NCBI RefSeq assembly: GCF_003259185.1
Contig: NZ_QGMP01000001.1
Coordinates: 1,736,001 to 1,800,000, forward strand
DNA from: Isoalcanivorax indicus
Lineage (GTDB): Bacteria > Pseudomonadota > Gammaproteobacteria > Pseudomonadales > Alcanivoracaceae
Direction of reading: 5' to 3'
Length of the DNA stretch: 64,000 nt
In this document: positions 1 through 64,000 of the stretch, in pieces
How positions within the stretch are numbered: position 1 is the first letter of the stretch
Layout: each line of letters opens with the position of its first letter
Position numbers and translations under genes: made by a program
The notes under the pieces: model-generated
Database searches by the model: none
Seen by the model: only the letters and a program-made list of their open reading frames with translations
Told to the model about the DNA's origin: nothing

Positions 1-2
1 AC

Positions 3-3000
3 GACCTGGCCGAGTTCGACGGCAATAGCGTGATCTTCCGCGCGGGCACCGGCGCCTCGGGCTCCGAGGGCGGCGCCATGCCGGTGGGCGAAAGTGCCAG
101 CCTGCGTTTCCGGGTGCAGGTGGATAGCACGCCGGCCGTGGTCGGCGAGACCCTGTCCAGCGAAGTCTTTGTGACCTACAACTCCGCCACGCTGGGTACG
201 GAATACAATGCCTCCGGCAGCGTCACCCTCAACCTCAGCGTCGCCAGCGAAGCCGAGATCGAGGACGAACTCGAACTGACCCTGCTGGACATCACGGCCG
301 GCACGCCCACCAGCGTCACGGTCGGTGGTCAGCTGACCTACACCTTTACCGTCGCCAACAGCGGCAACCTGAGCCTCAGCAATCTGAGCCTGGATATCGA
401 CCTGCCGGTGACCGGTGTGAGCTGCACCAACGCCAGCCTGGCGCCCTCGGCGCAGACGACCTGCCAGGCCACCGTGACCCTGACCCAGGACATGCTGGAC
501 AACGAAGAAGTCAGCTTCAGCGCCAGCGCCACGGCCACCGGGCCACTCGGGACGTTCAGTTCGGTGTCGGTCAGCGAAACCACGCCGCTGGATCTGTTGC
601 CGGAACTGGTCAGCATCGCCCGCTTTGCGCCCATTGATGCGCTCACCAATGCCGACCCGGTCGGCTTCCTGGTGACCTTCAGCAAGGAGGTTACCAACGT
701 CGATGTTAGCGACTTCATGCCTGTCGGCGCCGCCGCAGGGACCGCGTCGATTCTGAGTGTCGCCACGCAAGGCGGCGCGCACAGTTATCTGGTCACCGTC
801 ACGGGCATCGCCGAAGCCAACGGCACACTGGGGCTGGCCCTGTCCCCGGCCAATGACATCGAGGACAACGCTGGCGCGGCGCTGGCAGACCTCGCGCCCA
901 CCGGCATCAACCAGACCTATACGCTGGACAACACGCCACCGCCAGTTCCTGTGGTGAGCGGCATCAGCGATGACACCGGCGTCAGCGACAGTGACGGCAT
1001 TACCCAGGACAACACCCTGCTGTTCCAGGGCACCGGTGAAGCAGGCAGCCTGATCACCGTCTACCTGGACGGCACACCGCTGGGCACCACCCTGGTCGAC
1101 GGCACTGGCGTCTGGACCTTCGACCACAGCGGCACCACGCTGCCCGACGGGACCTACGCCATCACGGCCACCGCCGAAGACAGCCTGGGCAATACCTCTG
1201 CACTGTCCGGCGCACTGACCGTAGTCATCGACACGCAAGCCCCTGTCCCGACACTGGATCAGGACGGCGCTCAACTGAACGACAGCACCCCGACCCTGAC
1301 CGGCACCACGGAACCGGGCGCCTCGGTGGTCGTGGTGGTGGACGGCGAGACCTACACCACCACCGCTGATGCCACCACCGGCCAGTGGAGTGTCACCGTC
1401 ACCGAGGAACTGGCGGACGGCCAGCACCCCGTCGAGATCACCATTACGGATCTCGCTGGCAACAGCGGCAACGACACCTTCAGCCTGGACATCGACGGCG
1501 AGCCGCCTGCGCTGGAAAGTATCCAACGCCACGCCCCCACCGAAGAGATCACCAACGCCAACATCGTGACCTTCCTGGTGAGCTTTGACGAAGCAGTGGT
1601 GAACCTGGACGTCACCGACTTTGTGCTGACCGGTGCTGCCGCAGGCGACGCCATGATCAGCAATCTGGTGCCGCAGCCGGGTGGCCTGCAATACCTGATC
1701 GAGGTCTCCGGCCTCGACACCGCCGACGGCCTGCTGGGCCTGGCGATTTCCGCCACGGCCGACATTCTCGACAGCCATGGCAATGCCCTGGTGCCCGCCG
1801 TGCCGCCGATCAACGAAGGCTATGTTCTCGATAACACAGCGCCAGTGCTGGACGGGGCCACTGTCGACGAGGACACCCTGACCCTGGGCTTCGACGAAAC
1901 ACTGGATGACGCCAGCGTGCCCGCACCCGGCGATTTCACGGTGGTGGTCGATGGCAACCCCGTCACAGTGACCGGCGTGAGCGTGGTCGGATCAGACGTG
2001 ATACTGACGCTGGAAAACAGCGTCTCCAGCACCGCCGACGTTACCGTCAGCCATACCCCCGGCACCAATCCGATTCAGGATCTCGCGGGTAACCCGGCGA
2101 CCGGCTTCAACGACGAATCTGTCGCCAACAACACCGCCGACAACGTGCCGCCGCAACTGGACAGCATCACCCGCCACGATCCGGCGGACGAACTGACCAA
2201 CGCCGACACGGTGATCTTCCAGGTGAGCTTTGACGAAGATGTCGTCAACGTGAGTGCCAGCGATTTCATCGCCACCGGCGCTGCGGCGCTGGATGCAGAA
2301 ATCACCACGGTGACCGGCAGCGGCAGCGTCTGGTTCGTCACGGTCAGCGGTATTGCTGAGGCCGACGGTGAACTGGGTCTGGCGCTGAGCCCGAGCCAGA
2401 ACATCGAAGATCTGGCGGGCAACGCCCTGGTCATGCTGACACCTGTGGGCAGCAACCAGACCTACACGCTGGACAACACGCCGCCCACCGTGCCGAGCAT
2501 CACCGGCATCAGCGAAGACACCGGCGTCAGCGACAGCGACGGCATTACCAGCGACAACACCCTGCTGTTCCAGGGCGAAGGCGAGCCGGGCAGCACCGTG
2601 ATCGTGCGCCTCAATGGCGATGTGATCGGCACCACCGTCGTGGCCGGCAACGGCACCTGGACCTTCGACCACAGCGGCACCCCGCTGGCGGATGGCAGCT
2701 ACACCGTGACCACCGTGGCCGAAGATGCGCTGGGCAACACCTCGGACGCCTCGGAGCCCTTTACTGTCGTGGTGGATACTGACACCGCTGACCCGACACT
2801 GAACCAGGACGGCGCCCTGCTCAACGACAGCACGCCAACCCTGACCGGCACCGCCGAGCCAGGCGCGACCGTGGTGGTTGAAGTGGATGGCCACAGCTAC
2901 ACCACCACCGCTGACGGCACGGGCCAGTGGACGCTGACCGTGACCGATGAACTGGCTGACGACGAGCACCCGGTGGTCGTTACCGTGACCGATGTGGCGG

Positions 3001-6000
3001 GCAACACGGCCACCGAGACCTTCACGATCAGCATCGATGGCGAGCCGCCCGCGCTGGAAAGCATCCAGCGGCATACACCCACGGATGCCATCACCAATGC
3101 GAACACCGTGACCTTCCTCGTGAGCTTCGACGAAGAAGTGGTGAACGTGGACGCTACCGACTTCGTCCTGACCGGCGCCGCCGCAGGTGATGCGATGATC
3201 AGCAACCTGGTGCCGCAAGCCGGTGGCCTGCAGTACCTGGTTGAAGTCTCCGGCATCGACAGCGCTGACGGTCTGCTGGGTCTCGCGATTTCCGCGACCG
3301 CTGACATTCTCGACAGCCACGGCAATGCACTGGTCCCCGCCGTGCCGCCGATCAATGAAGGCTACCTGCTGGACAACACGGCGCCCACGCTGGATAACGC
3401 CGTGATCAACGACGACACCCTGACGCTGCACTTCGATGAGGAACTGGATGGCGGCAACGTGCCCGCCCCGGCTGACTTCATCGTGCTGGTGGACGGCAAC
3501 CCGGCCACGGTGACAGGCGTCGCTATTGTCGACGAGACGGTGGTGCTGACCCTGGACGAAGGCATATCCAGCAACGCCACCGTGACCGTCAGCTACACGC
3601 AGGACGCCACGCCGCTGCGCGATCTGGCTGGCAACCCGGTGGACAGCTTCAGCGACGAACCGGTCGCCAACAACACGGACGACAATGTGCCGCCGCAGCT
3701 GGACAGCATCACCCGTCATGACCCGGCGGATGAACTGACCAACGCCGATACGCTGATCTTCCAGGTGACCTTTGACGAAGACGTTGCCAATGTGGACGCC
3801 GGTGATTTCATCGCTACCGGCGCTGCGGCAATTGATGCGCAAATCGCCACGGTGACCGGCAGCGGCAGCGTCTGGTTCGTCACGGTAAATGGTATTGCTG
3901 ATGCCGACGGTGAACTGGGCCTGGCGCTGAGCCCGAGCCAGAACATCGAAGATCTGGCAGGCAACGCGCTGGTTATGCTGACACCGATTGGCAGCAACCA
4001 GACCTACACGCTGGACAATACGCCACCCGCCGTGCCGAGCATCACCGGCATCAGCGAAGACACCGGCATCAGCGACAGCGATGGCATCACCAGCGACAAC
4101 ACCCTGCTGTTCCACGGCGAAGGCGAGCCGGGCAGCACCGTGATCGTGAGCCTGGATGGCGACGTGATCGGCACCACCGTCGTGGCCGGTGATGGCACCT
4201 GGACCTTCGACCACAGCGGCACTCCGCTCACGGATGGCGAATATATCGTGACCGCCGTGGCCGAAGATGCGCTGGGCAACACCTCCGATGCCGCCGAGTC
4301 CTTTACCGTCATCGTGGTCACGCAGATCGACCCGCCGACCCTGGACCAGGACGGCAGCACGCTGGATAGCGGCACCCTCACCGGCACCACCACCCCCGGC
4401 GCCAGTGTGGAGATCGAAATCGATGGCCATACCTGGACCGTCATCGCCGACGAAAACGGCGACTGGTCTGTGGATCTGGACGAGCTTGGCGAAGGCAGCC
4501 ATGACGTGGTCATTACCGTGACCGACGAGGCCGGCAACAGCGATACCCACACCGGCACCGTCACCGTGCAGGCACCGACGGTGCCCGTGATCAGCGGTAT
4601 CAGTGACGACACCGGCGTCAGCAACAGCGACGGCATCACCGCCGACAATACCCCGGCCATTCATGGCAGTGGTGCGCCGGGGCAGCTGATTGTGGTCTCC
4701 CGCGATGGTACTGAAATCGGCACGGCGCTGGTCGACATGGACGGTCTCTGGTCGCTGCCGCACAGCGGGCTCGCGCTGGGCGACGGCGCCTATGTCATCA
4801 CGGCGGTGGCCGAAGACACCCTGGGTAATACCTCGGCGATCTCGCAGCCCTTCGCGCTGGTCATCGATACGACCACGGCGATCCCGACGCTGGATCAGGA
4901 CGGCGAGACCCACGACGCCACCCCGACCCTGACCGGGGACGCGGAGCCGGGCGCCACCATCACCCTGACCGTGGGCGGTGACACCTGGACCACCACCGCT
5001 GACGCCAGCGGCCACTGGAGCGTGGAGATCGTGGACGGCCTGCCCAACGGCGATTACACCGTCACCGTGGAAGCCACCGACACGGCGGGCAACACCGCCT
5101 CGGGCGATTACACCTTGAGCATCGACATCGATCTGAGTGTGTTGCGCCGCATCGAACGCGATGACCCGCAGCAGCGTGAAACCAACGCGACCCAGGTGCA
5201 CTTCCTGCTCAGCTTCAGCACGCCGGTGGCTGGTGTCGACGCGACCGATCTGGCCCTGACCGGCCCGGTGGCGAGCGACGCCATGATCAGCCTGGTGACC
5301 CCGCTGGGTATGAACACGGACGGCGAGGACATCTACCGTGTCACCGTCATCGTGAGCAACGCACCCAACGGCCAACTGGGGCTGGCGCTGGACGGCGGTC
5401 AGACCATTGTGGACCAGTACGGCAACCCGCTGGGCACGACTACTCCTGGCCAGAACCAGAACTACCTGCTGGATAACCGCGCGCCAGAGCTGGCGGCAGA
5501 TAACGGCGCCACCGTGAACGGGCCGACCCTGCTGCTGGAGTATGACGAGCCGCTGGACGAAAGCGCCGTGCCCGACACGAGCGATTTCACCGTGATCGTG
5601 AACGGCACTCCGGTCGCCGTGACCGGCGTCAGCATCAATGGCCCGACCGTTGCGCTGACGCTGGAGACCCCGGTGTCTCCGGGTGCCCAGGTGTCGCTGA
5701 GCTACACCCCCGGGACCACGCCGCTCAGCGATCTGGCGGGCAACCATGCAGACGGCCTGACGGACCAGATTGTCAGCAACCGCACCCTGCGCGAGGTCGA
5801 AACCGGCCTGCGCGGTGTCGGCAACGGCGGCCTCGGTCTGCTGTTGCTGCTGGGCCTGGCGGCGGGACGGCGGCGCAAGGCCACCTGGCGCGCCGCCGTC
5901 GCCGGGCTGGGCCTGCTTGCCACCAGCCTGTTCTCAACCAGTGCACTGGCTGCCAATGATGCCGCGAACGGCCACTACCCTTATGTGGGCGGCGGTATCG

Positions 6001-7109
6001 GCCAGTCGCGCCTGGCGCCCGACACCCACAACACCGGCTACCGCGTCGATGACAAATACGACACCGCTTTTGACCTGTTCGTCGGCTACCAGTGGCACGC
6101 ACACTGGAGCGCCGAACTGTCCTGGCATGATCTGGGCGCCGCCGAACTGGCGCCCACCCTGCCGGGCCTGGACCCGCTGGATGTGGACTACCGCTTCCTC
6201 GGCCTGTCCGGTATCGGCTACCTGAACGGCTTCGACTGGGACGCTCGCGGCTGGGACCTGTTTGGTCGCCTCGGCGTGGGCACCCTGGATACCTCCGGCA
6301 ACGGCGGTGTCAGCGTGGATCAGGACAAGGACTGGCAGGTGTTCTTCGGCGCTGGCGTGGAATACCGCTTCGCCCGTGGCTGGGCCACGCGCCTGCAAGC
6401 CACGAGCTTTGACAAGGACGCGGCCGTGGTGACGCTGGACCTGCTCAAGCGCTTCGGGCGCCGACCGGCACCGCCCGCACCGCCGCAGGACAGTGATGGT
6501 GACGGTGTGATGGATGAGCTGGACCAGTGTCCGGATACCCCGGCGGGTGTCCAGGTGGATGAGGTGGGTTGCCCGATCGACAGCGACGGCGACGGCGTAC
6601 CGGATTACCTCGACCAGTGCCCGAACACGCCGCGTGGCGTCAAGGTGGACGACACTGGCTGCCCGCTGGACTCCGACGGTGACGGCGTACCGGATTACCG
6701 TGATGCCTGCCCCGGCACGCCGCCCGGCGCGGTCGTGGACGAACAGGGCTGTGAGGAAGCCTTTGCACTGGAAGTGCGCAATATCCTGTTCGCCACCAAC
6801 TCGGCCGCTCTGACGGAGCGCGGTCTTGCCGCCGTAGCACGGGTCGCGGAGTACCTCGGCCAGAGCGACACCCGCTTGCGGATTGTCGCGCACACCGACA
6901 GCCAGGGTGCTGCCGCGTACAACCAGCAGTTGTCTGAACGGCGTGCCGCGAGTGTCATGGAGGCCCTGATCGCCCAGGGTGTTGATCCGACCCGGCTTGA
7001 ATCACAGGGTCGTGGTGAAGAAGCGCCCATTGCCGACAACAGCACGGCCGAAGGCCGTCAGCAGAATCGTCGGGTGGAGTTCATTGTGATCGACGACGAC
7101 GGAGCATGA
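3..7109 (+). CDS. Giant Ig-like repeat surface protein fused to an OmpA-family outer-membrane protein (5' end outside window)
   Basis: The frame is open from the window edge, so the N-terminus lies upstream; numbering here counts from the GTG at 30. Residues ~70-195 form a DUF11-like repeat. Residues ~195-1915 are tandem bacterial Ig-like modules: Big_13-like units ending in VVxDT, units with an LDNTxP end, and SwmB-like units. At 1927-1951 comes a GlyGly-CTERM-like tail (GNGGLG, a Leu run, GRRRK), then a signal-peptide-like stretch ending ALA at 1974, an OmpA-type beta-barrel (~1975-2150), three thrombospondin type 3 calcium repeats (DSDGDGV..D..CP), and an OmpA C-terminal peptidoglycan-binding domain (~2250-2359; HTDSQG, LSERRA). 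It presumably sits in the outer membrane, anchors to peptidoglycan and displays an adhesin-like stalk. The domain joins are seen directly; the role is inferred. Confidence 0.85.
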   Translation, partial: DLAEFDGNSVIFRAGTGASGSEGGAMPVGESASLRFRVQVDSTPAVVGETLSSEVFVTYNSATLGTEYNASGSVTLNLSVASEAEIEDELELTLLDITAGTPTSVTVGGQLTYTFTVANSGNLSLSNLSLDIDLPVTGVSCTNASLAPSAQTTCQATVTLTQDMLDNEEVSFSASATATGPLGTFSSVSVSETTPLDLLPELVSIARFAPIDALTNADPVGFLVTFSKEVTNVDVSDFMPVGAAAGTASILSVATQGGAHSYLVTVTGIAEANGTLGLALSPANDIEDNAGAALADLAPTGINQTYTLDNTPPPVPVVSGISDDTGVSDSDGITQDNTLLFQGTGEAGSLITVYLDGTPLGTTLVDGTGVWTFDHSGTTLPDGTYAITATAEDSLGNTSALSGALTVVIDTQAPVPTLDQDGAQLNDSTPTLTGTTEPGASVVVVVDGETYTTTADATTGQWSVTVTEELADGQHPVEITITDLAGNSGNDTFSLDIDGEPPALESIQRHAPTEEITNANIVTFLVSFDEAVVNLDVTDFVLTGAAAGDAMISNLVPQPGGLQYLIEVSGLDTADGLLGLAISATADILDSHGNALVPAVPPINEGYVLDNTAPVLDGATVDEDTLTLGFDETLDDASVPAPGDFTVVVDGNPVTVTGVSVVGSDVILTLENSVSSTADVTVSHTPGTNPIQDLAGNPATGFNDESVANNTADNVPPQLDSITRHDPADELTNADTVIFQVSFDEDVVNVSASDFIATGAAALDAEITTVTGSGSVWFVTVSGIAEADGELGLALSPSQNIEDLAGNALVMLTPVGSNQTYTLDNTPPTVPSITGISEDTGVSDSDGITSDNTLLFQGEGEPGSTVIVRLNGDVIGTTVVAGNGTWTFDHSGTPLADGSYTVTTVAEDALGNTSDASEPFTVVVDTDTADPTLNQDGALLNDSTPTLTGTAEPGATVVVEVDGHSYTTTADGTGQWTLTVTDELADDEHPVVVTVTDVAGNTATETFTISIDGEPPALESIQRHTPTDAITNANTVTFLVSFDEEVVNVDATDFVLTGAAAGDAMISNLVPQAGGLQYLVEVSGIDSADGLLGLAISATADILDSHGNALVPAVPPINEGYLLDNTAPTLDNAVINDDTLTLHFDEELDGGNVPAPADFIVLVDGNPATVTGVAIVDETVVLTLDEGISSNATVTVSYTQDATPLRDLAGNPVDSFSDEPVANNTDDNVPPQLDSITRHDPADELTNADTLIFQVTFDEDVANVDAGDFIATGAAAIDAQIATVTGSGSVWFVTVNGIADADGELGLALSPSQNIEDLAGNALVMLTPIGSNQTYTLDNTPPAVPSITGISEDTGISDSDGITSDNTLLFHGEGEPGSTVIVSLDGDVIGTTVVAGDGTWTFDHSGTPLTDGEYIVTAVAEDALGNTSDAAESFTVIVVTQIDPPTLDQDGSTLDSGTLTGTTTPGASVEIEIDGHTWTVIADENGDWSVDLDELGEGSHDVVITVTDEAGNSDTHTGTVTVQAPTVPVISGISDDTGVSNSDGITADNTPAIHGSGAPGQLIVVSRDGTEIGTALVDMDGLWSLPHSGLALGDGAYVITAVAEDTLGNTSAISQPFALVIDTTTAIPTLDQDGETHDATPTLTGDAEPGATITLTVGGDTWTTTADASGHWSVEIVDGLPNGDYTVTVEATDTAGNTASGDYTLSIDIDLSVLRRIERDDPQQRETNATQVHFLLSFSTPVAGVDATDLALTGPVASDAMISLVTPLGMNTDGEDIYRVTVIVSNAPNGQLGLALDGGQTIVDQYGNPLGTTTPGQNQNYLLDNRAPELAADNGATVNGPTLLLEYDEPLDESAVPDTSDFTVIVNGTPVAVTGVSINGPTVALTLETPVSPGAQVSLSYTPGTTPLSDLAGNHADGLTDQIVSNRTLREVETGLRGVGNGGLGLLLLLGLAAGRRRKATWRAAVAGLGLLATSLFSTSALAANDAANGHYPYVGGGIGQSRLAPDTHNTGYRVDDKYDTAFDLFVGYQWHAHWSAELSWHDLGAAELAPTLPGLDPLDVDYRFLGLSGIGYLNGFDWDARGWDLFGRLGVGTLDTSGNGGVSVDQDKDWQVFFGAGVEYRFARGWATRLQATSFDKDAAVVTLDLLKRFGRRPAPPAPPQDSDGDGVMDELDQCPDTPAGVQVDEVGCPIDSDGDGVPDYLDQCPNTPRGVKVDDTGCPLDSDGDGVPDYRDACPGTPPGAVVDEQGCEEAFALEVRNILFATNSAALTERGLAAVARVAEYLGQSDTRLRIVAHTDSQGAAAYNQQLSERRAASVMEALIAQGVDPTRLESQGRGEEAPIADNSTAEGRQQNRRVEFIVIDDDGA
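2150..5120 (+). repeat. Long tandem super-repeat inside the Ig-like gene
   Basis: A block of about 514 codons recurs: the LDSITRHDPADELTNAD segment appears near 2156 and again near 3698, and the Big_13-like and SwmB-like modules between them recur in the same order with high nucleotide similarity. A diverged and shortened copy continues to about 5120. This is intragenic segmental duplication typical of RTX/Ig adhesins and a place where assemblies or lineages may differ in copy number. Confidence 0.75.
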
Positions 7110-7474
7110 CGATGAGCACTCGGAGCCGTGCCTATTCCTCCAGCTTCATGGCCATGGTGGCTCTGAGTGCCCAGCGCTCGCAACGTCCCCTGACCGAACT
7201 CGCCCGCGAGTTCGGTCTTCCACCCCAGCTTGTCGAGGCGTGGCGGCTGCGACTGGTGACCAACGCCTTTCTGGTGTTTGAAAAGACAGTCCGGCCTGGA
7301 GAGGCCGGGCCTGGAGAGGTCCGGCATGGAGAGGTCCGGCATGGAGAGCTCCGGCATGGAAAGCTCCCGCCTGAAAAAGCCGCGCCCGGCAAGGCCCGGC
7401 CTGCGGCTCACGCTTCTTACGGCCGTCTGCTGCGGGAACTGAAGATCTTCGATGATTTCCAGGCAGGTTGCTGA
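7106..7474 (+). CDS. Small protein with IS3-OrfA-like helix-turn-helix and a charged repeat
   Basis: A 122-residue protein whose ATG overlaps the stop of the OmpA-fusion gene (ATGA), so translation may be coupled; an ATG at 7112 is an alternative start. Residues ~13-58 (LTELAREFGLPPQLVEAWR) resemble the N-terminal helix-turn-helix of IS3-family transposase OrfA proteins (pattern LAELAxxxxVxxxxIxxWK). Residues ~62-90 are a low-complexity PGEvRHGE repeat encoded by 15-bp direct repeats, followed by a basic tail. No OrfB or terminal inverted repeats are seen nearby, so this looks like a domesticated or decayed transposase fragment. Function unknown. Confidence 0.6.
   Translation: MTMSTRSRAYSSSFMAMVALSAQRSQRPLTELAREFGLPPQLVEAWRLRLVTNAFLVFEKTVRPGEAGPGEVRHGEVRHGELRHGKLPPEKAAPGKARPAAHASYGRLLRELKIFDDFQAGC
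7293..7367 (+). repeat. Five 15-bp tandem repeats (GGCMTGGAGAGSTCC type)
   Basis: Five consecutive 15-bp units at 7293, 7308, 7323, 7338 and 7353 differ by one to three bases (for example GGCATGGAGAGGTCC). They are in frame and encode the PGEVRHGE-type repeat. Fifteen-base units keep the reading frame, so copy number could vary without destroying the protein. Confidence 0.85.
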
Positions 7475-7496
7475 ACCGCTTCACGCCCTCACGGCG

Positions 7497-9041
7497 TCAG
7501 CCTTGCGGGTCCACCTGCTGGCTGCGCCACTTGAGCCGGTACATGTCGTGGCGGCGGTCCTTGAGGTTGGTGACCGACCCTTCCGTATGCAGCAACTTGA
7601 GTTTTTCCAGATCGACGTCGGCAAACAACAGCATTTCGGTATTCGGCACCGCCTCGCTGATGATGCCGTCATGCGGAAAATAGAAATCGCTGGGCGTAAA
7701 CACTGCTGATTGCGCGTACTGGATATCCACGTTGTCCACACGCGGCAGGTTACCGACGCTGCCGGAAATGGCGACGTAACATTCGTTCTCGATGGCCCGC
7801 GCCTGGGCACAGTGGCGCACGCGCAGATAACCGTTCTTGGTGTCGGTCCAGAAGGGCACGATCAGGATCTCCATGCCCTGCTCCGCCAGGATGCGGCCCA
7901 ACTCGGGGAATTCCACGTCGTAGCAGATCAGGATGCCAACACGACCTGCGTCCGTCTCGAAGACCTGAATCTGGTCACCGCCTTCAATCCCCCAGTCACG
8001 GCGTTCGCTCGGGGTGATGTGAATCTTGCGCTGCTCTTCCACGGTACCGTCACGTCGACACAGGTAGGCCACGTTATAGACGTTGTCATTCTCCACCAGC
8101 GGCATGGAACCGGCGACGACATTGATGTTGTAGCTGACGGCCAGCTCTGAAATCGCATCACGGATATCATCGGTAAAACTGGCCAGAAAACGGATCGCTT
8201 CCAGGGACGGCATATCCAGCTCCAGGCCCATCAGCGGCGCACTGAAGAACTCCGGCAGCACGGCAAAATCAGCACGGTAATCCGACAACGCATCGACAAA
8301 GAATTCCACCTGATTGAGCAGGTCCTCCACCGAGCGGGCCGCACGCATGCGGCGCTGTACCACGCCCAGCCGCACCATGGTCTTGCTCTCATAGAAATTC
8401 TGGTCGGGGGGCACATAAAGAATATTGTCCCATTCCAGCAACGTGGCATAACCACGCGAGTCTTCGTCCTCCGGCAGATAACGCTTGAGCAGCCGTTTGA
8501 CATCGAAACCGTTGGAGAGCTGGAACGACAGGATCGGATCATACAGCTTCTGCCGCTCGACCTGATCGATGTACTCCGTCACCGGCATTTCGTCCGCATG
8601 GTTGCTGTAACCCGGCAGCCTGCCTCCGGCCAGGATGGCGCGCAGGTTTTCCTCGCGACACAGCTCCTTGCGTGCTTCATACAAACGTCGACCAAGGCGA
8701 TAGCCGCGATATCCCGGGTGCACAAAAACATCCAGGCCGTAGAGCGCATCGCCCTCGTCATCATGGGAATGCACCTGATTCTCGGTGATCAGGTCTTCGT
8801 AGCGGTGCGGGTTGGAAAAACGGTCGTACTTCACCTTGATGGTCAGCGCCGCCGCCACCAGTTCGTCATTGTCGACGATACAAAGCTGGCCCTCGGGAAA
8901 GATACGCATCAGCGTGCGCACGGTGTCTTCCGGCCAGGCACCGCCGATGTCGGCGTACACCAGGTTCATCAGACCGGCCAACTCGGCGTAATCGTCGTTG
9001 GTCAGTTCACGCAAGCGCAGTTTGGTGCTTTCCTCACCCAT
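7497..9041 (-). CDS. Bifunctional GNAT acetyltransferase / carbon-nitrogen hydrolase
   Basis: A 514-residue protein. Residues ~5-190 are a GNAT N-acetyltransferase domain (HPGYRGYRLGRRLYEAR resembles the acetyl-CoA loop). Residues ~225-510 are a nitrilase-superfamily domain with the expected Glu-Lys-Cys triad: PEFF (Glu ~262), EEQRKIH (Lys ~336) and ILICYDVEFPE (Cys ~372). The N-terminal domain would acetylate an amine and the second hydrolyse an amide or nitrile; the substrate is unknown. The ATG at 9041 is preferred because a GAGGAG ribosome site lies just upstream; a TTG at 9044 is less likely. The fusion is a known conserved architecture in Proteobacteria. Confidence 0.9.
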   Translation of the reverse strand: MGEESTKLRLRELTNDDYAELAGLMNLVYADIGGAWPEDTVRTLMRIFPEGQLCIVDNDELVAAALTIKVKYDRFSNPHRYEDLITENQVHSHDDEGDALYGLDVFVHPGYRGYRLGRRLYEARKELCREENLRAILAGGRLPGYSNHADEMPVTEYIDQVERQKLYDPILSFQLSNGFDVKRLLKRYLPEDEDSRGYATLLEWDNILYVPPDQNFYESKTMVRLGVVQRRMRAARSVEDLLNQVEFFVDALSDYRADFAVLPEFFSAPLMGLELDMPSLEAIRFLASFTDDIRDAISELAVSYNINVVAGSMPLVENDNVYNVAYLCRRDGTVEEQRKIHITPSERRDWGIEGGDQIQVFETDAGRVGILICYDVEFPELGRILAEQGMEILIVPFWTDTKNGYLRVRHCAQARAIENECYVAISGSVGNLPRVDNVDIQYAQSAVFTPSDFYFPHDGIISEAVPNTEMLLFADVDLEKLKLLHTEGSVTNLKDRRHDMYRLKWRSQQVDPQG

Positions 9042-9068
9042 CAAGCTCTCCTCGAACGTCGTCTCGGT

Positions 9069-9443
9069 TCAATGTCGTGCGGCATAGGGAATCAGCCACT
9101 GCATGGACTGATTGCGCAGCGCACTGGGCCCGTCAGGATACAGGGCAACACCGTCCGGCCGGATGAACAGCACCGCCCCGCCATGCAGGCCGACAAACCC
9201 GGAGGCCTGCTCGCGCACGTAGCCGCTATCGTGCTGCCAGGTCGGGCGCAGGGTCTCGGGAATAGCCTCGTAGCCGAGCACCCCGTTGCCCAGGGGGTCC
9301 TCCACGGCGGCGCGATCACGGTATAGCCCGACCGCGGCCGCGCTGATCAGGAGTACCATGTCATGATGAAAGTAAAGCAGGCTGACCGGACCCCGGTCGC
9401 CCAGTGTGCAGGTTTCGCGATGGCGGATGATGGTATCGTTCAT
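9069..9443 (-). CDS. Hypothetical protein, 124 residues
   Basis: A short protein starting [10 protein letters not shown], with one hydrophobic stretch ([12 protein letters not shown]) and a soluble C-terminal half. I do not recognise a family. The frame remains open upstream to about 10181, but that extension is antisense to cobB and is rejected. The start is the ATG at 9443, divergent from cobB with only 33 bp between the two start codons. A TATACT hexamer lies 7 nt upstream of this ATG and there is no clear ribosome site, so the message may be leaderless. It is placed 24 bp before the GNAT/nitrilase gene and may be co-transcribed with it. Confidence 0.55.
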
Positions 9444-9476
9444 GGGCCAGAGTATACAGGAAACGGGAGACGCTCC

Positions 9477-10211
9477 ATGCACCGTGTTGTGATCCTGACC
9501 GGCGCCGGCATTTCTGCCGAGTCCGGTATCCGCACCTTTCGCGGCGCCGATGGCCTGTGGGAGAACCACCGCCTGGAAGACGTGGCCACCCCCGAGGCCT
9601 TCCTGCGCGACCCCGCCCTGGTGCAGCGCTTCTACAACGAGCGCCGGCGCCTGCTGCACAGTGCAGAAATCCGCCCGAACGCGGCCCATGAGGCACTGGC
9701 CCGGCTGGAGCAGGCGCTGGGCGATGACCTGCTGCTGATCACCCAGAATATCGACAACCTGCATGAGCGCGCAGGCAGCCAGCGGCTGATCCCCATGCAC
9801 GGCGAGTTGCTGCGCGGGCGTTGCCGCCTGTGCCACCAGGTCACGCGGGTCGAGGGCGATATCACCCCGGAGAGTGTGTGCGATCATTGCGGGAGTCGGG
9901 GCTGTCTGCGCCCGCATGTGGTCTGGTTCGGCGAGATGCCGCTGCAGATGGAACGCATCTACGAGGCGCTGGCGCGCTGCACGCTGTTCGTGAGCATCGG
10001 CACCTCCGGCAACGTCTACCCGGCGGCCGGATTCGTCGAGGTGGCCAACCAGGCGGGCGCCCACACGCTGGAGCTGAACCTGGAGGCCTCGCGCGTGCGC
10101 AGTGCCTTCCGCGAACACCGTGAAGGACTGGCCAGTGTCCTGGTGCCCGAATGGGTGGAGAGCCTGCTGGCACAGCGCCATCGTGTTTCTTCAGACGTGC
10201 GATTCCGCTAG
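9477..10211 (+). CDS. cobB: NAD-dependent protein deacylase, CobB-type sirtuin
   Basis: A 244-residue Sir2 protein that removes acyl groups from lysine using NAD+. It shows [14 protein letters not shown] (NAD binding, residues ~7-20), TQNIDNLH, the catalytic His in MHGELL, and a zinc site of four cysteines (CRLC and CDHC). The motif YNER matches the Tyr-x-x-Arg pair of class III sirtuins such as E. coli CobB and SIRT5, which favours succinyl-lysine as well as acetyl-lysine. The frame extends upstream to 9363, but the ATG at 9477 places GAGIS at the usual distance from the N-terminus and has GGGAGA upstream. The next gene, DAHP synthase, starts 33 bp downstream. Confidence 0.93.
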
Positions 10212-10214
10212 ACT
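10186..10214 (+). promoter_or_regulatory. Candidate sigma70 promoter for the DAHP synthase gene
   Basis: TTTCTT (10186-10191), a 17-bp spacer, and TAGACT (10209-10214) lie inside the last codons of cobB, about 30 bp before the downstream ATG. The match is moderate and rests on inspection only. Confidence 0.4.
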
Positions 10215-10244
10215 GCTTGCCTTTGTTGCATTCCCGGACACGTC

Positions 10245-11315
10245 ATGACTGAAAAGCAAGTAGATGATCTGAATATCGAGTCGCAGACCCTGCTGACCAC
10301 CCCGCGCGAGCTGAAAGCCAAGCTGCCGCTGTCTGATGCTGCACGGGAAACGGTGGCTGCCGGGCGCGACACCGTGCGCAACATTCTGGATCGCAAGGAC
10401 CCGCGTCTGTTCATCGTCATTGGTCCCTGCTCCATCCATGATCTGGACGCCGCCAACGAATACGCTGGCCGCCTGAAGAAGCTGGCCACCGAAGTGGAAG
10501 ACACCCTGGTACTGATACAGCGGGTCTATTTCGAGAAGCCGCGTACCACGGTGGGCTGGAAGGGGCTGATCAACGACCCCTACATGAACGACACCTTCAA
10601 GATCGAGGATGGGCTGCATATCGCCCGCAAGTTGCTGCTGGACATGGCCGAGATGGGCCTGCCCACAGCCACCGAGGCACTCGACCCGATCACTCCGCAG
10701 TATCTTCAGGATCTGATTACCTGGTCGGCCATCGGCGCCCGCACCACCGAGTCACAGACACACCGGGAAATGTCCTCCGGCCTGTCCAGCCCGGTGGGCT
10801 TCAAGAACGGCACCGACGGCGGCCTGGATGTGGCCATCAACGCCATGCTCAGCGTGCGCCACCCGCACCGGTTCCTGGGCATCGACATGGACGGCAAGGT
10901 GGCCATCACCGTGACCCGTGGCAACCCCTACGCGCATGTCGTGCTGCGCGGCGGTGGCGGCAAGCCGAACTACGATTCCGTGTCGGTGGCACTGGCTGAA
11001 CAGGCCCTGAGCAAGGCGGGGGTCTCCACCAACATCATGGTGGATTGCAGCCACGCCAACTCGAACAAGGACCCGGCCCTGCAATCCCTGGTGATGGACA
11101 ACATCACCAACCAGATCATCGAGGGCAACACCTCGATCATCGGTCTGATGGTGGAGTCACACCTGAAAGCGGGCAATCAGAGCATTCCGGCAGACCTGTC
11201 GCAGCTGGAGTATGGCGTCTCGGTCACCGATGGCTGCATTGGCTGGGATACGACGGAAGAGGCTATTCGCAAGATGGCCGATAAGCTGCGCCAGGTTCTG
11301 CCCGCGCGCGGCTGA
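10245..11315 (+). CDS. 3-deoxy-7-phosphoheptulonate synthase (class I DAHP synthase)
   Basis: A 356-residue enzyme that condenses phosphoenolpyruvate and erythrose 4-phosphate in the first step of the shikimate pathway. Family hallmarks are GPCSIHD, YFEKPRTTVGWKGL, ARTTESQTHRE, GFKNGTDG, LRGG and VDCSHANS. Length and several segments (TEALDP..PQYL, WSAIGARTTESQTHRE, VDCSH.NSNKD) look closer to E. coli AroF (tyrosine-sensitive) than to AroG, but the feedback class cannot be settled by eye, so no symbol is given. The LRGGGGKPNY loop is longer than in the E. coli enzymes. A hairpin terminator follows at 11361. Confidence 0.93.
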   Translation: MTEKQVDDLNIESQTLLTTPRELKAKLPLSDAARETVAAGRDTVRNILDRKDPRLFIVIGPCSIHDLDAANEYAGRLKKLATEVEDTLVLIQRVYFEKPRTTVGWKGLINDPYMNDTFKIEDGLHIARKLLLDMAEMGLPTATEALDPITPQYLQDLITWSAIGARTTESQTHREMSSGLSSPVGFKNGTDGGLDVAINAMLSVRHPHRFLGIDMDGKVAITVTRGNPYAHVVLRGGGGKPNYDSVSVALAEQALSKAGVSTNIMVDCSHANSNKDPALQSLVMDNITNQIIEGNTSIIGLMVESHLKAGNQSIPADLSQLEYGVSVTDGCIGWDTTEEAIRKMADKLRQVLPARG

Positions 11316-11360
11316 GGCGGGTACGGCAGGTCAGGCTCTCAGACTCACAGGCTCAAGTTG

Positions 11361-11389
11361 AAAGGCGCACCCTCAACGGTGCGCCTTTT
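11361..11389. terminator. Bidirectional hairpin terminator
   Basis: Arms AAAGGCGCACC (11361-11371) and GGTGCGCCTTT (11378-11388) with a 6-nt loop, followed by Ts on the plus strand. It lies between the convergent DAHP synthase and redoxin genes and overlaps the last codons of the redoxin gene. Confidence 0.8.
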
Positions 11390-12224
11390 CGCTGTCCAGC
11401 ACCTTGAGGAAGGCCTGCGGCCGGGGCCGCAACCGGTAGTTGTCGCTCTGATCGACATACACCACATCGCCCTCCTTGCTGGTCACCACCAGCGTAGGCA
11501 TCAGCGTATGCTGGCCGTGGCCGAGCAGCCGTAAACCTGCGGGCACACCGTAGCGCAGCTCGATGCCCAACGCCCTGGCCGCCTGACCATCGCGATCCTG
11601 CAACCACATCAGCGGCACATCGAAACGACGCGCCAGGGCCTGCGTTCTGGCCAGTGGTTGCGGGCTGACCAGCACGACACGCACACCGCGTGCGGTCAGG
11701 TCCTCATGCAACGCGACGATCTCCCGCACCTGGGCCACACACAGCGGACACCAGTTGCCGCGGAAGAAAATCCAGACTGTCGGCGTGCCGACCAGACTGT
11801 CGGAGGTGACGGGCGTACCGTCGAGCTGATACGCCGTGAACGACGGCAGCGGTACCAGGCGTTGCAGCAGGCGCCGGCGCGGCAAGCGGCTGTACCACAA
11901 CAGATACAGCAGGAAGCCGCCCAGCCCCAGCGGCAAGGCAAAGAGCACCGGCCACCACAGGGGATCGCGGGATGTCAGGGTGCCGAACACGGCCAGGCAG
12001 GCGCCCAGCCAGGCGTAGGCCGTCACGCCGAACAGGTGCGCACTGGTGCGCGCCGGGCGCCGCACATACAACCAGAGGAAGAAGCCCGGCATGGCGGAAC
12101 AGGCCATCAGGGCACCGAGCAGCTCGATACGCAGATGCTCCACCAGCTGCATGAGCAGGAACACGCAGGCCAGCGTGGCCAGCAACAGGTAGCTACTGAG
12201 AAACCAGGATTTCAGACGTTCCAT
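11373..12224 (-). CDS. Membrane-anchored peroxiredoxin/thioredoxin-like protein
   Basis: A 283-residue protein with about four N-terminal membrane segments (residues ~8-25, 32-53, 65-85 and 90-110), then a redoxin (AhpC/TSA-like) domain from ~125. The active-site motif is NWCPLC within WIFFRGNWCPLCVAQVRE, with VVLVSPQ and LMWLQD as expected for the thioredoxin fold. It probably reduces peroxides or disulfides at the membrane; the side of the membrane facing the redoxin domain is not certain. The DUF1285 gene ends 15 bp before its start and both lie on the same strand, so co-transcription is likely. Confidence 0.8.
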   Translation of the reverse strand: MERLKSWFLSSYLLLATLACVFLLMQLVEHLRIELLGALMACSAMPGFFLWLYVRRPARTSAHLFGVTAYAWLGACLAVFGTLTSRDPLWWPVLFALPLGLGGFLLYLLWYSRLPRRRLLQRLVPLPSFTAYQLDGTPVTSDSLVGTPTVWIFFRGNWCPLCVAQVREIVALHEDLTARGVRVVLVSPQPLARTQALARRFDVPLMWLQDRDGQAARALGIELRYGVPAGLRLLGHGQHTLMPTLVVTSKEGDVVYVDQSDNYRLRPRPQAFLKVLDSEKAHR

Positions 12225-12239
12225 CGCCCCTGCCGCCCT

Positions 12240-12815
12240 TCAGTGGTCAAGCCGCCCCACCGGGAAACGGACGCCGCGGCTGTGCACCACAAGCCATTCC
12301 GTGCCATCAATCCCGGCGCGCTGCCCCTGCTCCACCAGCGCGTAGAACACATTGCGGTGCACCAGCGCTTCCATGCCATCACGCACATACAGATAGGGTG
12401 ACGGCTCGCCGGTCTCGCTGTCGATGTCCACGCGCAGGGGGTGTTCGGCGTCCGCCACCACCGTAGCGCCCACATTGGTGGTGAAGGCCAGCACCGGCTC
12501 GCCCTGCTCTTCCAGCACCTCCAGCGTCACCGCCACAAACGGCGCATCCTCGACCACGATACCCAGCTTTTCCACCGGCGTGACCAGATAATAGCGGTCG
12601 CCCTCACGGCGCAGGATGGTGGAAAACAGACGCACCATGGCGGGCCGGTTGATCGGCGTCCCCTGGTAATACCAGGTGCCGTCACGGGCAATGCGCATAT
12701 CGATATCGGCAACATGCTCAGGGTGCCAGGCGTGCACCGGAGGCAGCCCGCTGGCATCCTTGTCGGCCTGCTCCAGCACCTGCATCAGCTTGTCCGGATC
12801 GCGTGTATCGGTCAT
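12240..12815 (-). CDS. DUF1285 family protein
   Basis: A 191-residue soluble protein with the conserved start of the family (DIDMRIARDGTWYYQGTPINRPAMVRLFSTILRRE in separate segments) and the VEKLGIVVEDAPFVAV core. DUF1285 proteins are widespread in Proteobacteria; structures exist for homologues but no agreed biochemical role is known to me. The start ATG at 12815 overlaps the stop of the upstream TetR gene by four bases, indicating a translationally coupled pair. Confidence 0.88.
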   Translation of the reverse strand: MTDTRDPDKLMQVLEQADKDASGLPPVHAWHPEHVADIDMRIARDGTWYYQGTPINRPAMVRLFSTILRREGDRYYLVTPVEKLGIVVEDAPFVAVTLEVLEEQGEPVLAFTTNVGATVVADAEHPLRVDIDSETGEPSPYLYVRDGMEALVHRNVFYALVEQGQRAGIDGTEWLVVHSRGVRFPVGRLDH

Positions 12816-13444
12816 CGGCCGCGCTGTCCCTTGTTCCCCATGCGGATCCCGATACTGATCAGGAAATCGATAAAGTCTTCCTTGTCGTCGATGAACTTGC
12901 GGTAGAACGGCGACTCCATCAGGCCCACAGCGCCATGGGCCAGGGCCCAGGCGGCGGCGATATGATAACTGGCCGGCACATCTTCCAGGGCACCCTCCCG
13001 GATGCGCGACTCGATCACCCCGGTCAGGTTATCCAGATTGGCGGCACGGATGGCATGCAACTTCTCCACCAGCTCGGGTACCGCCTGGTCCTTGATGACC
13101 TTGTGCTCCAGCCGGTCAAACAGCTGATAGCGGCGCGGATCACCGATACGAAAACGGAAATACTCCCGGGCCAGCTGCTCCTTGTCGGGAGACGGGGCGA
13201 TCTGACGAAACAGTTCAGCCAGATCCTCTTCATAGCGGATCATCAGGAGCAGGTAGATTTCGTTCTTGGTTTCGAAGTGTTTGTAGATGGTGCCCTTGCC
13301 GATACCAACACGATCAGCAATCATCTCTACCGTAACGCGGTCTTCCCCCTGCTCCAGAAACAGCGCCAGCGCGGCATCCAGAATCTCCCTTTCACGCTGC
13401 CGGAACTCCTGCGCCTTGCGCGCCGCTTTCTCCAGATCGCCCAT
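12812..13444 (-). CDS. TetR-family transcriptional regulator
   Basis: A 210-residue regulator from the ATG at 13444. A helix-turn-helix occupies residues ~20-65 (ILDAALALFLEQGEDRVTVEMIADRVGIGKGTIYKHFETKNEIY). The C-terminal ligand domain is unassigned. A GTG at 13483 gives 13 more residues but lies near the candidate promoter, while the ATG at 13444 has AGAGGAG upstream. It is co-transcribed with the DUF1285 gene and is divergent from the aminotransferase at 13608. Homologues next to DUF1285 are common in Pseudomonas-type genomes; the regulated genes are not evident. Confidence 0.85.
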   Translation of the reverse strand: MGDLEKAARKAQEFRQREREILDAALALFLEQGEDRVTVEMIADRVGIGKGTIYKHFETKNEIYLLLMIRYEEDLAELFRQIAPSPDKEQLAREYFRFRIGDPRRYQLFDRLEHKVIKDQAVPELVEKLHAIRAANLDNLTGVIESRIREGALEDVPASYHIAAAWALAHGAVGLMESPFYRKFIDDKEDFIDFLISIGIRMGNKGQRGR

Positions 13445-13492
13445 CTGTGCTTTTCTCCTCTGCGCATCATCGCGCTCAACCACTGCTTTGGC

Positions 13493-13522
13493 AGTCTAGC
13501 CCACGCCTGCCCCACGGGCCAA
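13493..13522 (-). promoter_or_regulatory. Candidate promoter of the TetR/DUF1285 operon
   Basis: On the minus strand TTGGCC (13517-13522), an 18-bp spacer and TAGACT (13493-13498) precede the 13444 start by about 50 bp. Moderate match by eye. Confidence 0.35.
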
Positions 13523-13607
13523 GCGGGCGCCTGGCGCGCTATGATGAAGCCCGATCAATGAATGCGCGGATGATACGCCAACCAACACGAATCGCAACGA
13601 GGCGCCC

Positions 13608-14726
13608 ATGACCAACATCGCCGACGAGTTCCCGCAGGATCCGGACCTGCTCTACCTCAACCATGCCGCCGTTGCGCCCTGGCCGCGCCGGGCCCGTGAT
13701 GCGGTGACGGCCTTTGCTGCCGAAAACCTTCATCAGGGTGCCCGTGACTATCCGCGCTGGCTGGCCACCGAGCAGCGGCTGCGCCAGCAATTGCAGGCCC
13801 TGATCAATGCCCCGGACAGCGCCGACATCGCTCTGCTCAAGAACACCTCGGAAGGCCTGTCCGTGCTGGCCTGTGGTCTGGACTGGCAGGACGGCGACGA
13901 AGTGATCATCAGCAATCAGGAATTCCCGTCGAACCGCATCCCCTGGCAGGCCCAGGCACGTCACGGTGTGACGACCCGGGAGGTCGACATCTCCATGGCC
14001 GATCCCGAACAGGCGCTGATTGATGCCATGACCCCGCGTACACGGGTACTGGCCATCAGTTCGGTGCAGTACGGCAGCGGACTGCGCCTGGATCTGGCTC
14101 GGCTGGGGAAGGCCTGCCGCCGGGCTGGCGTGCTGTTCTGTGTGGACGCGATCCAGAGCCTCGGCGCCCTGCCCTTCGACGTGCAGGAAATCCAGGCCGA
14201 TGTGGTGGTGGCGGACGGACATAAATGGATGCTCGGGCCAGAGGGGCTGGCGCTGTTTTATTGCCAACCGGACCTGCGCGAACAGCTCACCCTGTTCCAG
14301 TTCGGCTGGCATATGGTGGCGGATGCGGGCAACTACGACCGGCACGACTGGGAGATCGCTGCCGATGCACGACGCTTCGAATGTGGCAGCCCCAATCTGC
14401 TCGCCGTGCATGCCCTGTCGGCCAGCCTGTCGCTGCTGCTGGAGGTGGGTATGGACAGCGTCGGTGATGCCGTTCTGGCCCGCAGTACCTGGCTCGACAC
14501 TGCCCTGCGCGCCTGCGGTCGGGGACAGGTGCTGAGCCCGGCCGCGCCGGAGCGGCGGGCGGGCATCGTGACCTGGCGGCCCGAGGAACCGCTGGATGCC
14601 TGTTTCACGCGCCTGCGGGACGCCGGGGTGGTGTGCGCCCAGCGCGGCGGCGGCATCCGCCTGTCGCCGCACTTCTACACTGACCACACGGTCATGGAAC
14701 GTGCCGTGGCATTGCTGCTAGGATAG
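13608..14726 (+). CDS. Aminotransferase class V-fold PLP enzyme
   Basis: A 372-residue PLP-dependent enzyme of the class V / cysteine desulfurase-like fold. The PLP lysine is Lys206 in VVADGHKWMLGPEG. Other fold features are YLNHAAVAPWP at the N-terminus, NTSEGLSVLA (phosphate-binding turn) and VDAIQSLGALP (Asp contacting the pyridine ring). There is no obvious mobile catalytic-cysteine loop of a desulfurase. The substrate is unknown; homologues are annotated generically. It starts at the ATG at 13608 with ACGAGG upstream, and is followed 5 bp later by the YiiX-like gene, suggesting a two-gene operon. Confidence 0.88.
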   Translation: MTNIADEFPQDPDLLYLNHAAVAPWPRRARDAVTAFAAENLHQGARDYPRWLATEQRLRQQLQALINAPDSADIALLKNTSEGLSVLACGLDWQDGDEVIISNQEFPSNRIPWQAQARHGVTTREVDISMADPEQALIDAMTPRTRVLAISSVQYGSGLRLDLARLGKACRRAGVLFCVDAIQSLGALPFDVQEIQADVVVADGHKWMLGPEGLALFYCQPDLREQLTLFQFGWHMVADAGNYDRHDWEIAADARRFECGSPNLLAVHALSASLSLLLEVGMDSVGDAVLARSTWLDTALRACGRGQVLSPAAPERRAGIVTWRPEEPLDACFTRLRDAGVVCAQRGGGIRLSPHFYTDHTVMERAVALLLG

Positions 14727-14731
14727 CGGCC

Positions 14732-15601
14732 ATGAAACCGGCACACCCCGCCCCGCCACTGCCCGTTGATCAAGGGCCGTCACTGCGTCACTGGTTGCAG
14801 CAGGAGCGTCCGCGCCCGGCGTTGCACCTGAGTGACACCGAGCGGCTGCGGCAGCTCCTGCAGCCTTGCGACGTGCTGCTGATCGACGGCTGCACCCGGC
14901 TGGACGCTCGCCTGCGGACCATCAGCGGCAGCCGCTGGACCCGTGTCGGCCTGTATATCGGGCGTCTGCATGATCTGCGTGATCCCGCCCTGCGCGCCAC
15001 CGTCACCGAATACCTGCCCTGCGAGCCGGATACCCAGCTGGTACTGCTGTCGACGGCTGATCGCGGCCTGACCCTGATGCCGCTGGCCAGCCTGTCGGCA
15101 GAGCACCTGCGCCTGTGCCGCCCGCGGGGCCTGGAAGGCGATGATCCGCAAACGGTCATCCGCTATGGGCTGAGCCGTCTGGGCACCCACCGGGCCATGA
15201 ACTGGAGCGATGCCCTGGCCCTGCTGTTGCCCTGGGGCCTGCTGCCACGCCACTGGCGCCCGGGGCTGTTTGCCCGCCTTGCCGGTCGCACCCTGCGCAG
15301 TCTGACCGGCAGCATCATTGGTGATGCCTTTTCCTTCATCCAGTTCCCGGTGCTGCCTCTGGTCAAACGCACAGAGAAAGACATGACGCGCCTGTATCGC
15401 CGTCATCCTCGCTTGTTCCATGCCGCCGATTTCGACCACTCACCTTACTTCGACATCATCAAATACCCGTTCGTCGACCATAATGACGACCGTCGTATTC
15501 GCCTGTTGCCGTGGAAAGGGCGCATTGGTGCCCTGCAAGAAGAGAACCGGCACACGCCGGGGGAGAACGCAGGCAGCGACGCTGCTGCGACAAAACCTTG
15601 A
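14732..15601 (+). CDS. YiiX/NlpC-P60-like (permuted papain fold) protein, probably catalytically inactive
   Basis: A 289-residue protein. The segment LLIDGCTRLDARLR..SGSRWTRVGLYIG resembles the N-terminal part of YiiX/YebB-like permuted NlpC/P60 hydrolases, where the usual text is S-H-x-x-LYVG and the His is catalytic. Here Arg71 occupies that place. In the C-terminal part these proteins usually read C-S-x-L-I-x-x-A-F; here Gly193 precedes SIIGDAF, so the catalytic Cys also seems absent. The protein is soluble with no signal peptide. It follows the aminotransferase by 5 bp and converges with the protease gene, one base apart. The family call is moderate and inactivity is inferred from remembered motifs. 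Confidence 0.65.
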   Translation: MKPAHPAPPLPVDQGPSLRHWLQQERPRPALHLSDTERLRQLLQPCDVLLIDGCTRLDARLRTISGSRWTRVGLYIGRLHDLRDPALRATVTEYLPCEPDTQLVLLSTADRGLTLMPLASLSAEHLRLCRPRGLEGDDPQTVIRYGLSRLGTHRAMNWSDALALLLPWGLLPRHWRPGLFARLAGRTLRSLTGSIIGDAFSFIQFPVLPLVKRTEKDMTRLYRRHPRLFHAADFDHSPYFDIIKYPFVDHNDDRRIRLLPWKGRIGALQEENRHTPGENAGSDAAATKP

Positions 15602-15602
15602 T

Positions 15603-17258
15603 TCAGCGCCCGATACGACGGCGATATCCTGCAACCAGCAGCATCAGCCCGGCCATCAGCCCGGCCCCCCCACCGCTGCCACCGCCGCGCCCCCCCACGG
15701 GGGCTGCCAGCTCGCCAACCGTCATCTGACGGCTGGCGGCGGTGGCCGGGAAGTTGCCGTTGGCCGCACTGACCTCCATACGCACCACGCCGGAAGACTG
15801 AGTACCCAGCACTTCCAGTTGCAGCGACTTCTGTGCGCCGGGGGCCATTTGCCCCAGCGGGCATTCCACCGGGTGACGATCCAGACAGCCACTCTGGTCA
15901 GGATTGACCAGCCGCGCGCCAGCAGGAAGGAAAACCTGCAAGGTGGCGCCCTCGGCGGTCACATCCGGTGCTTCATTGACCACCTGGATGCGCAGGCGCG
16001 CGCCCTGCTCCCCGTCGCGCTGCACCGGCTCGCGGGTCAGTTGCAAGGTCAGGTCAGGCTGGTCGGAAAAGCGCAGTGCCACGCTGTCTGTGGCCCGCTT
16101 GCGGTAGTTGTGTTCGCTGGCAATCGGTGTCACCGCCACCGCCACATCGGCATCCTGATGGCCCGTATAACTGATCTCGAACCGGCGCGCGCTGAGCTGC
16201 TGGCCCACCGGCACGTTCCCTGCATTGCGGCACTCGGTATGGTTGGCTGACACCTGCACACAGTTCAGGCCATCAAGACTGCGCACCGCCAAGGGGCGAT
16301 CGCTGTCCAGGCGCCAGCCCACGGCTGAGGCCTGAGTCGCTGCACTCTGATTGGCGATATCACTGCTGAGCACACGGCGGGTGCTGCGCCGCCCGACAGG
16401 CTGATCGGCCTGCGAGGCCGATGCCAGATCCACCAGACTTGCCCAGGCGGTGCGCTCCATCCAGCCGGTGTAATGGGATGCCGCAGTGTAGACCCCTGGT
16501 ACCCCCACGGTGCCGCACTCGGACGCGCCATAGCTGGTGACCCCCATCAGCCAGTGACGGCCCTCGTGGTACATCACCAGCGGGCCACCGCTGTCCCCGT
16601 TGCAGGTATCCCGCGGTGTATCGTCGCTCCCGGCACAGATCTGATGCCCGTTGAGGTTGCGCCAGGTGCGTCCGCAGACACTGCCGGGCACATAGTCCAG
16701 ATTGACCTCCTGCAGGCGCTGGGCGCCGCTGGACGGATCGTTGGCGCGGGTACGGCCCCAGCCCATGGCGGTGAACAGGTTACGGTGGCTGGTGCGGCCC
16801 AGATAGTGGTGCTGCGCCGGCCCGGCCATGTTCACCGGGGTCGTCGAAGAGGGCTGTGCCAGCCGCAGCAAGGCGACATCGTGATGCAGGGTGGCGCGGG
16901 TGTACTCCGGGTGCACGTAGACATGGCTGACCGGAAGGGTCTCACCACCACTACCGTCCCGATGAATACTGCCCAGCACGACCTGGAGGTTATGGGCATG
17001 CAATTGCTGCCCGGCATTGGTGGTCACGCAATGTGCGGCGGTCAGCACCCAGCGAGGTGCGATCAGCGTGCCACCACAGATCAGGGATTGTTGAGAGTTG
17101 TTGGCACCGGACACGAAGTTCACTGCGGCCATCCAGGGCCACTTGCCTGCTGCTGTCTCCGTGCCGCCAATGATTCGGGCCTGTGCTTCGTCCCCCGCCA
17201 CCCCCTGGCTGGTCAGGCAGGCTGCCATGACCAGGCCAAAGCCCAGCTTACGAAGCAT
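15603..17258 (-). CDS. Secreted trypsin-like serine protease with GlyGly-CTERM sorting tail
   Basis: A 551-residue S1 family protease. A signal peptide (MLRKLGFGLVMAACLTSQGVAG) precedes the IIGGT activation-type N-terminus. The triad is His in LTAAHC (~76), Asp in DVALLRL (~126) and Ser in GDSGGP (~226). Residues ~280-510 include a DUF11-like segment. The C-terminus has a Gly-rich GGRGGGSGGG, a hydrophobic helix and YRRRIGR, the GlyGly-CTERM pattern cut by rhombosortase in proteins sent out by type II secretion. Neither rhombosortase nor secretion genes are in this window. It probably acts at the cell surface or outside the cell. A hairpin lies in its leader. Confidence 0.9.
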   Translation of the reverse strand: MLRKLGFGLVMAACLTSQGVAGDEAQARIIGGTETAAGKWPWMAAVNFVSGANNSQQSLICGGTLIAPRWVLTAAHCVTTNAGQQLHAHNLQVVLGSIHRDGSGGETLPVSHVYVHPEYTRATLHHDVALLRLAQPSSTTPVNMAGPAQHHYLGRTSHRNLFTAMGWGRTRANDPSSGAQRLQEVNLDYVPGSVCGRTWRNLNGHQICAGSDDTPRDTCNGDSGGPLVMYHEGRHWLMGVTSYGASECGTVGVPGVYTAASHYTGWMERTAWASLVDLASASQADQPVGRRSTRRVLSSDIANQSAATQASAVGWRLDSDRPLAVRSLDGLNCVQVSANHTECRNAGNVPVGQQLSARRFEISYTGHQDADVAVAVTPIASEHNYRKRATDSVALRFSDQPDLTLQLTREPVQRDGEQGARLRIQVVNEAPDVTAEGATLQVFLPAGARLVNPDQSGCLDRHPVECPLGQMAPGAQKSLQLEVLGTQSSGVVRMEVSAANGNFPATAASRQMTVGELAAPVGGRGGGSGGGAGLMAGLMLLVAGYRRRIGR

Positions 17259-17266
17259 AATGATTT

Positions 17267-17298
17267 CTACCTACTGTTTTTATGTTTGTAGTAGGTAG
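17267..17298 (-). promoter_or_regulatory. Stem-loop in the leader of the protease gene
   Basis: CTACCTACT (17267-17275) and AGTAGGTAG (17290-17298) form a perfect 9-bp stem with a 14-nt loop, only 8 bp upstream of the protease start codon. It could be an operator half-site pair or an RNA hairpin affecting translation. Confidence 0.5.
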
Positions 17299-17446
17299 AC
17301 TGGATTAGCAAATGGCGCCCGTACAGTACCAAATGCTCAATTTGTGACCTGAATCATTACACAAACATGCACAACGTAACGAAGCATTACACTTTGGTCG
17401 AAGCCGAACGGCAGGAAGGAAGGCGGGAAATCAGACCAGGGAGCGC

Positions 17447-18850
17447 TCAGGCGTCGCGGTCGTCGCGGTCAGCGTCGGCCATACCCGACAGTTCATCATC
17501 GTCCTGAGGAGCGTCCAGGGCATCCGGCAGGGCTGGCAGGTCCTTGCGGGCCTTGGCCCCCAGATCGCGCAGTTGGTGGGCCTGGCGCAGCAGATTGCCC
17601 CGCCCTTCAGTAAGGCGTTTATAGCTGGTGTCCCAGGCACTCTGGGCCTGGCCAATGCGGTCCCCCACTTCGCGCAAGGCGCTTTCCAGCAAGGTGATCT
17701 GGTCGCAAATCCGGCCAGCTCGGTCGGCGATGCTGATGGCATGGCGGTTCTGGTACTCGGTGCGCCAGATGTTGTTGATGGTGCGCAAGGTGACCAGCAG
17801 CGTGGTCGGGCTGACCAGCACGATATTCCGTGAATAGGCTTCGTTATACAGCTCCGGCTGGCGCTCGATGGCGCTCAGGAAGGCCGCCTCCACCGGAATG
17901 AACAGCAGCACGAAGTCCAGGGTGCGGACCCCTTCCAGCCCCTCATACTCCTTCTTGTTCAGCCCCTTGATGTGGCTGCGCAGCGACAGGATATGCTGCT
18001 CCAGCGCCTGCTGGCGCTCGGTCTCGTCCTCGCTGCTGGCAAAACGCTCATAGGCCACCAGCGACACCTTGCTGTCGATGATCACATCCTTGTTGTCCGG
18101 CAAATGGATGATCACATCCGGCTGGCGCCGCTCACCCTGCTCGCCGGTCAGAGAGACCTGGGTATCGTACTCGCGCCCCCTGGTCAGGCCGGACTCTTCC
18201 AGAATGCGCTCCAGAATCATCTCGCCCCAGTTGCCCTGCACCTTGGTCTGGCCTTTCAGGGCATTGGTCAGGTTACGCGCATCCTGGTGCATCTGCTGGT
18301 TGAGATCATGCAGGCTGCGAATCTGCTCGCCCAGCGTGGCCTGCAGGCGGGTGTCTTCACTGTGGATGTGATCCACCCGGCGGCGGAAGTCGGACAACTG
18401 CTCACGAAACGGCTTGAGCAGGTCATCCAGACCGGTGCGGTTCTGTTCCTGAAGCTGTTTGCTGCGATGCTCGAAAATCTTCGCGGACAACTGCTCGAAT
18501 TCCTGGCGCAACTGCTCGCGGCTGTTCTCCAGCCAGGCCAGCTTTTCCTGCTGGCCCTGCTGGCGCTCTTCAAGGCGTGCCTGTTCAGCGCGCAAGCGGG
18601 CGTTCTGTTCGCGGCTCTCCTGCAGCTCACGCGTCAGGGCGGCACTCTGCTGCTGCAACGCCTGAATCTGTTCGCGGGCGGCCTGCAGCGCAGCATCGCG
18701 GCTGGCCAGGTCGCTACGCAACGCGTTATCGGCGGTGCGCGCCTGCTCCCGTTCGGCTGCGACACGCCGCTGCATGAACAGCAGCCCCGTCAACAGCCCG
18801 GCGGCGCCAGCCAGCAAGGCGACCAGGATCGGCATCAGCAACGGGCTCAT
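17447..18850 (-). CDS. rmuC: DNA recombination protein RmuC
   Basis: A 467-residue protein with one N-terminal membrane helix (LMPILVALLAGAAGLLTGLLFM), a long coiled coil (residues ~30-170, Glu/Gln/Arg rich) and the RmuC nuclease-like core: GNWGEMILERILEESGL, DVIIHLPDNKDVIIDSKVSL and LDFVLLFIPVEAAF. RmuC limits DNA inversion between short inverted repeats in E. coli and is predicted to have a restriction endonuclease-like fold; the D..IDSK motif fits. The ATG overlaps the tatD stop by four bases, so it is the last gene of the fab-to-tatD run. Confidence 0.93.
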   Translation of the reverse strand: MSPLLMPILVALLAGAAGLLTGLLFMQRRVAAEREQARTADNALRSDLASRDAALQAAREQIQALQQQSAALTRELQESREQNARLRAEQARLEERQQGQQEKLAWLENSREQLRQEFEQLSAKIFEHRSKQLQEQNRTGLDDLLKPFREQLSDFRRRVDHIHSEDTRLQATLGEQIRSLHDLNQQMHQDARNLTNALKGQTKVQGNWGEMILERILEESGLTRGREYDTQVSLTGEQGERRQPDVIIHLPDNKDVIIDSKVSLVAYERFASSEDETERQQALEQHILSLRSHIKGLNKKEYEGLEGVRTLDFVLLFIPVEAAFLSAIERQPELYNEAYSRNIVLVSPTTLLVTLRTINNIWRTEYQNRHAISIADRAGRICDQITLLESALREVGDRIGQAQSAWDTSYKRLTEGRGNLLRQAHQLRDLGAKARKDLPALPDALDAPQDDDELSGMADADRDDRDA

Positions 18851-19674
18851 GCGGGCACCACCGGCTGCGCCTTGCTGAACAGACGGAAAAAGTTGTCCCG
18901 GGTCACCGTGGCCACCGTCCCCGGGGAGACACCTTTCAATGACGCCACCTGAGCGGCCACCTCGGCCACGAAGCGCGGTTCATTGGGCTTGCCCCGGTGC
19001 GGCACCGGCGCCAGCCAGGGCGAGTCCGTTTCGATCAGCAACGATGACAGCGGCAAGGCCCGCACCACATCGCGCAGGGCGTCGGCGCTGGCGAAGGTGG
19101 CTATACCGGAAATGGAAATCATGAAGCCCATGTCGATGGCCGCTTCGGCCATGGCCAGATCCTCGGTAAAGCAGTGCAGCACGCCACGCACCTCGCCGCC
19201 GCCGTGCTCACGCAGCAACGCCAGGGTGTCGGCACGGGCATCACGGGTATGAATGACCAGTGGCAGGCCGGTATCACGGGCGGCCTGGATATGGGTGATG
19301 AAACGCTCATGCTGCCAGCTCGGATCGTCACCGGCATAGAAATAGTCGAGGCCGGTTTCACCAATGGCCACCACCTTGGGATGGCGCGCCTGTTGAACCA
19401 GTTCTTCGCGGGTAGCGGGGCGTGACTTGCGATACAGCGGATGCACGCCAACGGTGGCATAGACCTGTGGCCAGTCCTCGGCCATGGCCAGCACATTCGG
19501 GAAGGTCTCCATGTCCACGCCGATGCACAGCATATGCCCGACCCCGGCGGCTTCGGCAGCGCGCATCACGGCGCCGAAGTCACCCTCATGCGCCTTCAGA
19601 TCCAGGCGATCAAGATGGCAATGGGAATCCACCAGGGGCAACGCGGGTGCCCCGGCAGCGGCAATGTCTGTCAT
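18847..19674 (-). CDS. tatD: TatD-family metal-dependent hydrolase (DNase)
   Basis: A 275-residue TIM-barrel hydrolase with the metal ligands of the family: DSHCHLDRL at the N-terminus, IGETGLDYF, PLVIHTRDA, GVLHCFTE and ETDSPWLAP. TatD enzymes are Mg-dependent 3'-5' deoxyribonucleases implicated in DNA repair, and act in the cytoplasm. It follows pilZ by 30 bp, as in Pseudomonas, and overlaps rmuC by four bases. The paralogue call (YcfH versus TatD) follows from position: the ycfH gene lies in this cluster in E. coli, so YcfH-type is more likely than true TatD. Confidence 0.93.
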   Translation of the reverse strand: MTDIAAAGAPALPLVDSHCHLDRLDLKAHEGDFGAVMRAAEAAGVGHMLCIGVDMETFPNVLAMAEDWPQVYATVGVHPLYRKSRPATREELVQQARHPKVVAIGETGLDYFYAGDDPSWQHERFITHIQAARDTGLPLVIHTRDARADTLALLREHGGGEVRGVLHCFTEDLAMAEAAIDMGFMISISGIATFASADALRDVVRALPLSSLLIETDSPWLAPVPHRGKPNEPRFVAEVAAQVASLKGVSPGTVATVTRDNFFRLFSKAQPVVPA

Positions 19675-19704
19675 GACGAATCCGTTGTCCGGCTGCGACT
19701 GAGC

Positions 19705-20052
19705 CTACATGGTATGTGTCGGGCGGTCTGATTCAAGGGACCCGGCCAGATAATTTTCGATGGTGCGGCGCGCCGTGTCGTCCTGATCGGAGAATTGCAC
19801 GCCGATACCGGCGGCGCGGTTGCCCTGGGCACCCGCCGGGGTAATCCAGACCACCTTGCCCGCGACGGGGATCTTGTCACTCTCTTCCATCAGACTGAGC
19901 AGCAGGAATATCTCCTCGCCCAGCTTGTATTGCTTGCTGGTGGGAATGAACAGACCGCCATGCTTGATGAACGGCATGTATGCGGAATACAGGACGGCCT
20001 TGTCCTTGATGGTCAGCGACAGAATACCACTGCGACCGCCCGGCATTTTCAT
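19705..20052 (-). CDS. pilZ: Type IV pilus assembly protein PilZ
   Basis: A 115-residue PilZ-domain protein that matches Pseudomonas PilZ along its whole length as I remember it (LSIKDKxxLYxAYMPFIKxGGLFIPT, GKVVWITPxGAQGNRAAGIGVQF, and the same PTHTM end). This non-canonical member lacks the RxxxR c-di-GMP motif; in Pseudomonas and Xanthomonas it links PilB and FimX and is needed for type IV pilus assembly. It sits between holB and tatD as in Pseudomonas. MPGG at 20046 is an alternative start. Confidence 0.93.
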   Translation of the reverse strand: MKMPGGRSGILSLTIKDKAVLYSAYMPFIKHGGLFIPTSKQYKLGEEIFLLLSLMEESDKIPVAGKVVWITPAGAQGNRAAGIGVQFSDQDDTARRTIENYLAGSLESDRPTHTM

Positions 20053-20116
20053 AAACTGTTCCCCGACTTGCCTGTTTTCGCTTGTTATAAGCCTAGCATG
20101 GTAGCCGCTGGCCGGC

Positions 20117-21782
<1,666 letters not shown>

Positions 21783-22871
21783 TTAGGGGCTTGCCGGCGG
21801 GCTCGCCGGAGGGCTTGCTGGCGGCGGCGAGGAACGATAATCCTCACGTCGGTTCAACTGATAACGACGTACCGCGGCGTTGTGTTCTTCCAGTGTTGCC
21901 GAAAAGTGGTGTGACCCGTCGCCCCGGGCCACGAAGAACAACGCCTCGGTGCGTCGTGGGTTGACGGCTGCGCGAATGGCCGCGGCGCCCGGCATGGCAA
22001 TCGGTGTCGGCGGCATGCCGCGAATCACGTAGGTGTTGTAAGGCGTCGGCTCGCGCAAGTCTGCGCGACGGATGCGTCCGTCGTATCGCTCCCCCATGCC
22101 GTAGATCACCGTCGGGTCCGTCTGCAAACGCATGCCCAGTTCCAGGCGTCGTACGAAGACACCGGCAATCTTGTCCCGCTCATGCGCCACACCGGTTTCA
22201 CGTTCGACGATGGACGCCATGATGAGCGCATCATAAGGATCGTTGTAGGGCAGATCATCGGCGCGCTCTGCCCAGGCGTCCTCAAGCAGGCGCTGCTGAC
22301 GATTCAATGCCCGGCGCAACAGCGCCAGGTCCGTTTCACCGCGCGTATAGAAATAGGTGTCGGCCGCAAACCAGCCTTCCGGATGCATGTCCGGCAAGCC
22401 CAGCTCCGCCATGATCTCCGCATCACTCAGTGGCAGGGTCAGGGATTCAATGCCCGGCGCCATGCCCAGCTGGGCACGCAGATCGCGGAACGTCGACCCC
22501 TCGATAATCACGAACGGCCGCTGGATCACCTCACCGTTTTCCAGCTTGTCCAGCAGCGACGCCAGGTTCTCACCCGGTTTGACCCGGTACTCGCCGGTAT
22601 GGATACGGCGCGCGGTGTCGTGCGTCAACGCATACAGGCGCACACTCCAGTGGCGCAGACGGGCCTCGTTGGCGTCGCCAAGCAGGCCTTCGCGGTCCAG
22701 TTGCCGGATCACACCATGCAGGGAACCACCACGCGGCACCTCGAGAATATATTCTTCTTCCAGTTGCAGCGGCCGATGCAGATGCCCGGCCAGCCAGGTC
22801 AGACCGAGCGGCACCAGCAGCAACGGCAGAAAGACAAGCAGTACAAAATATTTGATATGTCGTTTTTTCAT
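21783..22871 (-). CDS. mltG: Endolytic peptidoglycan transglycosylase MltG (YceG-like)
   Basis: A 362-residue protein with one membrane anchor (residues ~7-30), a LysM-like segment and the YceG catalytic domain: IMASIVERETGVAHERDKIAGVFVRRL carries the catalytic Glu, followed by GMRLQTDPTVIYGMG and PYNTYVIRGMPPTPI. It cleaves nascent glycan strands in the periplasm and is thought to terminate glycan polymerisation. Unusually, the C-terminus ends in a Pro-Ala-Ser tail made of three PPAS repeats, encoded by 12-bp direct repeats near 21787-21825. ATGA overlap with pabC. Confidence 0.93.
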   Translation of the reverse strand: MKKRHIKYFVLLVFLPLLLVPLGLTWLAGHLHRPLQLEEEYILEVPRGGSLHGVIRQLDREGLLGDANEARLRHWSVRLYALTHDTARRIHTGEYRVKPGENLASLLDKLENGEVIQRPFVIIEGSTFRDLRAQLGMAPGIESLTLPLSDAEIMAELGLPDMHPEGWFAADTYFYTRGETDLALLRRALNRQQRLLEDAWAERADDLPYNDPYDALIMASIVERETGVAHERDKIAGVFVRRLELGMRLQTDPTVIYGMGERYDGRIRRADLREPTPYNTYVIRGMPPTPIAMPGAAAIRAAVNPRRTEALFFVARGDGSHHFSATLEEHNAAVRRYQLNRREDYRSSPPPASPPASPPASP

Positions 22872-23680
22872 TCGAATCGCTGTTCCAGCCGCCCCTGTAT
22901 GCTGCGGGTGATCTCACCCACGGGCCATACCCACTGCGCCAGTTTACGGACCGGCAGGATTCCGGCAACACTGTTGCAGGCAAAAACTTCCGTCGCCGCG
23001 TCGAGTTGTGACAACGGCCTCGCTGTCACCTGGGTGCTCAGCCCCAGCGCAGGCGCCAGGTCCTCAAGAATCAGCCCCCGGGCCACCCCGGCCACACCGC
23101 ACTCGGTAACCGGCGGCGTCCACAGCTCACCGGCCACCACGGCGAACAGGTTCATGCTGGTAAATTCCACCGGGCGCCCCCGGGTGTCGCACATCAGGCC
23201 CTCCTGCCAACCGGCCTGCTGGACCTCGTGGCGCGCCATCACCTGCTCCAGCCGGTTCAGGTGCTTGAGCCCGGCAAACGCCGGTTGCAGCGCCAGACGC
23301 TGCTGGCACAGGCCAGCGACAATACCGTCCGTATAGTCGTGCGGCGAACGCACCGGGCGCGGATGCAGGCTGGCGACCAGTCGCGGCACCATGGCCTCGG
23401 GCCAGGCGTAGCCACGGCCACCACTGCCCCGGGTGAGGATAAGCTTGAGCACCTCCGCTCCGGATTCTGACGCACGCCCCAGGGCACTGACCAGCGCCAT
23501 GTCCAGTTCATCGGCAGAAAGCGGGATGCCCAGACGGGAGGCCCCCGCCAGCAGGCGCGCCCGGTGGCGCGACCACAGGGGGGCCGCACCGGGCGTCAGA
23601 CGCAGGGTCTCGAAGCAACCGTCCCCGTAGGCCAGGCCACGATCATCGGCGGGCAATTGCTGCCAGACCAGCTCCGTCAC
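22868..23680 (-). CDS. pabC: Aminodeoxychorismate lyase
   Basis: A 270-residue class IV PLP enzyme that converts 4-amino-4-deoxychorismate to 4-aminobenzoate for folate synthesis. The PLP lysine is in [25 protein letters not shown] at the N-terminus and [16 protein letters not shown] (phosphate-binding side) fit the family. The start is a GTG whose bases overlap the fabF stop (GTGA), and its own stop overlaps the mltG start, so fabF, pabC and mltG are tightly coupled. The order is that of E. coli and Pseudomonas. Confidence 0.92.
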
Positions 23681-24915
23681 AGGCGGCGAAATACCAGCGA
23701 GCCGTTAGTGCCACCAAAACCGAAGGAATTGGACAGCGCCACGTCGATCGGCCGCTGCTGGGCGGTATGCGGCACAAAATCGAGATCGCAGCCGTCGTCC
23801 GGGTTATCCAGATTGATGGTCGGCGGCGCCACCTTGTCGCGGATGGCCAGCAGGGTAAAGATGGCTTCCACAGCACCGGCCGCGCCCAGCAGATGTCCCA
23901 CCATGGACTTGGTGGAGCTCACGGCAAGGCCGCGCGCATGGTCACCAAACACCGTCCGGATCGCATTGGCTTCGGCCAGATCGCCTGCCTTGGTCGAAGT
24001 GCCGTGGGCGTTGATGTAGCCCACCTCTTCCGGATTGATACCTGCATCGCGGAGTGCATTGCGCATCGCCTGCGCCGCACCGGCGCCGTCTTCGGGCGGC
24101 GCCGTCATGTGGAACGCATCACCGCTCATGCCGTAACCGGCCACTTCCGCATAGATATGCGCCCCCCGGGCACGGGCGCGCTCGTACTCTTCCAGCACCA
24201 GAATGCCGGCACCGTCAGCCAGTACGAAGCCATCCCGGTCGCGATCCCAGGGACGGCTTGCCGCCTGCGGATCGTCATTACGGGTCGACAGCGCCCGGGC
24301 CGCAGCGAAGCCACCCAGACCCAGCGCGCAGGAGGCCTTTTCCGCGCCGCCGGCGACCATGACGTCGGCCGTGCCCAGCATGATCTGCTGCGCAGCAAAA
24401 CCGATGCTGTGGGTGCCCGTCGTGCAGGCGGTGACCGTGGCAAAGTTGGGGCCTCGGTAGCCATACATGATGGACAGGTTGCCGGAGATCATATTGATGA
24501 TGCTGCCGGGCACAAAGAAGGGCGATATCTTGCGCGGGCCGCCATCAAGCAGTTTCTGATGATTTTCCTCGATGCCGGTCAGGCCGCCGATACCAGAGCC
24601 GATGGCCACACCGATGCGCTCGGCGTCCGCTTCATCGTCGGTCAGCCCCGCATCGCGAATGGCCTGAATGGCCGCCACCAGCCCGTACTGCACGAAGACA
24701 TCCATCTTGCGTGCGTCCTTGGCCGGCATGTAATCCGCCACCTCGAAGTCCGGCACCAACCCGGCAAAGCGGGTGGAATAGGCGCTGACATCAAAGTGAG
24801 TGATATCACGGATGCCACTCTCCCCCGCCACCAGCCGTTGCCAGGTGCTCGCCACATCGGTCCCCAGCGGGCTGAGCATGCCCACGCCGGTGACGACTAC
24901 TCTGCGTCTTGCCAC
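23677..24915 (-). CDS. fabF: Beta-ketoacyl-ACP synthase II
   Basis: A 412-residue elongation condensing enzyme of type II fatty acid synthesis. The catalytic Cys is in [11 protein letters not shown], with His in [11 protein letters not shown] and His in [19 protein letters not shown] ends the active-site loop. It extends acyl-ACP with malonyl-ACP, and FabF enzymes are important for vaccenate formation and temperature control. The start is GTG with a strong GGAGGTGA site upstream. A hairpin terminator or attenuator lies between acpP and this gene. Confidence 0.95.
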
Positions 24916-24934
24916 TGCCTCACCTCCTTCGGAT

Positions 24935-24973
24935 AAAAAAAAGCCGCAAGTCCACTCGTGAACCCGCGGCTTT
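24935..24973 (-). terminator. Hairpin terminator/attenuator between acpP and fabF
   Basis: On the minus strand AAAGCCGC (24966-24973) pairs with GCGGCTTT (24939-24946) and is followed by a run of eight Ts. It lies just downstream of acpP and 20 bp before fabF. It would let acpP be made in excess over fabF. Confidence 0.8.
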
Positions 24974-24994
24974 CTTGATCAGGCCAGAACCGGA

Positions 24995-25228
24995 TCAGGC
25001 GTGTGTCTTGACGTAGTCGATGGCAGCCTGAACAGTGCTGATCTTCTCGGCTTCTTCGTCAGGAATCTCGGTCTCGAATTCCTCTTCGAGCGCCATCACC
25101 AGCTCCACCGTATCCAGTGAGTCTGCGCCCAGGTCTTCTACAAAGGACGCTTCCGGCTTGACGTCTTCCGGTTTCACACCCAACTGCTCCACGATGATCT
25201 TGCTGACGCGTTCTTCAATGCTGCTCAT
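24995..25228 (-). CDS. acpP: Acyl carrier protein
   Basis: A 77-residue acidic four-helix protein with the phosphopantetheine serine in [18 protein letters not shown]. It carries acyl chains for fatty acid synthesis and phospholipid acylation. It has an AGGAGAG ribosome site, its own strong upstream promoter candidate and a hairpin downstream, consistent with the very high ACP level cells need. Position between fabG and fabF is standard. Confidence 0.97.
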
Positions 25229-25275
25229 GATCCTGACTCTCTCCTGTTAGTGGTGTCCCTGCACCTCAGGCGGGT

Positions 25276-25305
25276 ATTCTAGGGGAACGCCGTTTGCGCA
25301 TGCAA
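25276..25305 (-). promoter_or_regulatory. Candidate acpP promoter
   Basis: On the minus strand TTGCAT (25300-25305), an 18-bp spacer, and TAGAAT (25276-25281) lie about 50 bp upstream of acpP in the 151-bp fabG-acpP gap. Confidence 0.6.
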
Positions 25306-25379
25306 GTTACGATCCCGACCCGCCCTGGCACATGTGTTGCGAATTATTCGCCTTTGATTTCAGTACGTTGAGCGATCAC

Positions 25380-26126
25380 TTACCCTGTAAACATGCCACC
25401 ATTGACATGCAGGGTCGTACCTGTGACATAACCGGCACCGTCTGAAGCCAGCCAAACGACCGCGCTGGCTATCTCATCCGGCTTACCCAGGCGACCCAGC
25501 GGTATCTGGCCCAACAGCGTATCACGTTGTGCCTCTGGCAGGGCATCGGTCATGTCGGTCTGGATGAAGCCCGGCGCCACGCTGTTCACCGTGATGGCGC
25601 GAGAACCCACTTCCCGCGCCAGGGCACGGGTAAAACCCTCTGCCCCACCCTTGGCGGCCGCATAGTTGGCCTGCCCGGCGTTGCCCATGCTGCCGACCAC
25701 CGAGCTGATGGTGATGATCCGTCCCCAGCGCGCCTTGGTCATGCCTTTCAGGCACGCCTTGCTGACCCGGAACAGGGCATTCAGATTGGTGTTGATCACC
25801 GCATCCCACTCGTCTTCCTTCATGCGCAGCATGATGTTGTCGCGGGTGATACCGGCATTGTTCACCAGCACCAGCGGTGCGCCCCAGCGCGCCTGGATCT
25901 GTGCCATGGCCGAGCTGACGGACGCCGTGTCGCTGACATCCATCACCACACCCCCCCCGGCATTGCCCTGAGCGGTCAGTGCCTGGGTGATCCCTTCGGC
26001 ACCGGCTTCCGTGGTGGCAGTACCGACCACGGTAAAACCGGCCTCGACCAGTGCGGCTGCAATGGCCTTGCCGATGCCACGGCTGGCGCCGGTCACCAGC
26101 GCCAGTTTCTGTTCTGTTGTTGTCAT
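25380..26126 (-). CDS. fabG: 3-oxoacyl-ACP reductase
   Basis: A 248-residue short-chain dehydrogenase that reduces 3-ketoacyl-ACP with NADPH. The cofactor motif is TGASRGIG, NNAG follows, and the active site is Ser in SSVVG, with Tyr and Lys in YAAAKGG. The frame is open upstream to 26261, but the ATG at 26126 (MTTTEQKLALVTGASRGIG) gives the normal FabG length and is 23 bp after fabD. Confidence 0.95.
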   Translation of the reverse strand: MTTTEQKLALVTGASRGIGKAIAAALVEAGFTVVGTATTEAGAEGITQALTAQGNAGGGVVMDVSDTASVSSAMAQIQARWGAPLVLVNNAGITRDNIMLRMKEDEWDAVINTNLNALFRVSKACLKGMTKARWGRIITISSVVGSMGNAGQANYAAAKGGAEGFTRALAREVGSRAITVNSVAPGFIQTDMTDALPEAQRDTLLGQIPLGRLGKPDEIASAVVWLASDGAGYVTGTTLHVNGGMFTG

Positions 26127-26149
26127 CGCGTTACTCCCTGATGGGGCAC

Positions 26150-27079
26150 TCAACCGTTCGGGGTTTCTGCGCGCAAGGCGTCCGCGCTTTCCAGCGCCAC
26201 CACATTGAGCCCCCGCTCGATACGTTTTACCAGCCCGGCAAGCACCTTGCCCGGGCCACACTCATAGGCCTGTTCGACCCCTTCAGCGCTCAACCGTTGC
26301 ACGGTTTCCACCCAACGCACCGGCGAATGCAACTGGCGCACCAGGGCATCACGCACGGCGGCGGTGTCCGTTTCCACGGCCACGTCCACGTTATTGATCA
26401 CCGGGATTTCCGGGGTGTGCAGTGCCATGCCCGCCAGCACCTCTGCCAGCCCTTCGGCGGCCGGGCGCATCAGCGCACAGTGGGACGGCACACTGACCGG
26501 CAGCGGCATGGCACGCTTGGCGCCAGCAGCCTTGCAGGCCTCAATGGCACGGGCCACGGCGTCCTTGTCACCCGCAATCACTACCTGGCCGGGCGCATTC
26601 AGGTTGACGGCTTCCACCACCTGACCCGCTGCCGCGTCGGCGCAGGCGGAGCGCACCTGGTCATCGTCAAGCCCGAGTACCGCCGCCATGGCGCCAGTGC
26701 CCGCAGGCACCGCCTGCTGCATCAGCTGGCCGCGCTTCTCCACCAGGCGCACGGCATCGCCCAGGCTGAACACACCGGCGCAGGTCAGCGCGGTATATTC
26801 CCCCAGGCTATGGCCCGCCAGCAGCGCCGGACGATATCCCCCCCGGTGCAGCCACAGGCGCCACAGGGCCACACCAGCGGCGAGCAGCGCAGGCTGGGTC
26901 TTGTCGGTGCTGTTGAGGTCGCTCTCAGGGCCATTCTGGATCAACGCCCACAGGTCATAACCCAGCGCGCCGGAGGCTTCATTGAAGGTGTGCTGTACCA
27001 CGGATTCATCCGCGTAATCCGCCAGCATGCCGACGGACTGGGACCCCTGACCGGGAAACAGAAACGCAGTCTTGCTCAT
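26150..27079 (-). CDS. fabD: Malonyl-CoA:ACP transacylase
   Basis: A 309-residue enzyme that moves malonyl from CoA to ACP. It shows FLFPGQGSQSVGM at the N-terminus, the nucleophile Ser in GHSLGEYTAL, and the catalytic His in SVPSHCALM. The long upstream extension of the frame is not used; ATG at 27079 gives MSKTAFLFPGQGSQ as in E. coli, with an alternative ATG at 27088. Confidence 0.95.
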   Translation of the reverse strand: MSKTAFLFPGQGSQSVGMLADYADESVVQHTFNEASGALGYDLWALIQNGPESDLNSTDKTQPALLAAGVALWRLWLHRGGYRPALLAGHSLGEYTALTCAGVFSLGDAVRLVEKRGQLMQQAVPAGTGAMAAVLGLDDDQVRSACADAAAGQVVEAVNLNAPGQVVIAGDKDAVARAIEACKAAGAKRAMPLPVSVPSHCALMRPAAEGLAEVLAGMALHTPEIPVINNVDVAVETDTAAVRDALVRQLHSPVRWVETVQRLSAEGVEQAYECGPGKVLAGLVKRIERGLNVVALESADALRAETPNG

Positions 27080-27174
27080 GATTGACATCCACTCCCTGCA
27101 CAACTGGGCGGCATTATGCGTGCCCCGGCGCCGGATTGCGCGCCGGGCTTGCAACAAAATCTTATCGCGCCTTC

Positions 27175-28173
27175 CTACAGTGTCTTGCCGATCAGCCCGG
27201 GTACGTTGCGACGTGCTTCCAGCAACGCCACTTCCAGCGCCGCAGTAAAGCCCTCCACACCGGCCCCGCCATGGCTTTTCACCACGACACCATTGAGACC
27301 GACCAGACTGGCGCCGTTGTAGCGCTCCGGATCCAGACGGCCTTTCAGGCCTTTCAATACCGGTAACGCGAGCAGTCCGGACAGCTTCTTCAGCCAGCTG
27401 CGGCCGACTTCCTCGCGGATCATATGGCTGATCATGGACGCCACCCCTTCCATGGTTTTCAGCGCCACATTGCCGACAAAACCATCGCACACCACCACAT
27501 CGGCCTCGCCGGCAAAAATACCGTTGCCTTCTATATAGCCGATGTAATGGAGTTGAGGGTGGGCCTGCAACAGACGCGCGGCCTGCTTGATCTGCTCACT
27601 GCCCTTGATGTCTTCCTCGCCGATATTCAACAGCGCCACACGCGGCTGTTCGACGCCATCCACCGCCCGCACCACGGCCGCGCCCATCAGGGCGAACTGC
27701 AACAGATGCTCGGGTTCGGAATCCACGTTGGCGCCGAGATCCAGCATATGGCAATGCCCGGTGCGCGTGGGAATGGCGGTACAGATAGCAGGACGATCAA
27801 CACCGGGCAACGTTTTCAGCACAAAGCGGCTGACCGCCATCAGGGCGCCGGTATTGCCAGCGCTGACGGCGGCCTGGGCCTGACCGTCACGCACCTGGTT
27901 GATGGCCACACGCATGGAGGAGTCGCGCTTGCCACGCAACGCCACCGTGATCGGGTCTTCCATGGTCACGACTTCGCTGGCCGCCACCAGGGACAGACGG
28001 GGATGATTGTCCAGCCCGGCCTTCTTCAGGGCCGCAGCCAACGTATCCGGCTGCCCCACCATCAGCACGGCTACTTCTTCATGACGACGTAGCAGCTCTG
28101 CCACTGCAGGGACAGTCACCGGTAAACCGGCATCACCGCCCATGGCATCCACCGCCAGGGTCAACTGGGCCAT
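27175..28173 (-). CDS. plsX: Phosphate acyltransferase PlsX
   Basis: A 332-residue enzyme that forms acyl-phosphate from acyl-ACP for phospholipid synthesis. It starts LTLAVDAMGGDAG and shows SAGNTGALM, LDLGANVD, NIGEEDIKGSE and VVCDGFVGNVALKTMEG, all family signatures. It lies between rpmF and fabD as usual. A terminator after rpmF precedes it, so part of the fab operon message may start close to plsX. Confidence 0.95.
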   Translation of the reverse strand: MAQLTLAVDAMGGDAGLPVTVPAVAELLRRHEEVAVLMVGQPDTLAAALKKAGLDNHPRLSLVAASEVVTMEDPITVALRGKRDSSMRVAINQVRDGQAQAAVSAGNTGALMAVSRFVLKTLPGVDRPAICTAIPTRTGHCHMLDLGANVDSEPEHLLQFALMGAAVVRAVDGVEQPRVALLNIGEEDIKGSEQIKQAARLLQAHPQLHYIGYIEGNGIFAGEADVVVCDGFVGNVALKTMEGVASMISHMIREEVGRSWLKKLSGLLALPVLKGLKGRLDPERYNGASLVGLNGVVVKSHGGAGVEGFTAALEVALLEARRNVPGLIGKTL

Positions 28174-28254
28174 GTCACAGCCTCTCTGGTCTGGTTTTCA
28201 AGCCCGCAAAGGATGGAACAGCGGCGCCACATTGGCAAAGAAAAAAATGTGCAC

Positions 28255-28284
28255 AAATAAAAACGGGAGCCGCAGCTCCCGTTT
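28255..28284 (-). terminator. Hairpin terminator downstream of rpmF
   Basis: AAACGGGAGC (28261-28270) and GCTCCCGTTT (28275-28284) form a 10-bp stem with a CGCA loop; on the minus strand it is followed by a T-rich tract. It separates yceD-rpmF from plsX-fab, probably as a partial terminator. Confidence 0.8.
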
Positions 28285-28298
28285 CTTCTTGCCTGGTG

Positions 28299-28490
28299 TT
28301 ACTCGTCTTCGTCGGTATCGACGCTGGCGATCACCTGGCGGCCACGGTAGTAGCCGTCCGGCGAGATGTGGTGACGACGATGTACCTCACCGGTGTTGCT
28401 GTCTTCGGTCAGGGTCGGCGCGCTCAGGGCATCGTGCGAACGACGCATGTCGCGCTTGGAACGGGTTTTACGGTTCTGTTGAACTGCCAT
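28299..28490 (-). CDS. rpmF: 50S ribosomal protein L32
   Basis: A 63-residue basic protein beginning [19 protein letters not shown] and containing the [17 protein letters not shown] core of L32. It has the zinc-free form (no CxxC pair) and a short acidic tail. It follows yceD by 26 bp in the conserved yceD-rpmF-plsX order. Confidence 0.97.
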
Positions 28491-28516
28491 GATCGGCTCC
28501 TGTCATGCAAAGCGTT

Positions 28517-29041
28517 TTACTTCTGGCTTCCTTTGAGGCTCGCCAGAACAGCAAAGGGGTTATCCGCTTTCCCGGCACTCGCGTTGTCCTCGGGTTCATC
28601 ACCCTCGGGCAGGCGTGTGGGGCATTGCTCGTGCGTGGCCACCAGCGGCAGGGCCAACAGCAATTCCTCTTCCAGCAACGTCGCCAGCGGCATCTTGTCG
28701 TCGGTGACGAGCCAGGGATCGTAGCGCTCAGGAAGCGCCTGAATCTCCTCCTCGCTCCAGACCAATGCCAGCATGACCTCTGCGGTGACCGTGCAGGAGA
28801 CCGGCTCAAGGCAGCGCTGGCAGGTCATCACCAGTTCGGTGGACACCGTGCCGTGGACAATGCGCTGACCATCATCGGCGTCCCGCTCAAAGGTGAGCGC
28901 CACCCCGACCGGCTGCGACTGACTGTGCTCGAAATCACCCAGTCTTGGCAGTGCGGAAACGGTGGTCTGGCCACTGATGAGGCCGCCCTGGTCCGCCAGC
29001 TTGCGCGGCTCGACGTAGTGCGGCAATTGCCCTGAAAACAT
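28517..29041 (-). CDS. yceD: 23S rRNA accumulation protein YceD (DUF177)
   Basis: A 174-residue protein with the DUF177 signature: TCQRCLEP in the middle, an acidic central part, and the ending ADNPFAVLASLKG as in E. coli YceD. In E. coli and plants it supports 23S rRNA accumulation. The start (MFSGQLPHYVEPRKLADQGG) lines up with the E. coli N-terminus, so the ATG at 29041 is likely correct, although it lies only nine bases past an almost perfect promoter. Confidence 0.92.
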   Translation of the reverse strand: MFSGQLPHYVEPRKLADQGGLISGQTTVSALPRLGDFEHSQSQPVGVALTFERDADDGQRIVHGTVSTELVMTCQRCLEPVSCTVTAEVMLALVWSEEEIQALPERYDPWLVTDDKMPLATLLEEELLLALPLVATHEQCPTRLPEGDEPEDNASAGKADNPFAVLASLKGSQK

Positions 29042-29050
29042 AAGCGCGCA

Positions 29051-29079
29051 ATTCTAGGGCCGTGGCCGCCCCCTGTCAA
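29051..29079 (-). promoter_or_regulatory. Near-consensus promoter of yceD-rpmF
   Basis: On the minus strand TTGACA (29074-29079), a 17-bp spacer and TAGAAT (29051-29056). The expected transcription start (about 29044-29042) is zero to three bases from the yceD ATG. Confidence 0.8.
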
Positions 29080-29146
29080 AGCGTTATTGAAAAGCTAACC
29101 CTTTGAAGGAAAAGGGGTTTCCCGTGCGCCGCGAAAAGAGTGCCCG

Positions 29147-29152
29147 TATAAT
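29147..29152 (+). promoter_or_regulatory. Candidate -10 element upstream of maf
   Basis: A perfect TATAAT lies 46 bp before the maf ATG at 29199. No good -35 is seen at 16-18 bp, so the call is weak. Confidence 0.35.
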
Positions 29153-29198
29153 GGCCGCACAGAGCAGAAACCGACCCGAAAACCGCCCCGGAGACACC

Positions 29199-29807
29199 AT
29201 GTCCAGCGCCCCCGACCGCGAGCCCATGCCCCTCGTCCTGGCCTCCTCCTCCCCCTTCCGCCGCAGCCTGCTGGAGCGGCTCGGGCTGGCCTTCAGCTGT
29301 GACAGCCCGGACATCAACGAGCAGGCGCAGCCCGGCGAGACACCACAGCAGCTGGTGTTACGCCTGGCCCGGGAAAAGGCCCATGCGGTGGCAGCCCGCC
29401 ATCCCGACGCCCTGATCATCGGCTCGGACCAGGTTGCCGTCACGCCCGAGGGCCAGGTACTGGGCAAGCCTGGAGGCCGCGAGGCCGCCATCGAGCAGTT
29501 GCGCGCCAGCAGCGGTCGCAGCGTCACCTTTCTGACCGGCCTGTGCCTGCTGAACGCCGCCAGCGGTCGCCACCAGAGCGGCTGCGAACGCTTCCAGGTG
29601 CATTTTCGCACGCTGCGGGATGCAGTTATCGAGCGCTACGTGGATAGCGAGAAGCCCTTCAATTGTGCCGGGAGCTTCAAGTCGGAAGGCCTGGGGATCG
29701 TGCTGTTCAAGGCGCTGGAGGGGCGCGATCCCAACGCCCTGATCGGCCTGCCGCTGATCATGCTGACCGATTTTCTGGCGGCCGAAGGCGTTACCCTTCC
29801 CCTGTAA
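29199..29807 (+). CDS. maf: Maf-family nucleotide pyrophosphatase (YceF type)
   Basis: A 202-residue Maf protein with LASSSPFRRSLLERLGL at the N-terminus, LIIGSDQVA (catalytic Asp region), and FNCAGSFKSEGLG. Members next to yceD/rpmF are the YceF type, which hydrolyse m7GTP and related modified nucleotides and so act as house-cleaning enzymes. The ATG at 29199 has GGAG just upstream; an in-frame start at 29103 is possible but lacks a site. It is divergent from yceD. Its 3' end abuts the remains of the amidase 3' end and the 35-bp repeat. Confidence 0.9.
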   Translation: MSSAPDREPMPLVLASSSPFRRSLLERLGLAFSCDSPDINEQAQPGETPQQLVLRLAREKAHAVAARHPDALIIGSDQVAVTPEGQVLGKPGGREAAIEQLRASSGRSVTFLTGLCLLNAASGRHQSGCERFQVHFRTLRDAVIERYVDSEKPFNCAGSFKSEGLGIVLFKALEGRDPNALIGLPLIMLTDFLAAEGVTLPL

Positions 29808-30092
29808 GCGCTGCAGTGCCGGGCCGCGGCCACAGATCATCCCCGTCACACGGATCGGCCACCCGTACCGGACCTGCAACGAAGGCGGCTGCCTCGCCAG
29901 CGACACCGCATCCCGGCCAGCGCGGCCCAGTTAGGCTTGCCCAGACCGGGCAGAGTAGCAGGCCCACATGTCACCTGATATAAGAACGTCTATCCGATTC
30001 GGGAAGGGAGCGTTGCAGTTGCACGGAGAACCTCGCCATGCTTGCCGAGTGAGAGCAACGACACATAACAATACACTGAGCCTCTGAATCTC
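29808..30092 (+). other. Intergenic segment between maf and the island gene, with the left 35-bp repeat
   Basis: This segment carries the left repeat copy (29828-29862). Read on the minus strand in the amidase frame, it gives VADPCDGDDLWPRPGTAALTG and ends at a stop near 29792, i.e. what looks like the original C-terminus of the amidase found at 33.4-34.4 kb. From about 29935 the composition shifts to AT-rich. No convincing gene of its own was seen. Confidence 0.6.
29828..29862 (+). repeat. Left 35-bp direct repeat of the island
   Basis: Exact 35-bp copy beginning GGCCACAGATCATCCCCGTC, identical to 33436-33470 in the same orientation. The flanking bases differ between the copies. Confidence 0.92.
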
Positions 30093-33000
30093 ATGAATCC
30101 AGATTATCGTTTAGCGGGATGGATATCACTTCTGAGTGCAGCCTTGATCTTTCCCCAGCTCCTGCTAATCATCAGCGGAGCGCTGGCAGAGGTCTTTCTT
30201 GGCAACAATGCAATCACCAGACTGTCCCATGCTGTGGACTGCATACAGTTTGCCTTGAGCTATTACCTTTTGTGGTGCATCAAGCATTTTCTTGACGCAC
30301 CGAGGCTTGAGCGAACCATCAATGGCCTCATGATCCTGATGGTCGTCTATATTGGGATTTCCTTCCTTCAAATATTATATCTACAGCATGAACTTGTCAT
30401 AGCATCTATAGGGTTAATCCTGCTCATTCCATCTGGTTTTCTGTATATCTCTCTGGGGATAAAGCTTCGCAAACTGAATACACCAGCCGCCACCTCCTTG
30501 CATACTTATGCCGCACTTCTGGTTGCCAGTGGCGCCATGCTGATGACAATCATACTCGCAACCATCGCACTGCCATTATTGATTATCATGAATATAATAC
30601 TGGCAAAGGTATTTTTCCGCGCCGCCAAGCCCGGCCACGCACAATCCGGGACATCAAATCCGGAAAGCCAGAACAGCCCCGCGAATCACCCTGGAACAGA
30701 AATACATATCGCACCGATAATGGCAGCAGGAGCAGCAGTCCTGTTACTTTCTGCTCTTGGTTTGTACGGCTACCGGATACTCAATCTATACAATGTATTG
30801 CAGTTCAAAATTGTAATGCATGACACTGTGGTCAGATCCTTGACACATCTTGTGACCGCTGGTGTTGCAGGCATGCTTATCGCGACTGTTGGTTACAGAC
30901 AGCTATCAACCCAGATCACCTTCTGGCTTTTCGCACTGTTAGCTTTGTCCCTGGGGTTGTCCGGGCATGGCTTTTATCAGATCTATGGCGCGAGCGGCAA
31001 ACCAGATTTCCCAGAGTGGATCCTGGCCTTCATTCTTGGCGGCATATTCCAGTACCTGGCAACCTTGTCCCTGGCGTTCACTTATTTCATGCTGGGCAGC
31101 CACCTGGTCAGCCAACAGAGATCCTTATGGGGCTTCCAATGGCCACTGGCAGCAGGTTGCTTTACAACAGCCTTCTTTCTGGGGACCTATTTTTTCACCA
31201 CAGCGACCATGGCATCCCTCTGGTATCTGCATTTTGTCCTGCTATCCATGCTGGCCTTCGCCACACTGGGCTGGCCTGGGCTTTTGAAAAAATCAAAGCA
31301 AGGAAAAATGTACTACATAGGTGTATTCCTTTGCCTACCCTTGCTACTGATGTCTGCGCGCCCCCTTTACACCGCAAGCAAATTTTTATTTGACCATCAG
31401 GAATGGGTGACAGACACCTTCAGGCAACTGATCGACATGGAGTGGACCTCCATGGAAAGGGTCGATACGCTTCCCGAGAAAATCGGACACTACCACGCAG
31501 TCCACTTTCAACCACTTTTCATGGATATCTGGTTCAATTCTCGTGAGGAGCGACTGGCCTTCGATGGAACATACCTCTACCGCACCAGTGACGCCGGTCA
31601 ATCATGGGAGAAAGACCGCGCCCTGGGCTTTACTTGGCCGCGGAGGATGCAGTTCAGCGAGGATGGTCAACGTGGGTGGATCGATTACTCCTGGCAGGGG
31701 ATGGAAATTACGACAGATGGAGGAAAAACATGGACCGCTCTGACCGAAGAATCTATAAACGAGTCCATACCGGAAACCGACATAATATTTCTGGATGATA
31801 TCTTCAAAAGCTTATACCTTGACATCGAAACAGGTGCTGGATTTTTTATATACAGATGCCAGCAATTTGAAACCATGGATTTCGGTAAATCCTGGAACAT
31901 TTATGATTTCAAGGGTGAAAAAGGTGAAAACATATGCATTTACAGCTCTGCATTTTCAATAAACCTTGAAAAAACGCTCATGATCTCCAGGGAGAGTCCT
32001 TTCTCCAGGCATCTTTATCGCAGAGATCCGAGCAAAGAATTCTGGCATCCAGTCTGTGATATCGGATACCGATCCGGAAGGAACGAGTATTGCGAAGACC
32101 AGCCTCTGGCCGATCATGAAGAAGCTTTCCTGATGTCCCTCAGAGAAGGCGAGGAAGACCGCCACATTGAGTCCTTGCTGTATGATCCTGAAATCAGGAA
32201 AGCAATTATTGAGGACAAACATATCCCGATTTCCATGCTGCCAGAATCGCCACGGAGTACCAAAGGCATACACTGGATATCTGATGGCAAGACAATTGCC
32301 TATACCATTAATGAGGGAGAGAGCTGGATAGTTGAGCAAACCTACAAGGATTTTGATCATCTGGTTCCCATTGACGACAGCCGGGCATTTGCATGGGACG
32401 CCTATGGGGAATCGCTTGATTTCAGTAGTGACAGAGGAAAAACATGGTTACCTCTCCTGGATCTTGGCGAGCCTCCGCATCGCGGCTTGCAGAGTCATTA
32501 CTCAGATGAAAGGAAACTTATCTGGATACTTTCAAGTAAAGGATTGTTCATGATTGATATTCCTGGCGGCGAACATAAAAAAGTCATTAATACCGAGGAT
32601 GCCAGTTACGATTATTTGAGAGTATCCCCTGATGGCAGCTCACTATGGGTACTCAATGGAGATGATGGCACCGGAAAGGCAAGCTTCGATGCCGGCGCAA
32701 CCTGGAATGACTTCGATATTTCCAATCTCTCAGGCAATACAACCGACGACGAATATGAATATGATAATGAGTGGGTTTTCATACAAGCCATGGATTGTCT
32801 GACAGACTCAATGCGATGCTTCGTGCTGCTCAGCAATCGCCGTATCTATCAGTCAGACATCTTTGATGGCCATCTTCAGTTTGACGACAACTTCATTGCG
32901 CAAGTGCCAAAACCTCGCCAGAGCGAATATCACGACGAAATCAGGGGCGATCTGGTTGTAGACCAGGATGGAAAAAGGATGGTTTACGTGCCGGAAGAAT

Positions 33001-33410
33001 CGCTCTATTTCTATACATCCGGCAATGCAGGCAAGCGCTGGAGAAGGCAATCCATCAAAGTTCATGGCTATTGGATGCCGATGGAGAAAACCCTGGATGG
33101 TAAATTGCTGGCAAATGGCGAGAAGGCGCTGGCTATGTCTTCTGATTTTGGTGACACCTGGTCAACGATTCGCCCTTCGGGCTTGCGCGGCGGCACAGCC
33201 TATTGCCGTGATAAAGCCACGGAAACATTGCTACTGCTTACTGACTCTTCATCCGGCGGCTACCATGAAATCGCGTTCAGCGGCGATGGCGGCATGAATT
33301 GGGCACAAATGGACAACCAGGGAGCCACGCTCTCTCTTTGCGGCATGACCGAGGACTATCTATGGATAATTCGAGACGGCATGCATGTTTACCGTCGAGG
33401 TAATTTCTGA
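30093..33410 (+). CDS. Large membrane protein with C-terminal BNR/Asp-box (beta-propeller-like) repeats, unknown function
   Basis: A 1105-residue protein that I cannot assign to a family. Residues ~8-430 hold around eleven to twelve hydrophobic segments (for example IGLILLIPSGFLYISLG, LLIIMNIILAKVFF, MYYIGVFLCLPLLLM) with a polar linker near 200-220. Residues ~450-1105 are soluble and contain many Asp-box-like motifs (S/T-x-D-x-G-x-T/S-W): TSDAGQSW, TTDGGKTW, TMDFGKSW, SSDRGKTW, SFDAGATW, SSDFGDTW, SGDGGMNW. Such repeats mark sialidase/photosystem-assembly/Vps10-like propellers. The soluble part probably faces the periplasm. Codon use (ATA, AGA, AAA) is unlike the neighbours, supporting transfer. 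Confidence 0.8.
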   Translation: MNPDYRLAGWISLLSAALIFPQLLLIISGALAEVFLGNNAITRLSHAVDCIQFALSYYLLWCIKHFLDAPRLERTINGLMILMVVYIGISFLQILYLQHELVIASIGLILLIPSGFLYISLGIKLRKLNTPAATSLHTYAALLVASGAMLMTIILATIALPLLIIMNIILAKVFFRAAKPGHAQSGTSNPESQNSPANHPGTEIHIAPIMAAGAAVLLLSALGLYGYRILNLYNVLQFKIVMHDTVVRSLTHLVTAGVAGMLIATVGYRQLSTQITFWLFALLALSLGLSGHGFYQIYGASGKPDFPEWILAFILGGIFQYLATLSLAFTYFMLGSHLVSQQRSLWGFQWPLAAGCFTTAFFLGTYFFTTATMASLWYLHFVLLSMLAFATLGWPGLLKKSKQGKMYYIGVFLCLPLLLMSARPLYTASKFLFDHQEWVTDTFRQLIDMEWTSMERVDTLPEKIGHYHAVHFQPLFMDIWFNSREERLAFDGTYLYRTSDAGQSWEKDRALGFTWPRRMQFSEDGQRGWIDYSWQGMEITTDGGKTWTALTEESINESIPETDIIFLDDIFKSLYLDIETGAGFFIYRCQQFETMDFGKSWNIYDFKGEKGENICIYSSAFSINLEKTLMISRESPFSRHLYRRDPSKEFWHPVCDIGYRSGRNEYCEDQPLADHEEAFLMSLREGEEDRHIESLLYDPEIRKAIIEDKHIPISMLPESPRSTKGIHWISDGKTIAYTINEGESWIVEQTYKDFDHLVPIDDSRAFAWDAYGESLDFSSDRGKTWLPLLDLGEPPHRGLQSHYSDERKLIWILSSKGLFMIDIPGGEHKKVINTEDASYDYLRVSPDGSSLWVLNGDDGTGKASFDAGATWNDFDISNLSGNTTDDEYEYDNEWVFIQAMDCLTDSMRCFVLLSNRRIYQSDIFDGHLQFDDNFIAQVPKPRQSEYHDEIRGDLVVDQDGKRMVYVPEESLYFYTSGNAGKRWRRQSIKVHGYWMPMEKTLDGKLLANGEKALAMSSDFGDTWSTIRPSGLRGGTAYCRDKATETLLLLTDSSSGGYHEIAFSGDGGMNWAQMDNQGATLSLCGMTEDYLWIIRDGMHVYRRGNF

Positions 33411-34376
33411 TCCTTCTCCGGGCGCGATAGATACAGGCCACAGATCATCCCCGTCACACGGATCGGCCACGCCGCCCGGGGTCAGGGTCTCCAGCACCCG
33501 AGGGCGGTACTTCGCCAGCAGCGCCCAGAGCCGCGCCAGGGTTTCCGTGTCCAGCACACCATCATGGCGACGCTGGCGAAAATGCAGCTGGAAAGCCCGC
33601 ACCACATCCCGGGTGGCCGCATCCATCTGCCCACTGACCTCCAGCGGATAACCGTAACCGCGCAATGCCGCCTGCACATCCGGCAGGGATGGCGGTTGTG
33701 CTGCCAGCAACACCGTATAGCAGGCCACGGTTTCTTCATCCGGCCAGGCACCAATGCCAGCCTCGTAAAGCCGCTGCCACGGGAAGCGCGGCCCCGGATC
33801 CAGCTTGCGCGAGGGGGCAATATCCGAATGGGCTACTACATTGACCGGATCAATATCGTGCCGGGCCACGATATCCCGGGCCAGCGCGATGACCGCCTCG
33901 ATCTGATCGTCGGGATACGGCGCCCAGTAGAGGCCGAAGAGCGTGCCACGCGGGCCCGCGTTGATGATTTCGATACCGATGGAGGTATCGTTGATGTTGC
34001 TGCGCGGCCCCCACTCACTGACACCCGCATGCCAGGCGCGCCGGTGCTCTTCCACCAGTTGATAGACCAGCGGCTCACCGCGATGAAAACGTGCCGGCAG
34101 GGGCATCACGTAATGGGCGCTGACATGCGGCCCGGTCAGGGTGCGCAGGGCGCGGGCTTCATGATGTCCGGTGTAATGAATGACGAGATGGTAGATGCGG
34201 CTACTGTGACCCGGCGCCACGTGGCTGTGGTCCACCCGGTAGCCTTCGCGCCGTTCGGGCATGGCACAGGCCGCCAGCAACAGCGACCATACCAGAAGCG
34301 CCAGGCCGCTCAGCAGCCTGGCGTGGCGCGCGCCCGCAAGCCCGCTTCTGTCAGCGCAGACTCCAGCTATCAACAC
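33360..34376 (-). CDS. Lipoprotein N-acetylmuramoyl-L-alanine amidase (AmiD-like) with altered C-terminus
   Basis: A 338-residue protein with a lipoprotein signal (LLLAACAMP; Cys37). The Amidase_2 domain (~60-215) has zinc ligands in HLVIHYTG and VVAHSDIAPSRKLDPG and the Glu-containing region SIGIEIINAG. A peptidoglycan-binding domain follows (~240-295). It would trim peptidoglycan or anhydro-muropeptides at the outer membrane. The start is a GTG overlapping sppA by 26 bp. The last ~25 residues (VSIAPGEGSEITSTVN...) are encoded by island sequence beyond the 35-bp repeat and overlap the 3' end of the island gene on the other strand, so the native tail has been replaced. Confidence 0.88.
   Translation of the reverse strand: MLIAGVCADRSGLAGARHARLLSGLALLVWSLLLAACAMPERREGYRVDHSHVAPGHSSRIYHLVIHYTGHHEARALRTLTGPHVSAHYVMPLPARFHRGEPLVYQLVEEHRRAWHAGVSEWGPRSNINDTSIGIEIINAGPRGTLFGLYWAPYPDDQIEAVIALARDIVARHDIDPVNVVAHSDIAPSRKLDPGPRFPWQRLYEAGIGAWPDEETVACYTVLLAAQPPSLPDVQAALRGYGYPLEVSGQMDAATRDVVRAFQLHFRQRRHDGVLDTETLARLWALLAKYRPRVLETLTPGGVADPCDGDDLWPVSIAPGEGSEITSTVNMHAVSNYP
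33436..33470 (+). repeat. Right 35-bp direct repeat of the island
   Basis: Exact copy of 29828-29862. It lies within the amidase gene and encodes VADPCDGDDLW on the minus strand. Confidence 0.92.
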
Positions 34377-35346
34377 CCATCACCTGACCAATGCCCTTGC
34401 CAATACTGACGCCAAACCCGCGCAGGAAGCGTTCGAACGGATGTGGCAACACGGAATAATCGACAATCTCTTCGTGCCCGATCACGTCGCGGGCCACCTG
34501 GCCCGGACTGCCGTGCCCGTCAGCCAGGCCGATGGTCACGGCTTCATCACCGCTCCAGACCAGCCCGGAAAACACTTCAGGGTACTCGTCGACACGCAAA
34601 CGCTCGCCCCGCCCTTCACGCACGGCGCCAATGAACTGCTCATGCACCCGGTCCAGCATGCGCTGGATATGCACCTGCTGCGACGCTTCCACCGGACCAA
34701 ACGGGTCGAGCAGGGCCTTGTTGTCACCGGAGGTCATGACACGACGCTCGACGCCCAGCTTCTCGATGGCTTCTTCAAAACCGAAACCGGCCATGATGAC
34801 ACCGATGGAACCGACGATGCTGGCCGGGTCGACATAGATCTCGTCTGCCGCCGCCGCAATATAGTAGGCGCCGGAAGCCCCCAGATCGGTAATCACCGCA
34901 TAGACTTTCTTGTCCGGGTGCTCGCCCTTGAGCCGCATGATTTCGTTATACACGTACCCGGACTGCACCGGCGAACCGCCGGGGCTGTTGATGCGCAGCA
35001 TCACTGCTTCAGCGAACTCGGCCTCGAAGGCGCGTCGCAAACCGCTGGTAATGGCGTCGGCACTGGCCTCGGCGCCATCGGCAATGATACCGCTGATATC
35101 CACCATGGCCGTATGCGGCTGCGTGGGCGCCGTGAAGCCGCCGGTGCCCAGACGCATCGGCAGGAACAGCATCAGCACCAGAAACAGGTACCCCAGGGTC
35201 GCGGCACGGAAGAAGATGCTCCAGCGGCGCTGCTTGCGCTGCTCGTCCTGCATCGACATGACCACTTTTTCAATAAGCTGCCATTCGCGATTGCTTTGCG
35301 GTGGCATCGGGCGCTGCCCGTCGTTCCGGTCATTATAGTCAGCCAT
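34351..35346 (-). CDS. sppA: Signal peptide peptidase SppA (36-kDa type)
   Basis: A 331-residue S49 serine protease with an N-terminal membrane anchor (GYLFLVLMLFLPMRLG, ~50-66). The core includes RINSPGGSPVQSGYVYNEIMRL, DLGASGAYYIAAAADEIYVDP (nucleophile Ser in SGAYY), GSIGVIM and the Lys in TSGDNKALLDPFGP. It degrades cleaved signal peptides in the membrane. It lies in the conserved rluC-HAD-sppA order and follows the HAD gene by 13 bp. Confidence 0.93.
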   Translation of the reverse strand: MADYNDRNDGQRPMPPQSNREWQLIEKVVMSMQDEQRKQRRWSIFFRAATLGYLFLVLMLFLPMRLGTGGFTAPTQPHTAMVDISGIIADGAEASADAITSGLRRAFEAEFAEAVMLRINSPGGSPVQSGYVYNEIMRLKGEHPDKKVYAVITDLGASGAYYIAAAADEIYVDPASIVGSIGVIMAGFGFEEAIEKLGVERRVMTSGDNKALLDPFGPVEASQQVHIQRMLDRVHEQFIGAVREGRGERLRVDEYPEVFSGLVWSGDEAVTIGLADGHGSPGQVARDVIGHEEIVDYSVLPHPFERFLRGFGVSIGKGIGQVMGVDSWSLR

Positions 35347-35359
35347 TGCGTTTTCCCGT

Positions 35360-36028
35360 TCAGTCAGCGGCTACGCGCTGCGCCACCCCGATCCAGGGCA
35401 GCACCTCATCAATCTGTGCCAGCAGGGCCAGCGGTGTATGCGGCATCAGGCGAGCAGGCGGATGCGCACCATATATTACGCCGATTCGATCCACGCCGGC
35501 GCGCTCGGCCATTTCCATGTCGAACGATGTGTCACCCACTACCAGCGCCCGGTCAGGCGGACAGTCCAGTTCCTCAAGCAGTTCCTGCACCATGGCCGGG
35601 TGCGGCTTGGAGCGGGTCTCGTCGGCACAGCGCGAGGCCTGAAAAAAACGCCCGAGGCCAGTATTGCCCCAGACCCGATCCAGCCCCCGGCGGCTCTTGC
35701 CGGTGGCCACCGCCAGTTGCAGGCCTTCGCCCTGCAGCGTCTCCAGCGTCGCCAGCGCCCCCGGAAACAAGGGGCTGGGGGTCTGTTCCGCCGCGATGAA
35801 ATGCGTCGCATAACACTGACGCATTGCCTCGACATGCTCGCCGCCGGCGTGCGGATACAGCACGCGGATGGCTTCCTCCAGCCCGAGGCCGATGATCGAT
35901 TGCAGGGTTGCCGCCGGCAAGGGTGGCAACGACACCTCAGCCGCCGCCGCGGCCAGACACTGAACAATGCGACCCGTGGAATCCATCAAGGTGCCGTCCC
36001 AGTCGAAAATCACCAGTTGGTAGTGCAT
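35360..36028 (-). CDS. HAD-superfamily hydrolase (phosphoglycolate phosphatase-like)
   Basis: A 222-residue HAD enzyme with motif I DWDGTLMDS, motif II VATGKS, and motif III/IV K..P and VVGDTSFDMEMAERAGV. The helical cap lies between residues ~15 and 85. The substrate is unknown; position next to rluC and sppA matches a conserved Pseudomonas gene often annotated as a phosphoglycolate phosphatase-like protein. It starts at the ATG 16 bp after rluC. Confidence 0.9.
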   Translation of the reverse strand: MHYQLVIFDWDGTLMDSTGRIVQCLAAAAAEVSLPPLPAATLQSIIGLGLEEAIRVLYPHAGGEHVEAMRQCYATHFIAAEQTPSPLFPGALATLETLQGEGLQLAVATGKSRRGLDRVWGNTGLGRFFQASRCADETRSKPHPAMVQELLEELDCPPDRALVVGDTSFDMEMAERAGVDRIGVIYGAHPPARLMPHTPLALLAQIDEVLPWIGVAQRVAAD

Positions 36029-36043
36029 TCAGGCCGCTCCCCT

Positions 36044-37015
36044 TCAGGCCTTGCCCGCGCGCAAGCGTTGCAGCGCCTGCTCGAACGGTTCGTCCAGCGG
36101 CGCCTCGATGCGCAGCAGCTCGCCGGTCTGCGGGTGTCGCAGCACCAGTGATCGGGCATGCAGGAACATGCGCGGGTGCCCCAGCCGGGCCGCCCAACCG
36201 GCATTGGCGTCTTCGTTGCCGTATTTCGGGTCGCCCACCAGGGGAAAGCCACCATACTGGGCATGCACCCTTATCTGATGGGTCCGCCCGGTACCCAACG
36301 TCGCCTCGACCAGTGCCAGGTCACCGAAACGCTCCAGCAGGCGGAAATCTGTGCGCGACGCCTTGCCCTCGCGCGACACCCGCACCACGCGCTCGTTGCC
36401 ATGGCTCTGCTTCAGCAGCGGCGCCTCGATGGTACGCTGACTGCCGCGAAAACCGTGGCACAGCAGCCAGTAGCGCTTCTCGATGCCTCCGTCCTGCATC
36501 AGCCGCTGCAAACGACGCAGAAAAGGCCGGTTGCGCGCCAGCATGATGGCCCCGGAGGTATCCCGGTCCAGCCGGTGTACCAGCTCCAGATGGCGATCCT
36601 CGGGCCGCAGCACACGCAACGACTCGATCAGCCCCAGACTCACCCCGCTGCCGCCATGCACGGCCAGACCGAACGGCTTGTTATACACCAGCAGGTGGTC
36701 ATCGTCGTGAATCAGGCTGCGGCTGAGACGGTCCCCCAGCCCCTGCCCCACCGCTGGCGCCTCACCGGCACTGGCCATGCGCACAGGAGGAATACGCACC
36801 TCATCGCCCTCTTCCAGCCGGTAGGTCTGCTTGCAGCGCTTGCGATTCACGCGCACCTGACCGTCGCGGATGATGCGATAGATACGGGACTTCGGCACCC
36901 CTTTCAGGGTGGCTATCAGGAAGTTGTCGAGGCGCTGGCCAGCACGGTCGGCATCAATGCGAACGTAGCTGACCGAGGGGGCCACCGACTGGATATCTGA
37001 CGAGGTATCGGACAT
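36044..37015 (-). CDS. rluC: 23S rRNA pseudouridine synthase RluC
   Basis: A 323-residue enzyme with an N-terminal S4 RNA-binding domain (GQRLDNFLIATLKGVPKSRIYRIIRDGQVRVN) and a catalytic Asp in HRLDRDTSG. RluC modifies U955, U2504 and U2580 in 23S rRNA. A TTG at 37045 is in frame but ATG at 37015 matches family starts. A TAGAAT hexamer ends 7 bp before that ATG, which suggests a very short or absent leader. It is divergent from rne, the usual arrangement. Confidence 0.93.
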   Translation of the reverse strand: MSDTSSDIQSVAPSVSYVRIDADRAGQRLDNFLIATLKGVPKSRIYRIIRDGQVRVNRKRCKQTYRLEEGDEVRIPPVRMASAGEAPAVGQGLGDRLSRSLIHDDDHLLVYNKPFGLAVHGGSGVSLGLIESLRVLRPEDRHLELVHRLDRDTSGAIMLARNRPFLRRLQRLMQDGGIEKRYWLLCHGFRGSQRTIEAPLLKQSHGNERVVRVSREGKASRTDFRLLERFGDLALVEATLGTGRTHQIRVHAQYGGFPLVGDPKYGNEDANAGWAARLGHPRMFLHARSLVLRHPQTGELLRIEAPLDEPFEQALQRLRAGKA

Positions 37016-37631
37016 GGCGGCGATTCTAGGCGCTGTTCCCGGCAAATGCGATAGCCGGTATCTGATTGATGTTCGGCGGGTTTTCCTGCTATAGTCACGT
37101 GTCGGCTGTTATCCGGCCCCGGCGACGCGCAGCGGACATTCGCCGGGCAAGATGCGGAAACACCCGACTGATTGTTACCAGAAATGTGACAGAACCATGA
37201 CATGGCGCTGATCTGCCTCGCACAACGAAGGCACCGCGCCGCAGGGATTCACCCAGGAGATGCCGCCCGGCCTGATAACCGCTGGCGGCAATGTAACCAA
37301 CCCAGGTGGCCTGCAGAGACGCCCCGACGCTATGGGCGACAGACACGAAAACGATAGCGGTGCTGCCCCGAACGACGCAGCATCGCAGTGACACGAGACG
37401 AACCAGGTTTCATGCCGTCACGGCCCATCATGCCGCGACGCAGACAAGCCGCGTTATCTCCGCTCCATATCGGGGAACCGCGACCACGACGACTGACCGG
37501 GATACCCCGGCAGTGGGACATTCCGGCGTTATCGCCGGGCAATGGCCCCGCAACAGTCCGTCTGTCCGGCTCCCGGTCTGATGCCCCCTCGACGGGCCCT
37601 CTCAGTGCTGCCCCGTTAATGTGGTAGACAC
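37016..37631 (+). other. rluC-rne intergenic region with a long rne leader
   Basis: This 616-bp gap carries the rluC and rne promoters. The best plus-strand candidate starts near 37102 and leaves about 530 nt of leader. In E. coli the rne leader is long and contains hairpins by which RNase E represses its own mRNA; a similar autoregulatory leader is expected. A 91-codon frame at 37306-37581 has no coding character. No tRNA or other gene was seen. Confidence 0.55.
37066..37095 (+). promoter_or_regulatory. Candidate rne promoter
   Basis: TTGATG (37066-37071), an 18-bp spacer and TATAGT (37090-37095). It points toward rne from 537 bp upstream of the ATG. Confidence 0.5.
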
Positions 37632-40600
37632 ATGAAACGTATGCTGATCAACGCGACCCACCCCGAAGAGGTGCGTGTCGCCCTGGTAGACGGCCAGAAG
37701 CTTTACGATCTGGATATCGAACACCGGACCCGCGAACAGAAGAAAGCCAACATCTATAAAGGCAAGATCACCCGCGTCGAACCCTCCCTGGAGGCCGCCT
37801 TCGTGGACTTCGGCGCCGAGCGCCACGGCTTTCTCCCGCTGAAGGAAATCTCACGCCAGTATTTCAGCAAGGACCCCAAGGACATCCAGGGCCGCATCAA
37901 CATCAAGGACGTCATCCGCGAAGGCCAGGAAGTCATCATCCAGGTCGACAAGGAAGAGCGTGGCAACAAGGGCGCCGCCCTGTCGACCTTCATCAGCCTG
38001 GCGGGCCGCTATCTGGTCCTGATGCCGAACAACCCCCGTGCCGGCGGCATCTCCCGCCGCATCGAGGGTGACGAGCGCCAGGAACTGAAAGAGGCCATGA
38101 GCGCCCTGAAGATCCCCGCCGACATGGGCGTGATCGTGCGCACCGCCGGCCTCGGCCGCACCCCGGAAGAGCTGCAATGGGATCTGGACTACCTGCTGAA
38201 GCTGTGGGACAGCATCGAAACGGCCTCCAAGGACCGTCCTGCCCCGTTCCTGGTGTACCAGGAGTCGAATGTCATCATCCGCGCCATCCGTGACTACCTG
38301 CGCAAGGATATCGGCGAAGTCCTGATCGACTCCGACGAGACCTTTGCCGAAGCCAACGGCTTTGTCGCTCAGGTGATGAACGACTTCGCCCACAAGATCA
38401 AGCTGTACAAGGACGAGACCCCGCTGTTCTCGCGCTATCAGATCGAATCCCAGATCGAGACCGCATTCCAGCGCGAAGTGAAGCTGCCCTCGGGCGGCTC
38501 CATCGTCATCGACCCCACCGAAGCCCTGGTGTCCATCGACATCAACTCCTCGCGCGCCACCAAAGGCGCTGACATCGAGGAAACGGCGCTGCAGACCAAC
38601 CTGGAAGCCGCCGACGAAATCGCCCGCCAGCTGCGCCTGCGCGACATCGGTGGCCTGATCGTGGTCGACTTCATCGACATGGGCCCGGCGCGCAACCAGC
38701 GCGAAGTGGAAAACCGCATGCGCGAAGCACTGGAAGCGGATCGCGCCCGCGTCCAGGTCGGCCGCATTTCCCGCTTCGGCCTGATGGAGCTGTCGCGTCA
38801 GCGCCTGCGTCCGTCGCTGGGCGAAACCTCCAGCATCGTCTGCCCGCGCTGTAACGGCCAGGGCCATATTCGCGATGTGAAATCCCTGGCGCTGTCCATC
38901 CTGCGTCTGGTGGAAGAAGAAGTCATGAAGGAGCGCACCGGCGAGATCCAGGCCCAGGTGCCGGTGCCGGTCGCGACCTACCTGCTGAACGAAAAACGCC
39001 AGGCGCTGCGAGACATCGAAGCGCGCTACAAGGTGCGCGTGCTGGTGATTCCGAACCAGAATCTGGAAACCCCGCATTTCGAAGTGCAGCGCATACGCGA
39101 CGATCAGGTGCAACAGAACGTCACCAGCCATGAAATCGGCCTGCTGGAAGGCGAAGAAGATCCGAGCCTCGTGTCCGCCCAGGACACCGAGATCAAACGC
39201 CAGGAGGCGGCGGTAAAACTGGTGGCACCGGATACCGCACCACCGCCGCCGAAACCGGCCCCCGAACCCGTTGCCGCGCCCGTTACCCCGGGCCTGCTGG
39301 CGCAGTTCTTTGCTTTCATCGTGCGTATTTTCAAGGGCGATGGCGAAGCGAGACCGAAAAAGTCCGTTGCCAAACAACCGGCACGTAACAACCAGCGCAA
39401 CCCGAATGCACGCCGTGGCCAGGACAGTAACCGTGGCGGCCAGCAGACCCGCAATCGCCGTGGCGACAACCGCCAGAACGAGAACCGGGGTCGTCGTGGC
39501 GGCGAAAACCGCCAGGAGCGCGACGGTCGTCAGGACTCCCGTGGAGATAACCGCAAGGATGCCCGCCAGGAAAAACCTGACAACCGCGGCAACCGGGGTG
39601 GCCAGAATCGTCCCGAGCAGCAACGCCCGGAACAGCCACGCCAGGAGCAGCCCACCAAGGCCCGCGACGAAGGTCGTCAGGACAAGCCCCAGGCAGACCC
39701 ACGCCCTGCCGACCAGGACGGCGGCCAGCAGGAAGCCTCCCCGCCGCGTCGTCGCCGTCGGCGCAACCGCGGCGGTGGCGGTGGTGGCAACGCCCAGAAC
39801 CCCCAGAACGCCCAGCAGCAGGACGGCCGTCAGCGCCCGCCGCGCGACAGCGATGACGACGAGATCAGCGACAACAACGATATCCGCAGCCAGGACAACG
39901 CCGAGCGCCGCACCCAGGCCAAGGATGACCGCCCGCTGCGCCAGCGTCAGCGTCCACAGCGCAAGCAGGACGATGTTGTCGTAGCGTCGGCTGCCACAGC
40001 AACGGCTGCCGCAGCAACGGCTGCCGCAGCAACGGCTGCCGCCAGTGATACTGCTGGCGATCACACCAGTGACAAACCCGCGGCCCGTGCGGAAGAAAAA
40101 CCGCAGCAGGCCAGCAAGGCGCCAGAGCAGACCGCAAGCCCGAACACCGAGCTGAAGAACGCCGAGCCAGCCCCCCAGGCCGAGGCGCCGACGGCCCGGC
40201 AAGCGCCGCAGGAAAAACCCGCCGCCAGCGAGGCCCCGAAGGCGGAAGCCGCACCAGAGCAGACCGCGCAGGCACCTCGTGCAGCGGCACCGGCTGCGGA
40301 TATGGCCACGCCAGCGCCGAGCGACAAGGCGCCGACTGACGCCACCGCATCCGCACCAGCATCACAGGCGGACAAGGCTGCCAACCCCGCCGTCGAAACC
40401 GCCGCCGGGCAAAAGCCAGCCCGTACCGCCGTGAGCGAAGCGGCTGCTGAACCGGCCGCAGCACCGAAGGCGCCCCCCGCAGAGCCTGCGGCGGCAGCTG
40501 AAAAAGCCAGCAACGCTGAAGTAGCCGAGCCGTCTGAGAACGTCGAGAACGTGGAAAAAGCAGACAGAGCGGACACCGAAGCACCTGCCGAAAAACCGGC

Positions 40601-40706
40601 AGAGTCAGCCCCGGCCAAGCCCGTACCGGCTACCGAGGAAGCGCCAGCACGCGCCTCCAACGATCCGCGTGTGCTGCGTCGCCAGCAGCAACAGGAAGGC
40701 AAATGA
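37632..40706 (+). CDS. rne: Ribonuclease E
   Basis: A 1024-residue endoribonuclease, the scaffold of the RNA degradosome. [30 protein letters not shown] is followed by an S1 domain (~35-120), 5' sensor and DNase I-like catalytic part with Asp in [11 protein letters not shown] (~303) and VVDFIDMG (~346), and the zinc-link CPRC (~404). Residues beyond ~530 are disordered: an amphipathic segment ([15 protein letters not shown], ~555-570) likely binds the membrane, then Arg/Asn/Gln-rich RNA-binding stretches, then an Ala/Pro/Glu-rich tail. The tail contains a 15-bp DNA repeat. A strong terminator follows. Confidence 0.96.
39990..40043 (+). repeat. 15-bp tandem repeat in the rne C-terminal tail
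   Basis: Units GCTGCCRCAGCAACG at 39990, 40005 and 40020, plus a partial unit, encode an AAAT-type alanine stretch. In-frame units allow length variation. Confidence 0.85.
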
Positions 40707-40732
40707 TCGCCTGAACCTTTACGGCGACCGGG

Positions 40733-40768
40733 AAAAAGCCCGCTACATCATGTAGCGGGCTTTTTTTT
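40733..40768. terminator. Bidirectional terminator between rne and the TetR gene
   Basis: AAAAAGCCCGCTACA and TGTAGCGGGCTTTTTTTT form a 10-bp GC-rich stem (40738-40747 with 40751-40760) with a 3-nt loop, flanked by an A run and a T run, so it works in both directions. Confidence 0.92.
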
Positions 40769-40771
40769 GAT

Positions 40772-41395
40772 TCATCGCGGCAACAACCCCGCCACCGCAT
40801 CAAACAACACCCGTGTTTCATCACAGATCGCCTCCAGCCGGGCGGGATCATCGTCGCCCAGCAGTAACTGGAAGCGCTTGCCAAAGCCAATGGCGATGCA
40901 CAAGGCCGCGTAGGTCTGCGCGAGTTGCTGCTGTGCCGCACTCGGGCGAGCGCCGCCGAGCGCCCCCGCAATGGCGCTGGCCAGATGCTGTTTTTCCTGC
41001 CCGAAGATCTGCTGCTCCAGCATGCGGCCGATGGCCGGGTCATGCAGCGCCTCGCCGCAAAATAACCGCATCAGACGGTTCTCCTCGACATCCCGCCACA
41101 GGGCAAACAGCAGTGTCAGCAGGCGCTCATGCAGCACCGCAGGGCTCATCGGCGGCGCCAGGTCGGCCAGGGCACGGGTGATGCGCGCCGGGCCCATCCG
41201 TTCCAGCAGCGCCACCAGTATCTCGCGCTTGCCGCCAAAGTGGTTGTACAGCGACGGCGCACGAATGCCCACCTGGCGGGCGATCTCGCGCATGCCGGTG
41301 GCCGCATAGCCACGCTCGGCGAAGCAGATCAGCGCCGCATTGAGGATGCGCTCCCGGGTCGGCTGGGTGGGCTCTGTGTTGGCAACAGTAGTCAC
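40772..41395 (-). CDS. TetR-family transcriptional regulator
   Basis: A 207-residue regulator with a helix-turn-helix at ~15-60 (RILNAALICFAERGYAATGMREIARQVGIRAPSLYNHFGGKREIL) and a TetR_C-like ligand domain. The start codon is GTG at 41395. It is divergent from the amidohydrolase/hydrolase pair, and a perfect 16-bp palindrome lies between the two genes, so it very likely represses them (and possibly itself). The ligand is unknown. Confidence 0.88.
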   Translation of the reverse strand: MTTVANTEPTQPTRERILNAALICFAERGYAATGMREIARQVGIRAPSLYNHFGGKREILVALLERMGPARITRALADLAPPMSPAVLHERLLTLLFALWRDVEENRLMRLFCGEALHDPAIGRMLEQQIFGQEKQHLASAIAGALGGARPSAAQQQLAQTYAALCIAIGFGKRFQLLLGDDDPARLEAICDETRVLFDAVAGLLPR

Positions 41396-41414
41396 GCCGT
41401 GTCCTGTCCTGTCA

Positions 41415-41442
41415 TTGACGAACTAACGATCGTTAGTATTAT
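41415..41442 (+). promoter_or_regulatory. Promoter of the amidohydrolase gene with embedded operator
   Basis: TTGACG (41415-41420) and TATTAT (41437-41442) with a 16-bp spacer. The spacer is almost exactly filled by the palindrome ACTAACGATCGTTAGT (41422-41437), the classical geometry for repression by a TetR-family protein. Confidence 0.8.
41422..41437. promoter_or_regulatory. Perfect 16-bp palindromic operator
   Basis: ACTAACGATCGTTAGT is fully self-complementary and lies in the 87-bp divergent gap next to a TetR gene. Confidence 0.85.
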
Positions 41443-41482
41443 CAGGGGAGCATAACAACAGATCAAGGCCACCGGGAGAGCC

Positions 41483-43213
41483 ATGATGACCGCGACAACA
41501 GACCTGCTCATACGCCACGGGACCGTCCACGACGGCACTGGCGCCCCACCCCGCCAGGTGGATATCGCCATCCGCGATGGCCGCATCAGTGCCATCGGCA
41601 CTGACTTGCCGGCATCCGGGGGGCGCGAAATCGACGCCCGTGGCTGTCTGGTGATGCCTGGCGCCATTGATATCCACACCCACTACGACGCCGAAGTGGA
41701 AGCCCATCCCGAGTTGAGCGAGTCCCTGCGCCATGGGGTGACATCGGTGATCTTCGGCAATTGCTCCCTGTCGGCCGCCCTGGGCGATGCCGAGGACATT
41801 GCCGATATGTTTGCCCGCGTGGAAAACCTGCCCAGGGATGTGCTGATGCGCTGGTTCCGCGACAAGGACTGGCAAACCCCGGCGGAATACTACGCGCACC
41901 TGGAGAAGAAGCCGCTGGGCATCAATATCGCCAGCTTCCTGGGGCACTCCAACCTGCGTCTGGCGGTACTGGGCAAGCAGCGCTGCATGGCGCCCACCGA
42001 TCTGACCTGGGGTGACAAGAGCGCCCTGCGCACGACGCTCAGCGAGGCATTGGATGCAGGTTATCTGGGCATGAGCGTAGATATGTTGCAATGGCATCGC
42101 TGGAAGGGCTTCAAGTACAACGGCGCTTCAGCCCCCTCACACTACGCCACCATGAACGAATTCCGCTTTCTCGGCGATGTATTGCGGCACGGTGGACGCA
42201 TCATGCAGGCAACCCCGGATGCCGGACGACGTCATCTGATCCCGATCCTGGCAATGATCAGCAGCGGGCTGGGCCGCAAACCGATGAAGCTGTCCATGCT
42301 CACCAGCCTGGACTTTACTGCCAACCGCCGTCTGGGCCCGCTGACCCAGCGCCTGGCCACAATCATCAACAAGCTGTTTCGTGGCGACATGCGTTTTCAA
42401 TCCCTGGCCGTCCCCTTCGAACTCTGGAGCGACGGCTGCAACACGCCCGTGTTCGAAGAAATGCACGCCAGCGCCTGCCTGATGAATGCCGACACACGCG
42501 CGCAACGGGAAGCGCTGTACCGTGATCCGGACTGGCGCGGCCAGATGCGGCGCGAGTGGCTGAAGAAATTCAACACCAGCTTCCACAAGGACCTGTCGCT
42601 GATGAACGTGGTGGCCTGCCCGGACGGCACGCTGGTCAACCGCACCTTTGCGGATATTGCCCGCGAGCGCGGCACCTCGGCCGTGGATACCTTCATCGAC
42701 CTGATTTCTGAATTCGACGAAAGCATCCGCTGGCATACAGTGATTGCCAACGATCGCCCGGCATACCTGCGCCAACACCTCAAGCACCCCTATATCCAGC
42801 TCGGCTTTTCCGACGCCGGCGCACACAACCGCAACATGGCCTTCCAGAACTCACACCTCTGGTTCCTGCGCGATGCGTTGCTGCACGACGATGCCATGCC
42901 GCTGGAAAAAGCGATCTGGCGCGTGACCGGTGAACTGGCAGACTGGTTCGGTCTGGACACCGGCAAGCTGGCCGAGGGCAAACCCGCCGATGTGCTGGTG
43001 CTGGATCCGGACGGCCTGAAAAATGATCTCACCGGCCCACTGGAAACCACCGACCCGCGCTTCGATAACGCCATGCGCATGGTCTCCGGCTCAGGCAGTG
43101 CGGTACGTCAGGTGATCGTCGGGGGTCACGTGGCGATGGATCAGGGCCAGCCCCACGCTGATCTCGGCAAGCGTGCCTTCGGCCGCCTGCTGCGCAGTCA
43201 GCTTCGCGCCTGA
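41483..43213 (+). CDS. D-aminoacylase/N-acyl-D-amino-acid deacylase-like amidohydrolase
   Basis: A 576-residue amidohydrolase-superfamily enzyme. PGAIDIHTHYDAE carries the first metal His pair, GHSNLRLAVLG and SDAGAHNRNM are in the places of other metal-site motifs, and the C-terminus has KLAEGKPADVLVLDPD typical of the family. GTVHDGTGAPPRQVDIAIRDGRI is the small N-terminal beta-sandwich. Related enzymes deacylate N-acyl-D-amino acids, but substrate is not decided by sequence. It begins at ATGATG (41483 or 41486) and is followed 10 bp later by a hydrolase, both probably under the adjacent TetR protein. Confidence 0.85.
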   Translation: MMTATTDLLIRHGTVHDGTGAPPRQVDIAIRDGRISAIGTDLPASGGREIDARGCLVMPGAIDIHTHYDAEVEAHPELSESLRHGVTSVIFGNCSLSAALGDAEDIADMFARVENLPRDVLMRWFRDKDWQTPAEYYAHLEKKPLGINIASFLGHSNLRLAVLGKQRCMAPTDLTWGDKSALRTTLSEALDAGYLGMSVDMLQWHRWKGFKYNGASAPSHYATMNEFRFLGDVLRHGGRIMQATPDAGRRHLIPILAMISSGLGRKPMKLSMLTSLDFTANRRLGPLTQRLATIINKLFRGDMRFQSLAVPFELWSDGCNTPVFEEMHASACLMNADTRAQREALYRDPDWRGQMRREWLKKFNTSFHKDLSLMNVVACPDGTLVNRTFADIARERGTSAVDTFIDLISEFDESIRWHTVIANDRPAYLRQHLKHPYIQLGFSDAGAHNRNMAFQNSHLWFLRDALLHDDAMPLEKAIWRVTGELADWFGLDTGKLAEGKPADVLVLDPDGLKNDLTGPLETTDPRFDNAMRMVSGSGSAVRQVIVGGHVAMDQGQPHADLGKRAFGRLLRSQLRA

Positions 43214-43223
43214 AGGAGGTCGT

Positions 43224-44150
43224 ATGCGTTATTCCCTTGAAAACTGGCGTCAGCTGGGCCAGATGCACACGCTGTGCGGTCGCTCGATCTTCGTCGTCGA
43301 CAGCCTGCGGCACGACCCGTCGGCCAGCAACAAACCCGTGCTGTTGCTGGTACACGGCTATCCCACCTCAACCTGGGACTTCAATCTGATCTACGACGAA
43401 CTGTGTCGCGATTTTCGCGTGCTGGGTCCGGATCTGCTTGGCCTGGGTTTTTCCGAAAAGCCGTACCCACATCCCTACAGCATCATGGAGCAGGCGGATA
43501 TCGTCGAGGCCACCCTGGCGGCCACCGACACCGGGCCCTGCCATGTGCTGGCCCATGACTATGGCGACACGGTGGCACAGGAAATGCTGGCCCGGGACAA
43601 TGCTCGCAGCGCCGCCGCCGGGAACCCCGGCGGCAGTGGCCGCTACCTCAGCGTGACCCTGCTCAACGGCGGCCTGTTCCCGGAAACCCATCTGGCCCGG
43701 CCGATGCAGAAACTGATGGCCGGGCCGCTCGGCCCGCTACTGGCCAGACTGGCGTCCCGGCGTAACCTGCTGAAGACATTCTGTTCGGTGTTCGGCGCCG
43801 CCACGCAGCCGTCCGAGGATGAACTGGAAGCCGTCTGGCAACTGGTGAATCATCATCAGGGCATGCGTTGCCTGCCGCCATTGCTCGGTTACATGCGTGA
43901 GCGGCGCGAACATCGGCGTCGCTGGGTAGCAGCGCTCACCGATACCCGTTCACCACTGGCCGTCATCAATGGCAGCGCCGATCCGGTGTCCGGCGCGCAT
44001 ATGGTGGCGCGCTTCCGTGAACTGGTGGGCGCGCAGCATTTCATTCATGCCTTGCCCGATATCGGCCACTACCCGCATATGGAAGCGCCCGCAGCGGTCC
44101 TCAATGCCTGGCGTCATTTCATCGCCGGTTTGCAGGGCCGCACCGACTGA
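43224..44150 (+). CDS. Alpha/beta hydrolase with aspartate-type nucleophile elbow
   Basis: A 308-residue alpha/beta hydrolase. HGYPTSTWDF holds the oxyanion-hole segment. The nucleophile elbow is LAHDYGDTVAQEML, where Asp rather than Ser takes the nucleophile place, as in epoxide hydrolases, haloalkane dehalogenases and MEST-like proteins. The catalytic His is likely in DIGHYPHMEAP near the C-terminus. The start is the ATG at 43224 with a perfect AAGGAGGT at 43213-43220; an upstream in-frame start overlaps the previous gene and is not preferred. It is co-transcribed with the amidohydrolase. Confidence 0.87.
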   Translation: MRYSLENWRQLGQMHTLCGRSIFVVDSLRHDPSASNKPVLLLVHGYPTSTWDFNLIYDELCRDFRVLGPDLLGLGFSEKPYPHPYSIMEQADIVEATLAATDTGPCHVLAHDYGDTVAQEMLARDNARSAAAGNPGGSGRYLSVTLLNGGLFPETHLARPMQKLMAGPLGPLLARLASRRNLLKTFCSVFGAATQPSEDELEAVWQLVNHHQGMRCLPPLLGYMRERREHRRRWVAALTDTRSPLAVINGSADPVSGAHMVARFRELVGAQHFIHALPDIGHYPHMEAPAAVLNAWRHFIAGLQGRTD

Positions 44151-44172
44151 ACTGACAACCCGACCGCCGGCT

Positions 44173-45225
44173 TCACCGGACGCCGCGCCACTGGCGCGGT
44201 GTCTGGCCTGTCCAGCGACGAAACGCCCGGGAAAAATTCGACACGTCGTTATACCCCAGCCGCCAGGCAATCTCGCTGACGGCCAGGCGCGGCTCTTCAA
44301 GCAGCGCACAGGCACGCTCGCACAGCCAACCGTCCGTGATATCACGATAATTCATGCCTTCTTCCTGCAAGCGGCGCTTGAGCGTGCGACTGGACAGATG
44401 CAGCCGCTCTGCCGTGGTCTCCAGTGACGGTATCGGCTCCCCTTCCGGCCAGTTTGCCAGCAATTGACGCAGCCGCTCGGCGACCGATTGCACGGACGCA
44501 AACAACTGCCTGAATTCCAGTTCACACTGCTCCTGAGCCAGCGCCGCAACCGTCGGGTCCGCGAGACGCGGGGCCGCCGCCAGCAACACAGCGGGCACCC
44601 GCAACTGACACGACTCGCTGCCATAGTGCAGCGGTACAGGCATCTCCCGGGTCAGCGTGTCGGCATAGTCAGGCGGTTCGCCGGTCAGCCATATCTGCCC
44701 GCCCAGCAAGGGCGCACCCAGCAACTGCTGGGCCATGTGCGCCAGCCCCACCAGCATGGACTCCATGATGAAACGATCCAGCTCACCCAGGTCCCAGAGG
44801 GAGCGCACATGAATCACCGCCACCTCCCCGTCACGCCCGCTCTCCCGGGACTGCGACACCGCCAGGAACGGCGCCCGCAGCGTCACGTAGCGCGCCGCTG
44901 CATCCAGGGCGGCACCAATTGACGGACTCGACAGCGCCATCATGCCCACCGACCCATGCAGGGTGACATTCAGCGCCCGGGCATAGGCCAACCCGAGGCC
45001 ACGATCCCCGGCCAGCGCCACCGCCCGGCAGGCTGCCGTATGACAGATCTGCAGCGACACCCGCCGTTGTCCGTCGAGCAGACTGGCGCGGTCCACACCC
45101 AGCCCCTCGATCAGCGCCTGGTCATCCAGCCCCCACCGGCGCACCACATCGCACAGCAGCAGCAGATAAATGGCGGGCACACCCGGCTGATTCGCCCCTG
45201 TTGAACGCAACTGGCCTGATTGCAC
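44173..45225 (-). CDS. AraC-family transcriptional regulator
   Basis: A 350-residue regulator. Residues ~20-210 match the arabinose-binding-like N-terminal domain common in regulators of hydrolase and lipid genes. The C-terminal double helix-turn-helix includes LSSRTLKRRLQEEGMNYR and AVSEIAWRLGYNDVSNFSRAFRRWTGQTPRQWR. The start is taken as the GTG at 45225. It converges with the hydrolase operon and is divergent from the PF10118 gene at 45361. Confidence 0.88.
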   Translation of the reverse strand: MQSGQLRSTGANQPGVPAIYLLLLCDVVRRWGLDDQALIEGLGVDRASLLDGQRRVSLQICHTAACRAVALAGDRGLGLAYARALNVTLHGSVGMMALSSPSIGAALDAAARYVTLRAPFLAVSQSRESGRDGEVAVIHVRSLWDLGELDRFIMESMLVGLAHMAQQLLGAPLLGGQIWLTGEPPDYADTLTREMPVPLHYGSESCQLRVPAVLLAAAPRLADPTVAALAQEQCELEFRQLFASVQSVAERLRQLLANWPEGEPIPSLETTAERLHLSSRTLKRRLQEEGMNYRDITDGWLCERACALLEEPRLAVSEIAWRLGYNDVSNFSRAFRRWTGQTPRQWRGVR

Positions 45226-45275
45226 TGGAAATTGGCCTCCGTTTACCAGAATTCAGCGTGTCATCGACCCCACCA

Positions 45276-45296
45276 TATAACCAAGCGCTCGCTTGG
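45276..45296 (+). promoter_or_regulatory. -10 element and palindromic operator upstream of the PF10118 gene
   Basis: TATAAC (45276-45281) is directly followed by CCAAGCGCTCGCTTGG (45281-45296), a palindrome with 7-bp perfect arms placed at the probable transcription start. This form is typical of TetR-family operators, yet the adjacent regulator is AraC-type, so a distant repressor may be involved. Confidence 0.55.
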
Positions 45297-45360
45297 CCTG
45301 CCATGATTCCACAGCGAACCGGCCAGGCGCAGCAGTCAATGACCACTGGAGTTTATCGTC

Positions 45361-46227
45361 ATGTCCCGAAGCAACGCCGTGAAGAAGCCCGACCAGGTCA
45401 GCATCACACCGCAACGCATGGGCTTTACCTTCGACGACGCGCCACGTTACTGGTGCCGCAACGACCCGGTGCTGACGCATTTCCTCAACGCCCTGTCGCT
45501 GACGTTTCCGGATGGCGAGCGCTTTTTCGTCGACGCCGTGCGCGCTTTCCGCGATACCGTGACCGACCCGCAACGGCAGAAGGACATTTCCGGCTTTATC
45601 GGCCAGGAAGCCATGCACTCCCTGGAACACGACACCTTCAACCAGATGCTGGCCAGTCAGGGCTATCAGGAAGAAGCCGAAGGCGGCCAGAAACTGGCCC
45701 GCTATCTGATCAACGAAGGCCGCAAGCGCCTGTCGAAAGAACAACAGCTCGCCGCCACCGCCGCGCTCGAGCACATCACTGCCATCCTCGCCAACCGCCT
45801 GCTCAAGGACCCGTCCCTGCTGGCCGACATGCACCCCAGCGTGCGCCAGCTATGGATGTGGCACGCCATCGAGGAAATCGAGCACAAGGCCGTGGCCTAC
45901 GACCTCTACCAGGACGTGGTCGGCAGCTACCGCATGCGCGTTCGCACCCTGCTGGCCGCCACCCTGGCCCTGGGCAGCTACACCTCGAAATACACCTGGG
46001 CCTTCCTGAAGAAAGACGGCATGCACCGCCGCCCCCTGGTACTGGCTCGCGGCCTCTGGCGCCTGTTCGGCATCAACGGCATGCTGACCCGCACCCTGCC
46101 CGATTTCATCAGCTTCCTGCGCCCGGACTTCCACCCCTGGCAGGAAGACAACAGCGCCCTGATCGAGGCCTGGCGCGCCCAGTTGACCGCCATTGAAAAC
46201 GGCGAGGCCACGCAGACACCCGCCTGA
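45361..46227 (+). CDS. PF10118 family predicted metal-dependent hydrolase
   Basis: A 288-residue, mostly helical protein with conserved His/Glu pairs: FIGQEAMHSLEHDTFNQ, MWHAIEEIEHKAVAYDLY and an FPDGERFF segment. The ExxH and EEIEHK pattern suggests a di-metal site in a ferritin/heme-oxygenase-like helical bundle. Homologues are common in Pseudomonas, Alcanivorax and mycobacteria and are annotated only as predicted metal-dependent hydrolases. GGAG lies upstream of the ATG. It is divergent from the AraC regulator with an operator between. Confidence 0.85.
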   Translation: MSRSNAVKKPDQVSITPQRMGFTFDDAPRYWCRNDPVLTHFLNALSLTFPDGERFFVDAVRAFRDTVTDPQRQKDISGFIGQEAMHSLEHDTFNQMLASQGYQEEAEGGQKLARYLINEGRKRLSKEQQLAATAALEHITAILANRLLKDPSLLADMHPSVRQLWMWHAIEEIEHKAVAYDLYQDVVGSYRMRVRTLLAATLALGSYTSKYTWAFLKKDGMHRRPLVLARGLWRLFGINGMLTRTLPDFISFLRPDFHPWQEDNSALIEAWRAQLTAIENGEATQTPA

Positions 46228-46300
46228 CCCACCCCCTCCGGGGCGCCTCGCGCCCCGCATTCATACTTTTTCCCTAGCCGGCTGGCCAGCTGGACATGAA

Positions 46301-46324
46301 TCACATTATTATGACTCAATGTGA
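46301..46324 (+). promoter_or_regulatory. Inverted repeat TCACATT-N10-AATGTGA
   Basis: Perfect 7-bp arms (46301-46307 and 46318-46324) separated by 10 bp, in the gap before the hydrolase at 46364. A plausible operator; orientation is opposite to the CRP half-site layout. Confidence 0.5.
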
Positions 46325-46363
46325 CATCGACCACTGTCATCATAACGGTCGCAGGAGAAGAAT

Positions 46364-47344
46364 ATGAACAAGACGCTGCCCGACAGCTTTATCGAATCCG
46401 TAGGCGCCTCCTTCCTGGCACGCAGCGCCGAACCCGACCACGACCTGCTGACCCGCTGGCGCCCCACCCGCAGCGCCTGGAACTGGGCCCGCCGCAGCCA
46501 GGTGGCGATTTCCGGCCTGCGCCGCAAACACATCTGGCTCGACCAGCACCGCGTCACCCTGCTCGAAGGCGGGCGCATGGACGGCGATCCGGTGGTGCTG
46601 GTGCACGGCTTCGGCGCCAACAAGGAAAACTGGCTGCTGATGGCCGGCCTGCTGGCGCGCCGCTACCGCCTGATCATTCCTGACCTGCCCGGCTTTGGCG
46701 AAAGCCACTTCGTGGCCAGTTCCAACTACCGCCTGGCCACCCAGGCGGAGCGCCTGAGCCGCATCATCCAGCAAGTCGGCTGCGGCCCGGCGCATCTGGT
46801 GGGCAATTCCATGGGCGGCGCCATCAGCGGCATCACCGCCGCCCGTTTCCCCGAGCAGGTGCGCAGCCTGTCGCTGATGAACGCTGCTGGCCTGCGCGGC
46901 CACCAGGCCAGCGATTTCGAGGCCGCACTGATGCGCGGCCACAACCCGCTGATTCCGGCCAGCCTCCTCGATGTGGCGCGCCTGTTCCGCATTGCCACCT
47001 GGCGCAACCGGCACAGCTTCAGCGCCATGCTGACGCCGCTGATGTACCGGGAAATGGTGCACCGGCAGCCGGTCAACTACCGCATCTTCCGCGACATGCT
47101 GGACATCGACGAAGCGCCGGAAGCCGTGTTCAGCGAGATCGAATGCCCGACCCTGATCATGTGGGGCGATCGCGATGCGGTACTGGACGTGAGCTGCGCC
47201 GACACCTTCCAGACGGTCATTCCACACGCCCGCAAGCGCATCTTCCAGGGCGTGGGGCACCTGCCCATGCTCGAAGCCCCGGGGCTCAGTGCCCGCGTCC
47301 TGCGCAGTCATTGGCGGGAGGCTCGCCAGATATTGGGGCACTGA
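46364..47344 (+). CDS. Alpha/beta hydrolase (serine type), possible lipase/esterase
   Basis: A 326-residue hydrolase with HGFGANKENW (oxyanion region), the nucleophile elbow GNSMGGA, Asp in WGDRDAVLDV and His in GVGHLPMLEAP. The sequence resembles lipases/esterases of the Psychrobacter/Moraxella type and monoacylglycerol lipase-like proteins with an N-terminal extension. There is no clear cleavable signal peptide. GGAGAAG precedes the ATG. A long inverted repeat follows the gene. Confidence 0.87.
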   Translation: MNKTLPDSFIESVGASFLARSAEPDHDLLTRWRPTRSAWNWARRSQVAISGLRRKHIWLDQHRVTLLEGGRMDGDPVVLVHGFGANKENWLLMAGLLARRYRLIIPDLPGFGESHFVASSNYRLATQAERLSRIIQQVGCGPAHLVGNSMGGAISGITAARFPEQVRSLSLMNAAGLRGHQASDFEAALMRGHNPLIPASLLDVARLFRIATWRNRHSFSAMLTPLMYREMVHRQPVNYRIFRDMLDIDEAPEAVFSEIECPTLIMWGDRDAVLDVSCADTFQTVIPHARKRIFQGVGHLPMLEAPGLSARVLRSHWREARQILGH

Positions 47345-47383
47345 TTGTTGGTGTGTTCCGTTCTTTCCGGTTGTGGTGGTAAT

Positions 47384-47502
47384 GGCCCTCGGGGGGCAGG
47401 TAAGGGTTTTCTGGACACGCCGTGAATACATCCATGTAGGCTCTCGTTCGGCATCCATGCCTCTCGAAGGTCCAGAAAACCCTTACCCGCCCCCCGAGGG
47501 CC
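47384..47502. repeat. Long inverted repeat, 33-bp arms
   Basis: Arm 47384-47416 (starting GGCCCTCGGGGGGCAGGTAA) pairs with 47470-47502 with a single mismatch. The 53-bp loop contains two small palindromes (TACATCCATGTA and GGCATCCATGCC). It may act as a terminator for the hydrolase gene, or be a REP/MITE-like dispersed element. Confidence 0.85.
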
Positions 47503-47594
47503 GTCACGTGCAGCACGATCTTCAGGCTGGCAGATGGCTGGCCTTTTTGTTCCTCCAACACGCTCTATAACCACCGAACGTAGAATCTCGCTGC

Positions 47595-47707
47595 GGCGTT
47601 GAGGCGGGGTGCGCCCTGGAGGGACATCTTTGGCCATGGATGGCCAAAGAAAGAGCGCCCAGGGACGGCTTGAGCGGTCCCGGAAGGGCGTACCCCGCCT
47701 CAACGCC
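47595..47707. repeat. Compound inverted repeat, 22-bp outer arms and 24-bp central palindrome
   Basis: Outer arms 47595-47616 and 47686-47707 match with one mismatch (GGCGTTGAGGCGGGGT core). Inside, 47627-47650 is a palindrome built on TCTTTGGCCAT-GG-ATGGCCAAAGA. A REP-like, likely multicopy element. Confidence 0.8.
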
Positions 47708-47809
47708 TCTCTGCTGGAGGGTGACCCACTCCGGAGAGTCTGGCCGCTAACAGGCAACCGCCCAGCGACTCAGGTAGAATGCCCACTTTGCCAAACCCGG
47801 AACACCGTG

Positions 47810-49987
47810 ATGAACGCCCTGACCCTGCCCAAAGCCGCCAACGCGCTCTACGACTACCCGCGCTACTGGGCCGAATGCTTCGGCACCGCGCCGTTCCTGC
47901 CCATGAGCCGGTCCGAAATGGACCAACTCGGCTGGGACAGCTGCGACATCATCATCGTCACCGGCGACGCCTACGTCGACCACCCCTCCTTCGGCATGGC
48001 CATCATCGGCCGCCTGCTGGAAGCCCAGGGCTTTCGCGTCGGCATCATTGCCCAACCGGACTGGCACAGCAAAGACGCCTTCATGGCCCTCGGCAAACCG
48101 AACCTGTTTTTCGGCGTCGCCGCCGGCAACATGGACTCGATGATCAACCGCTACACCGCCGACCGCAAAGCACGCTCCGATGATGCCTATACGCCCGGCG
48201 GCATGGCCGGCAAACGACCCGATCGCTGCTCCCTGGTGTACAGCCAGCGTTGCCGCGAAGCCTATGGCGATGTGCCCGTCGTGCTCGGCGGTATCGAAGC
48301 CTCATTACGCCGCATCGCGCATTACGACTACTGGCAGGACAAAGTGCGGCGCTCCATTCTGGTGGATGCCGCTGCCGATATCCTGCTGTACGGCAATGCC
48401 GAACGCGCCGTGGTGGAGATCGCCCACAGGCTGTCGCGCGGCGAGGCGATTACCGACATCACCGATGTGCGCGGCACAGCGTTCATGCGCCGAAACACCC
48501 CCGCCGACTGGCTGGAACTGGATTCGACCCGGGTGGATCGACCCGGCCAGGTGGATCGCATCATCAATCCCTATGTGAATACCCAGGAACTGGACAGTTG
48601 TGAGCTGGAACGCCGCAATGCACAGCAGATCGACCCGAATGCGGAACAGGTGGTGCAGATTCGCTGGCATGCCCACCGTGATCGTGACCGCACGGTAATT
48701 CGACTGCCGAGCTTCGAGAAGGTACGCAATGATCCGGTGCTTTACGCGCACGCCAATCGCGTACTGCATCTGGAAACCAATCCGGGCAATGCGCGGGCGC
48801 TGGTGCAGCGCCATGCGGAACAGGACATCTGGATGAATCCACCGCCGATTCCGTTGTCCACGCCGGAAATGGACTATGTCTTTGGCCTGCCCTATGCACG
48901 TGTGCCGCACCCTGCGTATGAAGGCGAAAAGATCCCTGCCTATGACATGATACGTTTTTCGGTGAATATCATGCGCGGCTGTTTTGGTGGCTGTACCTTC
49001 TGTTCCATTACCGAGCACGAAGGCCGCATCATTCAGAACCGATCCCAGGATTCCATCTTGCGAGAAATCGGCGAAATCCGTGACAAGGTGCCGGGTTTTA
49101 CCGGGGTCATCTCCGATCTGGGCGGGCCGACCGCCAACATGTACCGCATTGCCTGCAAGACGCGCGAGATTGAAGCCGCCTGTCGCAAACCGAGTTGTGT
49201 CTATCCCGGTATCTGCGAGAACCTGAATACCGATCACAGTGCGCTGACGCAATTGTATCGGGAAGCGCGTGCCCTGCCCGGCATCAAGAAAATCCTGATT
49301 GCTTCGGGGTTGCGTTACGATCTGGCGGTGCAGGACCCCGAGTATGTGCGCGAGCTGGTCACGCATCATGTCGGTGGCTATCTGAAGATTGCGCCGGAAC
49401 ACACGGAAGACGGGCCGCTGTCGAAAATGATGAAACCGGGCATCGGCGCCTACGATACCTTCAAGCGCATGTTCGAGAAATACTCGAAGGAAGCGGGCAA
49501 GGAGCAGTACCTGATTCCCTATTTCATTGCGGCGCATCCCGGCACGCGCGATGAAGACATGATGAATCTGGCGCTGTGGCTGAAGATCAACGGCTTCCGT
49601 GCGGATCAGGTGCAGGCGTTCTATCCCTCGCCAATGGCCACGGCGACCGCCATGTACCACACCCGGCGCAACCCGCTGCGGCGGGTCAGCTACAAGAGTG
49701 AGCAGATGGAGATCGTGCGCGATGCCGATCAACGACGTCTGCACAAGGCGTTCCTGCGCTATCACGATTCGCGCAACTGGCCGCTGCTGCGCGAGGCGCT
49801 GAAAAAAATGGGCCGGGCGGATCTGATAGGCAACGGCAAGCATCAGTTGATTCCCCGCGACCAACCGGAGGCTGGCAACGACTACCGTGCGCCCCGACGC
49901 AAGAACTCGCAACAGGCGCACAATACGCGTCGCGGCCGCAAGCTGCTGACCCAGCACACGGGTTTGCCGCCGCGCAAGCAACGCTGA
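47810..49987 (+). CDS. YgiQ-family radical SAM protein
   Basis: A 725-residue radical SAM protein with an N-terminal cobalamin-binding-like domain (UPF0313) and the iron-sulfur motif CFGGCTFC (Cys391, 395, 398) within [19 protein letters not shown]. The extended C-terminal part and length fit E. coli YgiQ (739 residues). The reaction is unknown. The frame continues upstream, but ATG at 47810 gives [25 protein letters not shown], the usual start. mnmH begins 12 bp downstream, so it may lead the selenium operon, although no functional link is known. Confidence 0.92.
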
Positions 49988-49999
49988 GCTGAGCGCGCC

Positions 50000-51109
50000 A
50001 TGTCGTTGCCAGTCACCCGCGATTACCTGGATCTCTTTCTCACCGGGGCGCCGTTGCTTGATGTGCGCGCGCCGGTAGAGTTTGCCAAGGGCGCCTTCCC
50101 CGGCGCATGGAACCTTCCGCTGCTCGAGGACAGTGAGCGGCATCAGGTCGGCATCCGCTACAAACACGCCGGCCAGGATGCGGCCATCACTCTGGGGCAT
50201 GAACTGGTTGGCGGTGCGGTGCGCGCAGCGCGCACTGCCGCCTGGGCGGCCTGGTGTCGGCAACACCCGGAAGGCTACCTCTACTGTTTTCGCGGCGGGC
50301 TGCGCTCCTGCACCGTGCAGCAATGGCTTGCCGATGAGGGCGTCACGGTGCCGCTGGTTCAGGGCGGCTACAAAGCCATGCGACGTTTTCTGCTGGAGCG
50401 GTTCCAGCAAGATCTCGCGCGCACGCCGCTGCTGCTGGTCTGCGGCCGCACCGGTACCGGCAAGACGCGGGTGATCGAGGCGCTGGACCGGGCGCTGGAT
50501 CTGGAAGGCCGGGCGCATCACCGTGGTTCAGCCTTTGGTCGCCGTCCTGGTGGCCAGCCGGCACAGATCGATTTCGAGAATGCCCTCGCCATTGACCTGC
50601 TGCGTCTGCGTCACACCGGTGATCGCCCGGTGGCGCTGGAAGACGAAGGTCGTCTGGTGGGCCGGTGTGCATTGCCGCTGCCCTTGCAGGCGGCCATGAA
50701 AACGGCACCGCAGATCATGATTGAGGAATCGCTGGCCAGTCGCGTTACCGTTACCCTTGAAGATTATGTGATCGCGCCGGTCGACGAATACCTGCAGCTC
50801 GGCGACGCGGGCCAGACCGAGCAGGATGCCCGGGCGCGACTGGGTGAATCACTGCTGGCGGCGCTGGACAGGATTCGCAAACGCCTGGGCGGGCTGCAGC
50901 ATGCGCGCCTGCGCGCCCAGTTGCAGGATGCGCTGGCGCTGCAGGCACGCACGGGCAGCCCCGACGCGCACCGGGTCTGGATAGAAAGCCTGCTGCGCGA
51001 TTACTACGATCCCATGTATGACTACATGCTCGGCAAGCGCGATGGCCAGGCGCTGTTTACCGGCAGCCGCGCCGAGGTGCTGGCCTGGCTGCGCGAACGC
51101 TGCGCATAA
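50000..51109 (+). CDS. mnmH: tRNA 2-selenouridine synthase MnmH (SelU/YbbB)
   Basis: A 369-residue enzyme that replaces sulfur by selenium in the wobble 2-thiouridine of tRNAs, using selenophosphate, through a geranylated intermediate. The N-terminal rhodanese domain has LLDVRAPVEFAKGAFPGAWNLPLL and catalytic Cys96 in YLYCFRGGLRS. The C-terminal P-loop is GRTGTGKTRVI (~150). It is directly upstream of the transporter and selD genes, giving a complete route from selenium uptake to tRNA. Confidence 0.93.
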   Translation: MSLPVTRDYLDLFLTGAPLLDVRAPVEFAKGAFPGAWNLPLLEDSERHQVGIRYKHAGQDAAITLGHELVGGAVRAARTAAWAAWCRQHPEGYLYCFRGGLRSCTVQQWLADEGVTVPLVQGGYKAMRRFLLERFQQDLARTPLLLVCGRTGTGKTRVIEALDRALDLEGRAHHRGSAFGRRPGGQPAQIDFENALAIDLLRLRHTGDRPVALEDEGRLVGRCALPLPLQAAMKTAPQIMIEESLASRVTVTLEDYVIAPVDEYLQLGDAGQTEQDARARLGESLLAALDRIRKRLGGLQHARLRAQLQDALALQARTGSPDAHRVWIESLLRDYYDPMYDYMLGKRDGQALFTGSRAEVLAWLRERCA

Positions 51110-51204
51110 TCCTGATGATGCACTGGCTCATGCACTGATTGCCGGACACAGTGCCTGAGCGTCATAACCGTCCGGTCTGACTCCCTATTGAACGGAGTGA
51201 CACC

Positions 51205-52071
51205 ATGATCCACAAGATCCGCGCCCGCCTGATGGCGGCGGCGTTACTGCTGTCTGTTAGCGGCGCCGTGCAGGCCGACACCTTTGTCTTTACCGCCATT
51301 CCCGATCAGGACGAATCACGGCTGATGACCCGTTTTGGCCAGGTCGCCGACTACCTGGCCGCCGAACTGGGCGTCGAGGTCCGCTACATTCCGGTCAAGT
51401 CCTATGCGGCGGCGGTCACCGCCTTTCGCAATAACGAAGTGCAACTGGCCTGGTTCGGTGGCTTCTCCGGGGTGCAGGCGCAGCGCCTGGTGCCGGGCAG
51501 CCGCGCCATTGCCCAGGGCGTGGAGGACCCGCAATTTCTCAGTTATCTGATCGTCCATGCCAGCACCGGTATCGAGCCCGGTGACGACTTTCCCATGGCC
51601 CTGCGCGGCAAGCGCTTTACCTTTGGTTCGCGCAGTTCGACGTCCGGGCGCCTGATGCCGGAATACTTCATGCGCGAAGCCACCGGCGAAACCCCGCAGC
51701 GCTTCTTCAGCCGGGTGGGCTTCAGCGGCGATCACAGCGCCACCATCGCGTTGGTGCAGAGCGGTGCCTGGGATGCCGGGGTGGTCAACTACAAGGTCTG
51801 GGAACAGGAACTCCGCGAAGGCCGCATTGATGAAAACGTCGTGCGCAAGGTCTGGGTCACTCCCCCCTATCCCGACTATCACTGGGTCATTCGCGGTGAT
51901 GTTGATGAGCGCTTTGGCGAGGATTTTGCCCGCCGCGTGCAAGCGGCACTGATCGGTATTACCGACGAGACATTGCTGGCGGCATTTCCGCGCCAGGGTT
52001 TCATTCCTGCCAGCAACGATGACTATCAGCCGATCATCGACACCGCCCGCGCGCTGGACCTGCTCGACTGA
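51205..52071 (+). CDS. PhnD-like substrate-binding protein, putative selenate/selenium oxyanion ABC transporter
   Basis: A 288-residue periplasmic protein with a signal peptide (MIHKIRARLMAAALLLSVSGAVQA). The mature part follows the phosphonate-binding PhnD pattern: FTAIPDQDESRLMTRFGQVADYLAAELGV, YAAAVTAFRNNEVQLAWFGGFSGVQAQ and FGSRSSTSGRLMPEYFM. A subfamily of these proteins is annotated as putative selenate binding, because the genes co-occur with selD and mnmH. That context is present here, so the substrate call is by neighbourhood rather than demonstrated. The stop overlaps the ATPase start (TGATG). Confidence 0.85.
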   Translation: MIHKIRARLMAAALLLSVSGAVQADTFVFTAIPDQDESRLMTRFGQVADYLAAELGVEVRYIPVKSYAAAVTAFRNNEVQLAWFGGFSGVQAQRLVPGSRAIAQGVEDPQFLSYLIVHASTGIEPGDDFPMALRGKRFTFGSRSSTSGRLMPEYFMREATGETPQRFFSRVGFSGDHSATIALVQSGAWDAGVVNYKVWEQELREGRIDENVVRKVWVTPPYPDYHWVIRGDVDERFGEDFARRVQAALIGITDETLLAAFPRQGFIPASNDDYQPIIDTARALDLLD

Positions 52072-52727
52072 TGGCAGCACTGTTCCGCTTTCAGGACGAC
52101 AGCCTGTATCAGGGCACACATGCGGTGCTCACGGGGCTGACACTGACCCTGCAACCGGGCGAGAAAGTCGCCTTGCTGGGGCCCTCCGGTGCTGGCAAGT
52201 CGACCCTGCTCGCCGCCCTGCGACGCCAGCGGCCGCAGCAAATTGCCTGGTGTCCGCAGGATGGCGCCCTGGTGCCGATGCTCAGCGCATTTCACAACAT
52301 CTATATGGGTGCGCTGCCGCGTCACAGCAGCGCCTACAGCCTGCTCAACCTGCTCTGGCCACAACCTCGGGAACGCGAGGCCATCGCCGCCCTGGCCAAC
52401 CAGCTGGGCATCGCCGAGTGCCTGGGCACCAGTATCGACCGTTTGTCCGGCGGGCAGGCGCAACGTGTGGCGCTGGGCCGGGCGCTCTATACCCGGCGCA
52501 CCATCCTGCTGGGCGACGAGCCGGTATCCAGTGTTGACGAACACCAGGCGCGGCGTCTGCTGGACCTGGCGCTATCACAGCACGACAGCGCCGTGGTGGC
52601 ATTGCATGACCGCAGCCTGGCCCTGGCCTGCTTCGACCGGGTGCTGGGGCTGCGGGATGGCGTCCTGGCGCTGGATGCGCCCGCAACCGGGTTATCCCTG
52701 GCGGATCTCGATGCCCTCTATGCCTGA
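52071..52727 (+). CDS. ABC transporter ATP-binding protein (selenium locus)
   Basis: A 218-residue ATPase. Walker A is GPSGAGKST, the Q-loop WCPQDGAL follows, the signature is LSGGQAQRVALGRAL, and Walker B is ILLGDEPVSSVD with the H-loop ALHD. It resembles PhnC. It overlaps the binding-protein gene and the permease gene, so the three are translationally linked. Confidence 0.9.
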   Translation: MAALFRFQDDSLYQGTHAVLTGLTLTLQPGEKVALLGPSGAGKSTLLAALRRQRPQQIAWCPQDGALVPMLSAFHNIYMGALPRHSSAYSLLNLLWPQPREREAIAALANQLGIAECLGTSIDRLSGGQAQRVALGRALYTRRTILLGDEPVSSVDEHQARRLLDLALSQHDSAVVALHDRSLALACFDRVLGLRDGVLALDAPATGLSLADLDALYA

Positions 52728-54282
52728 TCCGCAGCGCGGCAATGCTCGCGATGTGAATACGCTCCATTGGCATACCACGGCAGGCCGCTTCCGGCGTGCC
52801 TCCCTGTGGCTCGGATTGTTCGGTTTGCTTGCGTTCCTGCTGGCCGATCTCGAGATCACGACCCTGTCGCCGGGGACCGAACTGGCTCGTATCGGCAGCG
52901 GTTTCCTGACACCGGATTTTGCCGCTACGGAATTTCTCTGGCACGCCCTGGCCAACACCCTCGCCTTTGCCTTCCAGGGCGTTGCGCTCGGCGTGATCGC
53001 GGGCTTTGTGCTGGCCCTCTGCTGGCAGTACCGCGCCGTGCGCACCGTCAGTGCCGTCATTCGTGCCGTGCATGAACTGTTCTGGGGGCTTATCTTTCTG
53101 CAACTTACCGGTCTGTCACCGCTGACCGGCGTGCTGGCGATTGCCGTGCCCTATGCCGGCATCTTCGCCAAGGTGTTCGGGGAATTTCTGGAAGAGGCCG
53201 ACGGGCGTCCTGCCCGGGCGCTCCCCACTGGCAGCCCGCGCCTGGCTGCTTTTTTTCACGCCCGCTTGCCGCTGATCCTGTTCCCGCTGCGCACCTACAG
53301 CGCCTACCGGCTTGAATGCGGCCTGCGGGCCTCGGCCATCCTCGGCTTCATTGGCCTGCCGACCCTGGGTTTTCATCTGGAAACCGCATTTCGCCAGGGC
53401 GATTACAGCGCCGGGGCCGCCATCCTGTATCTGTTCTTCCTGTTGATCGGCACCCTGCGCTGGTGGCTGCACCGGCGCCTGCTGCCGCTTTATCTGGGCG
53501 CGGCCCTGTGGTGGGCGCCGCCGTTATCGACCGCCCCGGCGGGCACCTTGTGGCGTTTTCTGAGCGAAGATATCGTGCCCGCGCCACTGCGCCAGGGCGC
53601 CGGTCTGGAAGGACTGTGGCACTGGACCCTGCGCCTGATGGGCGAGCAAGCCCTGCCGGGGGTGTGGCATACACTGGTGCTCTCCAGCGCGGCGCTGCTG
53701 CTCACCGCCCTGCTGTCGCTGCTGCTGTTTCCGTTGATCTCGCCCCGCTTCGGTTCACCATGGCGTCGCGGGATCGGCCATCTGCTGCTGGTCGTCTTGC
53801 GCACCACGCCGGAATTCCTGCTGGCGTTCATTCTGCTATTGTTATTCGGCCCGTCGATGCTGCCCGGGATCATTGCGCTGGCGCTGCATACCAGCGCCAT
53901 TGTCGCCTGGCTCAGCGGACGCTTTACACTGCAATGGCCAGCGCGCGCCGACGGCGCCACCGGGGTGCGCGGCTATTTCTTCGAGGTGCTGCCACGGGTC
54001 TATCCAAACCTGCTGGCACTGCTGCTTTACCGTTGGGAAATCATCATGCGTGAAACAGCCATTCTGGGCATTCTCGGTATCACGACACTGGGCTTTTTCG
54101 TCGATGCCGCCTTCGCCGAGTTCCGCTTTGACCGCGCCATGCTGCTGATCCTCGTCAGTGTTCTGCTCAATCTGGCGGTGGATGCCTTTTCCCGACGCCT
54201 GCGCCAGCACTTGCGTCTGTCGCTCAACGAAGGGCGCACCCTGGCTCGCCTGACACCCGCCATGCCGGGTGCCGCGCGATGA
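52720..54282 (+). CDS. ABC transporter permease with two fused permease domains (selenium locus)
   Basis: A 520-residue integral membrane protein made of two PhnE-like permease halves. The first (~30-240) has LANTLAFAFQGVALGVIAGF and an EAA-like segment with RLECGLRASAILGFIGLPTLGF; the second (~310-500) has VWHTLVLSSAALLLTALLSL and LYRWEIIMRETAILGILGITTLGF. A single polypeptide thus supplies both halves of the channel. The ATG at 52720 is chosen (52711 is possible); the frame open further upstream is antisense-free overlap with the ATPase gene and is not coding. It overlaps selD by four bases. Confidence 0.85.
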   Translation: MPDPQRGNARDVNTLHWHTTAGRFRRASLWLGLFGLLAFLLADLEITTLSPGTELARIGSGFLTPDFAATEFLWHALANTLAFAFQGVALGVIAGFVLALCWQYRAVRTVSAVIRAVHELFWGLIFLQLTGLSPLTGVLAIAVPYAGIFAKVFGEFLEEADGRPARALPTGSPRLAAFFHARLPLILFPLRTYSAYRLECGLRASAILGFIGLPTLGFHLETAFRQGDYSAGAAILYLFFLLIGTLRWWLHRRLLPLYLGAALWWAPPLSTAPAGTLWRFLSEDIVPAPLRQGAGLEGLWHWTLRLMGEQALPGVWHTLVLSSAALLLTALLSLLLFPLISPRFGSPWRRGIGHLLLVVLRTTPEFLLAFILLLLFGPSMLPGIIALALHTSAIVAWLSGRFTLQWPARADGATGVRGYFFEVLPRVYPNLLALLLYRWEIIMRETAILGILGITTLGFFVDAAFAEFRFDRAMLLILVSVLLNLAVDAFSRRLRQHLRLSLNEGRTLARLTPAMPGAAR

Positions 54283-56480
54283 ACGGCGCCGCCTCGTCCG
54301 CCACGACACATCAGGATCTGGTGCTGGTCGGTGGTGGCCACAGCCATGCCCTGGTCCTGCGCATGCTGGCCATGACGCCGCCGCCGGGGGCACGGATCAC
54401 GCTGGTATCGCCGGAATCCCTGACGCCCTACTCCGGCATGCTGCCCGGCTTTGTCGCGGGTCATTACCAGGCGGACGACATGCATATCGACCTGGCGGCC
54501 CTGTGCCAGTGGGCCGGGGTGCGTTTTGTTCGCGCGCGCGCGGTCGGGCTGGATACCGCGCAGAAGCAGGTACTGCTGGATCAGGGCCCGGCGCTGGCGT
54601 ATGACGTACTGAGCCTGGATACCGGTGCGTTACCGGACACCCGGGGCGTGCCCGGCGCCGCGGAACATGCAGTGCCGGTCAAGCCGGTGAGCCGTTTCCG
54701 GGCGCGCTGGGAGGCATTGCTGTTGCGCCTGCATGATAGCCGTGCCCCCTTGCAGATTACGGTGGTCGGCGCGGGCCCGGGCGGCGCCGAAATGTGTCTG
54801 GCGGTGCAACATGCCCTGGCCCGGACCGCCGTGCGCGCCCACCTGCGTCTGGTCAGTGCCGGGCCGCTGTTGCCCGGTCTGGCCCCCGGCGCCCGCCGGG
54901 CCATGCAGCGTGCGCTGGCGGCGGCAAACGTCGAGCTGGTGATGGATTTTCCGGTGGCCCGCGTCAACGCCGACTGGATCGAAGGCCAGAACGGGCAGCG
55001 CCTGCCAGTGGACTTCGTGCTCTGGTGTACCGGCGCGCGCGGTGCCGACTGGTTGGCGGACTCGCCGCTATCCTGCACCGATGACGGCTTCGTCCGGGTC
55101 AGCGACACGCTGCAAAGCCTTTCCCATGCCAACATCTTTGCCGCAGGCGACTGTGCCTGGCCCGAGCCACTCGCCTTGCCACGGGCTGGCGTCTATGCGG
55201 TACGCCAGGCGCCGATACTGGCCGCCAATTTGCGCGCTGCACTGAGCGGCGCGGCCCTGACACGCTATCGGCCACAGCGACAGGTGCTGGCCCTGCTGTC
55301 CGCCGGGCGGCAACACGCCATCGCCAGTCGTGGCCGCCTCAGCGTGTCCGGCGACTGGGTCTGGCGCTGGAAAGACCGCATTGATCGCCGTTTCATGGCC
55401 CGCTTTACCGACCTGCCCGCCCGCCACATGGTCGCTCCGGGCAGCGATGATGGCATGGCCGTGATGCATTGCCAGGGTTGCGGTGCCAAGGTCGGCGCCC
55501 AGACGCTCTCGCAGGCGCTGGGCGGACTGCAGGGTGTTCACCATCCGGAAGTGCTGAGTGATTACCGCAGCATAGACGATGCCGCCGTGCTGCAGTGGCC
55601 AGCCGGTGAACTGCTGGTGCAGAGCCAGGATTATTTCCCCGCCTTTATGGATGAACCCTGGTTGTTCGGGCGCATCGCGGCGCTGCATGCACTCAGCGAC
55701 CTGCATGCCATGAATGCGCAACCCCACTCGGCCCTGGCGACCGTGGCAGTGGCTTACCAGCATCCGCGCTTGCAGCAACGAGATCTGCGCCGCCTGATGG
55801 AAGGCGCCCTGCTGGAGCTGGATCGCGTTGGCTGTGCCCTGATCGGCGGACACACCATCGAGGGGCCCACCATGGCCGCCGGTTTCATGGTCAACGGTCG
55901 CGCCAGCCCGACACACCTGTTGCGCAAGCAGGGCGCCCGACCCGGGGACCGACTGATACTGACCAAAGCACTGGGCAGCGGCACGGTCCTGGCGGGCATG
56001 ATGCAGGGACGCACGCACGGCGCCTGGCTGGACGCGGCACTGGCAAGCATGCTCGAAAGCAACGCGACAGCCGCCGCGCTGTTTGCCCGGCACCATGCCC
56101 GTGCCTGCACAGACATTACCGGCTTCGGCCTGATCGGCCATCTGCGCGAAATGCTTCAGGGGCAGACCTGTGGCGCTCGTCTGAACGCCCACGCGGTACC
56201 CCTGCTACCCGGTGCCTTGTCGCTGGCGCATGCCGGCGTGCGCAGTTCGCTGGCACCGGCCAATGTCATTGCACTGCAACAGTGCACGATTGCCCGCTCG
56301 CTGACAGATCACCCGTTGCTCAGTCTGCTGACCGATCCGCAAACCAGCGGCGGTCTGCTGGCTGCCATCCCGATGGCGGATTACGACAACTGCATGGTCG
56401 CACTGCGCCGGGCGGAGCAACCGGCCTGGCTGATCGGTGTCTGCACGGATAAACCGGGCAACATCGAAATACAGGAATGA
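54279..56480 (+). CDS. selD: FAD/NAD(P) oxidoreductase - selenide, water dikinase (SelD) fusion
   Basis: A 733-residue fusion. Residues ~10-385 are an NDH-2-like pyridine nucleotide-disulfide oxidoreductase (LVGGGHSHALVLRML, VVGAGPGGAEMC, IFAAGDCAWP). Residues ~395-733 are SelD, which makes selenophosphate from selenide and ATP. The SelD active-site motif reads HCQGCGAKV: Cys401 and Lys404 keep the catalytic Cys17/Lys20 of E. coli, while E. coli Cys19 is Ala403. DPQTSGGLL near the end is also typical. The oxidoreductase half may supply reduced selenium. No selA or selB is in the window. Confidence 0.93.
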   Translation: MNGAASSATTHQDLVLVGGGHSHALVLRMLAMTPPPGARITLVSPESLTPYSGMLPGFVAGHYQADDMHIDLAALCQWAGVRFVRARAVGLDTAQKQVLLDQGPALAYDVLSLDTGALPDTRGVPGAAEHAVPVKPVSRFRARWEALLLRLHDSRAPLQITVVGAGPGGAEMCLAVQHALARTAVRAHLRLVSAGPLLPGLAPGARRAMQRALAAANVELVMDFPVARVNADWIEGQNGQRLPVDFVLWCTGARGADWLADSPLSCTDDGFVRVSDTLQSLSHANIFAAGDCAWPEPLALPRAGVYAVRQAPILAANLRAALSGAALTRYRPQRQVLALLSAGRQHAIASRGRLSVSGDWVWRWKDRIDRRFMARFTDLPARHMVAPGSDDGMAVMHCQGCGAKVGAQTLSQALGGLQGVHHPEVLSDYRSIDDAAVLQWPAGELLVQSQDYFPAFMDEPWLFGRIAALHALSDLHAMNAQPHSALATVAVAYQHPRLQQRDLRRLMEGALLELDRVGCALIGGHTIEGPTMAAGFMVNGRASPTHLLRKQGARPGDRLILTKALGSGTVLAGMMQGRTHGAWLDAALASMLESNATAAALFARHHARACTDITGFGLIGHLREMLQGQTCGARLNAHAVPLLPGALSLAHAGVRSSLAPANVIALQQCTIARSLTDHPLLSLLTDPQTSGGLLAAIPMADYDNCMVALRRAEQPAWLIGVCTDKPGNIEIQE

Positions 56481-56532
56481 CTTCACGCTCGGGGTTATGG
56501 TGCCGCTGCGGAAACCCCGTTATCATCGCTGC

Positions 56533-57396
56533 ATGAAACCGACCCAGCTGACACCCTCCGCCATCCTGCAAAGCCTGCGCAAAGTGGCACGGGCGCCAGA
56601 AGCGCCCGTGGAACACAGTGGCCGCAAGGAATTCACCATTGATGAACTGGCACGCGAGGCCAGCACCACGGTGCGTAATGTCCGTGCCTATCAGGATCGT
56701 GGGCTGTTGCCACCGCCGGAAAAGCGTGGCCGCACCGGCATCTACTCTGACGTGCATCTGGCGCGCCTGAAGATCATCGGCCAGTTGCTCAATCGCGGCT
56801 TTACCCTGGCCAACATTCGCGACCTGCTGACGGCCTGGGAACAGGGCCGCGACCTCAACGATATTCTCGGGCTTGAGGTGGTGGTCACCAGTCCCTGGAG
56901 CGACGAAGCGCCGTCTTACATGAGCTATGAAGAGCTGCTGGAGGCGTTCGGTGACGAGCTCACTCAGGACGTGCTGCTCAAGGCAGTCAATCTCGGTTAC
57001 ATGATTCCGGAAGGCAACCGCCTGCGGGTGCCCAGCCCCCGCATCCTGAATGCGGGGCGGGAACTGGTGGAGGCCGGCATTCCGCTGGATGCCCTGCTGG
57101 ATGAAGTCAACTCTGTCCGCTCGGAAGTCGACCGCATTGCTGACGGCTTCGTGCGCATGGTGGTCACTCACCTGGTCGATGCGAAGTATGGCGACAAGGA
57201 GCTGCCGCGCGGCGACGATGTACCCCGTCTGGCACAGTTCATCCAGCGCGTACGTCCGATTGCCGACATGGTGGTCAGTGCAGAGCTGGCGCGCATCCTC
57301 GACAAGGCGATCAACAAGGTCCTGGTTGATCGCCTGGCCACCGTGCTGACGCACCTGGAAGAACAGGAGCAGCAGGACGACGACCCGGCAGGCTGA
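56533..57396 (+). CDS. MerR-family transcriptional regulator
   Basis: A 287-residue regulator. The MerR winged helix lies at ~33-100 (FTIDELAREASTTVRNVRAYQDRGLLPPPEKRGRTGIYSDVHLARLKIIGQLLNRGFTLANI in parts). The C-terminal ~180 residues are helical with no recognised ligand domain and no conserved Cys cluster, so metal sensing is unlikely. The ATG at 56533 is preferred over an upstream in-frame start that overlaps selD. It sits 52 bp after selD; whether it controls the selenium genes is unknown. Confidence 0.85.
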   Translation: MKPTQLTPSAILQSLRKVARAPEAPVEHSGRKEFTIDELAREASTTVRNVRAYQDRGLLPPPEKRGRTGIYSDVHLARLKIIGQLLNRGFTLANIRDLLTAWEQGRDLNDILGLEVVVTSPWSDEAPSYMSYEELLEAFGDELTQDVLLKAVNLGYMIPEGNRLRVPSPRILNAGRELVEAGIPLDALLDEVNSVRSEVDRIADGFVRMVVTHLVDAKYGDKELPRGDDVPRLAQFIQRVRPIADMVVSAELARILDKAINKVLVDRLATVLTHLEEQEQQDDDPAG

Positions 57397-57411
57397 GACC
57401 CGCCTGCCGGG
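57384..57411. terminator. GC-rich stem-loop at the end of the MerR gene
   Basis: CCCGGCAGGC (57384-57393) and GCCTGCCGGG (57402-57411) form a perfect 10-bp stem with an 8-nt loop that spans the stop codon. No T run follows, so intrinsic termination is uncertain. Confidence 0.45.
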
Positions 57412-57526
57412 CGCACACCGCCCCACGCTTTCCCCGACATTCTCCCCGACATGCTCCCGGATTTGGCGATCCCGGCACCAGACAGGCACACTGGAAGCCG
57501 TTGGTACGCAGAGAAAGGAGATTCCC

Positions 57527-57985
57527 ATGCGCTTCAAGACCATTCATGAGGTTCTGGCCTGGACCGGCAGCTTCCACCAGCATCTGGCTGAAGAGTACCA
57601 GCGCTTGTCCAACGGCGAGTCCCGCGAACGACTGCGCCTGATCCTGCAATATCTGGCCGACCATGAACTGGCGCTACAGCAGGCGCTGGCCGCCTACTGC
57701 GACGGCGGCCACGACGGCGCCCTCGATACCTGGTACGACTCGGCCCCGGACATTCCCCTGCCCACCCCATCCAGCACCCTGCTCAGCGCGGCACAGCCCG
57801 AAGCGGCCATCATGCTGGTGCATGCTGCGCTGGCGTTTCATGACACGGTGATTGAGCTGTACACCAAGATGGCAGCCATTGCACCGAACGAAACGGTGCG
57901 GGAAATCTTCGAGAACCTCTGCGCGCTGGAAAACCACGAGAAGTTGCGTCTGGTGCGCGCCACCACGGCGCTGGATGACTGCTGA
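57527..57985 (+). CDS. Small helical protein, ferritin-like (function unknown)
   Basis: A 152-residue protein, almost all helical, with His/Glu residues spaced as in ferritin-like or rubrerythrin-like bundles (SFHQHLAEEYQRLS, LADHELALQQAL, VHAALAFHDTVIELYTKMA, ENLCALENHEKLRLVRA). A four-helix metal-binding bundle is likely but not proven. A GAAAGGAG ribosome site precedes the ATG. I know no precise role. Confidence 0.7.
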   Translation: MRFKTIHEVLAWTGSFHQHLAEEYQRLSNGESRERLRLILQYLADHELALQQALAAYCDGGHDGALDTWYDSAPDIPLPTPSSTLLSAAQPEAAIMLVHAALAFHDTVIELYTKMAAIAPNETVREIFENLCALENHEKLRLVRATTALDDC

Positions 57986-57986
57986 C

Positions 57987-58010
57987 GCACCGGCGCGAAG
58001 GCGCCGGTGC
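57987..58010. terminator. GC-rich stem-loop between convergent genes
   Basis: GCACCGGCGC (57987-57996) pairs with GCGCCGGTGC (58001-58010) around a GAAG loop, between the ferritin-like gene and the acyl-CoA-binding protein gene. It lacks a T run. Confidence 0.5.
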
Positions 58011-58018
58011 ACGGCGCT

Positions 58019-58282
58019 TCAGCGATGGCTCTTGAGCAAGCCCTCCACCTTGTCGATATACTTCTGCATCGCCTGCTCACGCGGCATACCCTTGATCTTG
58101 GCCCAGGCGTCGTACTTGGCACGGCCGACCATGTCGAGCATGCCCGGGCGTTTGCCGCTGACATCACCCTCTGCGCCCTGCTTGTAGTGCGCATACAGGA
58201 AAAGCAGATCATCATTGCCCGGCCGCTTGGTCAGGGTCTTCACATCTTTCTGGGCTTGGTCAAATGCCTGCTTGTCGGTCAT
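58019..58282 (-). CDS. Acyl-CoA-binding protein
   Basis: An 87-residue ACBP-family protein with the conserved YAHYKQGAEGDVSGKRPGMLDMVGRAKYDAWAKIKGM segment, including the Tyr/Lys residues that contact acyl-CoA (YKQ, KYDAW). ACBPs carry long-chain acyl-CoA in the cytoplasm; they are universal in eukaryotes and scattered in bacteria. The ATG at 58282 has AGGAG upstream; an upstream GTG-type extension is not needed. It lies 85 bp from an acyltransferase gene on the same strand, a sensible functional partner. Confidence 0.93.
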   Translation of the reverse strand: MTDKQAFDQAQKDVKTLTKRPGNDDLLFLYAHYKQGAEGDVSGKRPGMLDMVGRAKYDAWAKIKGMPREQAMQKYIDKVEGLLKSHR

Positions 58283-58367
58283 GGTGTGCTCCTGTCTTTG
58301 AATGGCTGTCCGCAACAGGATACATCAGCAATGCCCCGGGCGCGCCAGCGCCGATGTATCCGTCTGA

Positions 58368-59030
58368 TCACCTTTGCTGTTCACCTTTCTCGTCGCTTTC
58401 GTCACCCAGGGCTTTCAATGGCGCCGAGAGGCGCTCAGGGCGGCGAGCGACGGCGCCGCGATAATGGACCAGGATGCGTTCCAGATCTGCCGCACTGTCG
58501 TCGCCCGGGTAAACCACATCGGCAAAGCGCAGCTCGCGCCGGCCATAGTCCAGCACCGCAACAATGATCGGCACACCCGCTCGCCGCGCGATCTGGTGAA
58601 ACCCTGTTTTCCAGGCCAGGGCGGCTGTGCGCGTGCCCTCCGGTGCAATACCCAGAAACAGCTTCTCGCGTTCGTTGAACTTGTCGACCGACTGATCCAC
58701 CACCCCGCGCTTGCTGCGCCGGTCGATCGGAATGCCACCGAGCCAGCGAAACAGCCCACCCAGAGGCCAGCGAAACAGATTGTCCTTGGCCATCAGGCCG
58801 ATGCGTACGCGCAGACTCAACACCACCGCAGCCGTCACCAGCGCATCCCAGTTGGAACTGTGCGGGGCACCGATCACCACCGCCTTGGGCACATCGGGAA
58901 AGGTGCCGGTAATACGCCAGCCGATACAGCGCAACAGCAACCGTCCGAGCCCTTCACTGAAGGCATTTCCGCGACGCGGTACGCAGGGACCCAATGTAAC
59001 CAGCACGCGCTCTTTATTTTTCATTTTCAT
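58368..59030 (-). CDS. 1-acyl-sn-glycerol-3-phosphate acyltransferase-like protein
   Basis: A 220-residue PlsC-superfamily acyltransferase with the catalytic HxxxxD motif in APHSSNWD, and the downstream GGIPIDRRSK and APEGTR motifs that bind the phosphate. It would transfer an acyl group to a glycerophosphate or related lipid. There is no clear transmembrane anchor. MKNK at 59024 is an alternative start. It is divergent from the esterase at 59296 with an inverted repeat between them. Confidence 0.88.
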   Translation of the reverse strand: MKMKNKERVLVTLGPCVPRRGNAFSEGLGRLLLRCIGWRITGTFPDVPKAVVIGAPHSSNWDALVTAAVVLSLRVRIGLMAKDNLFRWPLGGLFRWLGGIPIDRRSKRGVVDQSVDKFNEREKLFLGIAPEGTRTAALAWKTGFHQIARRAGVPIIVAVLDYGRRELRFADVVYPGDDSAADLERILVHYRGAVARRPERLSAPLKALGDESDEKGEQQR

Positions 59031-59295
59031 TCTTCATCTGTATGGCACATTGCCATCATTATCCAACACTTTTTCGTGACCTCAACCAGCAGCCTGTGCA
59101 GGGCCTTATAATAATTGGTTCTACCGTACCAATTGCTTGTATACCCCTTCTCTGCCTAGGCTGACAGCAGGTGGCACGCAAGTACAACAACCCTTCAAAG
59201 ACCACCGACTCCCTCTGTTTCCCGGCCGTACTCAGAGGACACCGCCATGCCCGCGGTGGGTATGGCGTATAACAAGGACGAGGAGAGCAATAACC
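59031..59295. other. Divergent intergenic region, acyltransferase / Notum-like esterase
   Basis: A 265-bp AT-richer gap holding promoter-like sequences in both directions around the inverted repeat at 59113-59134. The open frame that continues upstream of 59296 is not considered coding. Confidence 0.5.
59105..59134. promoter_or_regulatory. Inverted repeat AATTGGT-N8-ACCAATT overlapping promoter elements
   Basis: Perfect 7-bp arms at 59113-59119 and 59128-59134. On the minus strand TTGGTA (59127-59132), 16 bp, TATAAG (59105-59110) reads toward the acyltransferase. The symmetric site therefore covers a -35 region and could be an operator. Confidence 0.5.
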
Positions 59296-60690
59296 ATGAT
59301 ATTACGACTGAAACTGCTTGCCATTGCCCTGGCAACATCCCTTTTCGCCCTGCCCGCGCATGCGGAGCTTGGCGACTATAGCGCCTGGAGGACAATGCTC
59401 AATCTGGTGAGTCCCCCGGCGCCGGACAACCGCATCACTCCGGGCGATCTCGACGGCCCCTACCCGCTGCTGGCGAACCCCTCAGGCTTCAACGATGGCT
59501 TCAGTCCAGGCAATTACTACGCCTGGCAAACCATCCAGATGGCACCGGAAACCGGCGCGGTGTGTGGCAATGGTTCACCGTTCAAGTTTTTCGTCAATCG
59601 CGTCCCCAACACCAGCAACACCATCGTCTATTTCGAAGGCGGCGGCGCCTGCTGGGATTACGAAAGCTGCAGCGGCGATTTCGGTATTCGCGGTGCACGC
59701 AACCCCGATGGCATTCCCGACGATTACATGAGCCTGCTCAATCCGGGCGCCAGCCTGGTCAGCCCGTTCGTGGTCCGCGCCCATCCGTGGACACGGGTCA
59801 AGACGCAGAACTGGAATATCGTTTATGTGCCCTACTGCACCGGCGACATCTATTCCGGTGACACCGTGGCGGTATACGAGGACCCGACGGGTCAGAACGA
59901 TCCGCTGGTCTGGCATCACAACGGTATTCGCAACACCCGCGCGGTGGTGGCCTGGATGAAGGAAAACCTGCAGCGCTCCGGGCAAATGCTGGCCACCGGG
60001 TGCAGTGCCGGGGGTGTCGGCAGCTTTACCAATTACTACACCAACCGTCGCGATCTGGCGCCCACCCGCAGCTATCTGATCAATGATTCCGGCCCGGTGT
60101 TCACCGCACCGGTCAATGGCGACCCGGAGGTCTATCCCTCGATCCCGTTGCAGAATCATATCCGTCAGGCCTGGGGACTGGACGCCCCGAACGGCCCGCT
60201 GGAGTACATCGCCGAAGAACTGCCGCTACTGGACCTGACAGATCTGGGCACCCTGTATCCGGCGCTGTCTGCCGCCCTGCCCGGTGACCGCATGGGACAC
60301 ACCCATTTCTGGGACGACCTGAACTATTCGTCCTATTCCTATGAGCGTTTCTATGAGGAGATCGAGAACGAGCCGGATCAGGCCGTGCGCGAACAGCTGA
60401 TTCACGAACGCTGGTATACCGACACCGAACGACTCAAGAATGAGCTGGCCAATCTGGATAACGTGGGTTATTACCTGCCGCGTTACCGGGCCGTCAACGA
60501 AAGCCACTGCACCAGCATTATCGAGTTCGCCAATTCAGACATTCAGGAACTGGGGCTTGAGCTGGATCATTTTGTCACTAACGTGATGGAAGGCAGCGGC
60601 TCTGTCATGCAAGCGTCCGAAACCGATCAGGTCGCGGACTACCAGAAACCCTTCAACCTGCTCTACTGGCTGCTGGATCAGCTGCTGTAA
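59296..60690 (+). CDS. Secreted Notum/pectinacetylesterase-family esterase
   Basis: A 464-residue protein with a signal peptide (MILRLKLLAIALATSLFALPAHA). Family motifs are VYFEGGGACWDYESC (oxyanion loop), VYVPYCTGDIYSGD, and the nucleophile in GCSAGGVGS. The C-terminal His is probably in YRAVNESHCTS. This fold includes plant pectin acetylesterases and animal Notum, which removes palmitoleate from Wnt; bacterial members are extracellular esterases, and some relatives act on polyhydroxyalkanoates or esters. The substrate is unknown. A GAGGAGA site lies upstream of the 59296 ATG. Confidence 0.85.
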   Translation: MILRLKLLAIALATSLFALPAHAELGDYSAWRTMLNLVSPPAPDNRITPGDLDGPYPLLANPSGFNDGFSPGNYYAWQTIQMAPETGAVCGNGSPFKFFVNRVPNTSNTIVYFEGGGACWDYESCSGDFGIRGARNPDGIPDDYMSLLNPGASLVSPFVVRAHPWTRVKTQNWNIVYVPYCTGDIYSGDTVAVYEDPTGQNDPLVWHHNGIRNTRAVVAWMKENLQRSGQMLATGCSAGGVGSFTNYYTNRRDLAPTRSYLINDSGPVFTAPVNGDPEVYPSIPLQNHIRQAWGLDAPNGPLEYIAEELPLLDLTDLGTLYPALSAALPGDRMGHTHFWDDLNYSSYSYERFYEEIENEPDQAVREQLIHERWYTDTERLKNELANLDNVGYYLPRYRAVNESHCTSIIEFANSDIQELGLELDHFVTNVMEGSGSVMQASETDQVADYQKPFNLLYWLLDQLL

Positions 60691-60714
60691 GTCTGTCGCT
60701 GGCCCCCTGGTCAT

Positions 60715-61368
60715 TCACCGGGGGGCTGGCGCTTCCTCTGCGGCGAGCTGCTCTCGCTCGGCCTGTAAACGTTCGCGCAAATATTGCCCCCGGGTCATAC
60801 CGCCCGGAAAGCTGGTCATCCCCTCCACTTCCTCAATCACTGCCCGTTCGCGCTCACGATAGGCCGCCATCTGTACTGCCTGCTCCTCGCGCCAGACGCG
60901 CTCACGCTCGGCGCTGACCTGCGCGGTGTCCTCTATCAGGGCCGTCGCCGCCGCGTCATACTCAGCGTCCTCCACCTGATGTCGCAACAGGGCCAGCTGC
61001 AACAACATCACCTCGGCCGCTGACAACTCACCACGCTCGGCATAATCGCGCAATGCGTTCATGCGCGTTGCCGCATACGCCGCCCGTTGCTCAGGCGGCA
61101 CAAGAGAAGGGTCATCCAGAAAAGCCTGCAATGAGGTAAAGAACGCCTGCCGCGCCTCGTAGCGCGCCACGACCTCGAGGGGCACGCTCTCCCCGCTCAT
61201 CGCCGGGTCGGTCCGGGCGGCCAGCTGGCCGCTCAATTGCGCGGCTTCTGCGTTCGGATTAACCGGTGGGGGTACCGCTCGCGGCAACAGCCGGGCCGCC
61301 ATGAACACCCCGACCGCCACCACCAGCAGCACCACGATCATTCGACGTTGCACGGGTTTTCTGAACAT
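60715..61368 (-). CDS. Membrane-anchored helical protein, unknown function
   Basis: A 217-residue protein with one N-terminal membrane helix (MIVVLLVVAVGVFMAARLLP) and a periplasmic, Glu/Ala/Arg-rich helical domain. The helical repeats and the end (YLRERLQAEREQLAAEE) are vaguely like lipase-specific foldases (LifO), and it converges with the esterase gene, but the LifO signature is not seen and the link is weak. A CAGGAG site precedes the ATG. I do not recognise a family. Confidence 0.6.
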   Translation of the reverse strand: MFRKPVQRRMIVVLLVVAVGVFMAARLLPRAVPPPVNPNAEAAQLSGQLAARTDPAMSGESVPLEVVARYEARQAFFTSLQAFLDDPSLVPPEQRAAYAATRMNALRDYAERGELSAAEVMLLQLALLRHQVEDAEYDAAATALIEDTAQVSAERERVWREEQAVQMAAYRERERAVIEEVEGMTSFPGGMTRGQYLRERLQAEREQLAAEEAPAPR

Positions 61369-61401
61369 GCGGCTCTCCTGTCTGGCTATTTCCCTGCCTG
61401 G

Positions 61402-62517
61402 CTATTCCCCTGCCTGGTCACAATCCTGCGCCGGCAAACTGTCGATCCAGTCGCTGATCAGTGCCACCCCTTCGTCGTGCACCAGAGATCGACCCAGTGG
61501 CGGCATGCGATCGCGGGCACCATTGTGCCCCATACGATACGGTAGCACTGACGCCGCCGCATTGCCGGGCACGATGTCGTAATCCAGCCCGGCCGCACCG
61601 CCGTCATAGCCCGGTGGTTGCTTGCAGACGCCATAGCGCAAGCTGCCGGGGTCCTCTTCATAGCCGAGTCGCAGACCGGACAATCCACCGCCTCCGCCAT
61701 CACTGTGGCAGTGACGGCAATTGATATCCAGGTAGCCACGCGCCCGCTCCCCCAGACCGGTATCCGCAGCGTCCGCTGCAGGGACTCGCAACAGTCCGTC
61801 CAGATCCGCCGGCACACCCTCGATCAGTCCGCGCTGCGCCCAGTCATGCAGTTGCGCCACGCCGCCCGGGTGACGTGGCTCGTGCAGATACCGGGCACGT
61901 ACCCCGATCGGCTGCATCGCCCGTACCCCGCTGTCCAGCTGACGCTGATGACATACCCCGCACTGGTTGGCGTCCGGAACACGATAGGTAAAGGCCAGCG
62001 TCTCGCCATCACGCAGAATCTCGCGCGGCAACAAGGCACCGCCGAGGCGCAGGTCCGCATCACTGCCATCATCACGCCAGCGATAGGGCAACCCCAGCCA
62101 GCGCCCCTGACGATAGATCAGCAGACGGGTTTCTTCGGCGGTATGCGGCAAGTCGCCTGTGGTGCTGGCAGGCAACAGAAAGGTTTTCACCAGCACGCTG
62201 CCTTCGGGAAAGGCAAAGGGGGCCTCGGCATCAAAGGTCATTCGCGTGCCCGGTGGCACGAAGACGGCACGTTGCTTGATAGCATAATCAGTAAACAGGG
62301 CCACGGGCGGCACGAATGCCACACCCGGTTCGCGGGGTGCACCGTCCGCCTCCAGCAGACGGTAGTCACTCAGCTGCGGGCAATTGCGCTGCGCCAGCGC
62401 CGCCCAGTTGACGCCCTCGCCGGCGGCGGTGCACGGGTCGCCGGTGGCCGTGCCCGAACCGCCACCACATCCGCCCAGCAGCGCGAACAGCAACCCTGCC
62501 GCGACCATTCTGCTCAT
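61402..62517 (-). CDS. SO_2930-like diheme c-type cytochrome lipoprotein (copy 2)
   Basis: A 371-residue protein. The lipobox is ALLGGC (Cys17 from the ATG at 62517). Two heme-binding CxxCH motifs occur, CGVCH and CRHCH. Segments FTDYAIKQRAVFVPPGT, LPYRW, TYRVPDANQCGVCHQ, GYLDINCRHCHSDGG and MPPLGRSLVHDEGVALISDWIDSLP match the SO_2930 family of diheme cytochromes. Its ATG overlaps the stop of the upstream paralogue (ATGA); a TTG at 62532 is less likely. It would be held at the outer membrane facing the periplasm. Electron partner unknown. Confidence 0.85.
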   Translation of the reverse strand: MSRMVAAGLLFALLGGCGGGSGTATGDPCTAAGEGVNWAALAQRNCPQLSDYRLLEADGAPREPGVAFVPPVALFTDYAIKQRAVFVPPGTRMTFDAEAPFAFPEGSVLVKTFLLPASTTGDLPHTAEETRLLIYRQGRWLGLPYRWRDDGSDADLRLGGALLPREILRDGETLAFTYRVPDANQCGVCHQRQLDSGVRAMQPIGVRARYLHEPRHPGGVAQLHDWAQRGLIEGVPADLDGLLRVPAADAADTGLGERARGYLDINCRHCHSDGGGGGLSGLRLGYEEDPGSLRYGVCKQPPGYDGGAAGLDYDIVPGNAAASVLPYRMGHNGARDRMPPLGRSLVHDEGVALISDWIDSLPAQDCDQAGE

Positions 62518-63686
62518 CAGGAACCGTTGCAATCGTCTTCAGGCATGCGATCAATCCAGGCGCGCACCAGCGCCAGTCCCTCGTCATGCAAGGTCGCCTT
62601 GCCCAGAGTCGGCATGCTATGCCCGGGCGCAACAGTGTTCATGCGGTAAAACAGAATCGACGCCTCGGCGTCCCCGGGCACAATGTCGTAACTGAGGTGC
62701 CCTCCGCCATAAGCAATGGGGCGCTTGCAGACACCGTGACGTTCCGGGTCTTCGGCAAAATCACGCCAGAACTCCAGAAACAGCCCTGAGGTGCTGGCAC
62801 TGCCTTCCTGACGATGACAATGGGCGCAATTGATGTCCAGATAACCTTTCGCATGCCGCAGCAGTGCCGCATCGGTCATGCCATCAATCAGTGAAGCATC
62901 CTCGTTTTCGTAGGCGGGCACGGTATCCACCTCCGCCAGCACCGGCGGCGCACCCGTCAGCACGCCGGCATCAATCCAGTGCTGCAACTGGCTCACCGTC
63001 TGGTCACCGAGCGTGATCTCCCGGTTCAGGAAACGTGCCTTGGGGCCAATCAGACTCATGGCTGGCACGCCATCGGTCCGCTTCTGGTGGCACGCCGCAC
63101 ACTGGTTACTGTCGGGCACTCGATAGGTAAATGCCCGCTGCGCGCCGTTATGTATCAGCGACACCGGGATGCTGGCGCCTGTCACTCGCAAGACAGCCTC
63201 GGTGCGCTCCGCATTCCAGACATAGGGCAGTGCCACCCAGCCACCACTGCGCCGAATCAGCAGTCGCGTCTCCAGTACGGTTTCATGTTCAGGCCCGGTA
63301 AAAGCCGTATCCTCAGGCATGGAAAAGGTTTTTGTGATAACGGTGCCGACTGGAAAATCGAACGCTTCCTGATCATGCCAGGCCACGTGCTGGCCCGGGG
63401 GCACAAAGATAAAACGGTACTTGCTGGTGTAGTCGGAAAACAGGCTGGTCGTCAGCTCATAGCGCAAACCGTTCTCACGTGGGTTCGCCGTGGGATCGGC
63501 GGGATCGACAAACAGATTATAGGTGGACAACGTCGGGGCATTGGTGCGCATCAACGCATCACGATTGATGCAGCCGTTAGCAAATTCGCAGTTGCTCCCC
63601 CCACCACTGCCACCACTGCCACCGCAGGCGCTCAGCAACAGCGCAGCGAGGCCAAGACAAAGCGGTACATGACGTACTGCAGACAT
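62517..63686 (-). CDS. SO_2930-like diheme c-type cytochrome lipoprotein (copy 1)
   Basis: A 389-residue paralogue of the next gene with the same architecture: lipobox LLSAC, heme motifs CAACH and CAHCH, FSDYTSKYRFIFVPPGQ, YRVPDSNQCAACHQ, GYLDINCAHCHRQEG and MPTLGKATLHDEGLALVRAWIDRMPEDDC. ATG at 63686 has AGGAA upstream and is chosen over GTG at 63713, which would run into a hairpin. The two adjacent paralogues probably arose by tandem duplication. In Shewanella the homologue is paired with a parallel beta-helix protein, and the partial gene upstream may be that partner. Confidence 0.87.
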   Translation of the reverse strand: MSAVRHVPLCLGLAALLLSACGGSGGSGGGSNCEFANGCINRDALMRTNAPTLSTYNLFVDPADPTANPRENGLRYELTTSLFSDYTSKYRFIFVPPGQHVAWHDQEAFDFPVGTVITKTFSMPEDTAFTGPEHETVLETRLLIRRSGGWVALPYVWNAERTEAVLRVTGASIPVSLIHNGAQRAFTYRVPDSNQCAACHQKRTDGVPAMSLIGPKARFLNREITLGDQTVSQLQHWIDAGVLTGAPPVLAEVDTVPAYENEDASLIDGMTDAALLRHAKGYLDINCAHCHRQEGSASTSGLFLEFWRDFAEDPERHGVCKRPIAYGGGHLSYDIVPGDAEASILFYRMNTVAPGHSMPTLGKATLHDEGLALVRAWIDRMPEDDCNGS

Positions 63687-63714
63687 GATCCGGTTCCTCA
63701 TACAGGACAGCACA

Positions 63715-63744
63715 CTGCCCGCTGCGCTCAGGCGCAGCGGGCAG
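63715..63744. other. 13-bp stem-loop between the partial gene and the diheme cytochrome operon
   Basis: CTGCCCGCTGCGC (63715-63727) and GCGCAGCGGGCAG (63732-63744) form a perfect stem with a TCAG loop. No T run follows in either direction, so it may stabilise the upstream message or attenuate rather than terminate. Confidence 0.6.
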
Positions 63745-63757
63745 ACCCATGCAGGTA

Positions 63758-64000
63758 TCAGAGCTGGCAGGCATCGCCATCATCGTCAGCACCACAACCG
63801 AAGACGACACCGTTAATGGTCGCCGTGGCAGCGGGCAGGCGTGGTTGCGCACAGTGGATCGAACTGCTGTTACCCGTGTGCACAGCCGGACGCGGAATGG
63901 GGTTGAAGTCGCCATCGAATTCAAGCGTGCTGTCATCCGCCGGATCAAACAGATAGCCGACGCTCACTTCGCCATTGTCGCGGGCACAGACGTTATCCGA
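63758..64000 (-). CDS. C-terminal end of a gene continuing beyond the window
   Basis: The minus-strand frame is open to the window edge, so only the last ~80 residues are present (SDNVCARDNGEVSVGYLFDPADDSTLEFDGDFNP in parts, ending GCGADDDGDACQL). It contains Asp/Gly-rich segments and Cys pairs typical of secreted proteins. By synteny with SO_2929/SO_2930-type pairs it could be the parallel beta-helix protein that accompanies the diheme cytochromes, but the visible part is too short to confirm this. Confidence 0.6.
   Translation of the reverse strand, partial: SDNVCARDNGEVSVGYLFDPADDSTLEFDGDFNPIPRPAVHTGNSSSIHCAQPRLPAATATINGVVFGCGADDDGDACQL

Follow-up and report, generated by a model that had tools for sequence, protein, structure and literature searches.

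The yceD gene is very probably read, in most of the Gammaproteobacteria examined, from a leaderless mRNA with 0 to 4 nt before its AUG, produced by a sigma70 promoter that runs directly into the start codon. A leaderless yceD-rpmF message had been proposed in a first-pass annotation of one stretch of Isoalcanivorax indicus DNA (64,000 nucleotides, called the window below). This reading is supported both by the sequence and by its evolution, and it extends from the window to most of the class.

The elements concerned are collected in Table 1. Reading of the sequence confirmed that, as first claimed, a promoter of the form TTGACA-17 bp-TAGAAT ends nine bases before the yceD ATG. It scores 11/12 against the consensus and is the top promoter-like site between positions 27500 and 31000, a region where 6 such sites were found against 1.3 expected in shuffled sequences. 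All the elements expected of a sigma70 promoter (TTGACA, a spacer of 16–18 bp, a TATAAT-like hexamer) are present. When the whole 3.44-Mb genome was scanned for TTGACA-N16-18-TANNAT-N0-12-ATG, a single match was returned, that of yceD. The start codon is ATG, and not GUG or UUG, as looked for in a leaderless mRNA. No known RNA family was found over positions 28200–29400 at an E value of 1 or better. The hairpin predicted upstream of the promoter might shield it against read-through; terminator-like sites numbered 5 against 2.8 expected, which is not far above chance.

Table 1. Features of the yceD region (window positions).
Feature	Position	Strand	Basis
-35 element TTGACA	29074..29079	minus	sequence read, promoter scan
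17-bp spacer, sequence free to vary	29057..29073	minus	sequence read, family comparison
-10 element TAGAAT	29051..29056	minus	sequence read, promoter scan
GC-rich discriminator TGCGCGCTT, nine bases	29042..29050	minus	sequence read, position frequencies
yceD (DUF177) CDS; ATG 29041-29039 directly 3' of the promoter	28517..29041	minus	ORF, HMM
Predicted terminator-like hairpin just upstream of the -35, toward yceD	29099..29116	minus	consensus match alone
AGGAG Shine-Dalgarno of rpmF, second gene of the operon	28497..28501	minus	upstream sequence
rpmF, ribosomal protein L32	28299..28490	minus	ORF; identity from sequence and place
plsX, phosphate acyltransferase, next downstream	27175..28173	minus	TIGR00182, E 2.8e-104
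maf-type nucleotide pyrophosphatase gene, divergent neighbour, control gene	29199..29807	plus	TIGR00172, E 2.9e-52

Counted from the ATG at 29041, the yceD frame is 174 aa long. Its product matches PF02620 (E 1.6e-19, 71.6 bits, above the cut-off of 33.2), with rpmF adjoining. Against NF008395, the equivalog model for YceD, it reaches E 2e-25 and 89.8 bits, below the curated cut-off of 192; judged by these scores, it is a relative and not that equivalog. In E. coli, loss of yceD leads to less 23S rRNA (PMC5049393), and the gene is a multicopy suppressor in PMC7461557, its sole mention there.

The position of the start codon deserves attention. The first-pass annotation had stated that the N-terminus aligns with that of E. 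coli YceD and that a downstream start is unlikely, and this held: the length from the Met to the LP motif is equal in E. coli (MQKVKLPLTLDP) and in the window (MFSGQLPHYVEP), and codon 6 is mostly CTG in the family. Codon 6 is one candidate for such a start, since in the window codons 3 to 6 read TCA GGG CAA TTG, so that a TTG lies behind CAGGG, a weak Shine-Dalgarno-like run. The message would then be transcribed from the same promoter and translated from a downstream codon, behind a short leader. We consider any such arrangement extremely improbable. The codon 6 start is ruled out, because CTG replaces TTG in most of the family, and the promoter-adjacent ATG is the annotated yceD start in E. 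coli. Moreover, in three loci (L063, L070 and L250) the N-terminus is longer by several codons, yet the extension begins at an ATG placed at the same distance from the promoter; the place of the yceD ATG thus follows the promoter and not the protein.

Conservation of the promoter-to-ATG distance in relatives had been named as a check. In each yceD locus, the highest-scoring sigma70-like promoter was sought in the 220 nt that precede a conserved residue, ignoring the start codon, and the distance was then taken from the -10 to the first in-frame ATG, loci being called fused when it was 8–10 nt. Promoter weights and anti-Shine-Dalgarno letters came from general knowledge, and the cut-offs (a score of 8, and −4.5 kcal/mol) were set by us. 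In the own family, 45 of 46 loci were scored (one was not long enough; in L024 the end of the contig cuts the locus); the rest of the order contributed 105 of its 181 other genomes with a match, and the rest of the class 109 of 179 genomes with a match plus 11 from another search. With the order and class loci chosen non-randomly (first the 30 best scores, next a choice by family, and finally a low-scoring tail), the distance was kept at 8–10 nt in 231 of the 270 gammaproteobacterial loci, and was exactly 9 in 198; the other 39 were not fused. By group, fused loci amounted to 45/45 in the own family, 91/105 in the rest of the order and 95/120 in the rest of the class, and at least one was found in 115 of the 139 GTDB families sampled. 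All 45 own-family loci have TTGACA, 17 bp, TAGAAT and a distance of 9, around a spacer whose sequence varies. E. coli K-12, outside the 270 counted, has TTGACT-17-TAATAT-GCGCGCCCT-ATG, again at a distance of 9.

Two controls bear on this figure. Dinucleotide-shuffled upstream DNA was fused in 12 cases out of 4200, which rules out a chance origin. A general feature of promoters at these loci is rejected because the divergent maf gene was fused in 0 of 59. Outside the Gammaproteobacteria, the layout was seen in 0 of 38 yceD loci scored, out of 39 (L429, with no HMM match, was left out). The best reading of these counts is a fused layout anciently conserved across the class. Its origin would date back to the base of the Gammaproteobacteria or earlier, with retention ever since, an age that belongs to the explanation which we hold, as a whole, to be highly probable.

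Could most of the yceD mRNA come instead from a promoter further upstream, with a leader devoid of Shine-Dalgarno, the fused promoter being secondary? Two promoters, yceDp1 and yceDp2, are named before yceD in E. coli (PMC13060810), so a second, longer transcript may exist there, and sraB lies upstream of yceD on the same strand. Such an arrangement gives no reason for the constant 8–10 nt distance, though, and the longer leader would likewise have no Shine-Dalgarno to serve it. No site in the 220 nt ahead of yceD scores higher than the fused promoter, at 11/12, and in the window the terminator-like hairpin stands between the upstream DNA and this promoter. We therefore regard a dominant upstream promoter as improbable, and retain transcription from the fused one.

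The block is specific to one gene. In a collection of about 85,000 species, its strict form was found in at least 117 stretches; 80 were fetched and all 80 lie before yceD, which was recognised by HMM in 78 and by eye in two (L208, truncated where the locus ends, and L242, with an apparent frameshift). In the latter, from Microbulbifer guangxiensis, the frame opened by the fused ATG stops after 14 codons, which looks like a frameshift or a sequencing error. One contig labelled Verrucomicrobiaceae (L198) carries the block with a yceD of gammaproteobacterial type, and is probably mis-binned. Of 194 genomes of the order, 86 have the block, once each except G206, where block and yceD are both present twice; the reversed control block was absent from all 194. 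A looser pattern, TTGACA-N16-18-TANNAT-N7-10-ATG, had matches in 46 of 56 order genomes. Among 29 loci obtained with it (L430–L458), 17 frames read as YceD by eye and the others were mostly very short, so no second recurrent gene using the block emerged. In two of these loci (L454 and L455, from two genomes of one family), a TTGACA/TATAAT promoter is followed by GCGCCCCAC and an ATG ahead of a frame of 8 aa; their promoters look like those of stable RNAs (tRNA or rRNA type).

Translation signals separate the two genes of the operon. A Shine-Dalgarno-like site, pairing with the anti-Shine-Dalgarno at the −4.5 kcal/mol cut-off, was found before yceD in 3 of 211 loci, in a 20-nt search upstream of fused starts that covers promoter DNA in any case, versus 88 of 89 before rpmF in the same loci. 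The absence of a Shine-Dalgarno that characterises leaderless mRNAs is thus observed at yceD. Since there is none, the ribosome would enter yceD at the 5'-terminal AUG by leaderless initiation, presumably as a 70S particle, and rpmF would be initiated on the same mRNA through its own Shine-Dalgarno. In 197 of 211 loci the yceD message is less folded over its first 40 nt than in internal stretches; the 5' AUG is more open than internal triplets in just 137 of 211, and slightly less open in the own genome. In the own family, codons 2 to 5 of yceD (TTT TCA GGG CAA, positions 29027–29038) have third bases that are better kept than those of most later codons, possibly because the 5' end of a leaderless message is constrained.

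Where would this message begin? RNA polymerase favours a pyrimidine-purine step, and starts usually 7–9 nt after the -10. At distance-9 loci these positions are nearly devoid of purines (0% in the own family; 4%, 1% and 0% at positions 7, 8 and 9 in 138 other loci), and 178 of 183 carry a T just before the ATG, so that the start dinucleotide is T/A. In the window, position 6 after the -10 is a G, and position 10, preceded by a T, is the A of the ATG. Because of this distribution of purines, the likely start is either G 29045, with a 4-nt leader, or A 29041, with no leader, hence a predicted leader of 0–4 nt. The first-pass annotation had placed the start at the ATG or within three bases of it; the fused layout agrees with this, and the predicted range has to be widened by one base, to 29045–29041. 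Leaderless genes are defined in PMC3293720 by a leader of 0–6 nt and no Shine-Dalgarno, and both predicted starts would fall within that definition.

The bases between the -10 and the ATG form a GC-rich discriminator. Over positions 1 to 8, the GC fraction is 0.76 for the own family (0.50 in its upstream DNA) and 0.80 for the 138 other loci (0.49 upstream), so that yceD shows the GC-rich discriminator expected of a promoter repressed by ppGpp/DksA. Such discriminators are described in strongly ppGpp-repressed genes (PMC3293720). By analogy with rRNA promoters, the GCGCGC run probably makes the yceD promoter sensitive to ppGpp and to growth rate.

Loci in which promoter and ATG part company are informative about what is being kept. 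Promoter and GCGCGC are still present in 11 of the 14 non-fused loci of the order, with the yceD start further down, and the discriminator is hence not kept for the ATG alone. Three of the displaced loci, from one family (L142–L144), have their yceD start 42–86 nt downstream, preceded by a Shine-Dalgarno-like run in L144 (GGGAGGTGGAG) and L143 (GAGG), and by a weak one in L142; several others, such as L173, L174 and L340, have no clear one. Two loci outside the class (L404 and L408) read TTGACC-16-GATAAT-GCGCGC, followed by a leader with GGAGG (GGAGGTAAGC) and an ATG 31–32 nt after the -10, a layout that could represent the ancestral state. In L068, L106 and L107, all from a single genus, the fused ATG opens a 5-codon ORF, MTTNP and a stop, and the yceD ATG lies 4–13 nt after that stop; this short frame is possibly a leaderless upstream ORF with re-initiation. 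In L112, TAG comes directly after the fused ATG. From these sequences, the promoter with its GC-rich discriminator and the start codon at the 5' end seem to be separable, the former being more widely kept.

These loci lend some weight to the idea that the block is maintained as a stringent-control promoter, and that the ATG adjoins it only after trimming of an ancestral leader, leaderless translation then being real but without a function of its own. The 11 order loci in which promoter and GCGCGC persist without the yceD ATG, and the two outgroup loci combining GCGCGC with a Shine-Dalgarno-bearing leader, speak for it. Against it, the 8–10 nt distance was held in 115 of 139 families though Shine-Dalgarno leaders arose in a few lineages and could spread if they were neutral, and the fused ATG has been retained in three genomes of one genus though it is no longer the yceD start. 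We give this idea a substantial minority share. It concerns the purpose and not the layout, and is compatible with the explanation that we favour, namely that a housekeeping sigma70-type RNA polymerase would transcribe yceD from a near-consensus promoter built onto the start codon, that transcription from 29045 or 29041 would leave 0–4 nt before the AUG, and that the GC-rich GCGCGC run would probably place yceD under ppGpp and growth-rate control.

As to purpose, the fused promoter-AUG might be a class-wide control device, by which YceD output tracks the balance of 70S ribosomes versus free subunits while L32 is made canonically, since it is intact 70S ribosomes that read leaderless mRNAs. We think this rather unlikely. 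If true, it would mean that the state of the ribosomes feeds back, in a conserved manner, on the assembly of the large subunit, YceD being needed for 23S rRNA accumulation.

The literature covered gave no earlier report. A search on yceD, rpmF or DUF177 with leaderless translation, covering text portions of papers, returned none, and a search including L32, plsX, PA2971 and yceD with ppGpp/DksA returned no statement on a leaderless yceD mRNA in the text it covered. In the part of PMC5230787 that deals with verified leaderless transcripts of E. coli, yceD does not appear; it is likewise unnamed in the main texts of PMC3160421, PMC4965119, PMC9031893, PMC8138138, PMC3415461, PMC3293720 and PMC3946193. 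The main text of the P. aeruginosa transcription start site paper (PMC3460626) contains neither leaderless nor PA2971, PA2970 or rpmF. PMC3896788 was ruled out as a report of leaderless yceD, "leaderless" referring there to tesA.

Leaderless mRNAs are a known kind, and yceD would stand out among them by how widely the layout is conserved and by which gene carries it. It is mostly 70S ribosomes that enter such mRNAs, at the 5' AUG, and they are described as rare in enterobacteria (PMC9031893), where their purpose is described as unclear (PMC9031893, PMC5230787). Genes of this kind (0–6 nt, no Shine-Dalgarno) number 16 and 17 in Salmonella (PMC3293720); the figure for E. coli is 18, and that for Klebsiella 10 (PMC3415461). 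A fused promoter and start in 115 of 139 families, and in E. coli, offers a clean test of that purpose in a laboratory strain. It would also connect leaderless initiation with a 23S rRNA-linked gene (PMC5049393) at the head of a ribosomal-protein operon. The E. coli rpmF operon (yceD-rpmF; Tanaka et al. 1989, cited in PMC5049393) has the same genes in the same order, with a promoter upstream of yceD. Like rRNA and stringent-control promoters, that of yceD has a GC-rich run directly after the -10; unlike them, its discriminator runs straight into the start codon. The leaderless mRNAs of E. coli and Salmonella (lambda cI, Tn1721 tetR, and the chromosomal lists from mapped start sites) share with yceD an AUG within 6 nt of the 5' end, predicted in the case of yceD, and the absence of a Shine-Dalgarno. 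They are said to be few in number and to have mixed functions, whereas yceD heads a ribosomal-protein operon, and its layout has been kept through most of a class.

Follow-up and report, generated by a model that had tools for sequence, protein, structure and literature searches.

A foreign one-gene segment between exact 35-bp direct repeats at the 3' end of an amidase gene in Isoalcanivorax indicus

Results

The locus described here belongs to the maf-sppA region of the I. indicus chromosome (genome, 3.44 Mb; contig, 2.6 Mb), within a 64-kb stretch of DNA that was analysed as a whole and is referred to as the window. We observed an exact 35-bp direct repeat, GGCCACAGATCATCCCCGTCACACGGATCGGCCAC, whose two identical copies a preliminary description of this DNA had placed correctly (Table 1). 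The segment between the copies measures 3,573 bp and has about 49% G+C, versus 63% for the surrounding chromosome. It had been described as about 3.6 kb of AT-richer DNA, which holds for all but its first 78 bp; these are GC-rich, and the AT-rich part begins near position 29941. The 78 bp are followed by a short leader, by the only gene of the insert, which has 1,105 codons, and by 25 bp that adjoin the right copy of the repeat. This gene has 48.2% G+C and a GC3 of 0.53, and maf, the amidase gene, sppA and plsX have GC3 values of 0.71-0.82. As had been noted, the insert lacks an integrase; its single gene is accompanied by neither a transposase nor a replication gene.

Table 1. Features of the insert and its neighbours, in positions of the window.
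Feature	Position	Strand	Remarks
maf, the undisrupted gene on the left (nucleotide pyrophosphatase, Maf family)	29103..29807	+	
Direct repeat (35 bp), left copy	29828..29862		Begins and ends with GGCCAC; follows maf
Left-end 78 bp of the insert, 72% G+C, seemingly without coding sequence	29863..29940		Related sequence not found
Leader 5' of the insert gene, 54% G+C	29941..30092	+	No Rfam family, no clear promoter
Insert gene, 1105 aa	30093..33410	+	Predicted TM segments, nine Asp-box (BNR) motifs, Sortilin-Vps10 Pfam match
Direct repeat (35 bp), right copy	33436..33470		Within the 3' coding end of the amidase gene
N-acetylmuramoyl-L-alanine amidase (Amidase_2 + PG_binding_1)	33360..34376	-	Last 24 residues from insert DNA

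In order-4 Markov simulations of the window (20 trials), the longest exact repeat arising by chance was 16-21 bp, so the 35-bp repeat is not a chance occurrence. The repeated unit consists of GGCCAC, 23 bp and again GGCCAC, with the same six bases at both limits. When 464 kb of the chromosome, sampled in stretches around the window, were scanned, only 0.036% of 35-bp stretches had identical 6-mers at their two limits, which corresponds to a post hoc P of ~4e-4.

Exact direct repeats of at least 26 bp with copies 0.3-30 kb apart occur in only three other cases in these 464 kb: adhesin-like repeats spaced by ~1,542 bp, a tandem gene duplication spaced by 1,634 bp, and one 26-bp pair whose copies lie 1,068 bp apart. 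A second similarly bounded island was not found in the 464 kb, where two other AT-rich islands also lack the repeat-bounded structure of the present insert. An AT-rich island of 3.75 kb (chromosome positions 1924751-1928501, 47% G+C) carries a 796-aa ORF resembling a helicase/nuclease-type protein; it apparently adjoins a tRNA gene and has no long bracketing direct repeat. In an AT-richer block at 1647251-1651251, a 768-aa ORF is followed downstream by three paralogous ORFs in tandem, each of ~330-410 aa; the exact repeats of the block, of up to 38 bp and 1,634-bp spacing, derive from the duplication. Within the window, positions 702-5291 contain long coding repeats with a spacing of ~1,542-1,545 nt that resemble a large repeat-containing surface adhesin, followed at 6489-6668 by a 90-nt tandem repeat in which Asp/Gly codons abound; an RNase E-like gene (37632-40706) has a long C-terminal part that is rich in Ala/Pro/Glu and shows a strong strand skew (AT skew at most 0.62).

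The order plsX, yceD, maf, amidase, sppA, HAD phosphatase, rluC, rne is common to all six congeners, and alignment of the maf-sppA region, as the preliminary description had proposed, revealed an empty site in each of them: the matched ends of maf and the amidase gene lie 17-109 bp apart, with no second 35-bp copy and no 1,105-codon gene. The gene was likewise not found in 45 other genomes of the family. Thus, neither of the two observations that had been named as speaking against an insertion, a duplicated 35-bp block in relatives without the island and presence of the gene throughout the clade with ancestral composition, was made. When the flanks are joined at one copy of the repeat, the window aligns to its closest relative across the junction, save for ~27 bp present in the window's lineage only. 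On the amidase side of the 35-bp unit, 14 bp (CACGGATCGGCCAC) align to the closest relative and are therefore host sequence, and the remaining 21 bp have no clear counterpart there. The empty sites in the six congeners indicate that the segment was inserted in the window's lineage and is not ancestral. Judged from these alignments, in which one genome stands for the species, foreign DNA entered the 3' end of the amidase gene after the species split from its nearest sequenced relative. The possibility that the maf-amidase site is an insertion hotspot was discarded, as the gap is short in all congeners.

With the flanks joined, the amidase frame ends in DPCDGDDLWPRPGTAALTGEG; with the insert, it ends in DPCDGDDLWPVSIAPGEGSEITSTVNMHAVSNYP. 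A tail reading DLWP-RPGTAALTGEG has given way to one reading DLWP-VSIAPGEGSEITSTVNMHAVSNYP; both are C-terminal to the peptidoglycan-binding domain, since PG_binding_1 ends at residue 283 of 338. The amidase tails all differ among the congeners, and none of them conserves the joined-flank tail. Because only a non-conserved tail was exchanged, the amidase probably keeps its function. The left copy had been read as continuing into the original amidase tail; an open frame is indeed present, but that tail is conserved in no congener. The related proposal of an integration that recreates its target stands as to an insertion at the amidase 3' end in one lineage with a 35-bp duplication, but the tail was not recreated; judging from the reading frames, the target is restored no further than 35 bp.

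The amidase gene lies between sppA and maf in all seven genomes of the genus. Its best relatives outside the genus, in Halomonas, Chromohalobacter and Salinicola, are placed in other neighbourhoods and so cannot serve to test the site, and the other genera of the family yielded only weak, AmpD-like matches. From this distribution, the amidase gene itself may be an older acquisition.

In the protein encoded by the insert, eight hydrophobic segments are predicted among residues 1-400; a part of ~640 aa follows, in which nine Asp-box (BNR) motifs occur (approximately residues 498-1070). A match to Sortilin-Vps10 (PF15902) scored 36.6 bits, against the Pfam gathering cut-off of 33. The product is thus predicted to be a membrane-anchored BNR beta-propeller protein. 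A single-sequence AlphaFold2 model of the propeller part had a mean pLDDT of 34 and was unusable. Residues 5-190 gave weak matches to small stand-alone membrane proteins, and the idea that two TM regions represent an internal duplication received no support. Close homologues were found neither by a pattern search of bacterial and viral contigs nor by tblastn against plasmids and phages. The order and phylum samples gave distant, partial matches only. The class sample, however, contained one distant, near full-length homologue (residues 5-887, 26% identity, E 7.5e-66; 27% identity to the propeller part). Its G+C equals that of its own contig, and its neighbours, read from their translations, are carbonic anhydrase-like and RNA-cyclase-like genes. 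This ordinary chromosomal setting of a near full-length homologue indicates that the insert gene is a real gene of a rare family, and homology and composition together lead us to regard it as horizontally acquired.

We also searched for signs of a mobile element. The only tyrosine recombinases in the genome are XerC and XerD (named from their sequences and neighbours), and no serine recombinase was detected. Ku was not found in the genome either, and Ku-dependent end joining is therefore unlikely. The insert has no terminal inverted repeats (the best score was matched by 94% of shuffles) and no transposase gene, that is, neither mark of a DDE transposon or insertion sequence. Its DNA was not found in plasmids or phages, and it contains no convincing defence or phage families. 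At the left end, no folded DNA structure was detected (z 0.39). The 78 bp were compared with the amidase gene as a possible diverged copy, but the scores fell within those of shuffles, bar one isolated comparison among many; matches in other genomes were short, GC-rich and weak and look like chance.

Discussion

To account for an insertion of foreign composition with an exact repeat at its limits and empty sites in the relatives, we favour, with a probability of about 0.5, an event that would have proceeded through microhomology rather than an integrase, either by template switching or by slippage and insertion. The donor would have been AT-richer foreign DNA of 3.57 kb with one gene, and the host site would have held the GGCCAC-23 bp-GGCCAC unit. 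In the first route, a replication fork would switch at the second GGCCAC to the foreign DNA and return at the first, so that 35 bp would be copied twice. In the second, a tandem duplication of 29 bp would arise first, by slippage, and its middle GGCCAC would then serve as the point at which the foreign DNA was joined. Either route would lead to exactly the observed product. For this to work, the foreign DNA would have had to carry GGCCAC at each of its ends. A unit bounded by GGCCAC fits microhomology better than the action of a recombinase, and the 'different recombination' that the preliminary description had offered as an alternative suits the locus better than its integrase-type reading. 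Against microhomology, the coincidence is a single six-base match, noticed post hoc at one locus, and a recombinase could have been lost since or could belong to a family other than the tyrosine and serine ones.

The integrase-type footprint that had been proposed for this locus corresponds to site-specific integration, in which a small non-autonomous element would be bounded by the 35-bp copies as attL and attR, attB would be the amidase 3' end, and the enzyme a tyrosine recombinase acting in trans or lost. A direct repeat at a gene 3' end flanking foreign DNA is the textbook footprint of integrase islands, and 35 bp is a usual size for att cores; the locus shares with such islands the direct repeats around a foreign segment and the empty sites in six congeners. 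However, no tyrosine or serine integrase was found in the insert, nor in the genome beyond XerC and XerD, the gene end is not restored, and the arms are not convincingly inverted (6% of shuffles are equal). The reuse expected of an att site was not seen, as the 35-mer is absent from the rest of the genome and neither it nor its 23-bp core occurs in the viral contigs; no similar island accompanies it in the 464 kb. An att site is further disfavoured because the donor would need an exact match to a species-variable amidase tail, which AT-rich DNA would hardly carry. On balance, we consider site-specific integration rather unlikely.

A single crossover of the Campbell type, in which a circular DNA already carrying at least 35 bp of the amidase tail entered by homologous recombination, would give a product of identical appearance, and 35 bp just exceeds the ~30 bp that PMC2884548 cites as the threshold for RecA-dependent recombination in E. 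coli. It would nevertheless demand an exact copy of the tail in AT-rich foreign DNA when even the closest relative does not share that tail, and the insert has neither a replication gene nor a plasmid relative; we therefore regard it as improbable. A reading of the insert as a mobile element reduced to one gene, without a recombinase of its own, is very doubtful; a host or unrecognised activity would then have moved it with unusually long target duplications of ~35 bp, and other gene ends in unsampled strains would carry copies. An assembly artefact is a still fainter prospect: if k were below 35, a de Bruijn graph would presumably yield exactly such a structure by threading into the chromosome a separate small circle that shares the 35-mer, but the circle would have to be independent and yet already share a unique 35-mer, replication genes are lacking in the insert, and the contig extends over 2.6 Mb. 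Least credible of all is an ancestral segment deleted between the repeats in the relatives. Bacteria and archaea commonly lose DNA between short direct repeats (PMC2884548, PMC3119063), but here each of the six congeners, and the family beyond them, would have had to lose the segment independently, and the composition is foreign.

Among known systems, small strain-specific segments bounded by direct repeats and devoid of mobile genes have been reported in several species, with illegitimate recombination given as the main cause (PMC2884548, Genome Biol. 2010). The present insert resembles them in being restricted to one lineage, in its direct-repeat flanks and in that a mobile element is not the explanation; it differs in that those segments are mostly 20-500 bp with repeats mostly below 30 bp, whereas here 3.6 kb and 35 bp are involved and the event is clearly an insertion. 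Repeat-bounded indels are also frequent in Haloquadratum walsbyi (PMC3119063), where sequence likewise lies between two repeats in one genome, with a single copy at the empty site, and where some indels, as here, alter only a few C-terminal residues. Those indels have 4-20 bp repeats and are mainly read as deletions, whereas here the phylogeny points to insertion. We conclude that the present case belongs with the known repeat-bounded variable segments, among which it is notable for its long duplication and clean empty sites.

Integrase/att genomic islands share with this insert the direct repeat, the position at a gene 3' end and the foreign composition, but the insert differs from them in its lack of a recombinase, its unrestored gene end, its single gene and its unconserved target. 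Homology-facilitated illegitimate recombination usually deletes host DNA, whereas here 35 bp were duplicated. The likeness to that process lies in the capture of foreign DNA by short identities at the junction, which has been described for transformation in Acinetobacter, Pseudomonas stutzeri and pneumococcus, according to studies cited in PMC2884548 and PMC3784515. As for the cargo, its product resembles BNR/Vps10/Ycf48-like beta-propeller proteins in the Asp-box repeats and in a Sortilin-Vps10 match above the gathering score, but differs from them in the predicted N-terminal TM segments fused to the propeller part and in that a close relative was not found.

Taken as a whole, this is a recent, clean and fairly ordinary horizontal transfer of one gene into a marine bacterium, resolved to the base and with a clean empty site, and unusual mainly in the absence from the genome of a tyrosine or serine enzyme that could have moved it. 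It illustrates that a direct repeat, even an exact one at a gene's 3' end, does not in itself count as evidence of an integrase. If more strains show a duplication bounded by GGCCAC, the recombinase-free capture of single genes would become directly open to study.
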